Source of the DNA: an uncultured Acidobacteriota bacterium
Lineage (GTDB): Bacteria > Acidobacteriota > UBA6911 > CAINFC01
Assembly (NCBI GenBank): GCA_903847975.1
Contig: CAINFC010000050.1
Span: 1-64,000 of the forward strand
Direction: 5' to 3'
DNA length: 64,000 nt
Shown here: piece after piece, positions 1 to 64,000 of the stretch
Numbering within the stretch: the stretch's first letter is position 1
How the letters are laid out: the number at the start of each line of letters is the position of its first letter
Position numbers and translations under genes: made by a program
The notes under the pieces: generated by a model
Databases searched by the model: none
Told to the model about the DNA's origin: nothing
The model's input: only the letters and a program-made list of their open reading frames with translations

Positions 1-2
1 CA

Positions 3-212
3 GGACAGCTGGGAGGCTGCGACCTGCGGGATGCATCCCGTGAACTGGAAAACGCCCTGCAGGAAGCGGAATCCCAGATACGAACTTCCCTGGAAGGACC
101 GCTTCACCGCTTCCTCAAGCGCCACGAATCGTTCGGCGAAGTCGTACGGATAATCCTTCAGAACACGGCCGCGGAGTTCCAAAAACCGGAGCCGCAAGCA
201 GAGGAGTTCTGA
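3..212 (+). CDS. C-terminal end of an Hpt-domain protein (partial)
   Basis: An open frame enters from the left edge and stops at TGA 210-212, giving 69 residues. It contains GCDLRDASRELENAL, which resembles the last helices of a histidine phosphotransfer (Hpt) domain, where the phospho-His helix is followed by a Gly-Ala/Cys-x-x-Leu-x-x-Ala-x-x-Leu-Glu pattern. The phospho-accepting His itself would lie upstream of the window. Hpt domains commonly end hybrid histidine kinases and pass phosphate to a response regulator, and a NarL-type regulator starts 81 nt downstream on the same strand. The parent protein cannot be identified; a kinase is an inference from context. Confidence 0.55.
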   Translation, partial: GQLGGCDLRDASRELENALQEAESQIRTSLEGPLHRFLKRHESFGEVVRIILQNTAAEFQKPEPQAEEF

Positions 213-257
213 TCGCCTCCCGGTGCCTTTTTCCCCGCTTTGAAATGCAGACAGGCC

Positions 258-287
258 TTACCCAATCCCGGCCGGCTGTGATACATT
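258..287 (+). promoter_or_regulatory. Putative promoter with extended -10 for the NarL-type regulator
   Basis: TGATACATT at 279-287 fits an extended -10 element (TGnTANNNT), with a weak -35-like TTACCC at 258-263 (18 nt spacer). The hexamer ends only 6 nt before the ATG at 294, so a transcript from here would start at or next to the start codon. No Shine-Dalgarno sequence is visible, which agrees with leaderless translation. Assigned by eye only. Confidence 0.35.
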
Positions 288-293
288 TGCCCT

Positions 294-926
294 ATGATCC
301 GGACGATTATTGCAGACGATCACCTGGTAGTGAGGGAAGGAATCCGACGGATTCTTACCACGGCGGAAGGATTTTCCATCCTGGCGGAAGCCTCCAGCGG
401 GCAGGAGCTGCTCCTTGCGCTGCGGCAGCAGTCTTTCGACCTCCTTCTGCTGGACCTTTCCCTGCCCGACCGGGTTGGGCTGGACCTTCTGAATGAAATT
501 CACCTCGAGTTTCCGGATCTGAACATCCTGATCTTTTCCGGCCATCCCGAGGAGCGCTATGGCATCCGTTCCTTCCGCACCGGGGCGCGCGGCTACCTTT
601 CCAAGGAAGCTCCCGCGGAAGAGGTGCTCAAGGCAGCCCGCAAAGTGAGCTCACGAGGGAAATACATCAGCAGCCGTATGGGCGAAGTGCTGGAAATGGA
701 AATCACCAGAGGCCCAACCGCCTCCCCTTTCGATTCGCTCTCCAACCGCGAATTCGAGGTTTTTCAGATGCTGGCAGCCGGCAAATCGATCGGCGAAATC
801 GCCAGGGATTTTCGTCTGAGCATTAAAACCGTGCACGGCTATCGCAGCCGCATTCTGATCAAGCTGGGCATGAATTCCAACGCCGACATCATTGCCTACG
901 CATTCCGCCACGGATTGATCCGTTAA
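294..926 (+). CDS. NarL/FixJ-type response regulator (REC + LuxR-type HTH)
   Basis: The 210-residue product has the usual length and order of the NarL/FixJ family. A receiver domain (about 1-120) has acidic residues D8 and D9, phosphoacceptor D54 in LLLDLSLPD and the conserved Lys in YLSK at about 104. A LuxR-type helix-turn-helix (about 148-208) reads SNREFEVFQMLAAGKSIGEIA then SIKTVHGYRSRI. It should bind DNA when phosphorylated by a sensor kinase. The preceding gene fragment ends in an Hpt-like domain and the next gene on the strand is a sensor kinase, so its partner is probably local. No ribosome binding site precedes the ATG, and a -10-like hexamer ends 6 nt upstream, so the mRNA may be leaderless. 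Target promoters are unknown; the palindromes at 995 and 3470 are candidates. Confidence 0.93.
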   Translation: MIRTIIADDHLVVREGIRRILTTAEGFSILAEASSGQELLLALRQQSFDLLLLDLSLPDRVGLDLLNEIHLEFPDLNILIFSGHPEERYGIRSFRTGARGYLSKEAPAEEVLKAARKVSSRGKYISSRMGEVLEMEITRGPTASPFDSLSNREFEVFQMLAAGKSIGEIARDFRLSIKTVHGYRSRILIKLGMNSNADIIAYAFRHGLIR

Positions 927-994
927 AGAAATCCGGCTGTCTTTTCCGGATCTGGTCCTCCTCCGGCGACCCTAGAACGCAGAGAGGATGGCCA

Positions 995-1061
995 TAAGAA
1001 TTTTTCTTACAAGTTTTTGAGAATTTGTCTTCTATCCGGAGCCCCTCGTCTTTGCTATGAT
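995..1061 (+). promoter_or_regulatory. Palindrome plus extended -10 promoter, copy 1 (matches 3470-3536)
   Basis: A perfect palindrome TAAGAATTTTTCTTA lies at 995-1009. TTGAGAAT follows at 1017, TTCTAT at 1030 and TTTGCTATGAT at 1051-1061, where TGCTATGAT is an extended -10. The same elements occur upstream of the next kinase with identical internal distances: palindrome to TTGAGA 22 nt, TTGAGA to TATGAT 39 nt, TTCTAT to TATGAT 20-nt gap. Conserved sequence and spacing in front of two separate genes indicate a shared promoter with an operator. The binding protein is unknown. Confidence 0.7.
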
Positions 1062-1085
1062 TGCCTCGTATCATCTGCAATCACC

Positions 1086-3422
1086 ATGTTGGATCTCCGG
1101 ATTAAAAATCGGAAAGGCGGGATGGAAAAACCCTGGCTGCTGCTGGCCGCTCTGGGAGTCCTGATCTGCCTGGCTGTCATTCTGATGACCGGCCGATGGA
1201 TCCTCATCCCCAGCTTTGCCCAGCTGGAAGCAAGAGATGCGGAAAAAAACCTGAAACGAGTCCGGGAAGCCTTCACGGGAGAATGTCTTTCGCTGAGCCG
1301 TATTCTGCTGGACTGGTCGGAGTGGGACGACACCTATCGCTTCGTAGCGGACCTGAACCCCGAATATGTCGAGTCGAATCTGAACATGAGTGCCATGGAA
1401 AGCAACAGCAATATCAACCTGGTGGCTTTCTTCGGTTTCGACGGTCGATTGATCTGGGGCGGGGCCTATTGCCGTTCCCTTGGAGGAGAACTGAGGATCG
1501 GCGATTTGAGATTGAACCAGCTGGACCGGAATGACCCTCTTCTTCTCCACAGAAAATTTTATGAGGGGCACACCCACAATATTACTGTGGCAGAAGCGGA
1601 AGGTGCCACACACCCAAAAACGAATAACCACCCGGTTACCGGGATGATCGCTACGCCCCGCGGCGTGCTGATTGTCGGCTCCAGTCCGGTGATACGAACG
1701 AACGGGCTGGGACCGGCTCACGCGGTCCTCGTCATGGGACGCCTTCTGAGCGGCGAGCTCCAGAAGGAATTCATCCGCAGAACGCAGGTCCATTTTGAAG
1801 TCCGGCGGCTGACGGATTTCCCGTCGGACCGGGAGTCTCGCCTGGCGCTGAGCCGTCTTGCCGACGAGCCCTACGACCTCGAACCCATCGACGACCATGA
1901 GCTGGCGGGCTCTTTCTTGCTCAAGGATATTTATAACCGGCCGCTCCTTCGGGTGAAATCCGTCATGCCACGGGAAATCATGCAGATCGGGCTGAAGACC
2001 TCGCGCCATGTCTCCCTTCTCGCCACTCTGACCACAGTTGTTTCCCTGGGTCTGACCATGCTCTGGTTCACAGGGCGGATTCGTGCCCTGCACCGCGTTT
2101 CCGCCACACAGCAGCGCCAGGCGGAAATCATTTCCCATATCGCCACCTCCCCAGCCCTGGCCCATGGCGACATCCCAACCCTGACCAAGGATTTGACCGA
2201 AACGGTTTCCACTGCGTTTGCGATCGACCGGGTCAGCATTTGGCTTCTGGAGGAGAGCGGGTCCCGGATCCGCAATCTGGACACGTACCTCCTCGAGGAA
2301 AAGCGCCATTCGGATGAAGCCGGGATGGAAGAAAGCGAATGCCGGAGAATGTTTCCGTTCATGTCGCAGGCCCGCTATGCCACTTCCGATGATTCCCATA
2401 CCAGTCAGCCTCTGTCCGGATACCTGGATGAAAACGCGCGACTCCACCGGATCAGGGCGCGCCTGGATGCCTTTATCCGCATGGACGGCAGCTCGCTGGG
2501 CCTGCTCTGCTTCGAACATATTCACCGGCAGCATGCCTGGGAGGAGCATGAGACAGAATTTGCCTGTCAGCTGGCTGACCATATGGTTCTGGCCTTGGCG
2601 AATAGCCGCCGGCGCAAGGCCGAACAGGCCCTGGAAGCGGCTGCCGAGCATGCCAGAAAGCTGGCCGTTGAGGCCGAAGCGGCCAACCGCGCCAAAAGCA
2701 ACTTCCTGGCCAATATGAGCCATGAGCTGCGCACCCCTCTGACCGCGATCCTGGCACTGACCGAGGGACTTCTGGAGCAGGTCCGGGGTCCACTGAATGA
2801 ACGGCAGCAGAATTCGGTCCGCACCATCGAAAGCAGCGGCCGCCACCTGTTATCCCTGATCAATGAGGTATTGGATATTGCCCGTGTAGAGGCGGGAAAG
2901 CTGGAAATCTCCCGGCAGTGGCTCAATGTGGAAGACATCTGCGAGGAAAGCATGGCTCTGGTGCGGGATACCGCTGCCGGCCGGAAGCAGCAGCTGCTGT
3001 TTTCCCAGGGCAATTGCAAGGCCCGGCTTCTGGCCGATCCGCGCCGCCTGCGGCAGATTCTGGTTAACCTTCTGGGGAATGCCGTCAAGTTCACTCCTGC
3101 GGGGGGTTGCGTGTGCCTGGAGGTTGAGGCGCTGCACGATCGGCAGGCTCTGCGCTTCACGGTCGGCGACAACGGAATCGGCATCGCTTCGGAAGACGTG
3201 GAACGTTTGTTTACGCCCTTCACCCAGCTCCATACCGGGTTGTCCCGCGGCTACGAGGGGACAGGCCTGGGTCTGGCCATGGTCCGCCACCTTGTGGAGC
3301 TGCATGGCGGAAGCGTGTCCGTGCAAAGCGAGCCGGGCAAAGGAAGCCGCTTTTCTGTCACCCTGCCGGTCGGCTCTCCATCGGAGCTGCCGGATGCCGG
3401 CCTCCCGGATGACGAAGGATAA
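1086..3422 (+). CDS. Membrane sensor histidine kinase, CHASE4-like sensor + GAF + HisKA/HATPase
   Basis: This 778-residue sensor kinase has one N-terminal membrane segment (LLLAALGVLICLAVILM). A periplasmic domain follows whose WSEWDDTYRF and N-rich loop resemble CHASE4. A second membrane segment (LLATLTTVVSLGLTMLWF), a GAF-like domain and the kinase core come next. The phospho-accepting His is H546 in NMSHELRTP; the N box is LVNLLGNAVKF and the ATP-lid glycines are DNGIGI and GTGLGLAM. There is no receiver domain, so phosphate must go to a separate regulator, possibly the NarL-type one just upstream. The frame is open from TTG 1017, but that codon lies inside the conserved promoter block; I chose ATG 1086 because it follows the -10 at 1056-1061. 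ATG 1122 is also possible. The core closely resembles those at 9809-12574 and 13813-17379, so the three are paralogues. Confidence 0.9.
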   Translation: MLDLRIKNRKGGMEKPWLLLAALGVLICLAVILMTGRWILIPSFAQLEARDAEKNLKRVREAFTGECLSLSRILLDWSEWDDTYRFVADLNPEYVESNLNMSAMESNSNINLVAFFGFDGRLIWGGAYCRSLGGELRIGDLRLNQLDRNDPLLLHRKFYEGHTHNITVAEAEGATHPKTNNHPVTGMIATPRGVLIVGSSPVIRTNGLGPAHAVLVMGRLLSGELQKEFIRRTQVHFEVRRLTDFPSDRESRLALSRLADEPYDLEPIDDHELAGSFLLKDIYNRPLLRVKSVMPREIMQIGLKTSRHVSLLATLTTVVSLGLTMLWFTGRIRALHRVSATQQRQAEIISHIATSPALAHGDIPTLTKDLTETVSTAFAIDRVSIWLLEESGSRIRNLDTYLLEEKRHSDEAGMEESECRRMFPFMSQARYATSDDSHTSQPLSGYLDENARLHRIRARLDAFIRMDGSSLGLLCFEHIHRQHAWEEHETEFACQLADHMVLALANSRRRKAEQALEAAAEHARKLAVEAEAANRAKSNFLANMSHELRTPLTAILALTEGLLEQVRGPLNERQQNSVRTIESSGRHLLSLINEVLDIARVEAGKLEISRQWLNVEDICEESMALVRDTAAGRKQQLLFSQGNCKARLLADPRRLRQILVNLLGNAVKFTPAGGCVCLEVEALHDRQALRFTVGDNGIGIASEDVERLFTPFTQLHTGLSRGYEGTGLGLAMVRHLVELHGGSVSVQSEPGKGSRFSVTLPVGSPSELPDAGLPDDEG

Positions 3423-3469
3423 TTTTTCTCTTCTGCTCCCGGTGCCGGGCTTGTTGTCTTTTTCACCTG

Positions 3470-3536
3470 TAAGAATTTTTCTTACATTTTATTGAGAATA
3501 TATCTTCTATTTATTCCCTGTGCCCTTTGCTATGAT
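3470..3536 (+). promoter_or_regulatory. Palindrome plus extended -10 promoter, copy 2 (matches 995-1061)
   Basis: TAAGAATTTTTCTTA at 3470-3484, TTGAGAAT at 3492, TTCTAT at 3505 and TTTGCTATGAT at 3526-3536 repeat the block upstream of the previous kinase with the same spacing. The sequence between the elements is partly different, so this is not a simple recent duplication of the whole region. It would drive the hybrid kinase starting at 3627 with a leader of roughly 85 nt. Confidence 0.7.
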
Positions 3537-3626
3537 CGCTCTGGCAGCATCCATATTCAGGAACATGCAGAGTGCAAGGTCAACTCGCATGTTTTCGTTT
3601 ACAACTGATCCAAAAAGAAGGTGCCC

Positions 3627-6600
3627 ATGAGGGGAACAATACGAATCCGGTTTCTATTCTGGGCGGTGGTCTTTGCCGCGCTCCTTGGAACCCACGCGAT
3701 TTTCTTTTTATCCGTTCCACTGGACCATTCCCTAATAGTCGATCTGATCATCTGCGATGCATTCCTTCTGGTTTTAGCGGTCATGGCATCCACCGCGGCC
3801 ACGCGGCAGATCTCCGGCCCGCTTTCCTATTTTTCGGCAGCCCTGGAGCACCTCAGCACCGGGAGCGCCTGGCTTCGGGACCTGGCGCAGAGCGCCGTCC
3901 AGGGAAAATCCGAACTTCCTCTCCGGCCCGCCCTTGGCGCGCTTCCTTTTGTGGAAACGGCCGAGCTCCGGACGCTGGCCACGCAGCTGAGCGGAATCCT
4001 CGACTCGCACCAGCAGCAGGGAGATGCCATCCATACGCTTTCCCGCAGCTGTGAGAGCACGCGCCACGCCCTGGAGCAGTCCAGGGGCCGAACGCGAAAC
4101 ATCATGGAGAGCTGCCTGGACCCGATGATCCTGGTGCGCCACGACGGGACCATTGCCGCGCTGAACCGGGCCGCACTTCTGCTTCTGGGAATACCCGACG
4201 AATCGTCGGCTTTGAAAACCCCTCTGGCCCGACTGTTCCGGAACTCCGACGATATCCACCTGGCCCTGGACCGGGCCCGCACGCTGGGTTCCGTGCGTGG
4301 GGTATCCGCCCTGCTGGACCGCGCCTCGAACCATTCCCGCCAGGCGCTGCTCAGCGCTTCGCTCATGGAGGCCGAAGGCGGCGAGCCTCGCCAGATCCAG
4401 GTCATCCTGCAGGACGAAACCGAATCCCGGACGCGCGAGGAAAAGATCCGTCAGGATCTTTTCTACTCCCGAAGCCTGCTGGAGGCCTCCATCGATCCCC
4501 TCTTTGCCATCAGCCCTGAAGGCCGGATCAGCGACGTCAACCTGGAAACCATAAATAAAACGGGCATCCCGCGGGAACAGATCCTCGGCTCGGATTTTGT
4601 CCGGCTTTTTACCGATCCGGAACAGGCCCGGCGGGGATACCAGCTGGTCCTGAGCGAGGGAACCGTCCGCGACTTCCCGCTGACCATGAACCACCGCAAC
4701 GGAACGGCCATCCACGTCTCCTTCAACGCCTCGCTCTATAAAGATGAGGGGGGCAGGCTGCTGGGAATTTTCGCTGCGGCCCGGGATATCTCTTCCGCAG
4801 TGCAGGCAGATCAGGGCCGGGAAGCCAAGGAGTGGATCATGAACGGCATCGCCCAGCTGAACCGGATCTTTCAGGAGCAGGCCAGGCTGTCCGATATGGC
4901 CGCCCGGATCACCACCGAAATCACCACCTATACCGGAGCGCAGGTCGGAGCCTTATACATCCAGGAGCTGGAGGGAGCCTCCCCCGGGCTCATTCTGCTG
5001 GCCAGCCACGCCTTTACCCGACGGAAAAGCGGCGTCAACCGTTTTCTTCCCGGAGAAGGAATTCTCGGGCAGGCCGCCCTGGAAAAAAAGCAGATCCTGG
5101 TAAGCCAAATTCCCCAGGATTACATTTCGATCTCTTCCGGACTGGGCGAGGCGGCCCCCCGGAACCTTTGCGTTACCCCGCTGCTGTTTGAAGGAAACGT
5201 GAAAGGGGTCCTGGAGATCGCCTCCTTTCTTCCCCTTACCGCCCCGGCCCTGGAGTACCTGCAGCATGCCGCGCCCACCGTGGCCTCCGTGGTGGACGCC
5301 TCCCAGGCCAAAGAACGCGTCGCCTTTGCGCTGAACCAGGCGCAGCAGTATTCCACCGAGCTGGAAATCCAGCAGAAGAATCTGATGAATGTCAACGCCG
5401 AACTCGAGGAGCAGACCGCACGATTGAAGCAGTCGGAGCAGATGCTCCAGGAACAGCAGAATGAGCTCGAGCGGGCCAACGCCGAGCTGCAGGAGCAGAG
5501 CGCCCAGTTGATGATTACCCAGCAGAAGCTGGAGCTGCAGCAGCGGGAGCTGGAGGTGACCAACAGCGAGCTTTCCCAGAAAAACGACCTGCTCGAGCGG
5601 CAGAAAGCGGACATTGAGCTGGCCAGGAAGAACCTGGCCGCCCAGGCCGAGGAAGTGACCCTGGCCAGCAAATACAAATCGGAATTCCTGGCCAACATGT
5701 CACACGAGCTGCGCACGCCGCTCAACAGCATGCTGCTGCTGGCTCGGCTGCTGCGCGACAATCCCACCGGAAATCTTTCCGAAGAGCAGGTGGAGTCGGC
5801 CAACGTCATTTTTGAGAGCGGCAGCGACCTGCTGAACCTGATCAACGAAATCCTGGACCTGTCCAAGATCGAGGCCGGTAAAATGGAGCTGCGCCTGGAG
5901 CAGGTCGAGCTGCCGGACTTCGAGCGGGCCATTCTTTCGCAGTTCGAGCCCATGGCCCGGGCCCAGGATCTGACCTTGAAAGTGCAGATTGACCCGGAAG
6001 CCCCTCCTTCGATCGTAACCGACTCGCAGCGCTTCGGGCAGGTGCTCAAGAACCTGCTGGGAAATGCCCTGAAATTCACGGAGCAGGGCGGAGTCACAGT
6101 AACCTTCGCCCGACCGGCCGCAGGGGTTTCTCTGCTGCGCAGCGGCCTCGATCCGGCACGGGCCCTGGCGGTTCACGTGACCGACACCGGAATCGGCATC
6201 CCGGCCGAAAAGCAGAAGGCCATCTTCGAAGCCTTTCACCAGGCGGATTCCGGAGACCGGCGCCGCTTTGGCGGCACGGGCCTGGGGCTGTCCATTTCCC
6301 GGGAGCTGGTCACCCTGCTCGGCGGTGAAATTCAGCTCGAAAGCCAGCTCGGCAAAGGTTCCACCTTCTCGGTCTTTATCCCCCTGGAACTGAAAAAGGG
6401 CAATGCTCCCCTGCCGGCCAGGGGCCACCGGTCGGCTTCCGTGGCTGTTCCTGCCGCTGCTACCGCGCCGGCGCCGCCGAACACGACGCCGGCCAGACCG
6501 AACCCCGAACCCGTCCTGCCTGCGACAGCCCGCAAGGTCGTCAAGGATGACCGCGACAATATCGCGGAGGAAGACCACGTGATTCTGATCATCGAGGACG

Positions 6601-7742
6601 ATGAGCGTTTCGGGAATATCCTTGCCGGCCAGATCCGCACCCGGGGCTTTAAGTGCCTGCTGGCCCTGACCGGCGAGGATGGTCTGGAGCTGGCACGACA
6701 GCACCGTCCGGACGGAGTGGTGCTGGATATCCAGCTCCCGGGAATCGACGGCTGGGCGGTGCTCAACACCCTGAAGCAGGATGTTTCCCTGCGGCACATC
6801 CCGGTGCACATCGTCTCGGTGGACGAGGTCAGCCCGCAGAGCATGCGGATCGGGGCTATCGGCTTCGCCAAAAAGCCGATCACCCGGGAGCAGATCGAAC
6901 AGGTGCTGACCCGCCTGGAAGCCGCCTCGGCCCAGGCTCACAAACGGGTTCTGGTGGTCGAGGACGACGATCTGATGCGTCGGGAGACCGTCCGGGTGAT
7001 TACCGGGGAGAACGTCACCGTGTGTGAAGTGGCTACCGGCAAGGAGGCTATGGAAGCGCTCCGCAGCCAGGCATTCAACCTAGTGGTTATGGACCTCGGG
7101 CTGCCCGACATGCAGGGCCTGGATCTGCTTAAAAGCCTGGGCGATTCGAAAATCGCCCTGCCGCCGATCATCATTCACACCGTGCGGGAGCTGACGGTCG
7201 AGGAAGAGCTCTTCCTGCGCAACTATGCCGATTCCATTATCGTCAAGGATGTCCGCTCCCAGGAGAGGCTGATCGACGAAGTAGCCCTCTTCCTGCATCG
7301 CGTGGTCCGGGACCTTCCGGAAGAAAACCGCCGGGCCATTCTCCACCTGCAGGAATCGGACGAACTGATCCGCGGCAAGAAAGTGCTGATCGTGGAAGAC
7401 GACATGCGTACCATGTTCGCCATGGCCCGCATGCTGGCCGGGCATGGCATTCACCCGCTCAAAGCGGAAAACGGGAAGCGGGCCCTGGAGATGCTGGACA
7501 GCCACCCGGACGTCGACCTGATGCTGCTGGACATGATGATGCCTGTCATGGACGGCTATGAAACGGCCCGTAACATTCGCGCCCAGGAGCGGTTTTCGCG
7601 GCTGCCGATTGTGGCCCTGACCGCCAAGGCCATGAAGGAGGACCGGCAGAAGTGCCTGGAGGCCGGAGCCACGGACTACCTGACCAAACCGGTGGACCCG
7701 GACCGGCTGATCTCCCTGATGCGCGTCCTGCTCTGCCGGTAA
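3627..7742 (+). CDS. Hybrid histidine kinase: 2 TM, PAS-PAS-GAF, coiled coil, HisKA/HATPase, three receivers
   Basis: The product is about 1371 residues. Two N-terminal membrane segments (LFWAVVFAALLGTHAIFFL and LIICDAFLLVLAVMAS) are joined by a very short loop. Two PAS domains (the first around NIMESCLDPMILV), a GAF domain and a long Gln/Glu-rich coiled coil of repeated ELEEQ/ELQEQ-like units follow. The HisKA has H693 in NMSHELRTP; the HATPase has LLGNALKF, DTGIGIP and GTGLGLS. Three C-terminal receivers carry phosphoacceptors near D1034, D1156 and D1302. Such HAMP/coiled-coil hybrid kinases with a receiver array often work beside CheR/CheB-type proteins, and a CheR gene follows 96 nt downstream. 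ATG 3627 is preferred over GTG 3621 because AGAAGG lies about 5 nt before it. Signal and output are unknown. Confidence 0.92.
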   Translation: MRGTIRIRFLFWAVVFAALLGTHAIFFLSVPLDHSLIVDLIICDAFLLVLAVMASTAATRQISGPLSYFSAALEHLSTGSAWLRDLAQSAVQGKSELPLRPALGALPFVETAELRTLATQLSGILDSHQQQGDAIHTLSRSCESTRHALEQSRGRTRNIMESCLDPMILVRHDGTIAALNRAALLLLGIPDESSALKTPLARLFRNSDDIHLALDRARTLGSVRGVSALLDRASNHSRQALLSASLMEAEGGEPRQIQVILQDETESRTREEKIRQDLFYSRSLLEASIDPLFAISPEGRISDVNLETINKTGIPREQILGSDFVRLFTDPEQARRGYQLVLSEGTVRDFPLTMNHRNGTAIHVSFNASLYKDEGGRLLGIFAAARDISSAVQADQGREAKEWIMNGIAQLNRIFQEQARLSDMAARITTEITTYTGAQVGALYIQELEGASPGLILLASHAFTRRKSGVNRFLPGEGILGQAALEKKQILVSQIPQDYISISSGLGEAAPRNLCVTPLLFEGNVKGVLEIASFLPLTAPALEYLQHAAPTVASVVDASQAKERVAFALNQAQQYSTELEIQQKNLMNVNAELEEQTARLKQSEQMLQEQQNELERANAELQEQSAQLMITQQKLELQQRELEVTNSELSQKNDLLERQKADIELARKNLAAQAEEVTLASKYKSEFLANMSHELRTPLNSMLLLARLLRDNPTGNLSEEQVESANVIFESGSDLLNLINEILDLSKIEAGKMELRLEQVELPDFERAILSQFEPMARAQDLTLKVQIDPEAPPSIVTDSQRFGQVLKNLLGNALKFTEQGGVTVTFARPAAGVSLLRSGLDPARALAVHVTDTGIGIPAEKQKAIFEAFHQADSGDRRRFGGTGLGLSISRELVTLLGGEIQLESQLGKGSTFSVFIPLELKKGNAPLPARGHRSASVAVPAAATAPAPPNTTPARPNPEPVLPATARKVVKDDRDNIAEEDHVILIIEDDERFGNILAGQIRTRGFKCLLALTGEDGLELARQHRPDGVVLDIQLPGIDGWAVLNTLKQDVSLRHIPVHIVSVDEVSPQSMRIGAIGFAKKPITREQIEQVLTRLEAASAQAHKRVLVVEDDDLMRRETVRVITGENVTVCEVATGKEAMEALRSQAFNLVVMDLGLPDMQGLDLLKSLGDSKIALPPIIIHTVRELTVEEELFLRNYADSIIVKDVRSQERLIDEVALFLHRVVRDLPEENRRAILHLQESDELIRGKKVLIVEDDMRTMFAMARMLAGHGIHPLKAENGKRALEMLDSHPDVDLMLLDMMMPVMDGYETARNIRAQERFSRLPIVALTAKAMKEDRQKCLEAGATDYLTKPVDPDRLISLMRVLLCR

Positions 7743-7780
7743 GCGGATGGAGGGAGGGGATCAGGATGGTTTTATTGGGG

Positions 7781-7819
7781 GCCGGCAGCCGCTTCGCTTG
7801 CCGAGAAAATCCTGCCGGC
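7781..7819. other. Inverted repeat upstream of cheR-like gene
   Basis: GCCGGCAG at 7781-7788 and CTGCCGGC at 7812-7819 form a perfect 8-bp inverted repeat with a 23-nt loop, ending 19 nt before the CheR start codon. It could fold in the mRNA between the kinase and cheR-like genes and tune translation of the latter, which lacks a strong Shine-Dalgarno sequence. Function is inferred only. Confidence 0.4.
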
Positions 7820-7838
7820 AAGGAAATCAGCTAAAGTC

Positions 7839-8684
7839 ATGAATTCTCCTGCCGTACTTGCGGAAATCCGCCGGATCGAGATCGGGCTGCTGCTGGAAGC
7901 CATTTTCCAGCGCTATGGCTACGACTTTCGGGACTACATGCGCGAAACCATCGAAAGGCGGCTGGAGCAGTTTCAGAAGGAAAACAACATCGAAAGCCTT
8001 TCCCTGCTCTGCAGCCGGGTGCTGCGCGAGCAGTCCCTCTTTTACCAGCTGATCGGATATTTTTCGATCAACGTCACCGCCCTGTTTCGCGACCCCTTTG
8101 TTTATGCCGCTCTGCGGGCCCAGGTTCTTCCCATGCTGCGCACCTGGCCGCATGTGAAGGTATGGGACGCCGGCTGCGCCACCGGCGAGGAGGTCTATTC
8201 CCTGGCGATCCTGCTGGCCGAGGAGGGGCTTTACGATCGCACCACCATTTATGCCACCGACATCAGCAGCTCGGCGCTGGCCACCGCCAAGGCGGCCATT
8301 TACCCGCTGACCACCCTTCAGCAGGGCAGCAGAAACTACCTGGAATCCGGCGCCCGGGCCTCCCTTTCCGACTATTACCACGCGCGGTACGATGCGGCCA
8401 TCATCGATTCCCGGCTGCAGAAAAACCTGACCTTTGCCAAGCACAACCTGGTGATGGACAAATCCTTCGGGGAGATGCAGGTCATTGTCTGCCGGAACGT
8501 GCTGATCTACTTCAACCGGAACCTGCAGGATCAGGTTCTGGAAACCTTCTGGGAGAGCCTGGAAAACGGCGGCTATCTGTGCCTGGGCGACAAAGAATCC
8601 ATCTCCTTTACCTCCGTCTCCGAACGCTTCGAGGTAATCGACCACACCGCCCGCATTTATAAGAAGAAGGGAGTTCTCGGCTGA
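7839..8684 (+). CDS. cheR: CheR-type protein-glutamate O-methyltransferase
   Basis: The 281-residue protein matches the CheR family in length and order. An N-terminal helical domain (about 1-85: RYGYDFRDYMRETIERRLEQF) is followed by a SAM-binding methyltransferase domain with the glycine motif VWDAGCATGEEVYSLAILL (about 107-126), ATDIS and the C-terminal NVLIYFNRNLQ signature. CheR enzymes transfer methyl groups from SAM to glutamates of chemoreceptors. No chemoreceptor, CheA, CheW or CheB is present, while a multi-receiver kinase sits directly upstream, so this is probably a non-chemotactic signalling CheR acting on another target. The Shine-Dalgarno region (AAGGAAATCAG) is weak. The gene converges on the HD-GYP gene, with a strong hairpin between them. 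Confidence 0.92.
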   Translation: MNSPAVLAEIRRIEIGLLLEAIFQRYGYDFRDYMRETIERRLEQFQKENNIESLSLLCSRVLREQSLFYQLIGYFSINVTALFRDPFVYAALRAQVLPMLRTWPHVKVWDAGCATGEEVYSLAILLAEEGLYDRTTIYATDISSSALATAKAAIYPLTTLQQGSRNYLESGARASLSDYYHARYDAAIIDSRLQKNLTFAKHNLVMDKSFGEMQVIVCRNVLIYFNRNLQDQVLETFWESLENGGYLCLGDKESISFTSVSERFEVIDHTARIYKKKGVLG

Positions 8685-8713
8685 TGGAATGTTAGGAGGA
8701 TTTTCCCGGTTGT

Positions 8714-8792
8714 AATGCAGGACAAAGGGCACATCTGCATTATGGCCAAGCCCCGGGGCGGATCCGCTGCGTCGGCGGATACGCCCCGGGCC
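8714..8792. terminator. Strong hairpin between convergent signalling operons
   Basis: A near-perfect long stem pairs CCCGGGGCG plus TCCGC (8752-8767) with GCGGA plus CGCCCCGGG (8775-8790), with a 7-nt loop. A smaller AATGCAG/CTGCATT repeat (8714-8720 and 8735-8741) precedes it. It sits between the 3' ends of the CheR-like gene (+) and the HD-GYP gene (-). There is no immediate long T-run, so it may block read-through by structure or protect mRNA ends rather than be a textbook intrinsic terminator. Confidence 0.6.
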
Positions 8793-8801
8793 CATGGAAT
8801 T

Positions 8802-9812
8802 TCAGATAAAAAAAGCGCGGTCTTTTTCCAGGAGATCGAGAAACAATCCGGCCAGCTGCGGATCGAAATGCTCCCCGCTGCCAGCCCGGATCTGCCCGAT
8901 GGCGCCTTCCATCGACAAGCCTTTGCGGTAGGGCCGGTCCGACCGTATCGTGTCCCACATGTCGACCAGGGCAAACATCCGGGCGGCCCAGGGAATCTGC
9001 TCGCCGGCGAGCCCCTGCGGATATCCGGTTCCGTCCCACCTTTCAGGGTGGCAGTAGGGAATGTCGCTCGACCTTCGCAGGTAAGGGATGCGCTGGAGCC
9101 ATTCGCGGGCATATACCGGGTGTTGGCGCATGATCTGCCACTCCTCTTCGGTCAGCTTTTCGGCTTTCAGCAGAACGGCATCGGGAACTCCCAGCTTTCC
9201 CACATCGTGAAGCAGGGCGCCGCGTCGAAGGTGCACCAGGTCCTCGCCGGCGATGCCTACCGCCTCCCCCAAATGCACGGAAAGTCGCACCACGCGCTCG
9301 GAATGTCCCTCGGTCTCCTTGTCCCGCAGATCCAGGGCTTTGACCCAGCCGATCAGCGTCGCATCGTGTGTCCGACGAAGCTCGGCAATAGCCCGCTCCA
9401 GACGGCGATGCTCATCCTGCAGCTTGCGATAGCGGTTCAATCGGGTAATCGTCCGGACCCGGGCCCGCAGTTCCAGGCGGTTAAACGGCTTGGAGATGAA
9501 ATCGTCGGCTCCCGCCTGGATGCCTTCCAGACGCGCAGAGCGGTTGTCAAGGGCGGTTACCATGACCACCGGAATTTCCGCCAAACCGGCGTCGCCGCGC
9601 AGCCGCCGGCACATTTCGAAGCCGTCCATCACCGGCATCATCACGTCCAGGAGGATCAGGTCCGGCTTGACTTTTTCCGCTGCCGAGAGCGCCTCATGGC
9701 CGTCGGCGGCAAACGCCAGAGAGTATCCTTCGGTTTCCAGCGCGTCGGCCAGCACTTCGCGGCCTGCCGGATTATCGTCGACGATAAGAACGGTACTGCC
9801 GCCCTTGATCAT
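8802..9812 (-). CDS. Response regulator with HD-GYP c-di-GMP phosphodiesterase domain
   Basis: The 336-residue RpfG-like protein has a receiver domain (about 1-120; D56 in LILLDVMMPVMDG, Lys in ISKPF). A linker helix and an HD-GYP domain (about 145-335) follow. Visible family motifs are GHSERV, LLHDVGKLGVPD (H202, D203), MRQHPVYA (H231), DGTGYPQGL and RPYRKGL. HD-GYP enzymes hydrolyse cyclic di-GMP through a two- or three-metal site. The usual His-His-Glu motif reads H255-P256-E257 here, so one expected His is replaced by Pro and activity cannot be assumed. Its ATG overlaps the stop of the upstream hybrid kinase by 4 nt, which argues for translational coupling and for that kinase being its phosphodonor. 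Confidence 0.92.
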   Translation of the reverse strand: MIKGGSTVLIVDDNPAGREVLADALETEGYSLAFAADGHEALSAAEKVKPDLILLDVMMPVMDGFEMCRRLRGDAGLAEIPVVMVTALDNRSARLEGIQAGADDFISKPFNRLELRARVRTITRLNRYRKLQDEHRRLERAIAELRRTHDATLIGWVKALDLRDKETEGHSERVVRLSVHLGEAVGIAGEDLVHLRRGALLHDVGKLGVPDAVLLKAEKLTEEEWQIMRQHPVYAREWLQRIPYLRRSSDIPYCHPERWDGTGYPQGLAGEQIPWAARMFALVDMWDTIRSDRPYRKGLSMEGAIGQIRAGSGEHFDPQLAGLFLDLLEKDRAFFI

Positions 9813-12574
9813 TTTGCTTTCCCTTCTTCCTGGATCAGGCTTAATATCTTCTCGATCAGCTTCCTGGGGCTGACCGGCTTGGCCATGTAGGCATCCACGC
9901 CGGCTTCCATGCAGCGCTCCTCATCGCCGGGCATGGCCAGAGCGGTCAGTGCCAGAATGGGCGTTCGGGCGGTCTTCGGCTCCCGGCGCAACCGGCGCGT
10001 GGCCTCCAGGCCGTTCATTTCCGGCATCTGTATATCCATCAGGATCACGTCCGGCGGCTGTTCCCGGGCCATGGTCAGCGCCTCGTAACCATTGCGAGCC
10101 ACCATCACTTCGAAGCCCTTGGCCTCCAGATACCCGCCGATGGCCTCGATGTTGGCCTCGTTGTCCTCGGCCAGCAGCAGGCGGATGCGGCCGGCGTCGG
10201 CAGTCGGCCCGCCTTTTTCCGGAGCAGATGCGGAAAAAGTTTTCTGCAGCACAGCCCCCAGGGCGGGTCGGGTAACCGGTTTCAGCAGGTGGGCGGCGGC
10301 GCCGGCGGCCTTGGCGGCCGCCGGCTCATCGACCACCGAAACCACTACCACCGGGATGCGGCATAAATCCGGCTGGGCTTTAAGCTGCGCCAGAACCGCC
10401 CAGCCGTTCAGTCCGGGGAGCAGCAGGTCGAGCAGGATCAGGTCGGGCTTCAGCGTGCGGGCCAGCTCCACCGCTTCGTCTCCCCGCTGACCCAGGCTGA
10501 CCTCAATGTCCTGCTCCTCCAGGTAGCCGGTAAGCTGGTCCGCCGTAGGGACGGAATCCTCTATCAGGAGCACCCGGCGCTTTTCGGATGTACCCGCAGG
10601 AGCCGCTTCCTGCTCCTCGGCAGGAGAGGAGAGGAAATTCACCGGGATGATGATGCTGAAGGTGCTCCCTTCATTGAGGCGGCTCTGCACGGCAACGCTG
10701 CCGCCATGCAGTTCCGCCAGCCTTCTTACCAGGGCCAGCCCGAGGCCCGATCCCTCGTGAGAACGGTTGAGCCCGGCATCCAGCTGGGTAAACGGCGTAA
10801 ACAGACTCTGCAGGTCGGAAGCCGAAATCCCGATTCCGGTGTCGGAAACCGAGAAGCGCACCGCCTCCTGCTCGGCCATGGATTCGAACTTGAGATTGAT
10901 CCGACCGCCCGGAGGAGTAAACTTGATGGCGTTGCTGAGCAGGTTGACCAGCATCTGGCGAAGCCGCTTGGGATCGGCGAAGAGGCGCAGGGACGGGTCG
11001 CTCATAGTCAGGATCAGCTCGAGCTTGCGCGAAGCCGCCGATTCGCGGACCAGGGCCAGACTGGACTCGCAGGCATCGTAGGCGGTCATCCACTGGCGGA
11101 TCATGTCCAGCCGCCCGGCTTCCACCCGGGCGATGTCCAGAACGTCGTTGATCAGATCCAGCAGGTGTCGGCCGCTGGCGTCGATGGTTCGCAGCGCCGC
11201 CACCTGCCGCTCGTTGAGCGGACCGCGGACCTGCTCCAGCAGACCCTCACTCAGCGCCAGGATGGCATTGAGCGGGGTGCGCAGCTCATGACTCATATTG
11301 GCCAGAAATTCGCTTTTGGCCCGATTGGCCGAATCGGCCTGCAGGGCCAGGGCGTTGGCCTGCCGGGCGGCCGTGGCCAGGGCCATCTCCGCCCGCTTGC
11401 GGTGGCCGTTGGAAATAGCCAGCGACAGCTGGTTGGCCAGCTGGCAGGCAAAATCGATCTCGTGCTCCTCCCAAAGGTATTGCCTGCCGACCTGCTCGAA
11501 GCAGACCGTCCCCAGCGGCCGGCCGTCGATCCGAATGACTGCGTGGAGCAGGGCGGAAATGCGGTGCGGCAGAATGTAGTTTTCGGAATAGGGCGCCAGG
11601 CGCACATCCGCGAGGGGCAGATGAGCGGCGATATAGTTGACCAGCTGGTAGGAGGCAAACTCCGCCGCATATTCGGCTTCCACCCGGAAATCGCCTGAGG
11701 CATGCGTGCCGACCGAAGACCGGAATGTATCGATATTGATCAACCGGGTTCCCGTTTCTTCAAGGAGCCACACGCCCACCCGATCCATGTTGAATTCCCG
11801 GGCCACTTTCTGGGTGACTTCCCTGGACAGCGCCGGAAGGTCCCCGTCGGCCAGAGCCCGCGAGAGGGCAATGCCGGCAATGACTTCCGCCTGCCGCTGC
11901 CGGCGGTCCGCCTTCTGGCGCAAGGCCTCGCTCTCCTCGATGGCCCGGTTCTTTTCCCGGAGCTCCGCACGGCTTTGAAGAGATTCCATGAGGGAGCCCA
12001 CCTGTCGGGCGAACAGGCTGAAAATTTCCAGGATTTCCGTGGTGGGAACCTCGTAGAAGTCAATCCCGTCCAGAGTGTTTCCCGCCGCCAGGATCTGGGT
12101 GGGATTGCCGTCGCCACCGAAGTCCACGCAGTAAACCACATGGCCCAGGTCCACCTGGGGAATCATCTGGCGCAATGCGGTGCGGTTGAGCTGGCGGGCA
12201 TGAGAAGACCGGGACTCTTCCTCCATGGCGAGCAGCGCGCGGGCCATGACCTGCAGCAAAGGCTGGCTGATCTTCGCTCCGAAGATGGTCACAGGAGCCC
12301 GTACGCTGCCCTGGGGATCCAGAAGAAAAAGGGCACCGAACTCCATTTCAAAAATATCGACGATGGCTTCCGCCACCACGCCGGGAACTTCGCTCCGGTC
12401 ATGCAGCCGCAAGGCTTTCGAATAAAAGGAATTGATCCGCCCGAATCGGGCAAACTCCAGGTCCTGCCGATCTTTCAGATCGATCAGGTGCTGCTGCAAA
12501 GCCGTATACTGGCTTTGCAGCAGCGCGAACTTTTCCGACGATTCGGCGTTGTCTTGCGGAATCAGGTGCGGCAT
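9809..12574 (-). CDS. Soluble hybrid histidine kinase: GAF-GAF-HisKA-HATPase-REC-REC
   Basis: The 921-residue protein has no convincing membrane segment. Two GAF-like sensor domains (about 60-200 and 230-395) precede HisKA with H429 in NMSHELRTPLNAIL. The HATPase has LVNLLSNAIKF, DTGIGI and GSGLGLAL. Two receivers follow, with LILLDLLLPGLNG at about 710 and VILMDIQMPEMNG at about 850. The second GAF and the kinase core closely resemble those of the 1086-3422 kinase. It is preceded 5 nt upstream by the FIST-domain gene and overlaps the HD-GYP gene by 4 nt, so sensor, kinase and c-di-GMP enzyme are probably co-translated. The FIST protein is the likely signal input. The ligand is not identifiable. 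Confidence 0.92.
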   Translation of the reverse strand: MPHLIPQDNAESSEKFALLQSQYTALQQHLIDLKDRQDLEFARFGRINSFYSKALRLHDRSEVPGVVAEAIVDIFEMEFGALFLLDPQGSVRAPVTIFGAKISQPLLQVMARALLAMEEESRSSHARQLNRTALRQMIPQVDLGHVVYCVDFGGDGNPTQILAAGNTLDGIDFYEVPTTEILEIFSLFARQVGSLMESLQSRAELREKNRAIEESEALRQKADRRQRQAEVIAGIALSRALADGDLPALSREVTQKVAREFNMDRVGVWLLEETGTRLINIDTFRSSVGTHASGDFRVEAEYAAEFASYQLVNYIAAHLPLADVRLAPYSENYILPHRISALLHAVIRIDGRPLGTVCFEQVGRQYLWEEHEIDFACQLANQLSLAISNGHRKRAEMALATAARQANALALQADSANRAKSEFLANMSHELRTPLNAILALSEGLLEQVRGPLNERQVAALRTIDASGRHLLDLINDVLDIARVEAGRLDMIRQWMTAYDACESSLALVRESAASRKLELILTMSDPSLRLFADPKRLRQMLVNLLSNAIKFTPPGGRINLKFESMAEQEAVRFSVSDTGIGISASDLQSLFTPFTQLDAGLNRSHEGSGLGLALVRRLAELHGGSVAVQSRLNEGSTFSIIIPVNFLSSPAEEQEAAPAGTSEKRRVLLIEDSVPTADQLTGYLEEQDIEVSLGQRGDEAVELARTLKPDLILLDLLLPGLNGWAVLAQLKAQPDLCRIPVVVVSVVDEPAAAKAAGAAAHLLKPVTRPALGAVLQKTFSASAPEKGGPTADAGRIRLLLAEDNEANIEAIGGYLEAKGFEVMVARNGYEALTMAREQPPDVILMDIQMPEMNGLEATRRLRREPKTARTPILALTALAMPGDEERCMEAGVDAYMAKPVSPRKLIEKILSLIQEEGKAK

Positions 12575-12579
12575 GGGAC

Positions 12580-13773
12580 TTATTTTCGGTAGATGGCCGC
12601 CAGCGAGGTGGTGTAGTTATGGAAGGCATTGCCCCCCCCCAGCCGGGCAAATTCGCCGAAACCGTACATGCCGAGCCAGGGCGGAGGGACATCTCCGGTC
12701 GAAAAGACGTGCTGCATCTTGTGCACCAGCTCTTCCTTGATGATACGGTTGAACAGCCGGCGGCCCCGCGCCAGGCAATCGGCCTGAAAGACCGCTACCG
12801 GCTTTCTGCCCCCCACACGGGCGCTCATCTCGTTGACCATGCGGTCCATATCCGAAAAAATGAGCTCCTCATCCCGAACCGTCAACCAGAGCTCCGTCCC
12901 TTCCAGGCAATCCGTGGGATAAACCAGTGCGCCACATTCCTCTACGTGGGTCACCACCCGCAGGATGTGCGGATTGCCGTATTCCCTGGCCAGTTCGGGC
13001 GGGAGTTTTTCCGCCAGGGCCCCGATCGGGATAGAGTCCGCCGTAGTCGCCGTTTCGGCGAGAGCCATACGGGAAGTATAGACCTTCCATGCCGGGATCC
13101 CATTCAGTTCATAAATCCGGTTGTCGCGGGCCCGGGTGACTACCATCGGCTGATTCACCGCTAAGAATCCGTGGGTGGCCATGGTGTCCACGAACAGAGT
13201 CGGGTCGGAAAAGCCTACGGCATAGGCCGCATGCTCGAACTTGCAATCATCGACCACCTGAAAAGTCCGGACGCCGCGCATGTTGTCCGAAGAGGTGGCG
13301 CCGAAAATGGTGATTTCCGGACCGAAGACCGATTCGATTCCGGCGATCACCCGGTCGTTGGAGATATCGATGCCCGGGGCCAGAAGGTAAATCATGTTGA
13401 TCCCTTCCTTCTGCGCCCGCAGTTTTTCCGCCAGAGTGCGGGCCGCCTCGAAGGAATTGGGGCCATAGATATCTTCGACATGGGCCACGGCGAATTCGTC
13501 GCCGGAAATCAGCATCAGCGCCACGTCCTTGAGCGTTTCGCTTACCCCCTCACGGCCGACCACGCCGGCGCAGGAAGTGCCGACCACCCGCGCTTTCGGG
13601 AAATGATGCCGGATCTGCAGGCTTAAGTCCAGCAGGTCGTGACCAATGGAAGCATGAATAACAGCAAGAGCGCAGTCGAAAGATCCTCCTTCTTCCGTTG
13701 CCATGGCGATGCATTCATCGATGGCCAGGCGCGGGTTTACCATGCGAGTGATGGCAGATCGAAACTCGAGCAT
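12580..13773 (-). CDS. FIST-domain (FIST_N/FIST_C) signal-transduction protein
   Basis: The 397-residue protein fits the FIST family. The N-terminal domain contains ARVVGTSCAGVVG and later ITIFGATSSDNM; the C-terminal domain contains RIYELNGIPAWKVYTS and PVAVFQADCLARGRRLF. FIST proteins are thought to bind small ligands, proposed to be amino acids, and are typically encoded beside histidine kinases or chemoreceptors. There is no catalytic or membrane domain, so it acts as a cytoplasmic sensor or partner. It lies between two histidine kinase genes (39 nt after one, 5 nt before the other), so it is an integral member of this operon. Assignment to FIST is firm from motifs; ligand and mechanism are unknown. 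Confidence 0.88.
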   Translation of the reverse strand: MLEFRSAITRMVNPRLAIDECIAMATEEGGSFDCALAVIHASIGHDLLDLSLQIRHHFPKARVVGTSCAGVVGREGVSETLKDVALMLISGDEFAVAHVEDIYGPNSFEAARTLAEKLRAQKEGINMIYLLAPGIDISNDRVIAGIESVFGPEITIFGATSSDNMRGVRTFQVVDDCKFEHAAYAVGFSDPTLFVDTMATHGFLAVNQPMVVTRARDNRIYELNGIPAWKVYTSRMALAETATTADSIPIGALAEKLPPELAREYGNPHILRVVTHVEECGALVYPTDCLEGTELWLTVRDEELIFSDMDRMVNEMSARVGGRKPVAVFQADCLARGRRLFNRIIKEELVHKMQHVFSTGDVPPPWLGMYGFGEFARLGGGNAFHNYTTSLAAIYRK

Positions 13774-13812
13774 ACGATTCGTCCTTTCATCTTAATATTG
13801 CGTTTTTATGCC

Positions 13813-16800
13813 TCAGACTTCTTCGTCTTCCCGTAATAAAAAAACCGACTCCTCCTCGTGCGCATCCGGTTTTCCAGCCGGCAGGAGGATGGAAAAGCAG
13901 CTTCCCTTGCCGAGCTCGCTTTGGACCTCGACGCGGCCCCCGTGCAATTCCGTCAGGCGGCGCACCAGGGCAAGGCCCAGCCCCGCCCCTTCATGCCTCC
14001 GGTTAAGCCCGGCATCCAACTGGGAGAAGGGGATGAAGAGCCGTTCGAGATCGGAGTCGGCAATCCCCGGGCCAGTGTCGCACACCCGGAGAGCGATTTG
14101 GTTCTGCTCCGGAAGGCTTCGAATTTCCAGCCGGATAAGACCTCCTTTCGGCGTGAATTTAACCGCATTGCCGAGCAGATGGACCAGCATCTGGCGAAGC
14201 CGCTTGGGGTCGGCAAAAAGATGAAGATCCGGATCGCTCAGCTGCATTTCCATCTTCTGCTCTCGCAGCGCGGCGGCGTTCTGCACCAGGGCAAGGCTCG
14301 CTTCGCAGATTTTCCGAACCCCGGTCCACTTCGGCTGGAGATCGAGACGCCCCGACTCGACGCGGGCAATGTCGAGCACATCGTTGATCAGCTCCAGCAG
14401 GTGCCGGCCGCTGAATTCGATGGTTTGCAACGCCTTTGCCTGCCGTTCGTTTATCGGACCGCGGACCTGCTCGAGAAGCCCTTCGCTCAGGGACAGAATG
14501 GCATTGAGCGGCGTGCGCAGCTCATGGCTCATATTGGCCAGGAATTCGCTCTTGGCCCGGTTGGCCGATTCGGCCTGGCGGGCCAGCTCCACAGCCCGCC
14601 GGTTCGCTTCCTGGATCTGGCGGTTGGTTTCCAACAGCGCCTCCTCCGCATTTTTTCGCTCGGTGATGTCGATGGCCACCTCCAAGCGCACCAGGCTCCC
14701 ATCCAGCCACTGGATGGCGCTGTCGTGGCAGTCGTACCACCGCCCGGTCGCACGGTTCTGGAATTCCCAGCGCCAGATGCCGGCCGGATGTCCGTCCTCG
14801 GACAGCAATCGGTCGTTGGTGCAGAAGGAACAGGGACCGTCGGCTCCTTTCTGCAGGTAAGCCCAGCACTTCTTCTCCTGGTAATCGCCAAGCAGCTCGC
14901 GGCCGGCGCGGTTGATATACAGAAGATCGTAGTTCTGCATGTCGGCGATGTAAACTACGGTATCCAGGTTGTCCATCACCGTCAGCAGCCGCAGGTGCGA
15001 CATGCGGAGTTCTCTCTCCGCCTGCCTCATTCCGCTGATGTCGATCATGACGGTCAGGCGATAGTCTTTCCCCTGGCTGGTAATGTTCTCCCCGGACAAG
15101 AGTCCGTCCAGGATGACCCCTTCTTTTGTCCGGACCTGAAGCTCGGCGTTAATGATCCTTTTCTCCGCCTGGATCTTTTGCATGATATGCAAATACTTCT
15201 CCGGGTGAGGGATCAGGCCGATTTCCGCGGCCGTCTTTCCGAGCACTTCCGAACGTTCGTATCCGAGGCAGGCCAGGAAGCTGTCGTTGACGTCGATAAA
15301 GCGGTCCTCTGGAAGCGCGAAGATGGCCATCAGCGCCGGATTGTTTCGGAAAATGCGTTCGAAGTGCTGCCGCAGCTCCTCCTCGGCACTGAGGTCCTTG
15401 CAGAATGCAAAAATGCAGGTTTCCCCATTCCACTGACCGGACCAGATCCGGGTTTCCACCGGGAGCAAATCTCCATTCTTTTGTTGCAGTGGCAGCGGGC
15501 AACGGTCACGCTCTCCGCGGAACATGGCGGAAAAAATCCGCTCCGCCTCTTTGCGGACGGCAGCCGGATGCAGGTCCAACACGTGCATGGCAAGGGCGTC
15601 CGACAACGGGTAGCCCAGCTTGCGGGCAACGGCCTGATTGAGGTAGAGCAGCTTTCCCTGCGGGCTGGCCACCATGACCATATCGTCCAGTGCCTCGAAA
15701 ATGGACTTGAAATTGGCTTCCTTTTCCCGGATCAGGCGCAGCTCCTCGCCTTCCGCACGGCTGTGCAGCATGGCTCCGAGGACCAGGGCCAGGGCCGCGG
15801 TGAGCAGCAGGCCGGACAGCAGAGCCATGGCCCCGGCCCAGGTCGGATTGTGTCGGAAGAAGAAATCGGCGGGATAGACATAAAGGACACAGCTTTTGCC
15901 GAAAAGATCGATCGGACGGGCGATGGCCAATGTCGGATCGGCGGCCGTCTTCGACCGGCAGGTGGAAGCCAGCTCTTCCCTGCGGGACTTCTCCAGCAAT
16001 TCAATTCGCAGACAGGTAGCATCATCTTTTTCCACATTTTCCAGGACCATGCCCATGCGTAGAACCGCCAGGGCGAAACCCAGCAGCTCCTTCGCCCCGC
16101 TCTGGCGATAGACGGGCTGCACCAGAAGGAATCCTCTCTGCCCTCCGGTTTCCTGGATTAGCAGAATCGGATCGGTGGCGGTGCACAAACCCGTTTTCCG
16201 GGCTTCCTGAAGGGCCGCCGCGCGAATCGGCTCCGACCCGCAGTCGAATCCCAATGCTTTTTCATTGCCTGCCAGCGGCGCCATATAGGTAACCGGAAAG
16301 TAATGTTCCCGGCCGGAAGCCGGAATAGGATTGCCGGCGGAATCCCTCTGCCATATCCGGAAGTCCGGCTCCCCATCGGCTCTCCTTTCTTTCTCAAAGG
16401 CATTCTTTCGATGGTCGGGAACGGCCGGTATCCATTCCCAGGCATGAACCACCGTATCCTGGCCGAGCCTCTCGGTATAAGCCAGGAATTCCGCTCTGGT
16501 AAATTTTCCGCTGATACCCAGGAAACGGGCCAGTTCGCCCAGCCTGGACTCGCCATAATCGATCAACTGCACAGCGACCGGTTCCACCCGGCTGACGGCA
16601 ATCTGCCGGAATGCCAGCGTGCGGTCTCTCATTTCCAACTGGTGCGCGACCCACCCGGCAAACAGGCTGAGAACCAGACCGGCGGCCACAATCAGCCACG
16701 GCTCCGGCATTTTCAACCACGGTTTCAGCTTCGTTCCCTGCGTGGCACGGTACCGAATGAATCGCCACCCCCCAAGCATGACAGTCAGTAGCGCCAGTGC

Positions 16801-17379
16801 CAGGAAGATCGCTGGACAAGCCGTCCGAATCAGCCTGATATCCCCGGCGCTGTTATCCAAATCCATGCCAAAGGCCAGAGCCGGAGCGCTTCGTCTCGAA
16901 GAGTGAACCGGTACCAGAACCGAGTCGACGCTGCTCCCGTTTCTCCCGGCGCGGGAATAAAACACCGCGGCACCGTGGGCCATGACCTCCTTTCCAACCT
17001 CGGATGGAACAGGAACAGGGCTGCCGGGAGACATGCGGGAGGACCGATCGTCCGGCTCACTGCCGACCATCAGGCGGAATTCCCCCGGCGGCCCATATTG
17101 CAGCAGATAGACGCTACGGCAACCGGGATTCCCCAGAGTTAAGGCCCGCAAGTGGTTCCGGAGCCTGCGGTATTCCGGCCGGCCGATGTCTTCCGGCCGG
17201 CCGGCCAAAGAGGCGGCCAGCTCCATGGAAATGCTGCGTGAAAGAACTCTGGCCTCCGCCAGCCGATCGTCCGTCAGCTCTTCCCTCTTGGATTCCGCCA
17301 GCCACCAGCCAAGAAGCCCGCATCCGACGAGCAATCCGGACAGGAGCAGCAGAATTAAACTGTTGGCAAGCACTTTCAC
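13813..17379 (-). CDS. Membrane histidine kinase: periplasmic domain, CHASE, three PAS, HisKA/HATPase
   Basis: The 1188-residue kinase has an N-terminal membrane anchor (LANSLILLLLSGLLVGCGLLG), a periplasmic segment and two membrane segments near 186-205 and 222-245. A CHASE domain follows (about 265-480, with the family-like VHAWEWIPAVP and ALGFDCGSEP), then another membrane segment near 520-545. Three PAS domains precede HisKA with H952 in NMSHELRTPLNAIL; HATPase motifs are LVHLLGNAVKF, DTGPGI and GAGLGLAL. It has no receiver, so phosphotransfer must be to another protein, probably the receivers encoded downstream in the same operon. The start is GTG at 17379. The kinase core is paralogous to those at 1086-3422 and 9809-12574. 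CHASE domains sense extracellular low-molecular-weight ligands; which one is unknown. Confidence 0.9.
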   Translation of the reverse strand: MKVLANSLILLLLSGLLVGCGLLGWWLAESKREELTDDRLAEARVLSRSISMELAASLAGRPEDIGRPEYRRLRNHLRALTLGNPGCRSVYLLQYGPPGEFRLMVGSEPDDRSSRMSPGSPVPVPSEVGKEVMAHGAAVFYSRAGRNGSSVDSVLVPVHSSRRSAPALAFGMDLDNSAGDIRLIRTACPAIFLALALLTVMLGGWRFIRYRATQGTKLKPWLKMPEPWLIVAAGLVLSLFAGWVAHQLEMRDRTLAFRQIAVSRVEPVAVQLIDYGESRLGELARFLGISGKFTRAEFLAYTERLGQDTVVHAWEWIPAVPDHRKNAFEKERRADGEPDFRIWQRDSAGNPIPASGREHYFPVTYMAPLAGNEKALGFDCGSEPIRAAALQEARKTGLCTATDPILLIQETGGQRGFLLVQPVYRQSGAKELLGFALAVLRMGMVLENVEKDDATCLRIELLEKSRREELASTCRSKTAADPTLAIARPIDLFGKSCVLYVYPADFFFRHNPTWAGAMALLSGLLLTAALALVLGAMLHSRAEGEELRLIREKEANFKSIFEALDDMVMVASPQGKLLYLNQAVARKLGYPLSDALAMHVLDLHPAAVRKEAERIFSAMFRGERDRCPLPLQQKNGDLLPVETRIWSGQWNGETCIFAFCKDLSAEEELRQHFERIFRNNPALMAIFALPEDRFIDVNDSFLACLGYERSEVLGKTAAEIGLIPHPEKYLHIMQKIQAEKRIINAELQVRTKEGVILDGLLSGENITSQGKDYRLTVMIDISGMRQAERELRMSHLRLLTVMDNLDTVVYIADMQNYDLLYINRAGRELLGDYQEKKCWAYLQKGADGPCSFCTNDRLLSEDGHPAGIWRWEFQNRATGRWYDCHDSAIQWLDGSLVRLEVAIDITERKNAEEALLETNRQIQEANRRAVELARQAESANRAKSEFLANMSHELRTPLNAILSLSEGLLEQVRGPINERQAKALQTIEFSGRHLLELINDVLDIARVESGRLDLQPKWTGVRKICEASLALVQNAAALREQKMEMQLSDPDLHLFADPKRLRQMLVHLLGNAVKFTPKGGLIRLEIRSLPEQNQIALRVCDTGPGIADSDLERLFIPFSQLDAGLNRRHEGAGLGLALVRRLTELHGGRVEVQSELGKGSCFSILLPAGKPDAHEEESVFLLREDEEV

Positions 17380-17660
17380 GATGTGGTGTCCGTCCGTTCG
17401 GGAGAGACAAATGGAAAAAACTTAATCCAGCCTCGGAGCCTTAAAAGAATGGTCCCTGAGCGTCTTGTTCGCAACGAAACGCGGACCCTTTCTGGATGGC
17501 GCCGGAACATCCAGAATTCACCCGGAAGTTTGACAAAGATAGCATGCCATCCACTGTGATCCCGCTCACCTTTGAACGGAATTCACTTTTCTTTTTCCGA
17601 CCCAAACGGCGCGCGGGGGGGAAGGAATCAAATCTCTTTAAACGAACCAATACCCGTGAA
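17380..17660. other. Gene-free stretch upstream of the CHASE kinase
   Basis: No convincing gene lies between the kinase start and the repeat element. The segment must contain the promoter of the kinase-FIST-kinase-HD-GYP operon (minus strand), but I cannot point to a clear -35/-10 pair. The palindrome found at 995 and 3470 is absent. Confidence 0.4.
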
Positions 17661-17770
17661 GCCGCAAAAAGACCCTCTCTCCCGGCAACAGGCCCTTTCG
17701 CTTTCCTTCCCGCTCTTCCCTTTCTTCCTGTATGCCCACTCTTTTCACAGGAAGAAGGGAAGATCAGGGA
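17661..17770 (+). repeat. Intergenic hairpin repeat, copy A (right end truncated)
   Basis: This is a member of a three-copy family also at 37543 and 58906. Shared blocks in order are CGCAAAAAGACCC, CAACAGGCCC, CCCGCTCTTCC, TTCTTCCTGT and GGGAAGATCAGG. Here TTCTTCCTGT (17722-17731) and ACAGGAAGAA (17747-17756) form a perfect 10-bp stem with a 15-nt loop. The copy ends at the 3' end of the hydrogenase maturation protease gene, whose stop codon (17764-17766) falls inside the conserved GAAGATCAGG block. The right terminal repeat seen in copy B is missing. Confidence 0.7.
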
Positions 17771-18228
17771 GCGGCGGCCATCGATGCGCAAATCGCCCGG
17801 GTCCGTTCGAGGAACCGGGGAAGGGCCTCCGCGACCACGGCAGACAGACCCTCCCTCACTGCCATGACCGGTTCCACTTCCATGGCCAGAATCCGCATCG
17901 CGGATGGAAACGGCAGGCTCAATTCCCGGGCCAGAGCCATCACTTCCGGGAGACCTACGGTGTGGGGGGACGCGGCAGCCAGGTGCCGGAAATCCGGCAC
18001 TCCGAATTCCAGGATGGTACCGGGAGGGACCTTTCCGGTACAGACCGCGTCGACCAGCAGGACCTTTTCGCGCCCCTCCAGCGCATCGAGCAGATCCAGC
18101 CCGTTTCCTGCCGCTTCCTGAACTTCCCAGCCCTCCGGCATCTCCTGCCGCATGGCACGGGCGGCCACCAGCCCCACGGCATCATCGCCCATCAGGTCGT
18201 TGCCCAGAGCCAGAAGGAGGGGTTTCAT
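17764..18228 (-). CDS. [NiFe]-hydrogenase maturation endopeptidase (HycI/HoxW family)
   Basis: The 154-residue protein begins LLALGNDLMGDDAVGL, the GNxxxGDDxxG signature of hydrogenase maturation proteases. It also has LLVDAVCTGKVPPGTI and SPHTVGLPEVMALA, which match the family's metal-site regions. The enzyme removes the C-terminal peptide of the large subunit once nickel is inserted. Its substrate is evidently the MvhA-type subunit encoded 25 nt upstream, which still carries a 25-residue tail after DPCNACATH. It is the last gene of the hdr-mvh operon, and its last codons and stop lie within an intergenic repeat, so the C-terminus may have been altered by insertion of that repeat. Confidence 0.92.
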   Translation of the reverse strand: MKPLLLALGNDLMGDDAVGLVAARAMRQEMPEGWEVQEAAGNGLDLLDALEGREKVLLVDAVCTGKVPPGTILEFGVPDFRHLAAASPHTVGLPEVMALARELSLPFPSAMRILAMEVEPVMAVREGLSAVVAEALPRFLERTRAICASMAAAP

Positions 18229-18253
18229 ACCCCGGCGGCTTCCCTGGCCGACC

Positions 18254-19744
18254 TCAGCGGCTCAGCTCCCGGAGGATACGGCCCTGTTCGTCGCGGATCC
18301 GCAGGGCGATCGGCATCTGCCCCGGCAGGAAGTGGGTGGCGCAGGCATTGCAAGGGTCGTAAGCCCGAAAAGCCATCTCCACCCGGTTCAAAAGCCCTTC
18401 GCTGACCTGTCCGCCGCGGATCAGCCCCTTGGCCGCCTTGTCCACGCTCATGGAGATCCGGCCCGCGTTGTTCTGCGTGGCCACGATCAGGTTCGCCCGG
18501 GTGATCCGGCCCCGCTCGTCGGTCTCGTAATGGTGGATCAGGGTCCCGCGCGGCGCTTCCACCACCCCCACGCCGACGGTCGGCGTGGCGGTCGGAAGGA
18601 CGCGCAGCTCCGTTCCGGTAATGGCGGGATCGTGCACCAGCTCGTTCATTCTCTCCGCGGCGGCGATCATTTCGATGACCCGGGCCCAGTGGTTGGCCAG
18701 GGTGTGGTGCACCGGCCCGGGACCGAGAGCCGAAAGATACTCCTGGTAAGCCTCCTGGGCGATGGGCGTTGCCGGGCCGCCGGAAGCGTTCAGGCGCGCC
18801 AGCGGGGCAACGGAATAGATTCCGCTCGCCGGCCCGTCCTGAAAGCCTTTCCACCCGATCTTTTTCAGGTAACAGAACTTCACGTAACTCCAGGGCTCGA
18901 CGTGCTCGGCGACATGCTCCAGGTAATCCCGGGGGGGGAACCGGGCAAATTCTTTTCCCGAGGGGTCCACCACGCGGATCGCTCCGTCGTAGAAATTGAT
19001 CTTGTTGTCCCCGTCCACCAGACCCATGTAATAGGTCGGATGAGTGAAAGCATCCGAGGAGATCAGCTCCCTGTACTCTGGATTCTTCAGCACGATATCC
19101 CGGAAGACCTGCAGCGTGAAACGGGCAAATTCCAGCCCTTCCGCGGCCACTTCCCGGAATTGAGGTAGATCCCCGGGAGCGATTCCTTTGGCCACCCCGC
19201 CGGGCAGGCCGAACACCGGGTGGACCACTTTCCCCCCAAGGTAGGAGATCAGCTCCCGCAGCCGGCGCCGGGTGGAGATAACCCTGCGGCCCACCTCCAC
19301 GCCCACCTTTCCGATGACTCCGACCACGTTGCGCATTTCCTTCGGGGCGTCCGGACCGACGATGAAGTCCGGACCTCCCAGAATGTAGACATGCAGGGCA
19401 TGGTCTTCCAGCATAAAGGTGTTATAGATCAGCTCCCGCAGCTTTCGGGCCGTGGGCGGCGGCTCGACCCGGTACAGATCGTCGAGGGCCTTGGTCGCTG
19501 CCATGTGGTGGGCCGTCGGGCAGACTCCGCAGATCCGGCTGGTAATCTGCGGCATGTCCTCCGCCGGCCGCCCCAGGGAAAAGACCTCGAAGCCCCGGAG
19601 TTCGGGAATCTGGTAATAGGCCTGCTTCACATCGCCTTTCTCGTCGAGGAAGATATCGATCTTCCCGTGCCCCTCGAGCCGGGTAATAGGGTCGATGGTA
19701 ATTTTGCGGGAGGCCGCTTCGGTGTTCGCATCATGGTTCTGCAT
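18254..19744 (-). CDS. mvhA: MvhA-type [NiFe]-hydrogenase large subunit
   Basis: The 496-residue large subunit has the N-terminal nickel ligand motif RICGVCPTAH (C72, C75) and the C-terminal DPCNACATH (C465, C468, cleavage expected after H471). It binds the NiFe(CN)2CO centre and cleaves H2. The short length, the soluble partner set and the gene order place it in the F420-non-reducing Mvh-type group 3c, which works with heterodisulfide reductase. The 25-residue tail is the expected target of the maturation protease encoded next. It starts 30 nt after the small subunit gene. No lesions are seen. Confidence 0.95.
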   Translation of the reverse strand: MQNHDANTEAASRKITIDPITRLEGHGKIDIFLDEKGDVKQAYYQIPELRGFEVFSLGRPAEDMPQITSRICGVCPTAHHMAATKALDDLYRVEPPPTARKLRELIYNTFMLEDHALHVYILGGPDFIVGPDAPKEMRNVVGVIGKVGVEVGRRVISTRRRLRELISYLGGKVVHPVFGLPGGVAKGIAPGDLPQFREVAAEGLEFARFTLQVFRDIVLKNPEYRELISSDAFTHPTYYMGLVDGDNKINFYDGAIRVVDPSGKEFARFPPRDYLEHVAEHVEPWSYVKFCYLKKIGWKGFQDGPASGIYSVAPLARLNASGGPATPIAQEAYQEYLSALGPGPVHHTLANHWARVIEMIAAAERMNELVHDPAITGTELRVLPTATPTVGVGVVEAPRGTLIHHYETDERGRITRANLIVATQNNAGRISMSVDKAAKGLIRGGQVSEGLLNRVEMAFRAYDPCNACATHFLPGQMPIALRIRDEQGRILRELSR

Positions 19745-19774
19745 ATTGGCATTCCTGGGTGGTTTCTCATCATT

Positions 19775-20746
19775 TCATAACGGACGATTTCTGGCCCGCA
19801 GCAGCGAGGCCGCCAGGCCGTACCGATAAAACGTCCCGACCGGGTCCGGCAGGGTATCCAGCGTGCGGTCGATTCCCTCCGGGTCGTCGGCGGCCACGGA
19901 AGAAGCGATCCCGGACAGGATCTTGGCCCCCTGGTCCCGAACCCGGCTGGTCGGCCCGAAACAACCGGTGCAGGCCATGTGGCCCCGTATGCACTGGGCT
20001 TCACAGCCGCCCCGGGTAGCGGGCCCCAGGCAGACGATTCCCTGCGCCAGCAGACAGACCTCCGGGTCGAGGACCGTCTGGTGCGGCCGCCGGAATTCCG
20101 TAAAGCTCATGTCCGCCGGTTTGGATTCCTGGCGCGGGCATTCCTCGCACAGGGCGACGTCCGGGGCCAGCACCGCTCCCCGAGGCGGTAGCTCCCCTTC
20201 CAGCAGGGCCAGCAGCGCCTCTTTCAGAATCCTGGGTGTCGGCGGGCACCCCGGCAGGTAGTAGTCCACTTCGATCACCTGGTCCAGAGTGCGCACCAGG
20301 TGATGGAACTCCGGCAGAGCCAGCGAAGACCCGTTCTTCGGGATCGCCGTTGCCGGGCGGGTCCGGGAGGCATTGGCGGTCGAAGGCGATCCCTCGTAAA
20401 CATATTGCAGAATCTCTTCCCGGGCAAACTGATTGGCCAGGCCGGGAATGCCGCCCAAATGGGCGCAGGAGCCGTAGGCCATCACGTGCCGGCTTTTGCG
20501 GCGGATCAGCCGGGCCATCTCCTCCTGCTCCGAGGTACGCACCGCCCCGTTGACCAGGGAGGCCAGGATCGATCCGTCCGGCCGTTCTTCCAGGTCCTTT
20601 TTCTTGAAATCCATGGCCACCGGCCAGAGCACGATGTTCACCCGTTCCAGCACCAGGAGGATGTCTTCGGCCAGATCCACGACCGATTCCTCGCACCCGC
20701 CGCAGGAGGCGCACCAGTACAACCCGATGTTCGGTTTATCCGACAT
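19775..20746 (-). CDS. mvhG: MvhG-type hydrogenase small subunit
   Basis: The 323-residue iron-sulfur subunit opens with GLYWCASCGGCEESVVDLAEDI, the proximal-cluster motif, followed by GSCAHLGGIPG and LPGCPPTPRIL. Further cysteines (CEECPRQ, CLGPATRGGCEAQC, CTGCFGP) suit the medial and distal [4Fe-4S] clusters. There is no Tat signal peptide, so the hydrogenase is cytoplasmic, as expected for the Mvh type. It transfers electrons from MvhA to MvhD. Its start overlaps the end of mvhD by 11 nt, and GGAGG lies about 10 nt before the ATG, indicating tight coupling. Confidence 0.94.
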   Translation of the reverse strand: MSDKPNIGLYWCASCGGCEESVVDLAEDILLVLERVNIVLWPVAMDFKKKDLEERPDGSILASLVNGAVRTSEQEEMARLIRRKSRHVMAYGSCAHLGGIPGLANQFAREEILQYVYEGSPSTANASRTRPATAIPKNGSSLALPEFHHLVRTLDQVIEVDYYLPGCPPTPRILKEALLALLEGELPPRGAVLAPDVALCEECPRQESKPADMSFTEFRRPHQTVLDPEVCLLAQGIVCLGPATRGGCEAQCIRGHMACTGCFGPTSRVRDQGAKILSGIASSVAADDPEGIDRTLDTLPDPVGTFYRYGLAASLLRARNRPL

Positions 20747-21257
20747 GTTCCTTTTCCTCCATTTTTCCGACCTTCTCCTCCAGCTCCCCGATTTCCCGGT
20801 CCCAGTCCCGGAATTTCTCCGGAAGCTTCAGCGGGCCGAGCGAGCGGACCCGGGCGGTCATGTCGTTGACCACCGCGCGGACCTTCTCGCCTTCGGAAGC
20901 GGAGATCCACTCCAGACGGAAGCGGTCCTCCTCGATTCCCAGATCGCGCAGCATCCGCCTCAACAGCCGCACGCGGCGCAGGGCCTTGTAGTTCCCTTCC
21001 ATGTAGTGGCAATCCCCGGGGTGGCATCCGCCCATCAGCACGCCGTCGGCACCGCGGGCAAAAGCCTCGAGCACGAACTGGGGATCGACGCGCCCGGAGC
21101 ACATCACCCGGATGATGCGGATGTTCGAGGCATGCTTGAGCCGGGAAACTCCGGCCAGGTCCGCCGCGGTGTAGGTGCACCAGTTGCAGAAAAAAGCCAC
21201 GATGCGCGGCTGCCACTCCCGCGAGGGTCGCGAAACTCCTGCTCCATGATTCAGCAT
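20736..21257 (-). CDS. mvhD: MvhD-type [2Fe-2S] electron-transfer subunit
   Basis: The 173-residue protein carries the FlpD/MvhD motif set: AFFCNWCTY, VMCSGRVDP and GGCHPGDCHYMEGN. These supply the five cysteines that hold a [2Fe-2S] cluster. MvhD links the hydrogenase to HdrA in the Hdr-Mvh complex. The N-terminus is slightly extended (MLNHGAGVSRPSREWQPRI). Its ATG lies inside the last codons of hdrA (7-nt overlap), with GGAGGTGA just upstream. The acidic, Lys/Glu-rich C-terminal tail (about 150-173) has no function I recognise. Confidence 0.94.
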   Translation of the reverse strand: MLNHGAGVSRPSREWQPRIVAFFCNWCTYTAADLAGVSRLKHASNIRIIRVMCSGRVDPQFVLEAFARGADGVLMGGCHPGDCHYMEGNYKALRRVRLLRRMLRDLGIEEDRFRLEWISASEGEKVRAVVNDMTARVRSLGPLKLPEKFRDWDREIGELEEKVGKMEEKEHVG

Positions 21258-23278
21258 GACTCACCTCCTTGCGCTTCCGCCGGCATTGGCGTAAGCAGGC
21301 CGCGGATCTCGCTGTAGATTTCCTCATCCTCGAAAAGATTCTGCCGGATGGCCCCCGAGGGGCAGGTGGCCGTGCAGGTCCCGCACCCCTTGCAGAGCGC
21401 TTCGTTGATCGAGGCCTTTTTCCTGGCCTCGTCGTGCGAGATGGCATGGTAAGGACAAATGGTCAGACAGGACTTGCAACCCGAGCAGTCCTCCTCCACC
21501 AGGTAGGCGGTGTTGGGCTCCAGTTCGATGGAGCCGCTGTCGATCAGCACCAGGGCCTGGGAGGCCGCGGCGCCGGCCTGGGCCACGCTGTCGGGAATGT
21601 CCTTGGGCCCCTGGCAGGCCCCGGCGATGAACACCCCGTCGGTAAAGGTATCGACCGGCGCCAGCTTGGGATGCCGCTCCAGGAAAAACCCCTCCGTGGA
21701 GCAGGAGATGTTGAAGAGCCGCCGCACCTCCTGGGCATCGAATTGCGGCTCCATGCCCACGGCCAGCACCACCATGTCCACCGGGATGCGGCGCACCACG
21801 CCGATCATGGTGTCCTCCACGCGGATGACCAGCTTCCCTTCCTCCGAGGGGCGGGCCGTCCAGTCGGTCACTTCGGCCACCCGCCCGCGGATGAAGTGCA
21901 CGTTCTCCTCCAGCAGCTTGTCGTAAAACTCCTCATAGGATTTTCCGGCGGCGCGGATGTCGATATAGAAATTGTAGACTTCGGCGTCGGTGTGCTCCTT
22001 GAGCAGATGGGCCAGCTTCAGCGAATACATGCAGCAGGTGCGCGAGCACCAGCGGTTGGTGTTCCGGTCGCGGGAGCCGACGCAATGAATGATGCCCACC
22101 GTCTTCGGCCGGCGCCCGTCGCGCAGGATCAATTCCCCGCCGGTCGGCCCCGAAGCGTTGACCAGCCGTTCCACTTCCAGCGAAGTGTAGACGTTGTCGT
22201 ACTTTCCGTACCCGTAGTGCGGGAGCCGGCCGGCATCGAAGGTTTTGTAGCCGGTGGCCAGAATCACCGTACCGACGCGGATTTCCTCGACGACCTCCTT
22301 CTGGGAGAAATCGATGGCGTCCCGGTCGCATTTTTCCAGGCAGCTCTTCTTGCACTTTCCCGTTTTGAATTCGATGCAGGTTTGCGGGTCGATCACCACC
22401 ACCTGGGGCGTCGCCTGGGGAAAGGGAATGTATATCGGCTTGCGCCGGCTCAACCCGGCGTTGAACTCGTCGGGAAACTTGCCTTCCTTATAAATGCAGG
22501 CTTCGATGCATTCCATGCATCCCACGCAGAGCTTCTCGCTGATATAGCGAGGCTTGCGCCTTACGGTAATGGTGTAATTTCCCACATACCCTTCCACCTT
22601 GCTCACTTCCGAATAGGTCCACAGGGTAATGTTGGGGTGGTTTTTAACCTGGGACATTTTCGGGGTGAGAATGCAGGCCGCGCAGTCCAGCGTCGGAAAG
22701 GTCTTGTCGAACATGGCCATGTGCCCGCCAATGGTCGGCTCCCGCTCCACGAGAACCACCTTCCTGCCGGCATTGGCCAGGGTCAGGGCGGCATGAATCC
22801 CGGCGATGCCACCGCCCACCACCAGCACGTCGGGCAGGATGGGAACCCGTTTGGGCTCCAGCGCCTTGTGAAAGGCCACGCGGTGCACCGCGGCGCGGGC
22901 CAGGTCCATGGCTTTTTCCGTGGCCTCCTCCGGGCTTTCGTTCACCCAGGATACGTTCTCGCGGATATTGACCATCTGGAAAAAGAAGGGATTGAGTCCG
23001 CCCTTCTCCACCGCGGTACGGAAGGTATGTTCGTGAAGCAGCGGGGAGCAGGAGGCCACCACAATTCGATTCAGGGCATGCTCGCGGATATCCTGCGCGA
23101 TCCGTTCCTGCCCCGGGTCCGAACACATATATTTGTATTCCCGCGAGACGACCACATGGGGCAGGGCTTGTGCATAGCGCGCCACGGCGGCGACATCCAC
23201 CGTACCGGAGATATTGTGCCCGCAGTGGCAGACATAGAACCCGATGCGCGCCGGGCGGTTTCCGTTGGATTTAGACAT
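21251..23278 (-). CDS. hdrA: HdrA-type flavin electron-bifurcating subunit
   Basis: The 675-residue HdrA has the N-terminal YVCHCGHNISGTVDV domain. A thioredoxin-reductase-like FAD domain follows (LVVGGGIAGIHAALTLANAG, GGHMAMFDKTFPTLDCAAC), then an internal ferredoxin-like cysteine region (CVGCMECIEAC). Two C-terminal [4Fe-4S] ferredoxin motifs are CSGCKSCLTICP and CKGCGTCTATCP. In characterised complexes the HdrA flavin bifurcates electrons, pairing exergonic disulfide reduction with ferredoxin reduction. The longer open frame begins at 23353, but ATG 23278 has AGGAG upstream and gives the family's true N-terminus, so I used it. It overlaps hdrB by 8 nt. Confidence 0.95.
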   Translation of the reverse strand: MSKSNGNRPARIGFYVCHCGHNISGTVDVAAVARYAQALPHVVVSREYKYMCSDPGQERIAQDIREHALNRIVVASCSPLLHEHTFRTAVEKGGLNPFFFQMVNIRENVSWVNESPEEATEKAMDLARAAVHRVAFHKALEPKRVPILPDVLVVGGGIAGIHAALTLANAGRKVVLVEREPTIGGHMAMFDKTFPTLDCAACILTPKMSQVKNHPNITLWTYSEVSKVEGYVGNYTITVRRKPRYISEKLCVGCMECIEACIYKEGKFPDEFNAGLSRRKPIYIPFPQATPQVVVIDPQTCIEFKTGKCKKSCLEKCDRDAIDFSQKEVVEEIRVGTVILATGYKTFDAGRLPHYGYGKYDNVYTSLEVERLVNASGPTGGELILRDGRRPKTVGIIHCVGSRDRNTNRWCSRTCCMYSLKLAHLLKEHTDAEVYNFYIDIRAAGKSYEEFYDKLLEENVHFIRGRVAEVTDWTARPSEEGKLVIRVEDTMIGVVRRIPVDMVVLAVGMEPQFDAQEVRRLFNISCSTEGFFLERHPKLAPVDTFTDGVFIAGACQGPKDIPDSVAQAGAAASQALVLIDSGSIELEPNTAYLVEEDCSGCKSCLTICPYHAISHDEARKKASINEALCKGCGTCTATCPSGAIRQNLFEDEEIYSEIRGLLTPMPAEAQGGESC

Positions 23279-24173
23279 GAGCCGCTTCTCCTTTCTGCTT
23301 CCCCAGGAAGCGCGTAGGGGGCTGAAAGAGGAGCGACATGCCCAGCTCGTCATCGCCGAGACCGAAGGCCATGCCGATCAGCTGAGTAAAATAAAGGATG
23401 GGACAGTGAATTTTTTCCTGGTATTCCCTGGCAATCTGGTCCTGGTAGCATTCCAGGTTGAACTGGCAGAGCGGGCAGCAGGTCAGAATCATGTCGGCTT
23501 TCCGCTTGACGGCATCCTTGATCAGCAGCCGGTTCAGCCGCAATCCGGCCTCGGGAATGGTACCCGTCAGAGTGCCTCCGCAGCAGCGGGTCTTGAGCGG
23601 CCAGTCGACAGGATCCGCACCCAGTGCCTTGACCAGCCGGTCCATGGAGGTGGGATAAAAGGCGTGATCGAAGGTCTTGAACGGCCGGACCATCTGGCAG
23701 CCGTAATAGCAGGCCACTTTCATCCCCTTCAGCCGGCGGGTGACCCGCTTTTCAATGCGCTCGAGCCCGATATCGTTGACGATGACATCCAGCGGATGAC
23801 GGACAGTAACGGTTCCGTGATAGGTGAGACCGGCAGCATCCAGGGCCTGGACGATCCGGCTCCGCACCTCCGGGTAGTCCCGCAGATATTGATTGGTCTT
23901 GGTGAGCACCAGAAAACAGGCGCTGCAGGGAGCGACGATCTCATGGCCCGATCCGCTCGACCTGCCCTGCTCTTCGGCCAGGGCCAGGTTGCGGGCCGCC
24001 AGGGCAAACGCCTTGGTTTCATCAATGGCCATATAGGAGGTGGCCCCGCAGCAATTCCAGTCTTCGAGCTCGTCCATGGATAGGGAGAGCGCCCGGAAGA
24101 TGGCCAGCAGCGATTTTTCGTACGCCTTGCCGGTGGTGGCCGCCGAACAGCCGGGATAGTATAGGTATCTCAT
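23271..24173 (-). CDS. hdrB: HdrB-type subunit (two CCG domains)
   Basis: The start is ATG 24173 (MRYLYYPGCSAATTG), overlapping hdrC by 4 nt; the frame extends upstream only as a shadow of hdrC. The 300-residue protein has two cysteine-rich CCG modules. The first has YYPGCS, WNCCGATSY and CSAC; the second has CYYGCQ, TRCCGGT and CCPLC. These bind the noncubane [4Fe-4S] clusters that cleave the disulfide bond in characterised HdrB. In methanogens the substrate is CoM-S-S-CoB; a bacterium would use another disulfide or protein thiol. No dsrC or similar partner is in the window. Confidence 0.94.
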   Translation of the reverse strand: MRYLYYPGCSAATTGKAYEKSLLAIFRALSLSMDELEDWNCCGATSYMAIDETKAFALAARNLALAEEQGRSSGSGHEIVAPCSACFLVLTKTNQYLRDYPEVRSRIVQALDAAGLTYHGTVTVRHPLDVIVNDIGLERIEKRVTRRLKGMKVACYYGCQMVRPFKTFDHAFYPTSMDRLVKALGADPVDWPLKTRCCGGTLTGTIPEAGLRLNRLLIKDAVKRKADMILTCCPLCQFNLECYQDQIAREYQEKIHCPILYFTQLIGMAFGLGDDELGMSLLFQPPTRFLGKQKGEAAHV

Positions 24174-24805
24174 TTTCCCGCCCCTCCTTTTTTCCCGTTG
24201 CCGCTGTCGACGGCGTTCAGCAGGGCCTGCAGCTGATCGATCTTCCGGATGCGGTCCTGCCGTAGCGACATGCGCCCCATCAGGAAGAGCTTCATCCCCA
24301 CCACCGCCTGCCGCAGGGCATCCAGCGGATTGGTCTGCAGGTACAGCTTGATGATGAGCCGCGCTTCGCTGTTCCGTCCGGTGCGAAAAACTCCCTGGAA
24401 GAAATTCCGGGCCAGAACCGGGATGGGATAGCGCTTCGGATAGCGGCCGCGCAGGATCGCTTCCCGCTTGAGGGTGTACATCACATCGGTGATATGAATG
24501 TTGCGGGGGCACTGCGTGGTGCAGGAGTAGCAGGAGGCGCAAAGCCAGATGGTGGTAGTGCTGAGGGCCTCGTCGCGGAAGCCCTCGCGGACCATGGCAA
24601 TGACCCGTCGCGGCGTAAAGTCCATGTAGTGGCTCAATGGGCAGGTTGCGCTGCACGTGCCGCATTGGATGCAGCTCAGCAACTTCTGCCCGTAGGCCTT
24701 GGCAGCAATTTCCTCGCCGAAGCCAAGATCGAGCTCCTCCTCGAATTTGATCAGCCGGGGAACCGTCTTGGTGGTCCGGGTGAGGTCGGTGTGGCGGAAG
24801 ATCAT
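24170..24805 (-). CDS. hdrC: HdrC-type ferredoxin subunit
   Basis: The 211-residue protein has two [4Fe-4S] motifs, CIQCGTCSATCP and CASCYSCTTQCP, each followed by the helical region usual for HdrC. HdrC carries electrons from HdrA to HdrB. It is the first gene of the operon. AAAGGAGGAGT precedes the ATG by about 8 nt, a strong ribosome binding site. The order hdrC-hdrB-hdrA-mvhD-mvhG-mvhA with overlaps fits a stoichiometric complex. The C-terminal Lys/Gly-rich tail is not conserved in a way I recognise. Confidence 0.93.
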   Translation of the reverse strand: MIFRHTDLTRTTKTVPRLIKFEEELDLGFGEEIAAKAYGQKLLSCIQCGTCSATCPLSHYMDFTPRRVIAMVREGFRDEALSTTTIWLCASCYSCTTQCPRNIHITDVMYTLKREAILRGRYPKRYPIPVLARNFFQGVFRTGRNSEARLIIKLYLQTNPLDALRQAVVGMKLFLMGRMSLRQDRIRKIDQLQALLNAVDSGNGKKGGAGK

Positions 24806-25029
24806 CCGGGTACTCCTCCTTTCGGGAAAAAGTGAATCAACCTCCTCTGTCTCGCGGAAAGCCCAGGAAACATGGGGTCGAAGATCGAACCAAACGCTGC
24901 GCCCCGACCCGCCACCACCGATTTATAAAAGGATGAAAATAAAAAAATGCACGTCGCAATTTCCATTCCGAACGTGAGAGGGAAATTCCTGGCGGAGAGC
25001 TGATAGCAAGGGCGCTTAACATCGCCATC
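24806..25029 (-). other. Long 5' leader of the hdr-mvh operon
   Basis: This is about 220 nt of gene-free sequence between the predicted promoter and hdrC. It contains an A/T-rich patch near 24920-24950 in otherwise GC-rich DNA and a strong Shine-Dalgarno next to hdrC. I could not assign a known riboswitch. Small inverted repeats exist near 25000-25030 but none is convincing. Confidence 0.4.
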
Positions 25030-25058
25030 AGTATAATAAATTACTTTTACAAAAGCAA
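25030..25058 (-). promoter_or_regulatory. Sigma70-type promoter for the hdr-mvh operon
   Basis: Read on the minus strand, TTGCTT (25058-25053) and TATACT (25035-25030) are separated by exactly 17 nt. The region is AT-rich between GC-rich genes. Transcription would start near 25023 and run toward hdrC. No operator motif for a known redox regulator was recognised. Confidence 0.55.
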
Positions 25059-25119
25059 GGGGGTAATTTTTCGGAGGGTGACGCCGGCCGGAATCCCCAA
25101 GGCAGAGGCCCCTGGAGCT

Positions 25120-26289
25120 CTACCTGCTCCCATTGCGTACTTGATGATGAACCGCCAGTCCTTTCCGGCTCATCTCCTCCAGAAAACAGGTGGCCGTCTC
25201 CCGGTCGAATCCCAGATCTTCCGGGGGATGCACACCAGGCTTATACCACTTCTTTTCGGCGATCATTCGGGCCGCCACCAGGCAGGGCAGACCCGTGGCC
25301 CGGGCCATGGAGTGAAATCCGGCAACAGGATCCCCCGCGTCATACAGGGTGAAACAGTGCCGGCATGGTTCGCCGTGTTGGCGCCCATGAACTTCCACCT
25401 GCAGAAAGGTAAACTCGGGTTCTCCCGGCATCAGCCGCATTTTCGGGTAAGCCAGAGCCCCGAACAGCTCCCGGGGAACCACCGGCTGCCCGGAAAGCAG
25501 GACCGGATCCCGGGAGAGCAATCCGATATCCCTTAGAAACGCCATTTGGCCGGCGGTTCCTGGATAGCGTAGGGTATACTCGGCCAGGTCGGGTACCGGA
25601 ATGGTCTCCAGCAGGGAGCGCAGCCCATCCGTATGAAAGGCTTCCAAAGCAATCCCTTCCAGGGGTGTCCCCGGAAACCGGATCGGATGACAGCCGTCAA
25701 GAGCGGGAACGGTCCGGATCGCTCCTCCTTTCCGGATCCTGGCCGGACGTACGTACTCTTCGATCACGTCGTCGGGAGAAAAGACCAGCCGGTAATGGAA
25801 AGGCGGCTCCGGCTTGGCAGGCAGTCCGGTGACGTAGTAGACCGCGGAGTCGGCCTGATCCAGCAGCCCGCAGCCGTAGGCCACCAGAAGGTTGGCCAGC
25901 CCCGGAGCCACTCCGATGTCGGCCAGGACCGGAATTCCTTTCGCACGGGCCGCGGGATCCAGCCGGCGGAAGTCTTCCGGAAGAAAGGAAATGTCGCAAA
26001 ACGGTATTCCGGCCTCCAGGACCGCTTCCATCACCCGATAGCCGAGGAAGCCGGGGGCCGCGCCAATCGCCAGATCCTGACCTTTCAGGGCCTGGGCCAG
26101 ATCGCCCGGGGAGGAAAAATCGACGGCCCGGAACCGGCCGATCCGGCTGCCGGCCCGGGAAGCCAGTTCCTGATAGGGCTCGGCGTCCCGGTCGGCCACG
26201 GTCACTTCCCAGAAATCATCCCGGGAAAGTTCCCATGCCAGAAAGGAGCCCACCCGGCCGCAGCCGAGGACCATAACCTTTTTCCCCAT
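25120..26289 (-). CDS. Saccharopine-dehydrogenase-family oxidoreductase
   Basis: The 389-residue protein has an N-terminal Rossmann fold (MVLGCGRVGSFLAWELSR) and the family motif GVAPGLANLLVAYG near residue 135, with a C-terminal domain as in saccharopine dehydrogenase and lysine 6-dehydrogenase-like proteins. Members use NAD(P) to form or cleave C-N bonds in lysine-type metabolism. The length is close to lysine 6-dehydrogenase. The precise substrate cannot be read from sequence. It starts 22 nt after the sulfatase gene, with GGGAGT upstream, so it is the last gene of the RNase R operon. Its neighbours do not point to lysine metabolism. Confidence 0.8.
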   Translation of the reverse strand: MGKKVMVLGCGRVGSFLAWELSRDDFWEVTVADRDAEPYQELASRAGSRIGRFRAVDFSSPGDLAQALKGQDLAIGAAPGFLGYRVMEAVLEAGIPFCDISFLPEDFRRLDPAARAKGIPVLADIGVAPGLANLLVAYGCGLLDQADSAVYYVTGLPAKPEPPFHYRLVFSPDDVIEEYVRPARIRKGGAIRTVPALDGCHPIRFPGTPLEGIALEAFHTDGLRSLLETIPVPDLAEYTLRYPGTAGQMAFLRDIGLLSRDPVLLSGQPVVPRELFGALAYPKMRLMPGEPEFTFLQVEVHGRQHGEPCRHCFTLYDAGDPVAGFHSMARATGLPCLVAARMIAEKKWYKPGVHPPEDLGFDRETATCFLEEMSRKGLAVHHQVRNGSR

Positions 26290-26311
26290 TTTCGATTACT
26301 CCCGGCTCATC

Positions 26312-27712
26312 CTACTTCTCGTTCCAGTAGCCCAGGTTGGGATCGGTCTGGCGCCGGGGTTCGGTGCGCGCCGTCTGCAGGTATTTTTCGATGCGGGCCA
26401 TGACCTCCGGCCGATCGGCCGCCAGATTGCGGCTTTCCCCGGGATCGTCCTTCAGGTGGTACAGCTCCAGGGGGGCATCCGGCTTGGGGCGCACCGCCTT
26501 CCAGACGCCCATGCGCACGGCCTGCATCGGTTGTTCCTTCTGGAACTCCCCGGTGGCGGCCACATAGCGGGGCTGCTCCCAGTAAAGAAATTCGTGCGGC
26601 TTCTGGCTCTTCCCCAGCAGGGTTGGCAGCACGGAGCTGCCATCCAGTCCGCCCGGCGCAGAGCCTCCGGCGATGGCCGACAGAGTGGGCAGCACGTCCT
26701 GAAACATCCAGGGGAAGTCGCTGGTGCGTCCGGCGGGAACCTTGCCGGGCCAGCGGACGATCATCGGCACGCGGATGCCCCCTTCGTACATCTCCTGCTT
26801 GTTGCCGCGGAAGGAGGCGTAGCTTCCGAAGTAATCGTCGCCCCGCAGCCGCAAGGCGCCGCCGTTGTCCGAGGTGAAAAAGACCACCGTGTCGCGCTCC
26901 AGGTCCAGCTCCCGCAGCAGCGCCAGGACGCGGCCCACGTCGCGGTCCAGCCGGCTGATCATCCCGGCATAGGCGGCATGGGCCTCCGGCTGGTCGGCAT
27001 AATGCTTCTGCGGCGTGATAAAGGGCTTGTCCTCCTGGACCTTCCCCCGGTAGGGCGCCATGCTGTCCTCGGGCACCAGCAGCTCCCAGTGGGGCAGGGT
27101 TACCGGCATATAGCAGAAGAAGGGGCGGTCCTTCGAACGCCTTATAAAATCCAGCGCTTTTCCGGCAATGACGTCGTGGGAGTAGGTAGTACGATTCCCT
27201 TTCTCGTTTCCGGGCAGCACAAAGCGCTGCTCGTTGTGGAAAAGGAAGGGATGGTAATACCAGTGAGCGTGAACCTGGTTCAGGTAGCCGAAAAATTCAT
27301 CGAATCCGTGCTTCCAGGGTACGCCGTCGGTCCCCAGGTCTCCCAGGCCCCATTTTCCGAAGCCGCCTGTGGCATATCCGGCCTGCTTGAGGACCTGGGC
27401 CACGGTGACGTCCTCGGCCAGCAGCGGGACCCCGCCCGGATTCGAGCGGACCGAGGTGTGGCCCATGTGCTTTCCGGTCATCAGCACGCTGCGCGACGGG
27501 GCACAGACCGTGCATCCGGAATAGGCGTCGGTAAACCGGGTGCCTTCGGAGGCCAGACGGTCGATATGCGGAGTCCGGATGATTTTTTGTCCGTAGCAGC
27601 CGAGGTCGGAGTACCCCAGGTCATCCCCCATGATCCATACAATGTTGGGAGGGCGCGTGGGCTTCGGCCCGACAACAGCGGCCGCCGATAAAAGAAACTC
27701 TCTGCGCAGCAT
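26312..27712 (-). CDS. Exported sulfatase (formylglycine type)
   Basis: The 466-residue sulfatase starts at ATG 27712, with GGAGGATT directly upstream. The N-terminus MLRREFLLSAAAVVG resembles a twin-arginine signal. The catalytic motif CTVCAPSRS (C70) is the Cys-type site converted to formylglycine; metal-binding GDDLGYSDLG and the FTSDNGG motif are present. It should hydrolyse sulfate esters, probably of polysaccharides or aryl compounds, outside the cytoplasm. No formylglycine-generating enzyme or anaerobic sulfatase maturase is in the window. It is closely similar to the sulfatase at 62048-63475, so the two are paralogues. Confidence 0.92.
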   Translation of the reverse strand: MLRREFLLSAAAVVGPKPTRPPNIVWIMGDDLGYSDLGCYGQKIIRTPHIDRLASEGTRFTDAYSGCTVCAPSRSVLMTGKHMGHTSVRSNPGGVPLLAEDVTVAQVLKQAGYATGGFGKWGLGDLGTDGVPWKHGFDEFFGYLNQVHAHWYYHPFLFHNEQRFVLPGNEKGNRTTYSHDVIAGKALDFIRRSKDRPFFCYMPVTLPHWELLVPEDSMAPYRGKVQEDKPFITPQKHYADQPEAHAAYAGMISRLDRDVGRVLALLRELDLERDTVVFFTSDNGGALRLRGDDYFGSYASFRGNKQEMYEGGIRVPMIVRWPGKVPAGRTSDFPWMFQDVLPTLSAIAGGSAPGGLDGSSVLPTLLGKSQKPHEFLYWEQPRYVAATGEFQKEQPMQAVRMGVWKAVRPKPDAPLELYHLKDDPGESRNLAADRPEVMARIEKYLQTARTEPRRQTDPNLGYWNEK

Positions 27713-27747
27713 GAATCCTCCTGTCCTTATAAAAGGATACGACAAAC

Positions 27748-27774
27748 ACAGGGGCAGATCGGGGCCGCCCCTGT
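27748..27774. other. Hairpin between phosphoesterase and sulfatase genes
   Basis: ACAGGGGC and GCCCCTGT form a perfect 8-bp inverted repeat in the 127-nt spacer between two genes of the same strand. There is no T-run after it on the minus strand, so it may be an mRNA-stabilising or processing hairpin rather than a terminator. Confidence 0.45.
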
Positions 27775-27839
27775 GCGGAAGTGCGTTGTTTCCGTCAACC
27801 CGGTACCGATTTTGTCCGAAGGCCCGCTCTTTGTCAAAC

Positions 27840-30578
27840 CTAGTCCCGTTCGGCAGGCAGCTGGCGGCGGTGCCATTCGCGCATGTCCTCCGGATCATCC
27901 ATCCGCACCGACTGCAGGTAGTGCTTCCAGTTGAATTTCCGGTCGAAGGGCTTCAGCGCCGCATCCGGGTCGAACAGGCGCCGGTCCACCGGGAGCAGCG
28001 TATAGGGGCGGAAGTCCGGCTCGGCGCTAAAAAAGTCGAGGGGCAATGTGGCTGCGGCGTCGAACTGGTTGAGCGGCGGCATGTCGAGCAGGACGAACAT
28101 CAGCTTCATGATGGAAGCGAAGTCCGCCAGCTGGTGGGAGACAAATCCGCGCTTCACGTGGGGGCCGATCATCAGCAGCAGGGAGCGGTGGGCCTCGACG
28201 TGGTCCAGGCCGCCTTGCGGATCGTCCTCCGTGACGATAATCAGCATCTTTTTCCAGTAGGCGGTCCGGGACAGAAAGTGTACTATCCTCCCCAGAGCCA
28301 GGTCGTTGTCGGCCATGTAGGATTCGCGGAACGGAAACCCGTCAGCGGGATGTTCGTCGGTCATGTGGTCGTTGGGCAGAACCATGGTGATCAGCCGGGG
28401 CAGGGGGTCCGGTCCGCTCTCCCACTTGCGGCGGAACTCCTCCTCGAAGGCATCGACCCGGTACTGGTCCGGTATGGCCATGTTGTAGGTCGCATAGGTA
28501 CGCGAGGTGTTGTCGAAGAGAGGCTTGGGCAAAGGAAAGCTGACGCTCATCCGGATGCCGGTGTGGCGGAAGGCCTGTTCCTCCAGGCTGGCCGGCATTT
28601 CCGTGCCCATGCCAAAATTGTAAAAAGACACCTTGTGGCGGTCGAGGTGCTCCCACAGGGCGCCGGCTTCGTTATAGTCCTCGGGCAGCACCGTGGCGCT
28701 GGAGCCGTTGACGTTCCTTCTTCCCGGTGCGGAGCTGAAAGGCCGGCTCTCGATGCGCGACCGGGCGTTCACTTCCGTCCATTCGTTGGGATAGACGCCG
28801 GCCACCCAGCGATGACCGGTATTGGACTGATCGGAATCGCAGTAAAAATTGTCGCTGATGGCAAAGCGGTCGGCCAGCGCCTGGTGGTTCGGGGAGATGT
28901 CCACGCCCTGCAGGAAGGCGGTCTTGGCTTTGTTGGCAATGTTCACACCCATCCCCAGCCCGGCCAGCGATGGGTCGCCGTCCGCGCCGGCCCGCTGGCC
29001 GAACACCTGGTCGAATGTACGGTTTTCTTTTACGATAAAAACGATATGCTCGATCGGGCTGCGTCCCGCGCCGGCAGCCGGCGGTACCGGATGGCCCGCC
29101 GCCTCCGGCGGCAGATCCTTCCACTGGCCGAATCCCTCCCAGACCTGCCGGGTCAGTGCTGCGAGCCGCTCCCCGTCGGGAACCTCGGCGATCTGCAGAA
29201 GCCCCTGCATGATGTCTCCCGGATGAGTCCCCCGCACCGGGGCGCGGAAGCCCAGCCCGCCGTTCGGCCCGGAGCCCATCCCCTTGGCGCTGGAAATATA
29301 GAGCCGTCGTCCGTCGGAGGAAAGCTTGACCAGATTGCAGAACCAGCCGGCCGGAATCCATCCCTGGCACTCGCGCCGCTGCAGATCGAGCACCGCCACC
29401 GCGTTGGCCCCGGCGCAGGCGACATACAGCCGCTTTTCCTGATCGTCCACCGCCAGGCCGAACGGCAGGACGCCCCGCAGGTGCTCCATGCCCGGAGCAA
29501 CCAATGGAATCTCCTGGACCACCGCCCCGGTGGCGGCATCGACCAGCGAGATGGTATCGTTCCCGGCATTGGAGATGTAAATCGTTTTTTCCCCGACGGC
29601 AACGGCCGCCGGGTGAGCCCCGCCGATCGTCCGGATGCCGTCCCGGTTCTGGCCCACTTTATATCCGGTCCTGATCACCCGCACCACCTTTTTGTGCAGC
29701 AGGTCTACCTGGAAAACGGCCATGGCATCCGGGTGATTCGGCGATCCCAGGCCCGGCACCCGTATCCCTTCGACCGTGGTCCCTTGCTCCATTTCCTTGG
29801 AAGGGAATCCGTAAGCCGGGAAGGTAAGACCGGCGCTCTCGCGGTTTTCGGGTTTCACTCCCGGAAGCAGCGGGTACAGAAACATTCCCACATGACAGAC
29901 CCAGGCGGTACGGCCGTCGCCGGAAAGGCTCAGGGCGAACGGGTTTCTTCCCACGCGCACCGAAGCGCGCACCGTGCGGCGCGGCAGGTCGATGAGGACC
30001 AGGCGGTTGTTGAACTGATCCAGGACCACCAGGGTTTTTCCGTCAGGCGCCATCTTGAAGTCGCCGGGAAAGCTGTCCCGGTAGCCCTTGCCGTCCAGAC
30101 GAATGGCACCCGTCACTTTTCCCTGCTCGGCATCCAGGATGAGGATCCGGCCGGTGTCCGCGTCGCCCATGTAAAACAGAGTTCCGTCGGGGGAAAAGGC
30201 CGAGCCCATGTAGCTCCCTTTCCCGAATTCATCCGGCCTCTTGATGCCAAACGGCGGGTAGCGGCGGGTTTGCCCGGGATCCTGGAGATTGAAGAGCTGG
30301 ACGGCGTCCTTGTTCACCAGGGCGATCCAGTCCTTCTGCGGGTGCAGCGACATCCCCCAGCTGTAGGACTGGGTGCGCACCAGCTGCCCGGCCGGCCGCA
30401 GGAGGCGCCCGTTGATCAGGATGGCTTCCTTTTCCCTTACGACCGGCTTCTCCTCGGATCCCGGCGGCACGAACACTTTGCGCGCTGCGGCCGGCGGGAC
30501 CGCTTGAGAATAGAGACCGGCCATGCCGGTCAGCCAGAACAGGACAGCGGACAGCAGCATAATTCTTGAATATCTCAC
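27840..30578 (-). CDS. Exported beta-propeller/phosphoesterase-family protein
   Basis: The 912-residue protein has a signal peptide (IMLLSAVLFWLTGMAGLYSQA). An N-terminal seven-bladed YVTN/YncE-type propeller (about 60-470) has repeated SPDG, ADTGRILILD and NRLVLIDLP strands. A C-terminal phosphoesterase-like domain (about 515-890) follows, with IEHIVFIVKENRTFDQVFG, FCDSDQSNTGHRW-like residues and IIVTEDDPQGG. This combination is found in alkaline-phosphatase-superfamily proteins and I recall it as common in Acidobacteriota. The catalytic residues fit a metal-dependent hydrolase; the substrate is unknown. Its ATG overlaps the RNase R stop by 4 nt. The last 130 residues remain in the phosphoesterase fold as far as can be seen. 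Confidence 0.86.
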   Translation of the reverse strand: MRYSRIMLLSAVLFWLTGMAGLYSQAVPPAAARKVFVPPGSEEKPVVREKEAILINGRLLRPAGQLVRTQSYSWGMSLHPQKDWIALVNKDAVQLFNLQDPGQTRRYPPFGIKRPDEFGKGSYMGSAFSPDGTLFYMGDADTGRILILDAEQGKVTGAIRLDGKGYRDSFPGDFKMAPDGKTLVVLDQFNNRLVLIDLPRRTVRASVRVGRNPFALSLSGDGRTAWVCHVGMFLYPLLPGVKPENRESAGLTFPAYGFPSKEMEQGTTVEGIRVPGLGSPNHPDAMAVFQVDLLHKKVVRVIRTGYKVGQNRDGIRTIGGAHPAAVAVGEKTIYISNAGNDTISLVDAATGAVVQEIPLVAPGMEHLRGVLPFGLAVDDQEKRLYVACAGANAVAVLDLQRRECQGWIPAGWFCNLVKLSSDGRRLYISSAKGMGSGPNGGLGFRAPVRGTHPGDIMQGLLQIAEVPDGERLAALTRQVWEGFGQWKDLPPEAAGHPVPPAAGAGRSPIEHIVFIVKENRTFDQVFGQRAGADGDPSLAGLGMGVNIANKAKTAFLQGVDISPNHQALADRFAISDNFYCDSDQSNTGHRWVAGVYPNEWTEVNARSRIESRPFSSAPGRRNVNGSSATVLPEDYNEAGALWEHLDRHKVSFYNFGMGTEMPASLEEQAFRHTGIRMSVSFPLPKPLFDNTSRTYATYNMAIPDQYRVDAFEEEFRRKWESGPDPLPRLITMVLPNDHMTDEHPADGFPFRESYMADNDLALGRIVHFLSRTAYWKKMLIIVTEDDPQGGLDHVEAHRSLLLMIGPHVKRGFVSHQLADFASIMKLMFVLLDMPPLNQFDAAATLPLDFFSAEPDFRPYTLLPVDRRLFDPDAALKPFDRKFNWKHYLQSVRMDDPEDMREWHRRQLPAERD

Positions 30579-32788
30579 AATCCACCCTTTCTTCTTCGGA
30601 GGAAGCCCCCCCGTGATTTTTCCGTCTCCGCAGGAGCCGGCGAAAAGACGATCCGGGCGCTGTCCAGATCCACCCTTTCCAGCAGAACCTGCATCTCCTC
30701 TCCCAGCCGCAAAGCCTTTCCGCTTCGCGAAGTGACAAACACTTTCCGATCCGCCCGGAACCGATAGCCTTCCGACTCCAGGAAAGCGGCAGGCAGCTGC
30801 CCCTCCAGGAAAGGCCTCTCCAGGCGAATTACCAGCCCCTGCCTGCGTAGGCCCACGATGCGCCCCGCAAAAACCTCCCCCAGCCGCTCTTTCATCAGCG
30901 CCGCGCGGTAATAATCGACCATGTCGCTTTCCGCGTCGGCGGCGGCCCGCTCGCGGTCGGAAGTCTGCATGGCGATGTCCGCCAGGCGCGGCAGATGGCC
31001 GGACGGCCGCTCCGCGAGGCGGCCCTTGCGGTGCAGGCTTTCCTCCAGCAGCCGGTGAACCACCAGGTCCGAATAGCGTCGGATCGGGGATGTAAAATGG
31101 GTGTAGCAGCGGGAGGCCAGCCCGAAGTGCCCCCGGTTTATTTCGGAATAGCGGGCCTGCATGAAACTGCGCAGCATGGCCGTGCGAAGAAAGTCGTACT
31201 CCGGACGGTCCGGGATCGAATCGGCGACCTTCTGGAAAAGCGAGGGCGAAAGAACCTTGCCGAGGGCCGGAACGGAAAATCCGAAAGCGCCCAGGATTTC
31301 GAAATACTCCTGCACCTTGGCGCGATCCGGCGCTTCGTGCACCCGGAAGAGAGCGATGGGGTCTTCCGCTTCCAGGCGCCCGGCCACGGTTTCATTGGCC
31401 AGAATCATAAACTCTTCGATGATCCCGTGCGCTGCATTTTTCGGGCTTCGGGCCACGTCCGTCACCCGGCCACACTCATCCAGAAGGACTTCCGCTTCCG
31501 GGATTTCCAGCTCGACGCTCCCTCTTCCCCGGCGCCTGGCCTGGAGCTTCTTCTGCAGTGCGGCCATGTCCCGCAGCATGGGAAGAATAACCGGAAAATC
31601 CTTTCCCTCCTCCGGTCCGGACGGCTCGAGCAACCCTGCGACGCGGGTGTAGGTCAGCCGGGCTGCGCTGCGAATCGTCCCCTTGACGAATTCATGGCCG
31701 ACCACCTCACCGCCGGAATCGATTTCCATGAGCACCGAAAAGACCGGGCGGTCCTCTCCCGGCTTAAGGCTGCACAAACCCTGAGAAAGAGCTTCCGGCA
31801 GCATGGGAATGGCCCGGTCGGGCAGATAGACGGAATTGCCGCGCAGGAAGGCTTCGCGGTCCATCGCGCTTCCCTCGGCAACGAAATGAGAGACATCGGC
31901 AATATGCACTCCCAGGAGAAAACGGCCGTTGTCGAGCCGGCGTAGGGAAACGGCATCGTCGAAATCCCGCGCCGTTTCTCCATCGATGGTAACGGTGGTC
32001 CAGTCCCGAAAGTCGAATCTTCCGCGGCCTTCGCCCGGTGCGGCGCGGGAAGCGAGCTCCGCGGCTTCCGCCTCCGCCTCGGGGGGGAACTTCTGCCGTA
32101 TGGAATGCCGGTGAAGTACAATCTGCACCGCCAGCTCCGGATCCCCGGGAGTACCCAGAATGCCCACCAGCCGCCCAATGGCCGGCCGTTCCCGGGAGGC
32201 CGGAACCAGGATCTCCGCCTCGCCGATGGTGCCTTCCGCCCAGACCTCTCCTTCGCTTTTCGGTAGCAGAACGGAGAACAGGAGCCTGCCGTCCAGCGGC
32301 TCCATCATCCACTGCCGCCATTCGCGGAAGAGGCGCCCGATCACCCGCCGGGAATTCCGCTCCCGGACCTGGATCACTTTTCCCCGCGGTGAATCGGCGT
32401 CCGAAGAGCGTCCCGCCCTTTTTCCGGAGCGTCCGCTCTTTTCCAGGAGGCATAGGGAAACAACGTCGCCGTGATGAGCACTGCCCAGCAGCCCCGGGGG
32501 AATGAAAACGTCTTCTCCGGGGGTATCCTCCCGCCGGACGAAACCGAATCCGTCCGGATGCACTTCGATCCGGCCGACTATTTCCTTTTTCTTTTCCGGC
32601 ACGAAATAACGCCGGTCGGGCGATCGGGTCAGCTGCCCTTCGCGAACCAGCTGATCCAGGTCCCGCTGCAGCTGCCGTCGATCCTGCCAGGGAATGTGGC
32701 TCTGATGCAGGATCTCCCGCGCCGTAAAGCGCTTGCCGGGAAAAGCCTGAAACAGCGACCGAACCTGCTCCCCCCATCGATCTTTCAT
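30575..32788 (-). CDS. rnr: Ribonuclease R
   Basis: The 737-residue RNB-family exoribonuclease has an N-terminal winged-helix region (FTAREILHQSHIPWQDRRQL), cold-shock-like domains and the catalytic RNB domain with TIDGETARDFDDAVSL and LLGVHIADVSHFV. The substrate-channel region is ARYSEINRGHFGLASRCYTHFTSPIRRYSDL, and a C-terminal S1 domain (FAGRIVGLRRQGLVIRLE) follows. It degrades structured RNA 3' to 5'. The frame is open from 32890, but ATG 32788 (MKDRWGEQ) gives the normal N-terminus. It is the first gene of an operon with the propeller-phosphoesterase, an unexpected association. Confidence 0.95.
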   Translation of the reverse strand: MKDRWGEQVRSLFQAFPGKRFTAREILHQSHIPWQDRRQLQRDLDQLVREGQLTRSPDRRYFVPEKKKEIVGRIEVHPDGFGFVRREDTPGEDVFIPPGLLGSAHHGDVVSLCLLEKSGRSGKRAGRSSDADSPRGKVIQVRERNSRRVIGRLFREWRQWMMEPLDGRLLFSVLLPKSEGEVWAEGTIGEAEILVPASRERPAIGRLVGILGTPGDPELAVQIVLHRHSIRQKFPPEAEAEAAELASRAAPGEGRGRFDFRDWTTVTIDGETARDFDDAVSLRRLDNGRFLLGVHIADVSHFVAEGSAMDREAFLRGNSVYLPDRAIPMLPEALSQGLCSLKPGEDRPVFSVLMEIDSGGEVVGHEFVKGTIRSAARLTYTRVAGLLEPSGPEEGKDFPVILPMLRDMAALQKKLQARRRGRGSVELEIPEAEVLLDECGRVTDVARSPKNAAHGIIEEFMILANETVAGRLEAEDPIALFRVHEAPDRAKVQEYFEILGAFGFSVPALGKVLSPSLFQKVADSIPDRPEYDFLRTAMLRSFMQARYSEINRGHFGLASRCYTHFTSPIRRYSDLVVHRLLEESLHRKGRLAERPSGHLPRLADIAMQTSDRERAAADAESDMVDYYRAALMKERLGEVFAGRIVGLRRQGLVIRLERPFLEGQLPAAFLESEGYRFRADRKVFVTSRSGKALRLGEEMQVLLERVDLDSARIVFSPAPAETEKSRGGFLRRRKGGL

Positions 32789-33063
32789 TTCGCGTTCCGC
32801 CAATTCTGCGGGCCCGGCACGCCGCGCCCCTTCAAAAGTTACCTCCGGAAATCGGATGCTCCTGCGGACAGAGTACAAGTTTTGGCCCACGGCTGCAAGG
32901 GGAACAGGGTTGAAGCAGGCAGGCAGGCAGATGTCAACGGGCTTTCAGCCCTTAGGTACATCGTAGTCACGCACCTGGGGCTCCGCTGCGCTCCACCCCC
33001 GGATATTATGTGCCGGGCCTTTGGCTCTTGGCTTTTTCCGGAAAAAAGATGGTTGTAGCCAGA
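32789..33063. repeat. Palindrome-rich intergenic segment (REP-like)
   Basis: The spacer contains GGGCTTTCAGCCC (32939-32951), then CCTGGGG with a matching CCCCCGG (32974-33002) and GCCGGGCC nearby. A tetranucleotide run of four GCAG units lies at 32915-32930. The alternating GGG/CCC blocks resemble short palindromic repeat units that I associate with intergenic regions of Acidobacteriota and Planctomycetes. Only one copy is in the window, so repeat status is inferred. Confidence 0.45.
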
Positions 33064-35337
33064 TTATCCTCTCTGACGGCCCCGAACCGCCTCCGGAACC
33101 GACTCCTTCCCCGCGGGCCTTTTGCGGGCCCGGATGGCCTGCAGCAGGCGCCTCATTTCCGTCAGCAGGCCGCCCGTGGCGCCTTCCCGGCGATAGCGGC
33201 TCCGGTAATACAAGGTGGTGGCGGCGGAGACATCCGCGAAGAAGTCCCTTCCTTCGAACGTCTGGGCATACTCCCAGGGCGTCTGACCGGGAGCTTTCCC
33301 GGGACCTCTTTTCCCCAGCTCGGCGAGCAGTTCCAGATAGCAGCCTTCCGCACCGTCCTTCCGGCGAAAGGCAAATATTCTGCCCCTCCAGCGGCGCCAT
33401 GCCATCCACCCGCTCCCCCCGAGCATCAGGAGCCCGAAGAGGAGCAGCCCCAGGCGGAGCGGCGAGATGAGTAGGCTGTCGATCCACCCGATGGGACTTC
33501 CGAGGCGGCGGCCCGTGCCTGCGAACCATAGTCCGGCCTGGTTCTCCAGCTGCCGGCGGTAGTCCTGGACACGCCGCGTCAGGTCGAACAAGCCTCCCAT
33601 CAGAGACCGCCTGGCCTCTGCCATGAACTGGATCTGCCGATTCCAGTTGTAGCGCAGAACCGTCTCCTCCCAGTAGAGTTCCGCCGCATCCCACACTTTG
33701 GTCATCCAGGCGCCCAAACCCGGATAGGCGGCCGGATCCGAAGCGGATGGCGTGGGATCGAACTCCACCCAGGACTCTCCCGGAAAAAACACCTCCACCC
33801 AGACATGGGCATGCGCCTGGCGTACGATAAAGGCATCACCGATTTCGTTGTAATCCCCGCCCAGGAAGCCGTTGACCATGCGGCAGGGAACGCCGGCCAG
33901 GCGCAGCAGGACCACCATCGCCGACGCGAAATACTCGCAGTGCCCTTCCCGGGTTTCAAACAGAAAGGCCGCCAGGGGGTCCGCGCTCTGCGCACCGATG
34001 CCCATCTGCGTGGTATAGCGGTGGTTCTGCTTCAGGTAGCTTTCGATGCGCACCGCCTTGTCGTAGTCGTTTTCGATCCCCCGGGTCAGATCCTCAGCCA
34101 GGCGCCGCATCCGGGGATCGATTGCTGGAAGGTTGTAATAGGCGCGAACCGTCGGACTGGCCGTGGGAACCACCCGGGGGGCGGAGCGAAGCTGGTCCGC
34201 GGAGGCCCGCCGGGCGTCGGACCAGACCTGGTAGCGCTGAATGGAGCCGGCGACCGCGCCCCTCCACAGGACCCCCATGCGGTCCTGCAGGATGGGATTG
34301 GCCGCGGTGGCGCTCTCTTCGCGAAGCAAACAGGCGCGCGGCAGGCTGAACAGCACCGGAGTGGCCAGCGGCTGCAGCAGAATGGTCTGGCCGATAAGGC
34401 GGGCCTCGCGACCCGGAGGGCTCATCTCATAATAGTCCCGTCCCGGAGCCCGGCGCAGCCGGGAACGCTGGCTGGGGCTCTGGGACCAGGTCTTGCCGTC
34501 GTAACGATCCAGGACCATGCCTCTCCACCGGAGATGGGCCGGCCGCTCCCGGATCCGCTCCTCCAGGCGAACTCTCATGACCACCGCGTTGTTGGAGCGT
34601 ATGTTCCCGAACTCGCCCAGCACCACCCGATCGGTAAATCCGCTCCAATAGTTTTCTCCGTATGTGCTGCGGGCATAAAGAGAATAGGGCAGCCGCGGGA
34701 GGACGAAAAAAAGCGGTATTGCCAGAAGCATGACCAGCAGAGTGAAGCTTCCGCAGATCATGGCAAAAGGAAGCAGGGAAAGCCGGACCTCGGAATCGAC
34801 AGCGGCCGACCGGTTCGGGCCCCGGGAGGCCCGGGCGGCAGCGGCCATTCCCCGCTGCACCTCCAGCAGGATGAGCGTCCCGACCGCCGAGGACAGAAAG
34901 AAAAGGATGATCACCGCGTACTCCAGCCCGCCGGTGATGATGCTGGCCGCCATCACCTGGCTGGTCCCGATCAGCAGCAGAAAGACATAATCCCGCGGCG
35001 CACTGAGAGAGCACATCTTAATCAGGGATATGATCAGCGTCATGTGCACCGTGGCGGCAAAGAATTCCCGGGAAATCAGAAACCAGTCGGCAAAGTAAAA
35101 GGGGAAAAAGAAAAACAGGAATCGCGTGGCCCACTTTCCGGAGAACGCGGCCCGGATTTCAGGCGGCAGCAGCCAGCTTCCGCCCAGGAGAAACAGAAAG
35201 GGCGCTCCCACCTCCCACTGAACCACGTCGCTTCCCAGTAAAAATCCGAGAGCGGAAGCCATGGCGGCATAGAGGCACGCCTTGCAGAGAAGGTCTGCGG
35301 ATAGTCCGCGCTTCAGCCACCGGCTCCTGTTGCCCAT
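33064..35337 (-). CDS. Membrane-bound transglutaminase-like protein (DUF3488/TgpA type with DUF4129)
   Basis: About 757 residues. An N-terminal block of membrane segments (about 20-215) is followed by an extracytoplasmic transglutaminase-like domain with the triad in GHCEYFASAMVVLLRLAGVPC, AHAHVWVEVF and WVEFDPTPS. A further membrane segment (LGLLLFGLLMLGGSGWMAW) and a C-terminal DUF4129-type tail follow. TgpA-like proteins may crosslink or cleave proteins at the membrane. ATG 35337 has GGAGG 5 nt upstream; ATG 35349 is an alternative. It begins 18 nt after the DUF58 gene, a conserved pairing; the usual MoxR ATPase gene is missing upstream. Confidence 0.9.
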   Translation of the reverse strand: MGNRSRWLKRGLSADLLCKACLYAAMASALGFLLGSDVVQWEVGAPFLFLLGGSWLLPPEIRAAFSGKWATRFLFFFFPFYFADWFLISREFFAATVHMTLIISLIKMCSLSAPRDYVFLLLIGTSQVMAASIITGGLEYAVIILFFLSSAVGTLILLEVQRGMAAAARASRGPNRSAAVDSEVRLSLLPFAMICGSFTLLVMLLAIPLFFVLPRLPYSLYARSTYGENYWSGFTDRVVLGEFGNIRSNNAVVMRVRLEERIRERPAHLRWRGMVLDRYDGKTWSQSPSQRSRLRRAPGRDYYEMSPPGREARLIGQTILLQPLATPVLFSLPRACLLREESATAANPILQDRMGVLWRGAVAGSIQRYQVWSDARRASADQLRSAPRVVPTASPTVRAYYNLPAIDPRMRRLAEDLTRGIENDYDKAVRIESYLKQNHRYTTQMGIGAQSADPLAAFLFETREGHCEYFASAMVVLLRLAGVPCRMVNGFLGGDYNEIGDAFIVRQAHAHVWVEVFFPGESWVEFDPTPSASDPAAYPGLGAWMTKVWDAAELYWEETVLRYNWNRQIQFMAEARRSLMGGLFDLTRRVQDYRRQLENQAGLWFAGTGRRLGSPIGWIDSLLISPLRLGLLLFGLLMLGGSGWMAWRRWRGRIFAFRRKDGAEGCYLELLAELGKRGPGKAPGQTPWEYAQTFEGRDFFADVSAATTLYYRSRYRREGATGGLLTEMRRLLQAIRARKRPAGKESVPEAVRGRQRG

Positions 35338-35354
35338 TGCCGCCTCCATCTCCT

Positions 35355-36776
35355 CTAGAGACCCGGCAAAGAAGAGGGATACTCCACCTTCCAGTGGGCA
35401 GGGAGATCCTCCGCAGCCGGGGAAGGGCGCGCGGTGAAAAGAATCACTTCCGATCCGCCGGCCGCCTGGCGGATGGCTTCCTGCAACCGGCCGGCGGACA
35501 GGGCATTGGTATCGGCCAACCCCGAATACCATTCCATCAGGGCCAGAATCTTCATCAGGGAATAAAAGGAAGCTTCGCCCTCCTCACGCTTCGGCCCGGC
35601 TTCCAAAGCGGTCAGGCCCACATGGGCTCCCTGGTCCAGAAACCACCGGGCCACGCCGGCGGCATCGGAGATCATCTGCTCGAACATGTCATCCTTTTTT
35701 TTACGCTCCTCTTCTCCGGGCAGGCAGCCGTCGATGATCAGGTGAATGCGCAGCTGCTCCTCGCGTGTGTTCTCCCGGACCAGAAGTTCGCCGGTCTTGG
35801 CGCTGGCTTTCCAGTCGACATAGCGCACCCCGTCCCCATCCATGTACTTTCGATGCGAGTAGAACTGCCCGTCCCACCCCCGCTGCAACGACTCCCGGCT
35901 TCCCTCCATCCGTCGGGGAAGCATCCGGAAGCGCTCCTCGCCGGATGGCGAGGGAAAGACCAGGAACTCGCCCCCTCCGCTAATACCGATTCCCTTATGA
36001 AAAAAGCCGAGCGGGAAGCAGGTGGAAAGGTGAAACCGTCCGGGAACGAAATGGCCGCGCTGCCGGAACCGGACCGGCAGCACCACGGAAAGTGCTTTCC
36101 CCGGAAGCAGCGAGGGAACATAGGCAGGCTCCAGTGCCAGAATATTTTTCTCCCAGGCAGGCAGGTGCCATCCTTTCCACCAGCGATCGTTTCCGGGACC
36201 GCCCTGCCTTTCCCCGACCGTCCGCCGGCATTTCCGGTATCCTTCCACACTCAGGCCCAGGCTCGGCCAGACCAGCTTGCGGTTGGCCAGCAAAACCCGC
36301 AGAAGAACTTCCTGCCCGGCAAAGCAGATTTCCGGCGGATGCACGCGCACATCGATCCCGGTCAGATTCAGCCGGGAAAAAACACCGGAGACGAGAATGA
36401 CTGCCAGGAAAATGGCCAGCAGAAGAAATAGCAGATTATTGCCGCTGTTCATCGCCGCCAGCGCCAGGAGAAACACGACCAGAATATAGAAGTATCCCCC
36501 GCGGGTGATCCGGAAAGAGAAGGAGGGAAAAGAATGGGCCAGGCGGACGGCGACCAGCAGCGGAGGGATGCTCCCCCATCCTGCCAGACCGGCCAGGACC
36601 AGAGCGATGGCCGCCAGGGCGGCAGCGGCCCGCGCGTCGCCGGCGCGCCGCATGGCTGTGGAAGCCAGCGCCAGGGCCAGGGCCGCGGCGAGCAGGGCCA
36701 GAATGAGCAGGCCGTGAAGGATCAGCTTTTTATGGGACCAGAGCCGATTCAGATGCCGTCGGATGACCTCGTTCAT
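35355..36776 (-). CDS. DUF58 (VWA-like) membrane protein
   Basis: 473 residues starting at ATG 36776; the longer open frame crosses into the divergent gene's promoter. Paired membrane segments lie near 20-70 and 95-150 (YFYILVVFLLALAAMNSGNNLLFLLLAIFLAVILV). The DUF58 signature YMDGDGVRYVDWKASAKTGELLVREN sits near residue 325, followed by a von Willebrand A-like region (HLIIDGC). DUF58 proteins are usually encoded with MoxR ATPases and TgpA transglutaminases and are suspected assembly or chaperone partners. Here moxR is absent and the gene is divergent from a secreted-protein gene 133 nt away. Confidence 0.9.
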   Translation of the reverse strand: MNEVIRRHLNRLWSHKKLILHGLLILALLAAALALALASTAMRRAGDARAAAALAAIALVLAGLAGWGSIPPLLVAVRLAHSFPSFSFRITRGGYFYILVVFLLALAAMNSGNNLLFLLLAIFLAVILVSGVFSRLNLTGIDVRVHPPEICFAGQEVLLRVLLANRKLVWPSLGLSVEGYRKCRRTVGERQGGPGNDRWWKGWHLPAWEKNILALEPAYVPSLLPGKALSVVLPVRFRQRGHFVPGRFHLSTCFPLGFFHKGIGISGGGEFLVFPSPSGEERFRMLPRRMEGSRESLQRGWDGQFYSHRKYMDGDGVRYVDWKASAKTGELLVRENTREEQLRIHLIIDGCLPGEEERKKKDDMFEQMISDAAGVARWFLDQGAHVGLTALEAGPKREEGEASFYSLMKILALMEWYSGLADTNALSAGRLQEAIRQAAGGSEVILFTARPSPAAEDLPAHWKVEYPSSLPGL

Positions 36777-36851
36777 ACCGCTATTTTTATCACAAACCCC
36801 GGCCGATCCAGAAGCGGATCCGGCCGGCCCGTCGATTTTGTCAGCCGTTTC

Positions 36852-36880
36852 TGGCAGGAGGAGTCCGTTTTTCTTATAAT
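36852..36880 (+). promoter_or_regulatory. Putative promoter with TATAAT -10
   Basis: A perfect TATAAT at 36875-36880 lies 29 nt before the ATG of the secreted protein gene. The -35 region at 17 nt spacing (TGGCAG) is a poor match. The transcript would have a leader of about 20 nt that includes GAGGACGGG as ribosome binding site. Confidence 0.5.
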
Positions 36881-36909
36881 GTGGAGATGGAAAGAAAAGA
36901 GGACGGGAT

Positions 36910-37542
36910 ATGAAAAAAGGATGGCTCCTTATATTAATCGCGGCAGCCGGAATTTTTTCCGCATCCGGCCAGACGGATCTGAAACAGGAAAAAGTGGAAG
37001 CGCAGACGCTATCTCCGCTCTGCGCTTCGGCCAACAAGGTCGGCGATCGCTTTACCCTCCTGGTTCTGGCCCCGGACCGTTACAAGGACTGGATGGTGGA
37101 AGGCGAGGTCACCGAAGCCAGCGCGGATCGTTCGGAAAACAAGTCGAAGCTCTCCTTCCGGTTCGACAAGATGGCCCATCCCGGCGGAAAGGTGATCCCT
37201 ATTCAGGCCAGCCTGCTGCAAATGGCCAACTCCAAAGGTCAGGTCGGATTGGATGACGACGGGCAAAGCGTTTCCCAACAGTCGGTGCCCGACAAGGAAG
37301 GAAGCCGGCCGGAGCCGAAAAAGAGCGGCAACGTATTCAGCCGCTTTGGAAAGTCGGTAGCCCGCGGGGCCAAGGACCTGGGCAAAAGCATTGCCGGAGG
37401 AATGACCGCCGCCTTCACCTCGGACAGCAAGGATATCCGTTTTGAACCTGGTTCCGTCTTCACCCTGACCATCAACAGCCCGGCCGAAAGCACGGCGCCA
37501 TCGGGGAATAAAAAGATCATTGAAGCCCCCCCGGGAGACTGA
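36910..37542 (+). CDS. Secreted protein of unknown function
   Basis: The 210-residue protein has a clear signal peptide (KKGWLLILIAAAGIFSASGQ). The mature part contains VGDRFTLLVLAPDRYKDW, VEGEVTEASADR and SKLSFRFDKMAHPGGKVIPI, a beta-rich pattern I associate with small exported proteins of Acidobacteriota that share the phrase FDK-x(2)-x-GG/DG-x-x-IPI. A Lys/Gly/Ser-rich stretch (about 135-170: FSRFGKSVARGAKDLGKSI) could be flexible or amphipathic. No enzyme motif is seen. The stop codon abuts an intergenic repeat at 37543. The function is unknown; the gene is transcribed alone and divergent from DUF58. Confidence 0.7.
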   Translation: MKKGWLLILIAAAGIFSASGQTDLKQEKVEAQTLSPLCASANKVGDRFTLLVLAPDRYKDWMVEGEVTEASADRSENKSKLSFRFDKMAHPGGKVIPIQASLLQMANSKGQVGLDDDGQSVSQQSVPDKEGSRPEPKKSGNVFSRFGKSVARGAKDLGKSIAGGMTAAFTSDSKDIRFEPGSVFTLTINSPAESTAPSGNKKIIEAPPGD

Positions 37543-37674
37543 GCGGTAGAAAGTCCCTTCTGTCCTGATCTTCCCGTCTCCCGGTGAAAAGATAGGGCCA
37601 CAGGAGAATAAGGAAGAGCAAGAATAAAAGCGGAAGGGCCTGTCACCTGGCGACGGGGACTTTTTGCCGGGCCA
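37543..37674 (-). repeat. Intergenic hairpin repeat, copy B (complete, with terminal inverted repeats)
   Basis: This is the most complete of three related copies, in reverse orientation. The ends are GCGGTAGAAAGTCCC (37543-37557) and GGGACTTTTTGCCGGGC (37656-37672), imperfect terminal inverted repeats of about 14-16 nt. Between them are the family blocks CCTGATCTTCCCGTCT, GAAGAGC and GGAAGGGCCTGTC. It begins at the stop codon of the secreted protein gene and ends 20 nt before the IS element. Size and terminal repeats suggest a miniature inverted-repeat element without coding capacity. Confidence 0.72.
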
Positions 37675-37694
37675 TCCTTTCTACAACAAGGAAC

Positions 37695-38972
37695 CGTCAA
37701 TATATATACTTTACACCTAAGAGGGTTGGGATGGATGAATCGTATAGTTCCATTCCCCATGGAACTTGTCCGGTACTAAATTCACCGTAGCCATTTCCTC
37801 CGCACTCACTTTTAGGCCCACGGGATACTGACGCCGATCCAAACGGCAAATCACCTTCAGTCCTTTGGCAGTGGTCGTGGCAGCAATCAAGCGTACAATG
37901 GTTTCGTAATCTCGAAGGGGTTCCCCACGCCAATTGGAGGAGATGAAGGAAAACAAGCGATGTTCCACTTTATTCCATTTGCTGGTTCCCGGTGGAAAGT
38001 GACATACCTGGATCGAGAGTCCCGTTTGATCCGACATTTTTTGAAGTTCCCTTTTCCATAGCCTCAACCGATACCCATTGCTGCCGCCACCATCGGCGGT
38101 GATCAGTAAACCACCGCTTTGCGGATACAAACGCTTGCCTTCAAAACGCCACCAACCCCGGATAGAAGCCACTGCAAACACCCCGGTATCATGGTCCGTT
38201 CCAACATTGACATAACCCCTGTTCCGACCCACATCATAAATCCCATAAGGATAGGCCCGCGGCAACGAGGGATCCGGAAAATCATGTCCGTTCACCGTCT
38301 CCGCAGATTTCTTTTTTCGCCACCGCCGACCTGCATTGTCGAAGTTCCCGATGACTTCCTTCTTTTTTGTATCCACGGAAATGACCGGTATCCCGGCACT
38401 TAAGGCCCGACGTACTTGCGCGTTAATGTATCGAAACTGAGCATCCCGATCTGGAGGGTCCTCCCCTCCCTCTGTTTTTCGATTCCCTTGGAGACTGAAA
38501 TCCATCTGACGAAGGATTTGAGCTACCTTCTCATGGCTGATCGGGTGGTGTCTTCCGGTAAGTTCCTTCGACAGGGTCCGCGTACTTTTACACGTCCAAC
38601 GCAACGGTGACTCGGGATCTCCGCGTGTAGTCGGTTCAATCAACATCTCCAAGCTTTGTGCCAGTTCAGGATCTTGTTTTAATATAGTGGGTCGCCCTGC
38701 TCCTGGACGTCGAGTCCTTCCCCCCGTCAGGGGTTCTTCTTCCAGTTCTCGTATTCCTTTCGTAATGGTAACCCGGGATAATCCGCAGTATCGGCTTACT
38801 TTGGAAATGCCGCCATAACCAATTTGACGAGCCTCCGTTGCGGCAACCATGCGTCGGGTTCTCTCGTCCAAGTGTGGCCAGAGTAGTCTGAATTTATTCT
38901 GGAGTGAATCGGCCTTGACCATGCATCAAGCATACATCCATTTACCTAATATGTAAAGCTTATATATTGACG
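37695..38972 (-). mobile_element. Complete ISAzo13-type insertion sequence
   Basis: The element is bounded by CGTCAATATATA-TACTTTACA at the left (from 37695) and, reading inward, CGTCAATATATA-AGCTTTACA at the right (ending 38972). These terminal inverted repeats match at about 17 of 21 positions. It contains one intact transposase gene on the minus strand. No obvious target-site duplication flanks it. A fragment of a second copy lies at 42018-42503. Base composition is lower in GC than the host genes, consistent with recent arrival. Confidence 0.85.
37717..38922 (-). CDS. ISAzo13-family transposase
   Basis: The 401-residue transposase appears intact. An N-terminal helix-turn-helix region (IGYGGISKVSRYCGLSRVTITKGIRELE) is followed by the GRPTILKQDPEL linker. 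The DDE-type catalytic part has VISVDTKKKEVIGNFDN, LLITADGGGSNGYRLRLWKRELQ and HFPPGTSKWNKVEHRLFSFIS, which supply the D, D and E residues. The family is recognisable from ITADGGGSNG and PPGTSKWNKVEHR. It fills almost all of the element between its terminal repeats. A 5'-matching truncated copy is at 42018-42453. Confidence 0.9.
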   Translation of the reverse strand: MVKADSLQNKFRLLWPHLDERTRRMVAATEARQIGYGGISKVSRYCGLSRVTITKGIRELEEEPLTGGRTRRPGAGRPTILKQDPELAQSLEMLIEPTTRGDPESPLRWTCKSTRTLSKELTGRHHPISHEKVAQILRQMDFSLQGNRKTEGGEDPPDRDAQFRYINAQVRRALSAGIPVISVDTKKKEVIGNFDNAGRRWRKKKSAETVNGHDFPDPSLPRAYPYGIYDVGRNRGYVNVGTDHDTGVFAVASIRGWWRFEGKRLYPQSGGLLITADGGGSNGYRLRLWKRELQKMSDQTGLSIQVCHFPPGTSKWNKVEHRLFSFISSNWRGEPLRDYETIVRLIAATTTAKGLKVICRLDRRQYPVGLKVSAEEMATVNLVPDKFHGEWNYTIHPSQPS

Positions 38973-39228
38973 CCTTCTTAGACAGAAACCGAGTGGCAAG
39001 AACACTCATCCTCCCGCCACTCACGGTGATGGCCCGATCCAGGGGGAACCTCTCGCTCTCCCGGTGGATCCCTTGTCGTCTCGCCTCCTGCATCTGCTCT
39101 CCCAGACCACAGATCCGTTGACCGTGGATACCCTCCGATCCAAACTCCAGGTGCGAAATCAGCGCGTGGTTCAGGCTCTGCGCTATCTCTCGGCTCAAGG
39201 TAAAGTCGAGCGTCGGCCCCGAGGTTAG
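38973..39228 (+). pseudogene. 3' remnant of an ORF apparently interrupted by the IS element
   Basis: Directly after the IS right end a plus-strand frame is open for 84 codons and stops at TAG 39226-39228. Its end reads PLTVDTLRSKLQVRNQRVV then QALRYLSAQGKVERRPRG, which looks like a winged-helix with ordinary coding character. No start codon context is present and the frame runs straight from the IS boundary, so it is probably the tail of a gene cut by the insertion. The 5' part is not found on the other side of the IS (37680-37694 is host intergenic repeat), so a deletion probably followed. The family is not recognised. Confidence 0.45.
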
Positions 39229-39243
39229 GTCGTTAAACCATAG

Positions 39244-40032
39244 CTCCACTCGTCAACTCTGACCGTCCGTTCCCTGCCCGCTCTAGAGGAAAGAACGGGA
39301 AAGGAAACGGGATGGTCGTGGCATGAAATGGCTCTCTCTGCAAAATCTTTTCGGTGCGGTAGAGAGCAAAGAATGGGAAGCAAAACGCGGACGCGAAAAA
39401 GTATTTCGTATGTGATGAAGAAGATCGGGCGATTGAAGGAGCGATACAAGATGGGTCATTTTTATACGGTGGAGGTAAAAGAAAGGGAAGGGCAAGCGGC
39501 CGGGATTTACTGGCACTTTCATGAGTCGAAGCAACCGGAACCCGGACAATATTTACTGCGCAGCAACTTGCGGGACATGAGCGAAGAAGACTTATCCTTG
39601 ATCCATCGAACGCTAACGATGATCGAGTCGGCATTTCGCTGGTTAAAATCCGACTTAGGGTTGCAACCCAATCACCACCAATTGGACCGGCGCATGGGTT
39701 CGCACATTACCATAAGTGTTCTGGCCTACTATGTGTTGGCGCCGATTTTAAGCAAGCTGGAATGGGGCGGCAGGTTTTGCACTTATGCCGAGCAGCGGCA
39801 GGAAACGGATCGTGCGGAATGGGCTATTCCCTAAGGTTGGCACAGTGTGGTGCAAACCATGGAAACGCAAGTGAGAGTGACGACTTCGTTTCAGTGCAAA
39901 GATGGTCAACGCCTGGACATTCGAACGACCGTGGAACCCAATGAAAGTCAAAAAGGAATCTACCAGCGGCTGAGACTGAGCGCCCGTCCGCTCGGGAGAA
40001 TCATATGTAAAACAGGGCCCCAAGAAAAATAG
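39244..40032 (+). pseudogene. 5'-truncated IS1634/IS4-like transposase with in-frame stop
   Basis: The single reading frame from 39244 to 40032 is broken only by TAA 39832-39834. It contains VMKKIGRLKERY, GQYLLRSNLRDMSEEDL, MIESAFRWLKSDLGLQP, HITISVLAYYVLAPILSKL and, after the stop, VTTSFQCKDGQRLDIR, which match the C-terminal half of IS1634-type DDE transposases. The N-terminal catalytic aspartate region is missing. It is therefore an inactive transposase remnant, truncated at the 5' side, probably by the events that brought the neighbouring IS. ATG 39328 starts the longest intact part but is not a natural start. Confidence 0.75.
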
Positions 40033-40445
40033 CAGAACCAGCGAGCGAAATGTAGTACCCAAAAAAGGACATCCATTTCTTGTATCCTTATGTTTCTATG
40101 AGAGAAACATCATTTCTTCCATCGCTGTTGGATTACGACTCCCTTTCCGCCTCTCGAATCATAACTTCCGCTTGACTTGGTCGCAACCACACTCTGCAAT
40201 TGCGAAATGGTAGGGAAAGGAAAAAAGCGTTTGCCTATCCATGAAAAGCGATGAAGACTTGAATCCAGTGTGATATTCAGAGTGGTAAAGGTTTTGTGAA
40301 GGTCCGCCGGGATCGTTTGGGTCAGGAGTGGAAGTGTGCCTGCTCGATCAACACTGGTTTGGTGCAAAATTCAGGTAATATAATCTAGGAACCCCGCTCC
40401 AGGAAGGATTCAGGGGAGCAGCGGTATTTGTGGTACACGGTACGG
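40033..40445. other. Gene-free segment containing one arm of a diverged inverted repeat
   Basis: No convincing gene is seen. Bases of about 40160-40243, read on the minus strand, resemble 41920-42000 on the plus strand. The best block is ATGGAT-x-GGCAAACG, followed after about 15 nt by TACCATTTCGCAA, and the similarity continues at roughly 65-70 percent. A hairpin at 40393-40428 may end transcription of the exported-protein genes. The rest is AT-rich relative to the host and probably transposon debris. Confidence 0.5.
40393..40428 (-). terminator. Putative terminator of the exported-protein pair
   Basis: CCCCGCTCC and GGAGCAGCGG can pair across a loop of about 14 nt, 18 nt beyond the stop codon of the 95-residue gene. 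On the minus strand the stem is followed by TTCCTAGATTATATTACC, only weakly T-rich, so termination strength is uncertain. Confidence 0.45.
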
Positions 40446-40733
40446 TCAGCGCATTACCAGAGGCAGGTATATCTGTGTCGGCAGAGGCTCTCCATACCAG
40501 AAGCCGGGGGAAATCCTGTAACCGGCACTGGTGGCCGGCCCGTCCGCCCACTGTCCGAGAGTGTCACCCAATAGAAAATGAGGCGAACTTCTGAACCCTC
40601 CACCGCCGGATAGAACATACCGGCTTACATCGAAGGGGGTGGAAACCTGGGTCAGAGCGGAACCGACCAACACCAGGCCCACGGATAGAATAAGGGTAAC
40701 CACGAAAAGTCTTTTGAAAACCATTTCTTCCAC
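40446..40733 (-). CDS. Small exported protein with C-terminal YLPLVMR tail
   Basis: 95 residues (GTG 40733) or 92 (ATG 40724). There is a hydrophobic signal (RLFVVTLILSVGLVLVGSAL) and then SRYVLSGGGGFRSSPHFLLGDTLGQW, with AGYRISPGFWYG and a terminal IYLPLVMR. Short ends of the form [IV]-[YF]-LPL-[VI]-x-R are, as I recall, common on exported proteins of Chloroflexota, as is the GDTLGQ...GFW pattern. It follows the 337-residue gene by 35 nt, so the two are probably co-transcribed. Its role is unknown, perhaps a cell-surface product. The style is unlike the rest of the window and suggests acquisition by transfer. Confidence 0.65.
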   Translation of the reverse strand: MEEMVFKRLFVVTLILSVGLVLVGSALTQVSTPFDVSRYVLSGGGGFRSSPHFLLGDTLGQWADGPATSAGYRISPGFWYGEPLPTQIYLPLVMR

Positions 40734-40768
40734 GTACCTTTCCGGGAAAGCCGGAAACCGGGCGCCGC

Positions 40769-41782
40769 CTAAGGCGCCTGGCTGATTGTGTATTGGATTA
40801 CCGCTCCCTTGAGCAAAAGACTGCTGCTCCAGGAGCTGCAGTAGGCGTAGACGAGATAGCTATACTGCGAGTTGTCGATCTGGGGACTAGAAATCGTTAG
40901 GTCGGCGGAATTATAGTAGCCGGCACTGCCCGAGGAGGTGACCGAGGCCATGGCCGCATAGCTGCTGGCCATACCCTGCTTTTGCAAGGAGACCGACATG
41001 TCGCTGCTCGAAGTATCGTAAAAGAAAACTCGGAACGAAGTCACTACGGCGCCATCCGGCAGGTTTACCGGGGCCACCAGCGCGCCGCTGCCGGAAACGA
41101 TATACGCCCCACCGCTACCGTACGTATTGAAGTAATCCACGTTGCTGCCGGGCAGAAAGGCCTCGCCGCCGAGGGATAAATAATGGGAGCGCGGACTGGT
41201 ATAAGTAACGCCGGGCACGTTCAGAACGCCGCTGACGACCAGGTTGCCGTTCAATACCGTTAAACCACTGACGCGCAGCGCTTCGCCGTTACCCTGGTTG
41301 GTCACCTGCAAGGCGGCAGAGCCGCTGTTGGTTTGGATTAACGCTCCCGGGACCAGGCTCATGGCATACGGTGTGGGAAGTATCTGTTGGCGCGGCAGGG
41401 CCTCCGCATCCGTTCCCACCTTAACTCCCAGCCACAATGCCTGACCGTTGAACAGGCTTTGCGCCAGGGGAGTCCGATCGCCCAGAACGGTGTTGAATAA
41501 TCCGCCGGTCACATCGACGTCGCGGGTTTCCGTCCACAATTCCGTCCCCCCATCCGATACGGTATACAGGCGAAAAGTAATTGAATATACGCCGTTACCG
41601 ACCGGACCGCCTTTGCCCGGATCGGTGAGCCGTCCCTGATACTGAAGAAGTAAGGGGGCCGTTCCGGCAACCAAAGCGGTATCCGCATCGGAGAGTTTGC
41701 GGTTTTGAGAAGTTCCCATTTCCACATAGAACAAAACCAAACCGGAGACCAGGATCGCACTCATAACGAACTTGTATTTCAT
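40769..41782 (-). CDS. Exported protein with tail-fibre/adhesin-like repeat domain
   Basis: The 337-residue protein has a signal segment (FVMSAILVSGLVLFYVEMG). The conserved-looking domain LLLQYQGRLTDPGKGGPVGNG, followed by YSITFRLYTVSDGGTELWTET and GGLFNTVLGDRTPL, is seen in many exported bacterial proteins. ILPTPYAMSLVPGALI resembles the start of tail-fibre-like repeats, and the C-terminal third is Ser/Gly/Tyr-rich. No enzyme motif is seen. It shares an IS-bounded island with the YLPLVMR protein and a lower-GC, thymine-rich coding style. A surface or extracellular role is likely; the binding partner is unknown. Confidence 0.65.
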   Translation of the reverse strand: MKYKFVMSAILVSGLVLFYVEMGTSQNRKLSDADTALVAGTAPLLLQYQGRLTDPGKGGPVGNGVYSITFRLYTVSDGGTELWTETRDVDVTGGLFNTVLGDRTPLAQSLFNGQALWLGVKVGTDAEALPRQQILPTPYAMSLVPGALIQTNSGSAALQVTNQGNGEALRVSGLTVLNGNLVVSGVLNVPGVTYTSPRSHYLSLGGEAFLPGSNVDYFNTYGSGGAYIVSGSGALVAPVNLPDGAVVTSFRVFFYDTSSSDMSVSLQKQGMASSYAAMASVTSSGSAGYYNSADLTISSPQIDNSQYSYLVYAYCSSWSSSLLLKGAVIQYTISQAP

Positions 41783-42017
41783 CGTTTTGTCCTATCGAAA
41801 ACAAAAAAACATCGAGCCGGTTTCCTCGATGGGAATTCGTTTGCTGTGCTGTCTGCCTGTCGAATCGAACCGGCTCCGCTTCCTCGTTTGTTAACAGTGG
41901 ATAACCTGGTTGCATTTATATGGATCGGCAAACGTTTTCGGATATTTTCTTACCATTTCGCAAGTATACGATGCGGTCACGACGAAATCAAGGAAAAAGG
42001 GGGCATCGTATACTGAA
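41783..42017. other. Gene-free segment with a diverged repeat arm and a 12-bp perfect inverted repeat
   Basis: The right arm of the inverted repeat (about 41920-42000) faces the one at 40160-40243. AGTATACGATGC (41963-41974) and GCATCGTATACT (42003-42014) are perfectly complementary over 12 bp with a 28-nt loop, ending 3 nt before the truncated IS copy. No gene is seen. The arm pair brackets the two exported-protein genes. Confidence 0.55.
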
Positions 42018-42503
42018 CTTGGAGACTGAAATCCATCTGACGAAGGATTGGAGCTACCTTCTCATGGCTGATCGGGTGGTGTCTTCCGGTAAGTTCCTTC
42101 GACAGGGTCCGCGTACTTTTACACGTCCAACGCAACGGTGACTCGGGATCTCCGCGTGTAGTCGGTTTAATCAACATCTCCAAGCTTTGTGCCAGTTCAG
42201 GATCTTGTTTTAATATAGTGGGTCGCCCTGCTCCTGGACGTCGAATCCTTCCCCCCGTCAGGGGTTCTTCTTCCAGTTCTCGTATTCCTTTCGTAATGGT
42301 AACCCGGGATAATCCGCAGTATCGGCTTACTTTGGAAATGCCGCCATATCCAATTTGACGAGCCTCCGTTGCGGCAACCATGCGTCGGGTTCTCTCGTCC
42401 AAGTGTGGCCAGAGTAGTCTGAATTTATTCTGGAGTGAATCGGCCTTGACCATGCATCAAGCATACATCCATTTACCTTATTTGTTAAGCTTATATATTG
42501 ACG
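42018..42503 (-). mobile_element. Truncated second copy of the ISAzo13-type element
   Basis: Sequence from 42018 to 42503 matches 38487-38972 of the complete element almost base for base, ending with the same terminal repeat (TTATATATTGACG). The transposase half from 42453 down is the N-terminal 145 or so residues (including IGYGGISKVSRYCGLS). The C-terminal catalytic part and the left terminal repeat are missing, so the copy cannot transpose by itself. A few substitutions separate it from copy 1, so it is not a very recent duplication. Confidence 0.85.
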
Positions 42504-42565
42504 AATTCTAAGTCAAAATTTCATTTTGCTCTGCCGTTCCGATGGGACTTTGTTTTGCTTCGATC

Positions 42566-43558
42566 CTACCCGGCGGCTTTCGCCCCGACCACCATCCTGG
42601 AAAAGGGGTCGACGATAATCTGCGGCTGCGGGTCAAGTCCGGCCTGCGTCAGCCAGCCCCTGGCCTCGTCCTCGGTATAGCAGTCACCCGAAGCGGTATG
42701 GACGAGCATGTTGATGGCAAACAGCGTGGTCCAGGCCGGGGCTGTCCGATCGGAATCCAGAAAAAAATCCTTTAAAACCACGCATCCCCCGGAAGACAGG
42801 GAACCTGCGCACCGGGAAACGAGAAGCAAGTTTTCCGCCGGCGAATAGGAATGGATCACATTGGAAAGGAAAATGCAATCGTAAGGGCCGCCCAGGTCAT
42901 CCGTCAAGGCGTCGCCGATACGATAGTCGATGCGGTCCCGCACCTCGAAGGCCTGAATCCGCTCCCGGGCGTAGGCCACGGTTTTTTCGTTGTCCATGAT
43001 CGTTACCCGCATCCGCGGATTCCGGGCAGCGAACTCGCAGGCATAAACCCCCGGTCCGCCGCCGATATCCAGCAGGCTCCGGGCACCGGGCAGCGGCAGC
43101 CGCTCGACGGCAATCCGGGCAACAGGCAAGGCAGCATTTTCCATGGCCTGCGCAAAGCGGACCTCATCCCCGCTAAGATCCGGCGACATGACTTCACGGG
43201 CCGAAGGCTTGCCCGATCGCACCACGTCGTACAGCTTCCCCCATCGTTCATACAATCCGGCGTTGTGCAACAGAATGCTGTTTTTAGGCTCCGGCGCCCC
43301 GGCAACCAGGTGCCGCCGAGCCAGGTCGGTATTGCAATAACCGTTTTTCGTTTTCTGCAGGATTTCCAGAGCGCACAGCGCATCGAGCAGAATCCGGATT
43401 CCACGACTGTCGGCCTGCAGTTCCTCCGCCAAAGCATCCACGGTTCGTATCTTTTTTTCAATGCACTCAAAAATGCCAAGCCGGTTCGCGGTCAGCAGCA
43501 CCTGGGCGGCCCGGAACCCGGCGGCTATGCTTTCGATTCGATTTTCCACTTCCAACAT
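42566..43558 (-). CDS. SAM-dependent O-methyltransferase (acetylserotonin-type fold)
   Basis: The 330-residue protein starts at ATG 43558 with GAGG/AGGTGG upstream; the frame extends to 43732 without a better start. The N-terminal winged-helix dimerisation domain (about 10-90) is followed by a methyltransferase domain with LLDIGGGPGVYACEFAAR (SAM glycine motif) and VTIMDNEKTVAYA. DALTDDLGGPYDCIFLSNVIHSY and later GGCVVLKDFFLDSDRTAP match plant-type and bacterial small-molecule O-methyltransferases. The substrate is unknown. It begins about 60 nt beyond the IS remnant and may belong to the acquired island or the host. Confidence 0.85.
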   Translation of the reverse strand: MLEVENRIESIAAGFRAAQVLLTANRLGIFECIEKKIRTVDALAEELQADSRGIRILLDALCALEILQKTKNGYCNTDLARRHLVAGAPEPKNSILLHNAGLYERWGKLYDVVRSGKPSAREVMSPDLSGDEVRFAQAMENAALPVARIAVERLPLPGARSLLDIGGGPGVYACEFAARNPRMRVTIMDNEKTVAYARERIQAFEVRDRIDYRIGDALTDDLGGPYDCIFLSNVIHSYSPAENLLLVSRCAGSLSSGGCVVLKDFFLDSDRTAPAWTTLFAINMLVHTASGDCYTEDEARGWLTQAGLDPQPQIIVDPFSRMVVGAKAAG

Positions 43559-43759
43559 AAGCACCACCTCGCCTGAGGAATAAGAAGGAAAAAGCCGTTT
43601 CGACATTTTCCTATTGCATTTAATTCGGAACCAATGATAAATTACTCTACCATTAGGTTCTGTGGAAAGAACAAAAGTTTTATTTTTTGATCCGGGCCGC
43701 ACGGCGCTTGCGCAAGTCCGGCTTGAATTCATAGTTACTGGCGAAGCAGGAGAACATAA

Positions 43760-44365
43760 ATGCGTCTATTTATGCGACTGCTGAACGGTGCGCTGCTGGG
43801 GATTCTGATCATGGCTCCCCTTGGCGCCCAGGGCAAGGGCAATGCCGAAGTACCCAAGCCCAGCACAGATTCAGGCAGTTTTTTGGAAAATTTGCAGAAA
43901 ATTCAGGCTCGATATCGAAACCTGTTTGAAAACAAGTTCGGGCTGAACCTGGATTTCATCGATAATCCGCAGCTCTTCGACAAGGTTGCCGAGTGGATGG
44001 GCACGCCCTACCGCTATCGCGGCAGTTCGCGGCGGGGCATCAATTGCTCCAATTTCGTTTCCATGCTGTACGGCTACCTGTACAACATAGATATACGCGG
44101 CAGCTCCAGGGAAATATTCAAGGACTATATCGTTCCGATCCCCAAAAACGACCTGCAGGAAAGTGACCTGATTTTCTTCAAGATCCGCAAGAACAGCATA
44201 TCTCACGTCGGGATCTACCTCGGCAACAATAAATTCGCTCATGCGACCATCGGCAAAGGCGTGATTATCAGCGACCTGGATGAAGATTACTATCGGAAGT
44301 ACTTTTATTCCGCGGGGCGGGTGAAAGACTTTTTCGCGATACCCCTATGCTTTATCCATTTCTGA
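43760..44365 (+). CDS. NlpC/P60-family cysteine hydrolase, exported
   Basis: The 201-residue protein has a signal peptide (LFMRLLNGALLGILIMAPLGAQG) and a C-terminal NlpC/P60 domain. The catalytic Cys is C96 in RRGINCSNFV and the His is H149 in SISHVGIYLG, with a further His in FAHAT. Such enzymes cut peptidoglycan stem peptides or related amide bonds outside the cytoplasm. AGGAG lies about 7 nt before the ATG. The domain lacks the SH3 region often found in this family. It is followed 37 nt later by a VanZ-like membrane protein, so both may act at the envelope. Confidence 0.88.
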   Translation: MRLFMRLLNGALLGILIMAPLGAQGKGNAEVPKPSTDSGSFLENLQKIQARYRNLFENKFGLNLDFIDNPQLFDKVAEWMGTPYRYRGSSRRGINCSNFVSMLYGYLYNIDIRGSSREIFKDYIVPIPKNDLQESDLIFFKIRKNSISHVGIYLGNNKFAHATIGKGVIISDLDEDYYRKYFYSAGRVKDFFAIPLCFIHF

Positions 44366-44402
44366 GTTTCCGCTACGCCATGTTGCCGGTTGAGGACCTC
44401 CG

Positions 44403-44807
44403 GTGATCAAAGCATGGTGGCCCGCCTGGCTGATCATGGCGGCCATTTTTATCAACTCCTCCATTCCCAAGGAGAACCTACCGGACTTCGGATCGTGGGA
44501 CCTTCTTTCCAAGAAGAGCGCCCACTTCATTGAATATTCCATCCTGGGTGCCGCCTACCTGCGAGGGTTAAGCTACAAAAAGGCCCCGGTACGAGCCCAT
44601 GTTTTCCTCGGGATCCTCTTCGGATTTCTTTATGCCTTTTCGGATGAATGGCACCAGAGCCGGGTGCCCGGCCGTCAGGCTTCCCTGATGGACGTCGCCA
44701 TTGACACCCTGGGAAGCGGCGCCGGAGCCTGGGCCTGGGCATTCTTCTCGCGCAGGAAAACGGAGCGGAACCCAACCGCTCCCGATTCGGCTGTCGACCT
44801 TTCATAA
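44403..44807 (+). CDS. VanZ-like membrane protein
   Basis: The 134-residue protein starts at GTG 44403. Several membrane segments (WWPAWLIMAAIFINSSI, AHVFLGILFGFLYAF, GAGAWAWAFF) carry the VanZ-family motifs KSAHFIEYSILGAAYLRG and DEWHQSRVPGRQASLMDVAIDTLGSG. VanZ was first known from teicoplanin resistance, but most homologues are of unknown function. GAGG precedes the GTG. The reading frame of the next gene begins 5 nt downstream of the stop, so the two are probably co-transcribed. Confidence 0.88.
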   Translation: MIKAWWPAWLIMAAIFINSSIPKENLPDFGSWDLLSKKSAHFIEYSILGAAYLRGLSYKKAPVRAHVFLGILFGFLYAFSDEWHQSRVPGRQASLMDVAIDTLGSGAGAWAWAFFSRRKTERNPTAPDSAVDLS

Positions 44808-44811
44808 TCAC

Positions 44812-46617
44812 TTGCCGCCCTCTTCCTACCGTCAAAAGCCCGAATTGCCGGCTCCCTCGAACGGAGAGCTTTCTCTTTCCTGGCAGCGCGCAGCGCTGAT
44901 CGGCGGGGTCTGGGGCTCGCTGGAAATCATTCTGGGCAGCTTTCTGCATAACCTGCAGATCCCTTTTACCGGCACGCTGCTGGCTTCCGTCGGCATTTCT
45001 CTTTCCGTGGCCAGCCAGATTCTCTGGCGCCAGCCGGACATTATCTGGCGTGCCGGGGTGATCTGCGCCATGATGAAATCCGTCTCCCCCAGCTCCATGA
45101 TCCTCGGTCCGATGATCGGCATCGCCGGCGAGTCTTTTTTGTTGTATGGCTGCGTTTTTCTTTTCCAGCCGCACCGGCTTTCCTTCTGGCTCGGCGGCAT
45201 GCTGGCCGCAATGATGCCGCTCATTCAGAAGACCGTCAGCTATCTTTTCACCTATGGCTGGGATTTTGCCCGGCTCTACCTCCAGGTCTACCGGTTCGCT
45301 GCCGGCAGCCTGCATGTAACCGACCTGGGCCCCCTGGATCTGATTTATGCGCTGCTGCTCGGCAACGCCCTGCTGGGAGCGGCCGCAGCCGAAGCCGGCA
45401 TTCGCCTCGGACGAAACGTCACCGCTTCCCCTCCCTCCTCTTCCGCTCTGCCGGATGCCGCCGGTGCGGTGGAAGCACCTTTTTCAAGCCCCCCGACCCG
45501 GAAATATTCTCTGCGCTGGCTGGCTTTTCATCTAGCCGCCGTTGCCGGCACGCTGCTTTCTTTGCCCCGTCTGCCCTGGTGGGCGGGAGCCGCAGCCGTG
45601 TCTCTCTACCTCCTGGCCTGCCTGTACCGCTATCCCCAGGCCCTGCGGCGCTTCCGGCAGCCCCGCCTATGGATCGAGCTGACCGTGATCAGCCTGCTGG
45701 CCGGCTGGCTGCTGAGCGGATGGTCCTCGACGGAAGGAAGCGGCCTCCGGCCCTGGGAAGGATTGCGCATCGGCTTTTTCATGGTGTTGCGGGCCGTACT
45801 GGTGGTGTTCGGTTTCGCCTCGGTCAGCGTCGAGCTGCGCAATCCCCAAATCGTCAACTGGCTCTTGAATCGCGGCATGGGCCAGTTTTCGGCCGCCCTG
45901 CAGATTGCCTTCCGCACCCTGCCTGCCATGACCGCTCTTATGGGAAAGGAAAAAGCATTTCTCCGCAATCCTTTCCAGGCCATGGCGCGCATGCTGGCGG
46001 CGGCCCGGACACTGCCGGCTGTAAATCCGGGCAGCGAGCCTCCTTTCGCTCCCACGATTCTGCTCACCGGGCCGCGCGCTTCGGGAAAAACCCAGTTTCT
46101 TTTATCCCTGGCCGAGGAGCTCCGCTCCCGCGGAATCCCGGCCGGCGGGATCCTGGCACCTGGCATCTGGCAGGAGGGAAGGCGCTCGGGCTATGATCTG
46201 CTGGAACCTCTTCCTAACCGGCAAATGCCGCTGTGCCGGCTGGATCCCCTGGCAGGGGGAATCTGCATTGGACCGTTTCATTTTGACCCGGCGGCTATCG
46301 CCGCAGGGCGGCAGGCTTTGACGTCCGCCGCATCCGGCCGCCTGCCGGTCATTTTCGTGGACGAGATCGGCCCTCTGGAAATGCAGGGGCAGGGCTGGGC
46401 CCCGGCGCTGGAAGTTGCTTTGGGAAAACCGGCTTCCCTCCTGGTTTTGGTGGTGCGCCCGGAGCTGGTGGATGCGGTGACCCGGCGATGGGGCTTCCGT
46501 CCCCGCCACATTTGGCACGCCGGCCACATCGACCTGCCGCAGGCCATCGCCCATCTGCAGGGGCTCATCCCCGGCGATTCCGCTTTCGCGGAAATACCCT
46601 GCCTTACCCAGGAATAA
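44812..46617 (+). CDS. Membrane protein with ECF-like segments fused to a THEP1-type NTPase
   Basis: The frame gives about 601 residues from TTG 44812 (start uncertain; the open frame reaches back into the VanZ gene and no clear Shine-Dalgarno is seen). Membrane segments occupy about 30-200 (GSLEIILGSFLHNLQIPFTG, GPMIGIAGESFLLYG) and 235-400 (WEGLRIGFFMVLRAVLVVFG, LQIAFRTLPAMTAL). The second block resembles the CbiQ/EcfT transporter component, the first a substrate-binding-type S component, though neither match is strong. The C-terminal domain has Walker A GPRASGKT near 420-427 and Walker B FVDEIGPLEMQG, as in THEP1/NTPase_1 proteins. It may be a self-contained transport- or nucleotide-related fusion. 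The function is unknown. Confidence 0.72.
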   Translation: MPPSSYRQKPELPAPSNGELSLSWQRAALIGGVWGSLEIILGSFLHNLQIPFTGTLLASVGISLSVASQILWRQPDIIWRAGVICAMMKSVSPSSMILGPMIGIAGESFLLYGCVFLFQPHRLSFWLGGMLAAMMPLIQKTVSYLFTYGWDFARLYLQVYRFAAGSLHVTDLGPLDLIYALLLGNALLGAAAAEAGIRLGRNVTASPPSSSALPDAAGAVEAPFSSPPTRKYSLRWLAFHLAAVAGTLLSLPRLPWWAGAAAVSLYLLACLYRYPQALRRFRQPRLWIELTVISLLAGWLLSGWSSTEGSGLRPWEGLRIGFFMVLRAVLVVFGFASVSVELRNPQIVNWLLNRGMGQFSAALQIAFRTLPAMTALMGKEKAFLRNPFQAMARMLAAARTLPAVNPGSEPPFAPTILLTGPRASGKTQFLLSLAEELRSRGIPAGGILAPGIWQEGRRSGYDLLEPLPNRQMPLCRLDPLAGGICIGPFHFDPAAIAAGRQALTSAASGRLPVIFVDEIGPLEMQGQGWAPALEVALGKPASLLVLVVRPELVDAVTRRWGFRPRHIWHAGHIDLPQAIAHLQGLIPGDSAFAEIPCLTQE

Positions 46618-46630
46618 AAAGCGTTACCCG

Positions 46631-46659
46631 TTGACTCCGACCGCCAAAATCTTTATCAT
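46631..46659 (+). promoter_or_regulatory. Sigma70-type promoter of the giant-kinase operon
   Basis: TTGACT (46631-46636) and TATCAT (46654-46659) are separated by exactly 17 nt, between the NTPase stop at 46617 and the kinase gene. Transcription would start near 46666. It precedes two kinase genes and the glutamate dehydrogenase gene on the same strand. Confidence 0.55.
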
Positions 46660-46760
46660 TCCCCCATGTTACAGTGTCGACGGCTTGAGTGGTGCAATTT
46701 CTCTATCATTTCGGCACAGCCGATGATCCATTCAGGATTAAACCGGATTTGGGAGGCATG

Positions 46761-52423
<5,663 letters not shown>

Positions 52424-52427
<4 letters not shown>

Positions 52428-55400
52428 TAAACGGTCTGCCTCCTTCGGCCCCCTTCGGCCTGATCGTCAATGACGACCCGACACAGCTTAGCCTGCTGTC
52501 GGGCCTGTTGAGCAAGTCGGGGCTGGAGCCCCGCGGATTTCATTCCGCCGAAGCCGCATTGGAGCAGGTATCCTCCTGGGCGGAGGCGTTTCCTGACGAT
52601 CCGGCGGCTATTCCCGCCCTGGTAGTCACCGACCTTTACATGCCGGGCCTGGACGGCTGGCGCTTCTGCCGGCTGCTGCGATCCGCCGAATATCCCGCCT
52701 TCAATCACGTTCCCATTCTGGTCATTTCCGCCACCTTTTCCGGAGACGACGCCGCCGGAATCGCCGCGGATCTGGGGGCCAACTGCTTCCTGCCCGCTCC
52801 GGTTGACGGCCGGCTTTTCCTGGAGCAGGTACAGTCGCTGCTCCGAGGAGAGCGTTTGCGCAGCAGCCTGCGGGCACTGATCGTGGAGGATACCCGGACC
52901 TTATCCCTGATGCTCAAAATGGTGTTTGCCAACAACGGGTACCAGGTGGATACCGCCTTTTCCATCGGCCAGGCCCGGGAGGTCTTCCGCCAGATCGCCT
53001 ATGACGTCGTGGTCCTGGATTACCTGCTCCCCGACGGCCTGGGGGACACGCTCCTCGGTTGGATGCTGGAGGAGCGGCCCGATTGCGTCTGCATCATGAT
53101 GACCACCGATTCCGTACCGGAACTGGCCCTGCAGTGGATGAAGCGGGGGGCGGCCGCCTATCTGCGCAAGCCGTTCGAGCCGGCCTATCTCCTGGAACTC
53201 TGCTCCCGCGCCCGCCGCGAACGCGCCTTGCTGCGCGTCCAGGATCTGCTGGAATTGCGCACCCGCGAACTGCGGGATGCGGAAGAAAAATACCGGCAGC
53301 TGTTTGAAAACATGACCGAAGGAGTGGCTCTGCACGAGTTGTTTTTCGACCCGGAGGGGCGGGTCGTAAGCCACCGGGTAGTCAACGCCAACCCGGCCTA
53401 TTTCCGGCTTACCGGGCCGGCTCCGCAACAGGCTCCGGAGGAAGCCGCCCTTTCCAACGGCAGCAACGGGGCCATTTCCTTCCTCCACGAATTCCAGGAG
53501 GTGGCCCACTCGGGTCAGCCGATTTCCTTTGAAACCTATTATCCCGCGTCCCGGAAGTACTTTCGCATCGCCGTGCTTTCTCCCATGAGCGGATTCTGCG
53601 CCACCGTCTGGGAGGACATCACCCGGAACAAGCAGATCGAAAAATTCCTGCGTCTGCAGCGGGATCTGAACCTGGCCCTCAGCTCCTGCAACGACCTGGG
53701 GCTGGCCCTCGAAAAAATCCTGGAAGCCGCCCTGCAACTGGAGCCCATCGACTGTGGCGGAATTTACCTGGCCGATAAGACCGGGGGTCTGGGCCTGGCG
53801 GTTCATCGGGGGCTTTCGCCGTCCTTCGTAGAAAGCCACCTCTACTTTGGTGCCGACTCCCCGCAGGCCTGGCTGACACGGCAGAGAGAAGCGCACTACG
53901 GCTCCAGCCCGGGTATGATCTCGGAAACCGGCCGGGAGATCAACCAGCAAGGGTTGCGCTGCTACGCCTTTATTCCGGTCTGCCGTGACCAGCAGCTGCT
54001 GGCGGTGATGAACCTGGCCTCGCACTCCCGGGATTCCATCCCCACCGACACGCGAAGCGCCCTGGAGACCATTGCCCAGCAGGTGGCCAGCACGCTGCTT
54101 CGCCTGCAGTCCGATGCGGCTCTGCGGGAAAGCCGGACCAATCTGCAGACTCTTTTCCAATCCATCGACGACTTTTTGTTCGTCATGGATGAAGCCGGGA
54201 ACATTCTGCACACCAACCGTGTCGCGCAGCAGCGGCTGGGGTATGCGGCCGAGGAACTGACCGGGCGGGTCCTGCTTCACCTGCATCCGGAAGACCGCCG
54301 CGGGGAGGTCCTCCGGATTTTTTCCGATATGCAGGCCGGGTGCTGCGAGTTCTGCACCGAGCCTCTGCAAAGCCGCGACGGTCGGCTGATCCCGGTGGAA
54401 ACCCGGGTAACCGCCGGCGTCTGGGCCGGAAAACCGGCCCTGTTCGGCATATCCCGGGACATCGGCGAGCGATTACAGGCGGAAGCCGAGCGCCACAGGC
54501 TGGAATCCCAGAACCGGCAACTGCAGAAGACCGAGAGCCTGAGCCGCATGGCCGGTTCGATTGCCCATCATTTCAACAACCAGCTGCAAGCCATCTCCGG
54601 GTACCTGGAAATGGCCATGCTCAGCGTGGAACCTACCCAGGGAGGGCTTGCCGATTACCTGTCGGAGGCCATGCAGGCCGCCCATCGGGCTGCGGAAATC
54701 AGCTCGCTCATGCTCACCTACCTGGGACAGACCGTGACCAAACGCCAATGCCGGGATATTGCGGACATCTGCAATGAAATCCTCCCGACCTTCCGGGCCT
54801 CTCTGCCGCCCGGGGTGCGGTTGCAAACCGACTTCCCTTCCCCGGGACCTTTGGTCCTGGCCAATGCCGGCCAGATCCAGCAGGCCCTGTCGAACCTGTT
54901 CCGGAATGCCGTGGATTCCTGCCATCCCTCCAGCGACAGCATTCAGTGGGCCATACGTACGGTGACCCATACGGACATTCCCGAAAGAAACCGGTTCCCG
55001 GCCGACGCCCTGCCGCAGGATTCCGACTACATTTGCATCACGCTGCAGGACACCGGGATCGGAATTCCCCCGGCGGACCTGGACCAGCTTTTCGATCCTT
55101 TCTTTTCACGCAAATTCACCGGGCGAGGAATGGGGCTTCCCGTGGTTCTCGGCATCGTGCGGTCCCACGAGGGGATGATCGCCGTGGAGAGCGAACCCGG
55201 ACGCGGCAGCTCCTTTTCGATCTTTCTGCCTCCGGCCAGGGAAAGTGTCCAACTCCGGATGGCCCGCTCCGATGCGCCGGCTCCCCGCTCCAGGCCCGAA
55301 ATGCTGCTGCTGGTCGACGACGACGATTTGGTGCGCGAAACCGCTGCCGCCATGCTGAACTCCTTCGGCGTGCCGTCCCTGGAGGCCAGGGACGGTACGG

Positions 55401-55696
55401 AGGCGTTAGAGCTTTTTCGGAACCACACCGAAAAGATCGGCCTGGTGCTCTGCGACATCAGCCTTCCGGCCATGAACGGCTGGGATACCATGACCGCCCT
55501 GCGCCACCTGGACCCGGACCTTCCGGTCATCCTGACCAGCGGCAGCGACGAAATGCAGGAAATGACCGCGCGGCACTCCGAGAAGCCGCAGGCGTTTATC
55601 CAAAAACCTTTTCAGCTCGACGAACTCCGCCGGGTCATCCGGATGGTCCAGTCCGGCAAGGCGGCTTCCCGGGCAATGCAATCACCTTTCCACTGA
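52424..55696 (+). CDS. Hybrid kinase with two N-terminal receivers, PAS-GAF-PAS, HisKA/HATPase and C-terminal receiver
   Basis: The 1090-residue protein begins with two receivers: LVVTDLYMPGLDG, and then VVVLDYLLPDG near residue 200. A PAS domain, a GAF domain (about 405-560) and a second PAS (about 570-690) follow. The HisKA is of the NtrB-like kind with H715 in GSIAHHFNNQLQAIS, where most relatives have AHDFNN. HATPase motifs are LSNLFRNAVDS, DTGIGIP and GRGMGLPVV. A C-terminal receiver has its phosphoacceptor near D1011 (LVLCDISLPAMNG). N-terminal receivers suggest it accepts phosphate from the upstream relay (its ATG lies in the stop codon of the preceding kinase). No membrane segment is seen. 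Output is unknown. Confidence 0.9.
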
Positions 55697-55719
55697 ACCG
55701 CACGTAAAGGAGAAGATCC

Positions 55720-58700
55720 ATGAATCAAAAACAGTCGGCTAAAACCCGGGACAATGTCAGCGGGAAAATGGTTACTTTCGTGCAGGGCGAATTCATCATT
55801 CAGAAAGCCCTGGAGGTCAAACTCGATGTCCCGCTGCTGTACGAAGTAGTGATTGACCTCTCCTCCGAAGGACTGCTGACGGCCAACAGCATCAACCTGG
55901 CGGCGGGCATTCTGCTGGATCAGCTGGGCCTGCCCAGCTACTTTTTCCAGAACATCACCCGGGAATCGCTGAAAAACATCCTGAAGTCCATCGCCTGCAG
56001 CATCAAGATCCAGGAAGGGGACGTCACCCTTTCCGGCGCGGTTTCCCAGGTACAGTTCGACGTGTCCCACGGCGAGGCGGCGCAGTGGATCCGCATCGCC
56101 ACCCTGGAGACCCGCGACTCCATGGAAACGGTGCTCGGGCCGCTGATCAGCGGGCACCGCCGCGAATATTATTATTCCCCCAGCAACCGGTATTTCACCT
56201 ATGTGGTCAACCCGGAATGCATCAAGGATTACCCCAGGGAGGAATTCAAGAAATCGCAGTTTCTTTTCGCGCGCTCTTCCGACTACACCACCACTCCGGA
56301 GGCCACCCGGGAGCGGTACGAGAAATTCCTGGTCGACTCCCGCAAGTCGGTCAAACCGCTGATCGAGATTTTCAACCTGCCGCAAACCGGCGAAACACGG
56401 GTCATGTATATCGACGATTTTCCCCTGCCGCAGCTGCCGATCCTGCGCCGGATTTTCAACGATCACGGTATGGAACTGAAGCGTGCCTACTGGGAGCCGT
56501 TTTACGCTGAAGGCGAGGTGCGCAGCTCGGCCTGCTCCCTTTACACCATCGGAGAACTGACCCGCAAGCAGGAATCGCGGATCATGGAAGACCTATACTC
56601 CTTCCTGGCGTTCAGCCTCAGCTCCATCTCCGATCTGTATGTCAACGGTTCCCTCTCCTTCAAGGAAATGCTTTTCGCCGGAAACCTGGTCGACTTCACC
56701 CACATGTTCATTTACAAGGAAAATCACGCCGACGAGGAGATTTACCACAGCCTGAGCAATGTGGACCAGAGGGATGCCTTCGCCAACCGCATTCACGAGT
56801 CCAACAAGACCACCTACATCTATTCGACCATCACCGAGCTGGCCAAAAACAACGTCGAGCTCATCCGCATGCTGTTCCGCATTTTCGAACTGCGGTTCAA
56901 TCCGGAAAAGAAGAACGCCCTGTCCGCCCAGGAGGCCCGGGATCTGCTGGACGAGTACCAGCGGACCATTTCCATCCGGTTCATGGAGGACCCGGTGGCC
57001 TTTGAAATCCTGAAATACATGGAGCGCTTCGTCCGCTGTCTCTATAAAACCAACTTCTACCAGCCGGAAAAACGCTCCTTCGCCTTCCGCTTCGACAATG
57101 CCGTCCTGGATCCGCTGGTCTTTAACCAGTACGTATACGGTATCTTTTTCGTGAACGGGCACTATGCCTGCGGCACGCACCTGCGGGCCAAGGACATCGC
57201 CCGCGGCGGGCTGCGGCTGCTGCGCATCACCCATGCCAATCACGGCTTCGAGCTCGACAAGGCGGTGATGCTCAATTACGCGTTGGGCCCCAAGGCCCAG
57301 CGGCTGAAGCACAAGGACATCTGCGAGAGCGGATCCAAGGGAGTGATCGTCCCCCACGCTTATTACGCCGGAATGGGCATGGCCGCCATGTACGACTACG
57401 CCGAAGGGATTCTGGATCTGATTCTCCCTTCGGAAAAAGTGATCGACTACCTGGGCAAGCCCGAGATGGTCTTCTTCGGGCCCGACGAAGGAACCGCTCC
57501 GATGATGGACACCGTTTCCAACCATGCCCGCAGCCGCGGATACCGGTACTGGCGCACCCTGACCACCGGCAAAAGTTCGGGCATCCCACACGACACCTAC
57601 GGCATTCTAACCTCGGGAGACCTGTTCGGACTGCTGGACCGCGAGACCGAGGGGACCGAGCTGCAGATCAATGGCCAGTCGGTGCTGACCACCACCGATA
57701 TGGACCGTATTTACGACCGCATCGGCGGGCAGATCGAAACCAGCGGCATGACCACCACCTGCATCATGTCTTCCTTCCGCACCATGATCGCCCACTACGG
57801 GGACCGGGAAGAGGACCTGCCGCTGATGATGACCGGAGGTCCGGACGGAGACCTGGGCGCCAATCAGATCCAATGCTACAAGGGAAAAATCTGCCTGCTC
57901 ATCGATGGCGGCTCCATTCTGTTCGATCCTCAGGGCCTCGACAAAAAGGAGCTGATGAAGATTGCCTTTATGCGCCACTCTTCTCCGCGGGCCAATTCCC
58001 TGCTCTTCCCCAGAGAGAAACTGAGCAAGGACGGCTTCCAGGTGCCCCTGCAGGGGAAAAACGTGATTCTGCCGGACGGGACACGGGTGGAAGAAGGGGG
58101 GATCTTTCACCGCACGTTCCTGTACAATCCGGCAGTGCGCGAATATGTTCGCCAGGCCGGAATCCGGGCCTTCATCCCCTGCGGAGGTTTCAAGGACACC
58201 ATCCACCGCAACAATGTGAAGGATTTTCTGACCGTCTTCGCCGAACTGAAATATATCGTCGAGGGCGCCAACGTGTTCTTTGACGATTCCGCCCGCCGGC
58301 ATATCGCCCGCTATTCGGAAATCAAACAGGTCAAGGACTCCACGGCCAACAAAGGCGGAGTGATCAGCAGCTCCCTGGCGGAGGTCCTGACCGCCTTTCT
58401 CTTCGGGGACACCTACGAGGAAAACCTGCTCCGGGAAAAGGAGATAGCCACCCGCTGGGAGCTGATCCAAAACATCCATCAGTTCATCATCGAGTGCTCC
58501 GCCTCGGAAACCGACACCCTGATCCGTATTCACGAAAGGTCGCGGCAGCCGCTGTTTGAGCTTTCGGTGGTAACCAGCGAGCAGCTCCTGGCCCTGCAGG
58601 ATATCTTCGAAGAGAAGCTGGAGTCGGTACTGTCCGATGCGGATCTGGTATGGAAGATCCTGGAGCGCTATATTCCGGAAGTCCTGGTTAAAAAGCTGGG

Positions 58701-58875
58701 CCGGAAGCATATCCTGACCACGCTGAACAATCCGGACCTGCAGCCATACCGCAATGCCATCCTGACCAAGAAGCTGGCGGCCATGGCTTTTTACCACTTC
58801 GCCCTCGACTGGGATTCTTTTCTCGCCAAAGTCCAGGAAGACCCGGGGGCTGCCGTCCAAAGCATTGTGTCGTAA
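55720..58875 (+). CDS. Large NAD-dependent glutamate dehydrogenase
   Basis: The 1051-residue protein belongs to the large (about 115 kDa) NAD-GDH class, far longer than the 450-residue hexameric type. An N-terminal regulatory half of uncertain fold precedes the catalytic part with HLRAKDIARGGLRLLRITHANHG and LNYALGPKAQRLKHKDICESGSKG. MVFFGPDEGTAPMMD and later YIVEGANVFFDDSARR contribute to the dinucleotide site. It oxidatively deaminates glutamate to 2-oxoglutarate and ammonium, feeding carbon and nitrogen metabolism. AAAGGAGAAG lies 8 nt before the ATG. It follows two hybrid kinases at 23-nt spacing, so its expression may be tied to them. It ends 30 nt before repeat copy C. Confidence 0.9.
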   Translation: MNQKQSAKTRDNVSGKMVTFVQGEFIIQKALEVKLDVPLLYEVVIDLSSEGLLTANSINLAAGILLDQLGLPSYFFQNITRESLKNILKSIACSIKIQEGDVTLSGAVSQVQFDVSHGEAAQWIRIATLETRDSMETVLGPLISGHRREYYYSPSNRYFTYVVNPECIKDYPREEFKKSQFLFARSSDYTTTPEATRERYEKFLVDSRKSVKPLIEIFNLPQTGETRVMYIDDFPLPQLPILRRIFNDHGMELKRAYWEPFYAEGEVRSSACSLYTIGELTRKQESRIMEDLYSFLAFSLSSISDLYVNGSLSFKEMLFAGNLVDFTHMFIYKENHADEEIYHSLSNVDQRDAFANRIHESNKTTYIYSTITELAKNNVELIRMLFRIFELRFNPEKKNALSAQEARDLLDEYQRTISIRFMEDPVAFEILKYMERFVRCLYKTNFYQPEKRSFAFRFDNAVLDPLVFNQYVYGIFFVNGHYACGTHLRAKDIARGGLRLLRITHANHGFELDKAVMLNYALGPKAQRLKHKDICESGSKGVIVPHAYYAGMGMAAMYDYAEGILDLILPSEKVIDYLGKPEMVFFGPDEGTAPMMDTVSNHARSRGYRYWRTLTTGKSSGIPHDTYGILTSGDLFGLLDRETEGTELQINGQSVLTTTDMDRIYDRIGGQIETSGMTTTCIMSSFRTMIAHYGDREEDLPLMMTGGPDGDLGANQIQCYKGKICLLIDGGSILFDPQGLDKKELMKIAFMRHSSPRANSLLFPREKLSKDGFQVPLQGKNVILPDGTRVEEGGIFHRTFLYNPAVREYVRQAGIRAFIPCGGFKDTIHRNNVKDFLTVFAELKYIVEGANVFFDDSARRHIARYSEIKQVKDSTANKGGVISSSLAEVLTAFLFGDTYEENLLREKEIATRWELIQNIHQFIIECSASETDTLIRIHERSRQPLFELSVVTSEQLLALQDIFEEKLESVLSDADLVWKILERYIPEVLVKKLGRKHILTTLNNPDLQPYRNAILTKKLAAMAFYHFALDWDSFLAKVQEDPGAAVQSIVS

Positions 58876-58905
58876 GGAGGCCGCCCCGGTTAATAGTCAC
58901 ACATC

Positions 58906-59049
58906 TTCTGGCGACAGGCCCTTCCGCCTTTCTTCCCGCTCTTCCTTTCTTCCTGTAAGTCCTATCCTTTCCCAGGAAGACGGGAAGATCAGGAAGGAAG
59001 GAAGAAGAAACCACCCCATTTCGTATGGGGAGAGGGACTTTCGCCGGGC
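58906..59049 (+). repeat. Intergenic hairpin repeat, copy C (left end diverged)
   Basis: The shared blocks GGCGACAGGCCCTTCCGC, CCCGCTCTTCC, TTCTTCCTGT and GGGAAGATCAGGA appear in plus orientation and end with GGGACTTTCGCCGGGC (59034-59049), equivalent to the right terminal repeat of copy B. CCCCAT (59014-59019) and ATGGGG (59025-59030) form an extra 6-bp hairpin not found in the other copies. The left terminal repeat is not recognisable. It lies between the convergent 3' ends of the glutamate dehydrogenase and the response regulator gene. Confidence 0.7.
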
Positions 59050-59109
59050 TATCCGGAGAGGTGGCTTCTCACGATTTCCCGCACCTGACCCCTCCAGGGA
59101 TGGACTTTT

Positions 59110-59571
59110 TCAGACCGGAAGGATGGGCTCCGCGGCTTCCGGGGAATCAGCGGTGCTCTTCCTGCGGTTCTTCAGAGCCCTCCAGGCCTTGATGATCAGG
59201 ATTTCGGAGTCGATGGGCTTGATGACATAATCGGTGACCCCGGCCTGAATCGCTTCCATGATGATTTCCTTATTGTCGATCACGGTGATCATGATGAAGG
59301 GAATTTCTCTGTCACGGGAACTTTCCCGGACCCAGCGGAGAATCTCCAGCCCGCTGATATCGGGCAGACCCCAGTCGCACAGGATCAGGTCGAAGGCCTC
59401 GTTGCGCAGCCTTTCCAGCGCCGTCCGTCCGTCCGCGGTGGAAATACGCCGGCTGCTGGGAAAACCGAGCTTCATGCAGTGCCCGATAATGTTGCGCGTG
59501 AAGTTCATATCCTCGACAATCAGGATTTTGATCTCTTTCAGGTCCTCTCCCTCTACACAGTAATCCTTCAT
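59110..59571 (-). CDS. Single-domain (CheY-like) response regulator
   Basis: The 153-residue protein (start ATG 59571, with GAGGAGGATG just upstream; the frame opens at 59616) is a receiver (about 15-140). Phosphoacceptor motif LILCDWGLPDISG, MITVIDNKE and VTDYVIKP complete the active site. The short C-terminal tail (STADSPEAAEPILPV) carries no output domain, so it probably acts as a phosphate shuttle or by protein contact. It starts 10 nt after the stop of the adjacent hybrid kinase, with its ribosome binding site overlapping that stop, so the two form an operon. Confidence 0.9.
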   Translation of the reverse strand: MKDYCVEGEDLKEIKILIVEDMNFTRNIIGHCMKLGFPSSRRISTADGRTALERLRNEAFDLILCDWGLPDISGLEILRWVRESSRDREIPFIMITVIDNKEIIMEAIQAGVTDYVIKPIDSEILIIKAWRALKNRRKSTADSPEAAEPILPV

Positions 59572-59581
59572 CGCATCCTCC

Positions 59582-61921
59582 TCAGGCCATCCGGCCGTAT
59601 TGACTCTCCATGGCATCTTTCAGCCGGTCGAACTGGAGCCGCAAATGGGCGGCCAGATCGGGAAGCGCATCGGTCCGCCCCTGGTTGGCCGCTCTTTCCA
59701 GCTCCCGGGCCGCCGACTTCATGGCTTCTCCCCCGACATTGCCCGCCGCTCCTTTGATCGAGTGAGCCTGCCGGGCCACCGCCTTGCAGTTGCCGGAGAA
59801 AACCAGCTCCCCCAGGGTTCGGATTTCCTTCGGCAATTCTTCGAGAAAATTCTGCAGGACCGACCGCACAAACTCTTCGTCATTCATCAGCAGTTTCCGC
59901 ATGGCGGCGAGGTCGAATACCCCCGGGTCGCACTCACCCAGGAGAACCGGCAGCGGCCGTGGGGCGGGCCCGATAGCCGGCTCCGGCGAAACCGCGTACT
60001 TTTCCAGAAGCCACTTTTGCAGACAGGCCGCCAGGGCAGCCGGCGTAACCGGCTTGGGCAAAAAGTCGTTCATCCCGGCCACCAGGCACCTTTCCCGCTC
60101 TCCGGGTACGGCCCGCGCCGTCATGGCGATGATCGGAATACGTCGGTCGGGTAGCGTCCTCGGAGAGTTCCGGATCCGCTGTGCGGCTTCCAGGCCGTCC
60201 ATTACCGGCATTTGCAGATCCATGAGCACCAGGTCGTAAGGAACGGATTGCACGGCCAGGACGGCCTCCGCTCCATTACCCACTGCGTCCGCCTGAAGGC
60301 CCATTCTCTGCAGAACCCCTGTGGCCACCTGCTGATTGATCGGATTGTCCTCCACCAGCAGGATCCGGCTTTTCCTCCCCCGAAACATGCTCGCCGCCTT
60401 GCCCTCCGCCGGCTTGGCTTCCGGACCGCTCCCCTCTCCGAACCCGGGTGTTGCGCCGGCTTCCGCCTCCTCGGGCAGGAAGGCCGCCAGATCCCGAAAT
60501 TGCCGCACCCGGCCCCCGAACGAGGAATCGCCTCCGGATGCCGCCGCAGAAAGGATATCCACCGCTGCGGCCGGAATTTCTCCAACCCGTTCGCGGCAAC
60601 CCTCCCGACCGAGCCAGGCGGTGAACCAGAACTCCGAACCTTTCCCTTCCTCGCTGCTTACCCCTATTTCGCCCTCCATCAGGCCGGCCAGCTGCCGGGA
60701 AATGGCCAATCCGAGGCCGGTTCCGCCATAGCGCCGGGTTGTGGACGCATCCGCCTGGCTGAACTTGTCAAACAGCAATTCGATTTTGGAGCGCGGAATG
60801 CCGATGCCGGTGTCATGAACCTCGAACCGCATCAGGATACTCTTTTCCCTCTCCGCCACGCCGAAAATCCGAATGCCGATTTCCCCCTCGGTGGTGAATT
60901 TCAGCGCATTGCCGGTCAGATTGTTCAGAATCTGCCGCAGGCGTCCCGGATCGCCGCGCAGCCGGTCAGGCAACCCCTCCTCGAGAAGACAGGAGAAACG
61001 GATTCCCTTTTCCCTGGCCAGCAGGGCCCAGGCACCGGAGGAATCCACCAGCAGCTGTTCCAGGTCGAATTCCTGATCTTCGAGTAAAAGCTTGCCGGCC
61101 TCCATCTTGGAAAAGTCCAGGATGTCGTTGATCAGCACCAGGAGAGCCTGCCCGCTGCGGCGAATGGTATCGACGTAACGGTGCTGCTCGGCATCCAGCG
61201 GCGTATCCGCCAGCAGCTCGACCATCCCGATCACCCCGTTCATCGGCGTGCGGATTTCGTGGCTCATGTTGGCCACAAACTCGCTTTTGGCTGAATTGGC
61301 CTCCTCCGCCCGCCTCATTGCCTCCTGCAGCCGGCCGTTGGCCTCGCGCAGCTCCGCTTCGGTCTGGAGGTGCTTGGATATGTTTCGCAAAATGCCGAAG
61401 ATATGCCACCCTCCGGGCAGGTGAACCGGAGAGAGCACCAGTTCCAGATCGATGCGCTCTCCGCTCTTCCGGCGGGCCTTCAGGTCGAGGACCGTTTCCA
61501 TCGCCGCGCCCTGTTCGTTCTCGGGGATCGCCGGCCAATGGGAACGCAGGTCACCCGGCCGGTCTTCCGGCACCAGCAGGGACAGAAGGTCCGCTCCGAT
61601 GGCTTCCCCACCGGGGTATCCCAGCAGGCGCTCCGCCGCCTGATTCCAGAAGCAGACTTTTCCGTCCCGGGTGGCCATCAGGATGGGGCTCAGCCTGTTC
61701 TCCGTGATGGTGCGAAGAAGCGTTTCGCTCTTCTGGAGCGCCGCGCTGCGATCCTCGAGGAGCTGCTCGAGATGCGCCAGCCGCCGTGCTCTCCGGGCAA
61801 CAATATACAGCAGGAGGGCGTTCAGGGAGATCCCGGCAAAAAGCATGATCCAGGTGATCCATGCCGGATACAGCCACGCGGGTTGCGGCTCAAACAGACC
61901 GTAGGAAACACAATCGAACAT
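59582..61921 (-). CDS. Hybrid histidine kinase: TM, PAS, HisKA/HATPase, REC, Hpt
   Basis: 779 residues with one N-terminal membrane segment ([22 protein letters not shown]). A PAS domain (about 65-180) precedes HisKA with H221 in [15 protein letters not shown]. HATPase motifs are [18 protein letters not shown] and GTGLGLA. A receiver has D568 in [13 protein letters not shown], and an Hpt domain has H720 in [14 protein letters not shown]. Together these make a complete phosphorelay, probably ending in the single-domain regulator encoded 10 nt downstream. The periplasmic portion before the membrane segment is very short, so the signal is likely sensed in or near the membrane or by PAS. The gene is divergent from the sulfatase operon. 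Confidence 0.92.
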
Positions 61922-62011
61922 GCGCCGATTATAGGGGCGGCAGCGGGCCTTGTCAAACGAAACCGAAGCGCGAGGCTATGCGTGGAGCAGAGGAAAGAAA
62001 CGTCAAAAGGA

Positions 62012-62041
62012 TTGACAAACGACAAACCCTTCTTCTAGATT
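62012..62041 (+). promoter_or_regulatory. Sigma70-type promoter directly in front of a sulfatase gene
   Basis: TTGACA (62012-62017) and TAGATT (62036-62041) are 18 nt apart. The -10 ends only 6 nt before the ATG at 62048 and no Shine-Dalgarno lies between, so a transcript from here would be leaderless. The same geometry occurs before the NarL-type regulator at 294. Confidence 0.55.
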
Positions 62042-62047
62042 TGTGAG

Positions 62048-63475
62048 ATGAAAACAAGAAACCGACGTCATTTTCTCCACAACTTTTGCGGATCTCTCGG
62101 CTGGCTGGGATCACCGGCCTTGATGGCGGACGGCTCCCGGCCGAAAACCAACCTGGTCCTCATTGTAGCCGACGACCTTGGTTATGGGGATCTCGGCTGC
62201 TACGGTCAGAAGCGATTTTCCACACCCCACCTGGACCGCATGGCCCGGGAAGGCATGCGCTTCACACAGCACTATTCGGGCTGCACGGTCTGCGCCCCTT
62301 CCCGCTCGGCCCTGATGACCGGGCAGCACACCGGCCACACCTACATTCGGGGAAACAAGGAAAAAAATCCGGAAGGTCAGGAGCCTCTGCCGGAAAATAC
62401 GGTTACTCTTCCCGGCCTGCTGCGGAAAGCGGGGTATCGCACCGGGGCATTCGGGAAATGGGGCCTGGGGCCTCCCGGGTCCGGCGGAGACCCCAACCGT
62501 CAGGGATTCGACGAATTTTTCGGCTATAACTGCCAGCGCCTGGCACACAATTATTACCCCTGGCATCTCTGGCACAACCAGGAAAAAGTGGTTCTCGAGG
62601 AGAACCGGGAGGACCGCCGCGGGGTTTACGCGCCGGACCTGATCCACCGGAAAGCCCTGGCGTTTCTGCAGGAAAACGCGACCCGACCCTTCTTTCTTTT
62701 CCTTCCGGTCATTGTGCCCCACGCCGAGCTGTTCGCCCCGGAAACTTACCTGGCCCGATTCCGGGGAAAATATAACCCGGAGAAATCCTTTCGCGGCACC
62801 GACAGCGGCCCGGCCTTCAAAACCGGCGGATACGGGTCGCAGCCTGAAGCCCATGCGGCCTTTGCTGCCATGGTCGCCTGGCTGGACGAAAAGGTGGGGG
62901 AAATCCTCGTCCGGCTGAAGGAGCTGGGGCTGGAGGAAAATACCCTGGTGCTCTTCAGCTCCGACAACGGGCCTCACCTCGAAGGCGGCGCCGACCCGGA
63001 CTATTTCGATTCCAACGGTCCTTTGCGCGGCTACAAGCGGGACCTTTACGAAGGCGGCATTCGCGTGCCGATGCTGGCCCGCTGGCCGGGCCGAATCCGG
63101 CCGGGATCGGTCTCGGAGCACGCCTGCGCCTTCTGGGACTGGCTGCCCACGATCTGTGAGGCGGCCGGGGCAGCCATTCCGCGGGACATCGACGGCATCT
63201 CCTTCCTGCCGGAGCTTCAAGGACGGAAGCAGCGCGCCCATCCGTACCTTTACTGGGAATTCCACGAGGGCCCCTCCTCCCAGCAGGCGGTGACGATGGG
63301 CAGATGGAAAGGAGTTCGCAAATCCAGCCGGCAGCCCCTGGAGCTTTACGACCTGGATGCCGACATCGGAGAAACAACGGATATCGCCGGACGCCATGCC
63401 GGGGTGGTCGAAACGATGCAGCGCCTGATGAAAGAGGCCCGGACGGAGTCCGCCCTGTGGCCCTTCAAACCCTGA
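62048..63475 (+). CDS. Exported sulfatase (formylglycine type), second copy
   Basis: The 475-residue protein has an N-terminal RRHFLHNFCGSLGWLG of twin-arginine-like character. The Cys-type catalytic motif CTVCAPSRS (C82), metal motif ADDLGYGDLG and the FSSDNG motif are present. It closely resembles the sulfatase at 26312-27712: both have DLGCYGQK, then YSGCTVCAPSRS and FGKWGLG. It should hydrolyse a sulfate ester outside the cytoplasm after formylglycine formation. It is followed 18 nt later by a PQQ-propeller gene. The substrate is unknown. Confidence 0.92.
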   Translation: MKTRNRRHFLHNFCGSLGWLGSPALMADGSRPKTNLVLIVADDLGYGDLGCYGQKRFSTPHLDRMAREGMRFTQHYSGCTVCAPSRSALMTGQHTGHTYIRGNKEKNPEGQEPLPENTVTLPGLLRKAGYRTGAFGKWGLGPPGSGGDPNRQGFDEFFGYNCQRLAHNYYPWHLWHNQEKVVLEENREDRRGVYAPDLIHRKALAFLQENATRPFFLFLPVIVPHAELFAPETYLARFRGKYNPEKSFRGTDSGPAFKTGGYGSQPEAHAAFAAMVAWLDEKVGEILVRLKELGLEENTLVLFSSDNGPHLEGGADPDYFDSNGPLRGYKRDLYEGGIRVPMLARWPGRIRPGSVSEHACAFWDWLPTICEAAGAAIPRDIDGISFLPELQGRKQRAHPYLYWEFHEGPSSQQAVTMGRWKGVRKSSRQPLELYDLDADIGETTDIAGRHAGVVETMQRLMKEARTESALWPFKP

Positions 63476-63493
63476 ACCCCGCGAGGAGCAATG

Positions 63494-64000
63494 ATGCCAA
63501 ATTCATTACAGCACTACCCGGGCCGCCGGTTCGGGATTACCGTTCTTCTCTCGATTCTGGCCTTTTCCGCCGTCTGCCGTTCCCAGACGCAGGACTGGCC
63601 GCAGTTTCGGGGACCGGGCGGAGACGGACGCTCCGGGTCGCTCCGCCTGCCGGTGCGCTGGAGCGAAACCCAGAATGTCCGGTGGAAGACCGCCATTCAC
63701 GACCGGGGGCATTCCAGCCCGGTCGTCCTGGGCGGACAGATCTGGCTCACCACCGCCTCCGCGGACGGAAGGCGCATGTATGCCCTAAGCCTCGACGCCG
63801 CCAGCGGAAGGATTCGGCAGGACCGCCTGGTATTCGAAAACCCGGAGCCCCAATTCTGCCACCCCATGAACAGCTACGCCTCTCCAACCCCGGTCATCGA
63901 ACCGGGCCGGGTCTACGTTCACTTCGGGAGATACGGAACCGCCTGCCTGGACACCGCCACTGCCCGGACTCTGTGGGAGCGCCGCGACCTGCTTTGCGAC
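63494..64000 (+). CDS. PQQ-like beta-propeller protein, exported (partial)
   Basis: The frame runs from ATG 63494 (GAGGAG 5 nt upstream) off the right edge; 169 codons are visible. There is a signal peptide (FGITVLLSILAFSAVCRSQ). DWPQFRGPGGDGRS and VRWKTAIHDRGHSSPVV are typical of the first blades of PQQ-like propeller proteins often encoded near sulfatases and in exported enzyme clusters. No catalytic residues can be assigned from the visible part. It is probably co-transcribed with the sulfatase gene. Confidence 0.8.
   Translation, partial: MPNSLQHYPGRRFGITVLLSILAFSAVCRSQTQDWPQFRGPGGDGRSGSLRLPVRWSETQNVRWKTAIHDRGHSSPVVLGGQIWLTTASADGRRMYALSLDAASGRIRQDRLVFENPEPQFCHPMNSYASPTPVIEPGRVYVHFGRYGTACLDTATARTLWERRDLLCD

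Follow-up and report, generated by a model that had tools for sequence, protein, structure and literature searches.

The locus and its three-domain protein

The window analysed here is a stretch of 64,000 nucleotides from an uncultured Acidobacteriota bacterium (assembly GCA_903847975.1, contig CAINFC010000050.1, positions 1 to 64,000). It encodes a protein in which two membrane blocks precede an NTPase domain, and the gene is present as a single copy in its 8.1 Mb genome. The features of the locus are as follows:

44403-44807, forward strand: VanZ-like gene; its end lies 4 nt upstream of the fusion gene's TTG
44812-46617, forward strand: S-T-NTPase fusion gene, an uninterrupted frame of 601 codons (601 aa) with a TTG start at 44812
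44875-45426, forward strand: block 1, S-component-like membrane domain, aa 22-205 (profile comparison, model and alignment)
45511-46011, forward strand: block 2, CbiQ/EcfT-like T domain, aa 234-400 (profile comparison and model)
46045-46566, forward strand: block 3, THEP1-type P-loop NTPase (PF03266), aa 412-585 (Pfam and model)
46069-46092, forward strand: Walker A motif GPRASGKT, aa 420-427, conserved among relatives
46360-46380, forward strand: Walker B region DEIGPLE, aa 517-523, conserved among relatives as DExGP

Alternative TTG starts of the fusion gene are possible at 44845 or 44701. Co-transcription with the VanZ-like gene is possible, and no functional link between the two is known. 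A hybrid sensor kinase of exceptional length (1912 aa; 46689-52427, forward strand) starts 71 nt after the fusion gene; its AAA-type N-terminal part, PAS, kinase, receiver and Hpt regions were named by eye from the translation. A short ORF of 158 aa (41977-42453, reverse strand) resembles, by eye only, the N-terminal part of an ISAzo13-type transposase and is probably a truncated insertion sequence.

The whole-chain AlphaFold model (84 sequences; pLDDT 88, pTM 0.78) has a helical bundle at aa 22-205, a second bundle at aa 234-400 and the NTPase at aa 412-585. No Pfam family matched the membrane part, and NCBIfam likewise recognises just the NTPase. The latter matches the Pfam family NTPase_1/THEP1 at aa 416-553 (E 5.5e-15, 56 bits against a curated cut-off of 23.9) and, with its Walker A and DEIGPLE motifs, resembles THEP1 nucleoside-triphosphatases (PF03266; 2i3b, 1ye8); known members are soluble single-domain proteins, whereas here the domain is joined to an S-T membrane protein or encoded by a gene next to it. 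The initial annotation, made from the sequence, had read the protein as one chain combining an S-like block, a CbiQ/EcfT-like block and a THEP1 NTPase, and this arrangement is real: all three lie in the single 601-codon frame, and the C-terminal domain is THEP1 by a match above the curated cut-off.

The likeness of block 1 to S components is borne out by structure and by profile comparison. In a whole-chain Foldseek search, unspecific helical matches dominated and the THEP1 domain alone was significant, so block 1 was modelled separately (pLDDT 94). Its top PDB match was YkoE (5edl; probability 1.00, TM 0.59/0.57); the S chain of 4hzu also matched (TM 0.54/0.60), while the remaining matches were mostly at TM near 0.2; as the E-value for YkoE was just 0.06, the fold assignment rests on the TM-score and on the way S proteins stand out. 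A PDB profile search with the S profile (A9) gave nothing useful, and there is no sequence match to YkoE. The profile of block 1 aligned with stand-alone S-like genes of ECF-type operons at an hhalign probability of 99.7% (E 3.5e-27), and its conserved residues are W34, E38, H46, N47, P51, R80, M88, K89, P93, S94 and E107. By its model, block 1 is an S-component fold, homologous to the S genes of ECF-type operons.

Block 2 lies below Pfam detection: the window protein has no direct CbiQ match, CbiQ does not rank among the 25 leading Pfam families across the 84 members, and a PDB profile search with the T profile (A5) gave nothing useful. It does align with the T proteins of ABC-containing operons (profile match 94.8%, E 4.9e-8), one of which (G256) is CbiQ by Pfam at 25.6 bits against a cut-off of 25.0. 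Conserved residues of the block are M324, R327, A328, F335, E341, N344, P345, L370, P371 and P387. The T proteins of the ABC operons carry a C-terminal AAALRG-type motif, which resembles the EcfT coupling motif; this motif is missing from block 2 of the window protein and from the fused family. From these profile comparisons, block 2 is judged with moderate confidence to be related to the T components of ECF-type operons.

Fused, split and ABC-bearing relatives

A scan of named genomes yielded at least 430 confirmed relatives. The best 80 of them, whose loci are compared below, come from Bacteroidota, Ignavibacteriota, Chlorobiota, KSB1, Neomarinimicrobiota, Gemmatimonadota and Acidobacteriota. 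Within the window's own phylum, three fused homologues (G355, G271, G301) and one split pair (G044) were found. A missed start could have made the NTPase of the window protein look fused when it was a separate gene, but the same S-T-NTPase chain occurs in 61 of 84 aligned relatives, the other 23 being membrane-only. A THEP1 gene lies in the flanks of 14 of the 23 unfused loci. Split relatives have overlapping or adjacent gene pairs; in G044 the membrane gene overlaps the NTPase gene. A maximum-likelihood tree shows at least six switches between the fused and the split state and places the window protein in a well-supported set with Ignavibacteria-type proteins.

Five remote relatives (G256, G373, G379, G168, G299) match block 1 alone and are stand-alone genes of 190-220 aa in operons where a double ABC ATPase and a T protein are encoded as well. 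In G373, G379 and G168 and, judging by length, in G299, this T protein has a C-terminal THEP1 domain, while the NTPase of G256 is a separate gene. At the window locus, no ABC ATPase pair is encoded with S and T; any ABC ATPase occurs within 3 kb at just 4 of the 80 loci, and none of these resembles a dedicated partner. ECF transporters are defined by a pair of ABC ATPases, and as this pair is absent from the locus, we do not class the window protein among them; its S and T parts are of ECF type, and it probably works in the manner of such a transporter.

The closest known system is YkoEDC, the group I ECF thiamine transporter with the S component YkoE, the T component YkoC and the double ABC ATPase YkoD (PMC5037267). 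Block 1 shares the YkoE fold, and the remote relatives share the gene set with a double ABC ATPase; in contrast, the window type lacks the ABC ATPase, carries S, T and the THEP1 NTPase on one chain and is linked to the molybdenum cofactor (Moco), not to thiamine. The metal transporters CbiMNQO and NikMNQO are similar in their T component (CbiQ, PF02361), as seen in the one relative above the CbiQ cut-off, but have another S component, and neither CbiN nor CbiO has a counterpart here. Of all partners, the NTPase stays with the system most consistently, whether ABC-bearing, fused or split, and the predicted enzyme therefore probably acts directly with the S domain, either as a transport drive or in ligand processing. 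A two-gene unit at L144:7512-8667 (forward strand) consists of an S-like gene and a THEP1 NTPase gene; no T or ABC gene lies alongside, and the unit is a possible minimal form of the system.

Molybdenum cofactor genes, riboswitches and Moco synthesis in carriers

Molybdo- and tungsto-enzyme genes adjoin the relatives. While vitamin or nucleotide genes had been named in the initial annotation as the neighbours to look for, the comparison of neighbourhoods brought out a link to Moco, which had gone unseen there, as had the ABC-ATPase-bearing relatives. Molybdenum-related genes occur at 34 of the 80 loci, and neither such a gene nor a Moco riboswitch was found in the examined flanks of 33. MobA is present at 17 loci, mostly on the same strand and ending 24-111 bp upstream; same-strand MobA, MocA, XdhC or DUF364 genes end no more than 150 bp upstream at 19. 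Other recurrent neighbours are MocA, XdhC, xanthine dehydrogenase, YgfK/SsnA, DUF364 and a PhsA-like oxidoreductase with FeS and NrfD partners. Similar surroundings are found around the remote S genes: operons of the order XdhABC-S-DUF364-XdhC-NTPase with MocA (L143, L152, and L148 in part), adjoining molybdopterin oxidoreductases of PsrA/PhsA type (L138, L150), nearby aldehyde ferredoxin oxidoreductase (AOR) with ThiF (L139, L142) and a preceding FdhD (L146). The window's own locus has no molybdenum gene among its neighbours and no Moco riboswitch by Rfam or by the model R1 run without filters.

At 14 of the 80 loci, a Moco riboswitch immediately precedes the gene or its operon. RF01055 scored above the gathering threshold directly upstream of the gene at nine (L044 and eight of Neomarinimicrobiota type: L059, L060, L061, L065, L074, L075, L082, L099), and at L091 it precedes an operon in which the S-T gene comes after a TonB receptor gene. 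R1, a model built from the Rfam-positive loci, adds L096, L077, L054 and L049; in 1.41 Mb it has 14 matches, each on the same strand as the gene and immediately before the gene or operon, with none elsewhere, and 10 of these 14 loci were in its training set. RF01055 also precedes a TonB-dependent receptor next to a remote S gene in three Acidobacteriota genomes without MoaC:

L139:7765-7889, reverse strand: Moco riboswitch directly upstream of a TonB-dependent receptor
L142:8801-8929, forward strand: Moco riboswitch directly upstream of a TonB-dependent receptor
L151:9516-9636, reverse strand: Moco riboswitch directly upstream of a TonB-dependent receptor

These three receptors are candidate outer-membrane Moco receptors. 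TonB receptors are used for ligands whose size or scarcity rules out uptake through porins (PMC11658791), and vitamin uptake has been inferred earlier from a riboswitch together with a TonB receptor (PMC5317091).

Many carriers appear unable to make Moco. MoaC is absent from 24 of 50 carrier genomes and MoeA from 21, most MoaC-less carriers also being without MoeA; many carriers are metagenome-assembled genomes, so that a missing gene may be unassembled, completeness is known for Acidobacteriota alone, and moa/moe genes often cluster, so that one lost contig can remove them together. Examples without MoaC include L033, L041 and L053, with MobA and a molybdenum oxidoreductase beside the gene, L035 and L038, with a xanthine dehydrogenase cluster, and L044, L059, L065 and L074, with the riboswitch. 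Among 40 genomes tested for PF06463, the MoaA C-terminal domain, it was missing in those without MoaC, except for a weak match in G413; the domain is a weak marker in Bacteroidota, and MoaC was therefore used as the marker. In the Bacteroidota carriers G411, G412, G414, G424, G425 and G428, the part matched by PF06463 is confined to positions of about 45-110, in frames that stand next to MoaC and are 266-272 aa long, from which it appears that Bacteroidota may have a short, divergent MoaA.

The Acidobacteriota served as a control, with MoaC found in 338 of 396 genomes. By the S profile 26 are carriers, 13 of them MoaC-less. Among well-assembled genomes, carriers make up 11 of 38 without MoaC and 11 of 300 with it (p = 2.5e-6), although carriers within a taxonomic family do not count as independent; at genus level the enrichment has a p of 1e-3. 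PF01568, taken as a sign of molybdenum enzymes, matched in 10 of the 13 MoaC-less carriers, a count to which the Moco-independent proteins NuoG and ActB may contribute, and more weight was therefore given to gene neighbours; the three others (G049, G241, G283) have xanthine dehydrogenase genes inside the S operon. The window genome has two MoaC and two MoeA matches.

A putative cofactor importer and its alternatives

Moco riboswitches, MobA/MocA/XdhC neighbours and genomes unable to start Moco synthesis are together best explained by uptake of Moco or molybdopterin. The family is proposed as a putative one-chain inner-membrane importer of the molybdenum (or tungsten) cofactor or its pterin part, a reading that we consider reasonably probable and for which we infer the substrate, direction and energy source. 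For the window protein, this function would be carried over by homology from its relatives. Since MoeA is also missing in most MoaC-less carriers, metal-loaded Moco is favoured as the ligand; G355, G420 and G422, which lack MoaC and keep MoeA, might import molybdopterin.

In such a system, a TonB-dependent receptor would, in some species, bring the molybdenum pterin through the outer membrane, and block 1 would take it from the periplasm, with block 2 as the scaffold for its movement. The cytoplasmic THEP1 domain would bind and split NTP, either driving the movement or keeping the cofactor inside, and may take over from, or help, the ABC ATPases still found in remote relatives. Once inside, the cofactor would be completed by MobA, MocA and XdhC and delivered by them to enzymes. 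Import would be the sole source in species without Moco synthesis, and salvage in the window's species, with its MoaC and MoeA.

The alternative that survives best, though unlikely, is import of molybdate or tungstate by an ECF-like substitute for ModABC/TupABC. Moco riboswitches also precede molybdate transporters (PMC2408646), the gene neighbours fit molybdenum supply as well, and the Bacteroidales carriers and the window genome make Moco. Against this, molybdate would be useless to the Moco enzymes of carriers without MoaA, MoaC and MoeA, and the presence of TonB receptors, as neighbours or under control of the same riboswitch, points to a ligand that is large or scarce. ModABC and TupABC are similar in riboswitch control and molybdenum neighbours, but the proteins are unrelated, and many carriers here cannot make Moco from molybdate.

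Another reading, which we regard as improbable, is a membrane protein that handles Moco without importing it, such as a membrane-bound MobB-like NTPase or sensor passing Moco to exported enzymes. Adjacent MobA, TatC and exported molybdenum enzymes would suit it, as would weak MobB matches through the P-loop region in 26 of 84 members; S and T homology, the ABC-containing operons, the TonB receptors and the carriers without Moco synthesis all speak against it.

Group II ECF systems usually share ABC ATPases that are encoded at another site, and the window protein could likewise belong to a conventional ECF transporter with an accessory THEP1 domain, as the remote relatives hold a double ABC ATPase and a T-NTPase together. 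The scarcity of ABC ATPases near the 80 loci, the lack of another CbiQ in the window genome and the absence of the ALRG-type motif from the fused family leave little room for this explanation. The nucleotide-gated channel suggested in the initial annotation, to which nothing but the joining of a membrane part to an NTPase would point, is very improbable, given that fold and homology indicate ECF parts and that many relatives encode the NTPase separately.

Returning to cofactor import, Moco is commonly treated as made by each cell itself, and no bacterial Moco importer or uptake route, nor any paper on the S-T-NTPase family, was found in the literature searched. Dietary Moco uptake has been described in Caenorhabditis elegans (PMC9793310), where ready-made Moco is likewise acquired, but by an animal. 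That the family would represent the first bacterial importer of ready-made Moco, its THEP1 NTPase replacing the ECF ABC ATPases as a new drive for S components, is put forward tentatively and may well prove too strong. If true, many lineages without moaA and moaC would be Moco auxotrophs fed by their neighbours, Moco riboswitches in such genomes would gain a reason, and ECF-type transport could run on another NTPase.

Genes of the DUF364/DUF4213 family, labelled 'putative heavy-metal chelation', were also observed beside the S gene at L152:8696-9421 (forward strand), L022:7826-8632 (forward strand) and L044:13889-14599 (reverse strand), and their products may bind or carry Moco.
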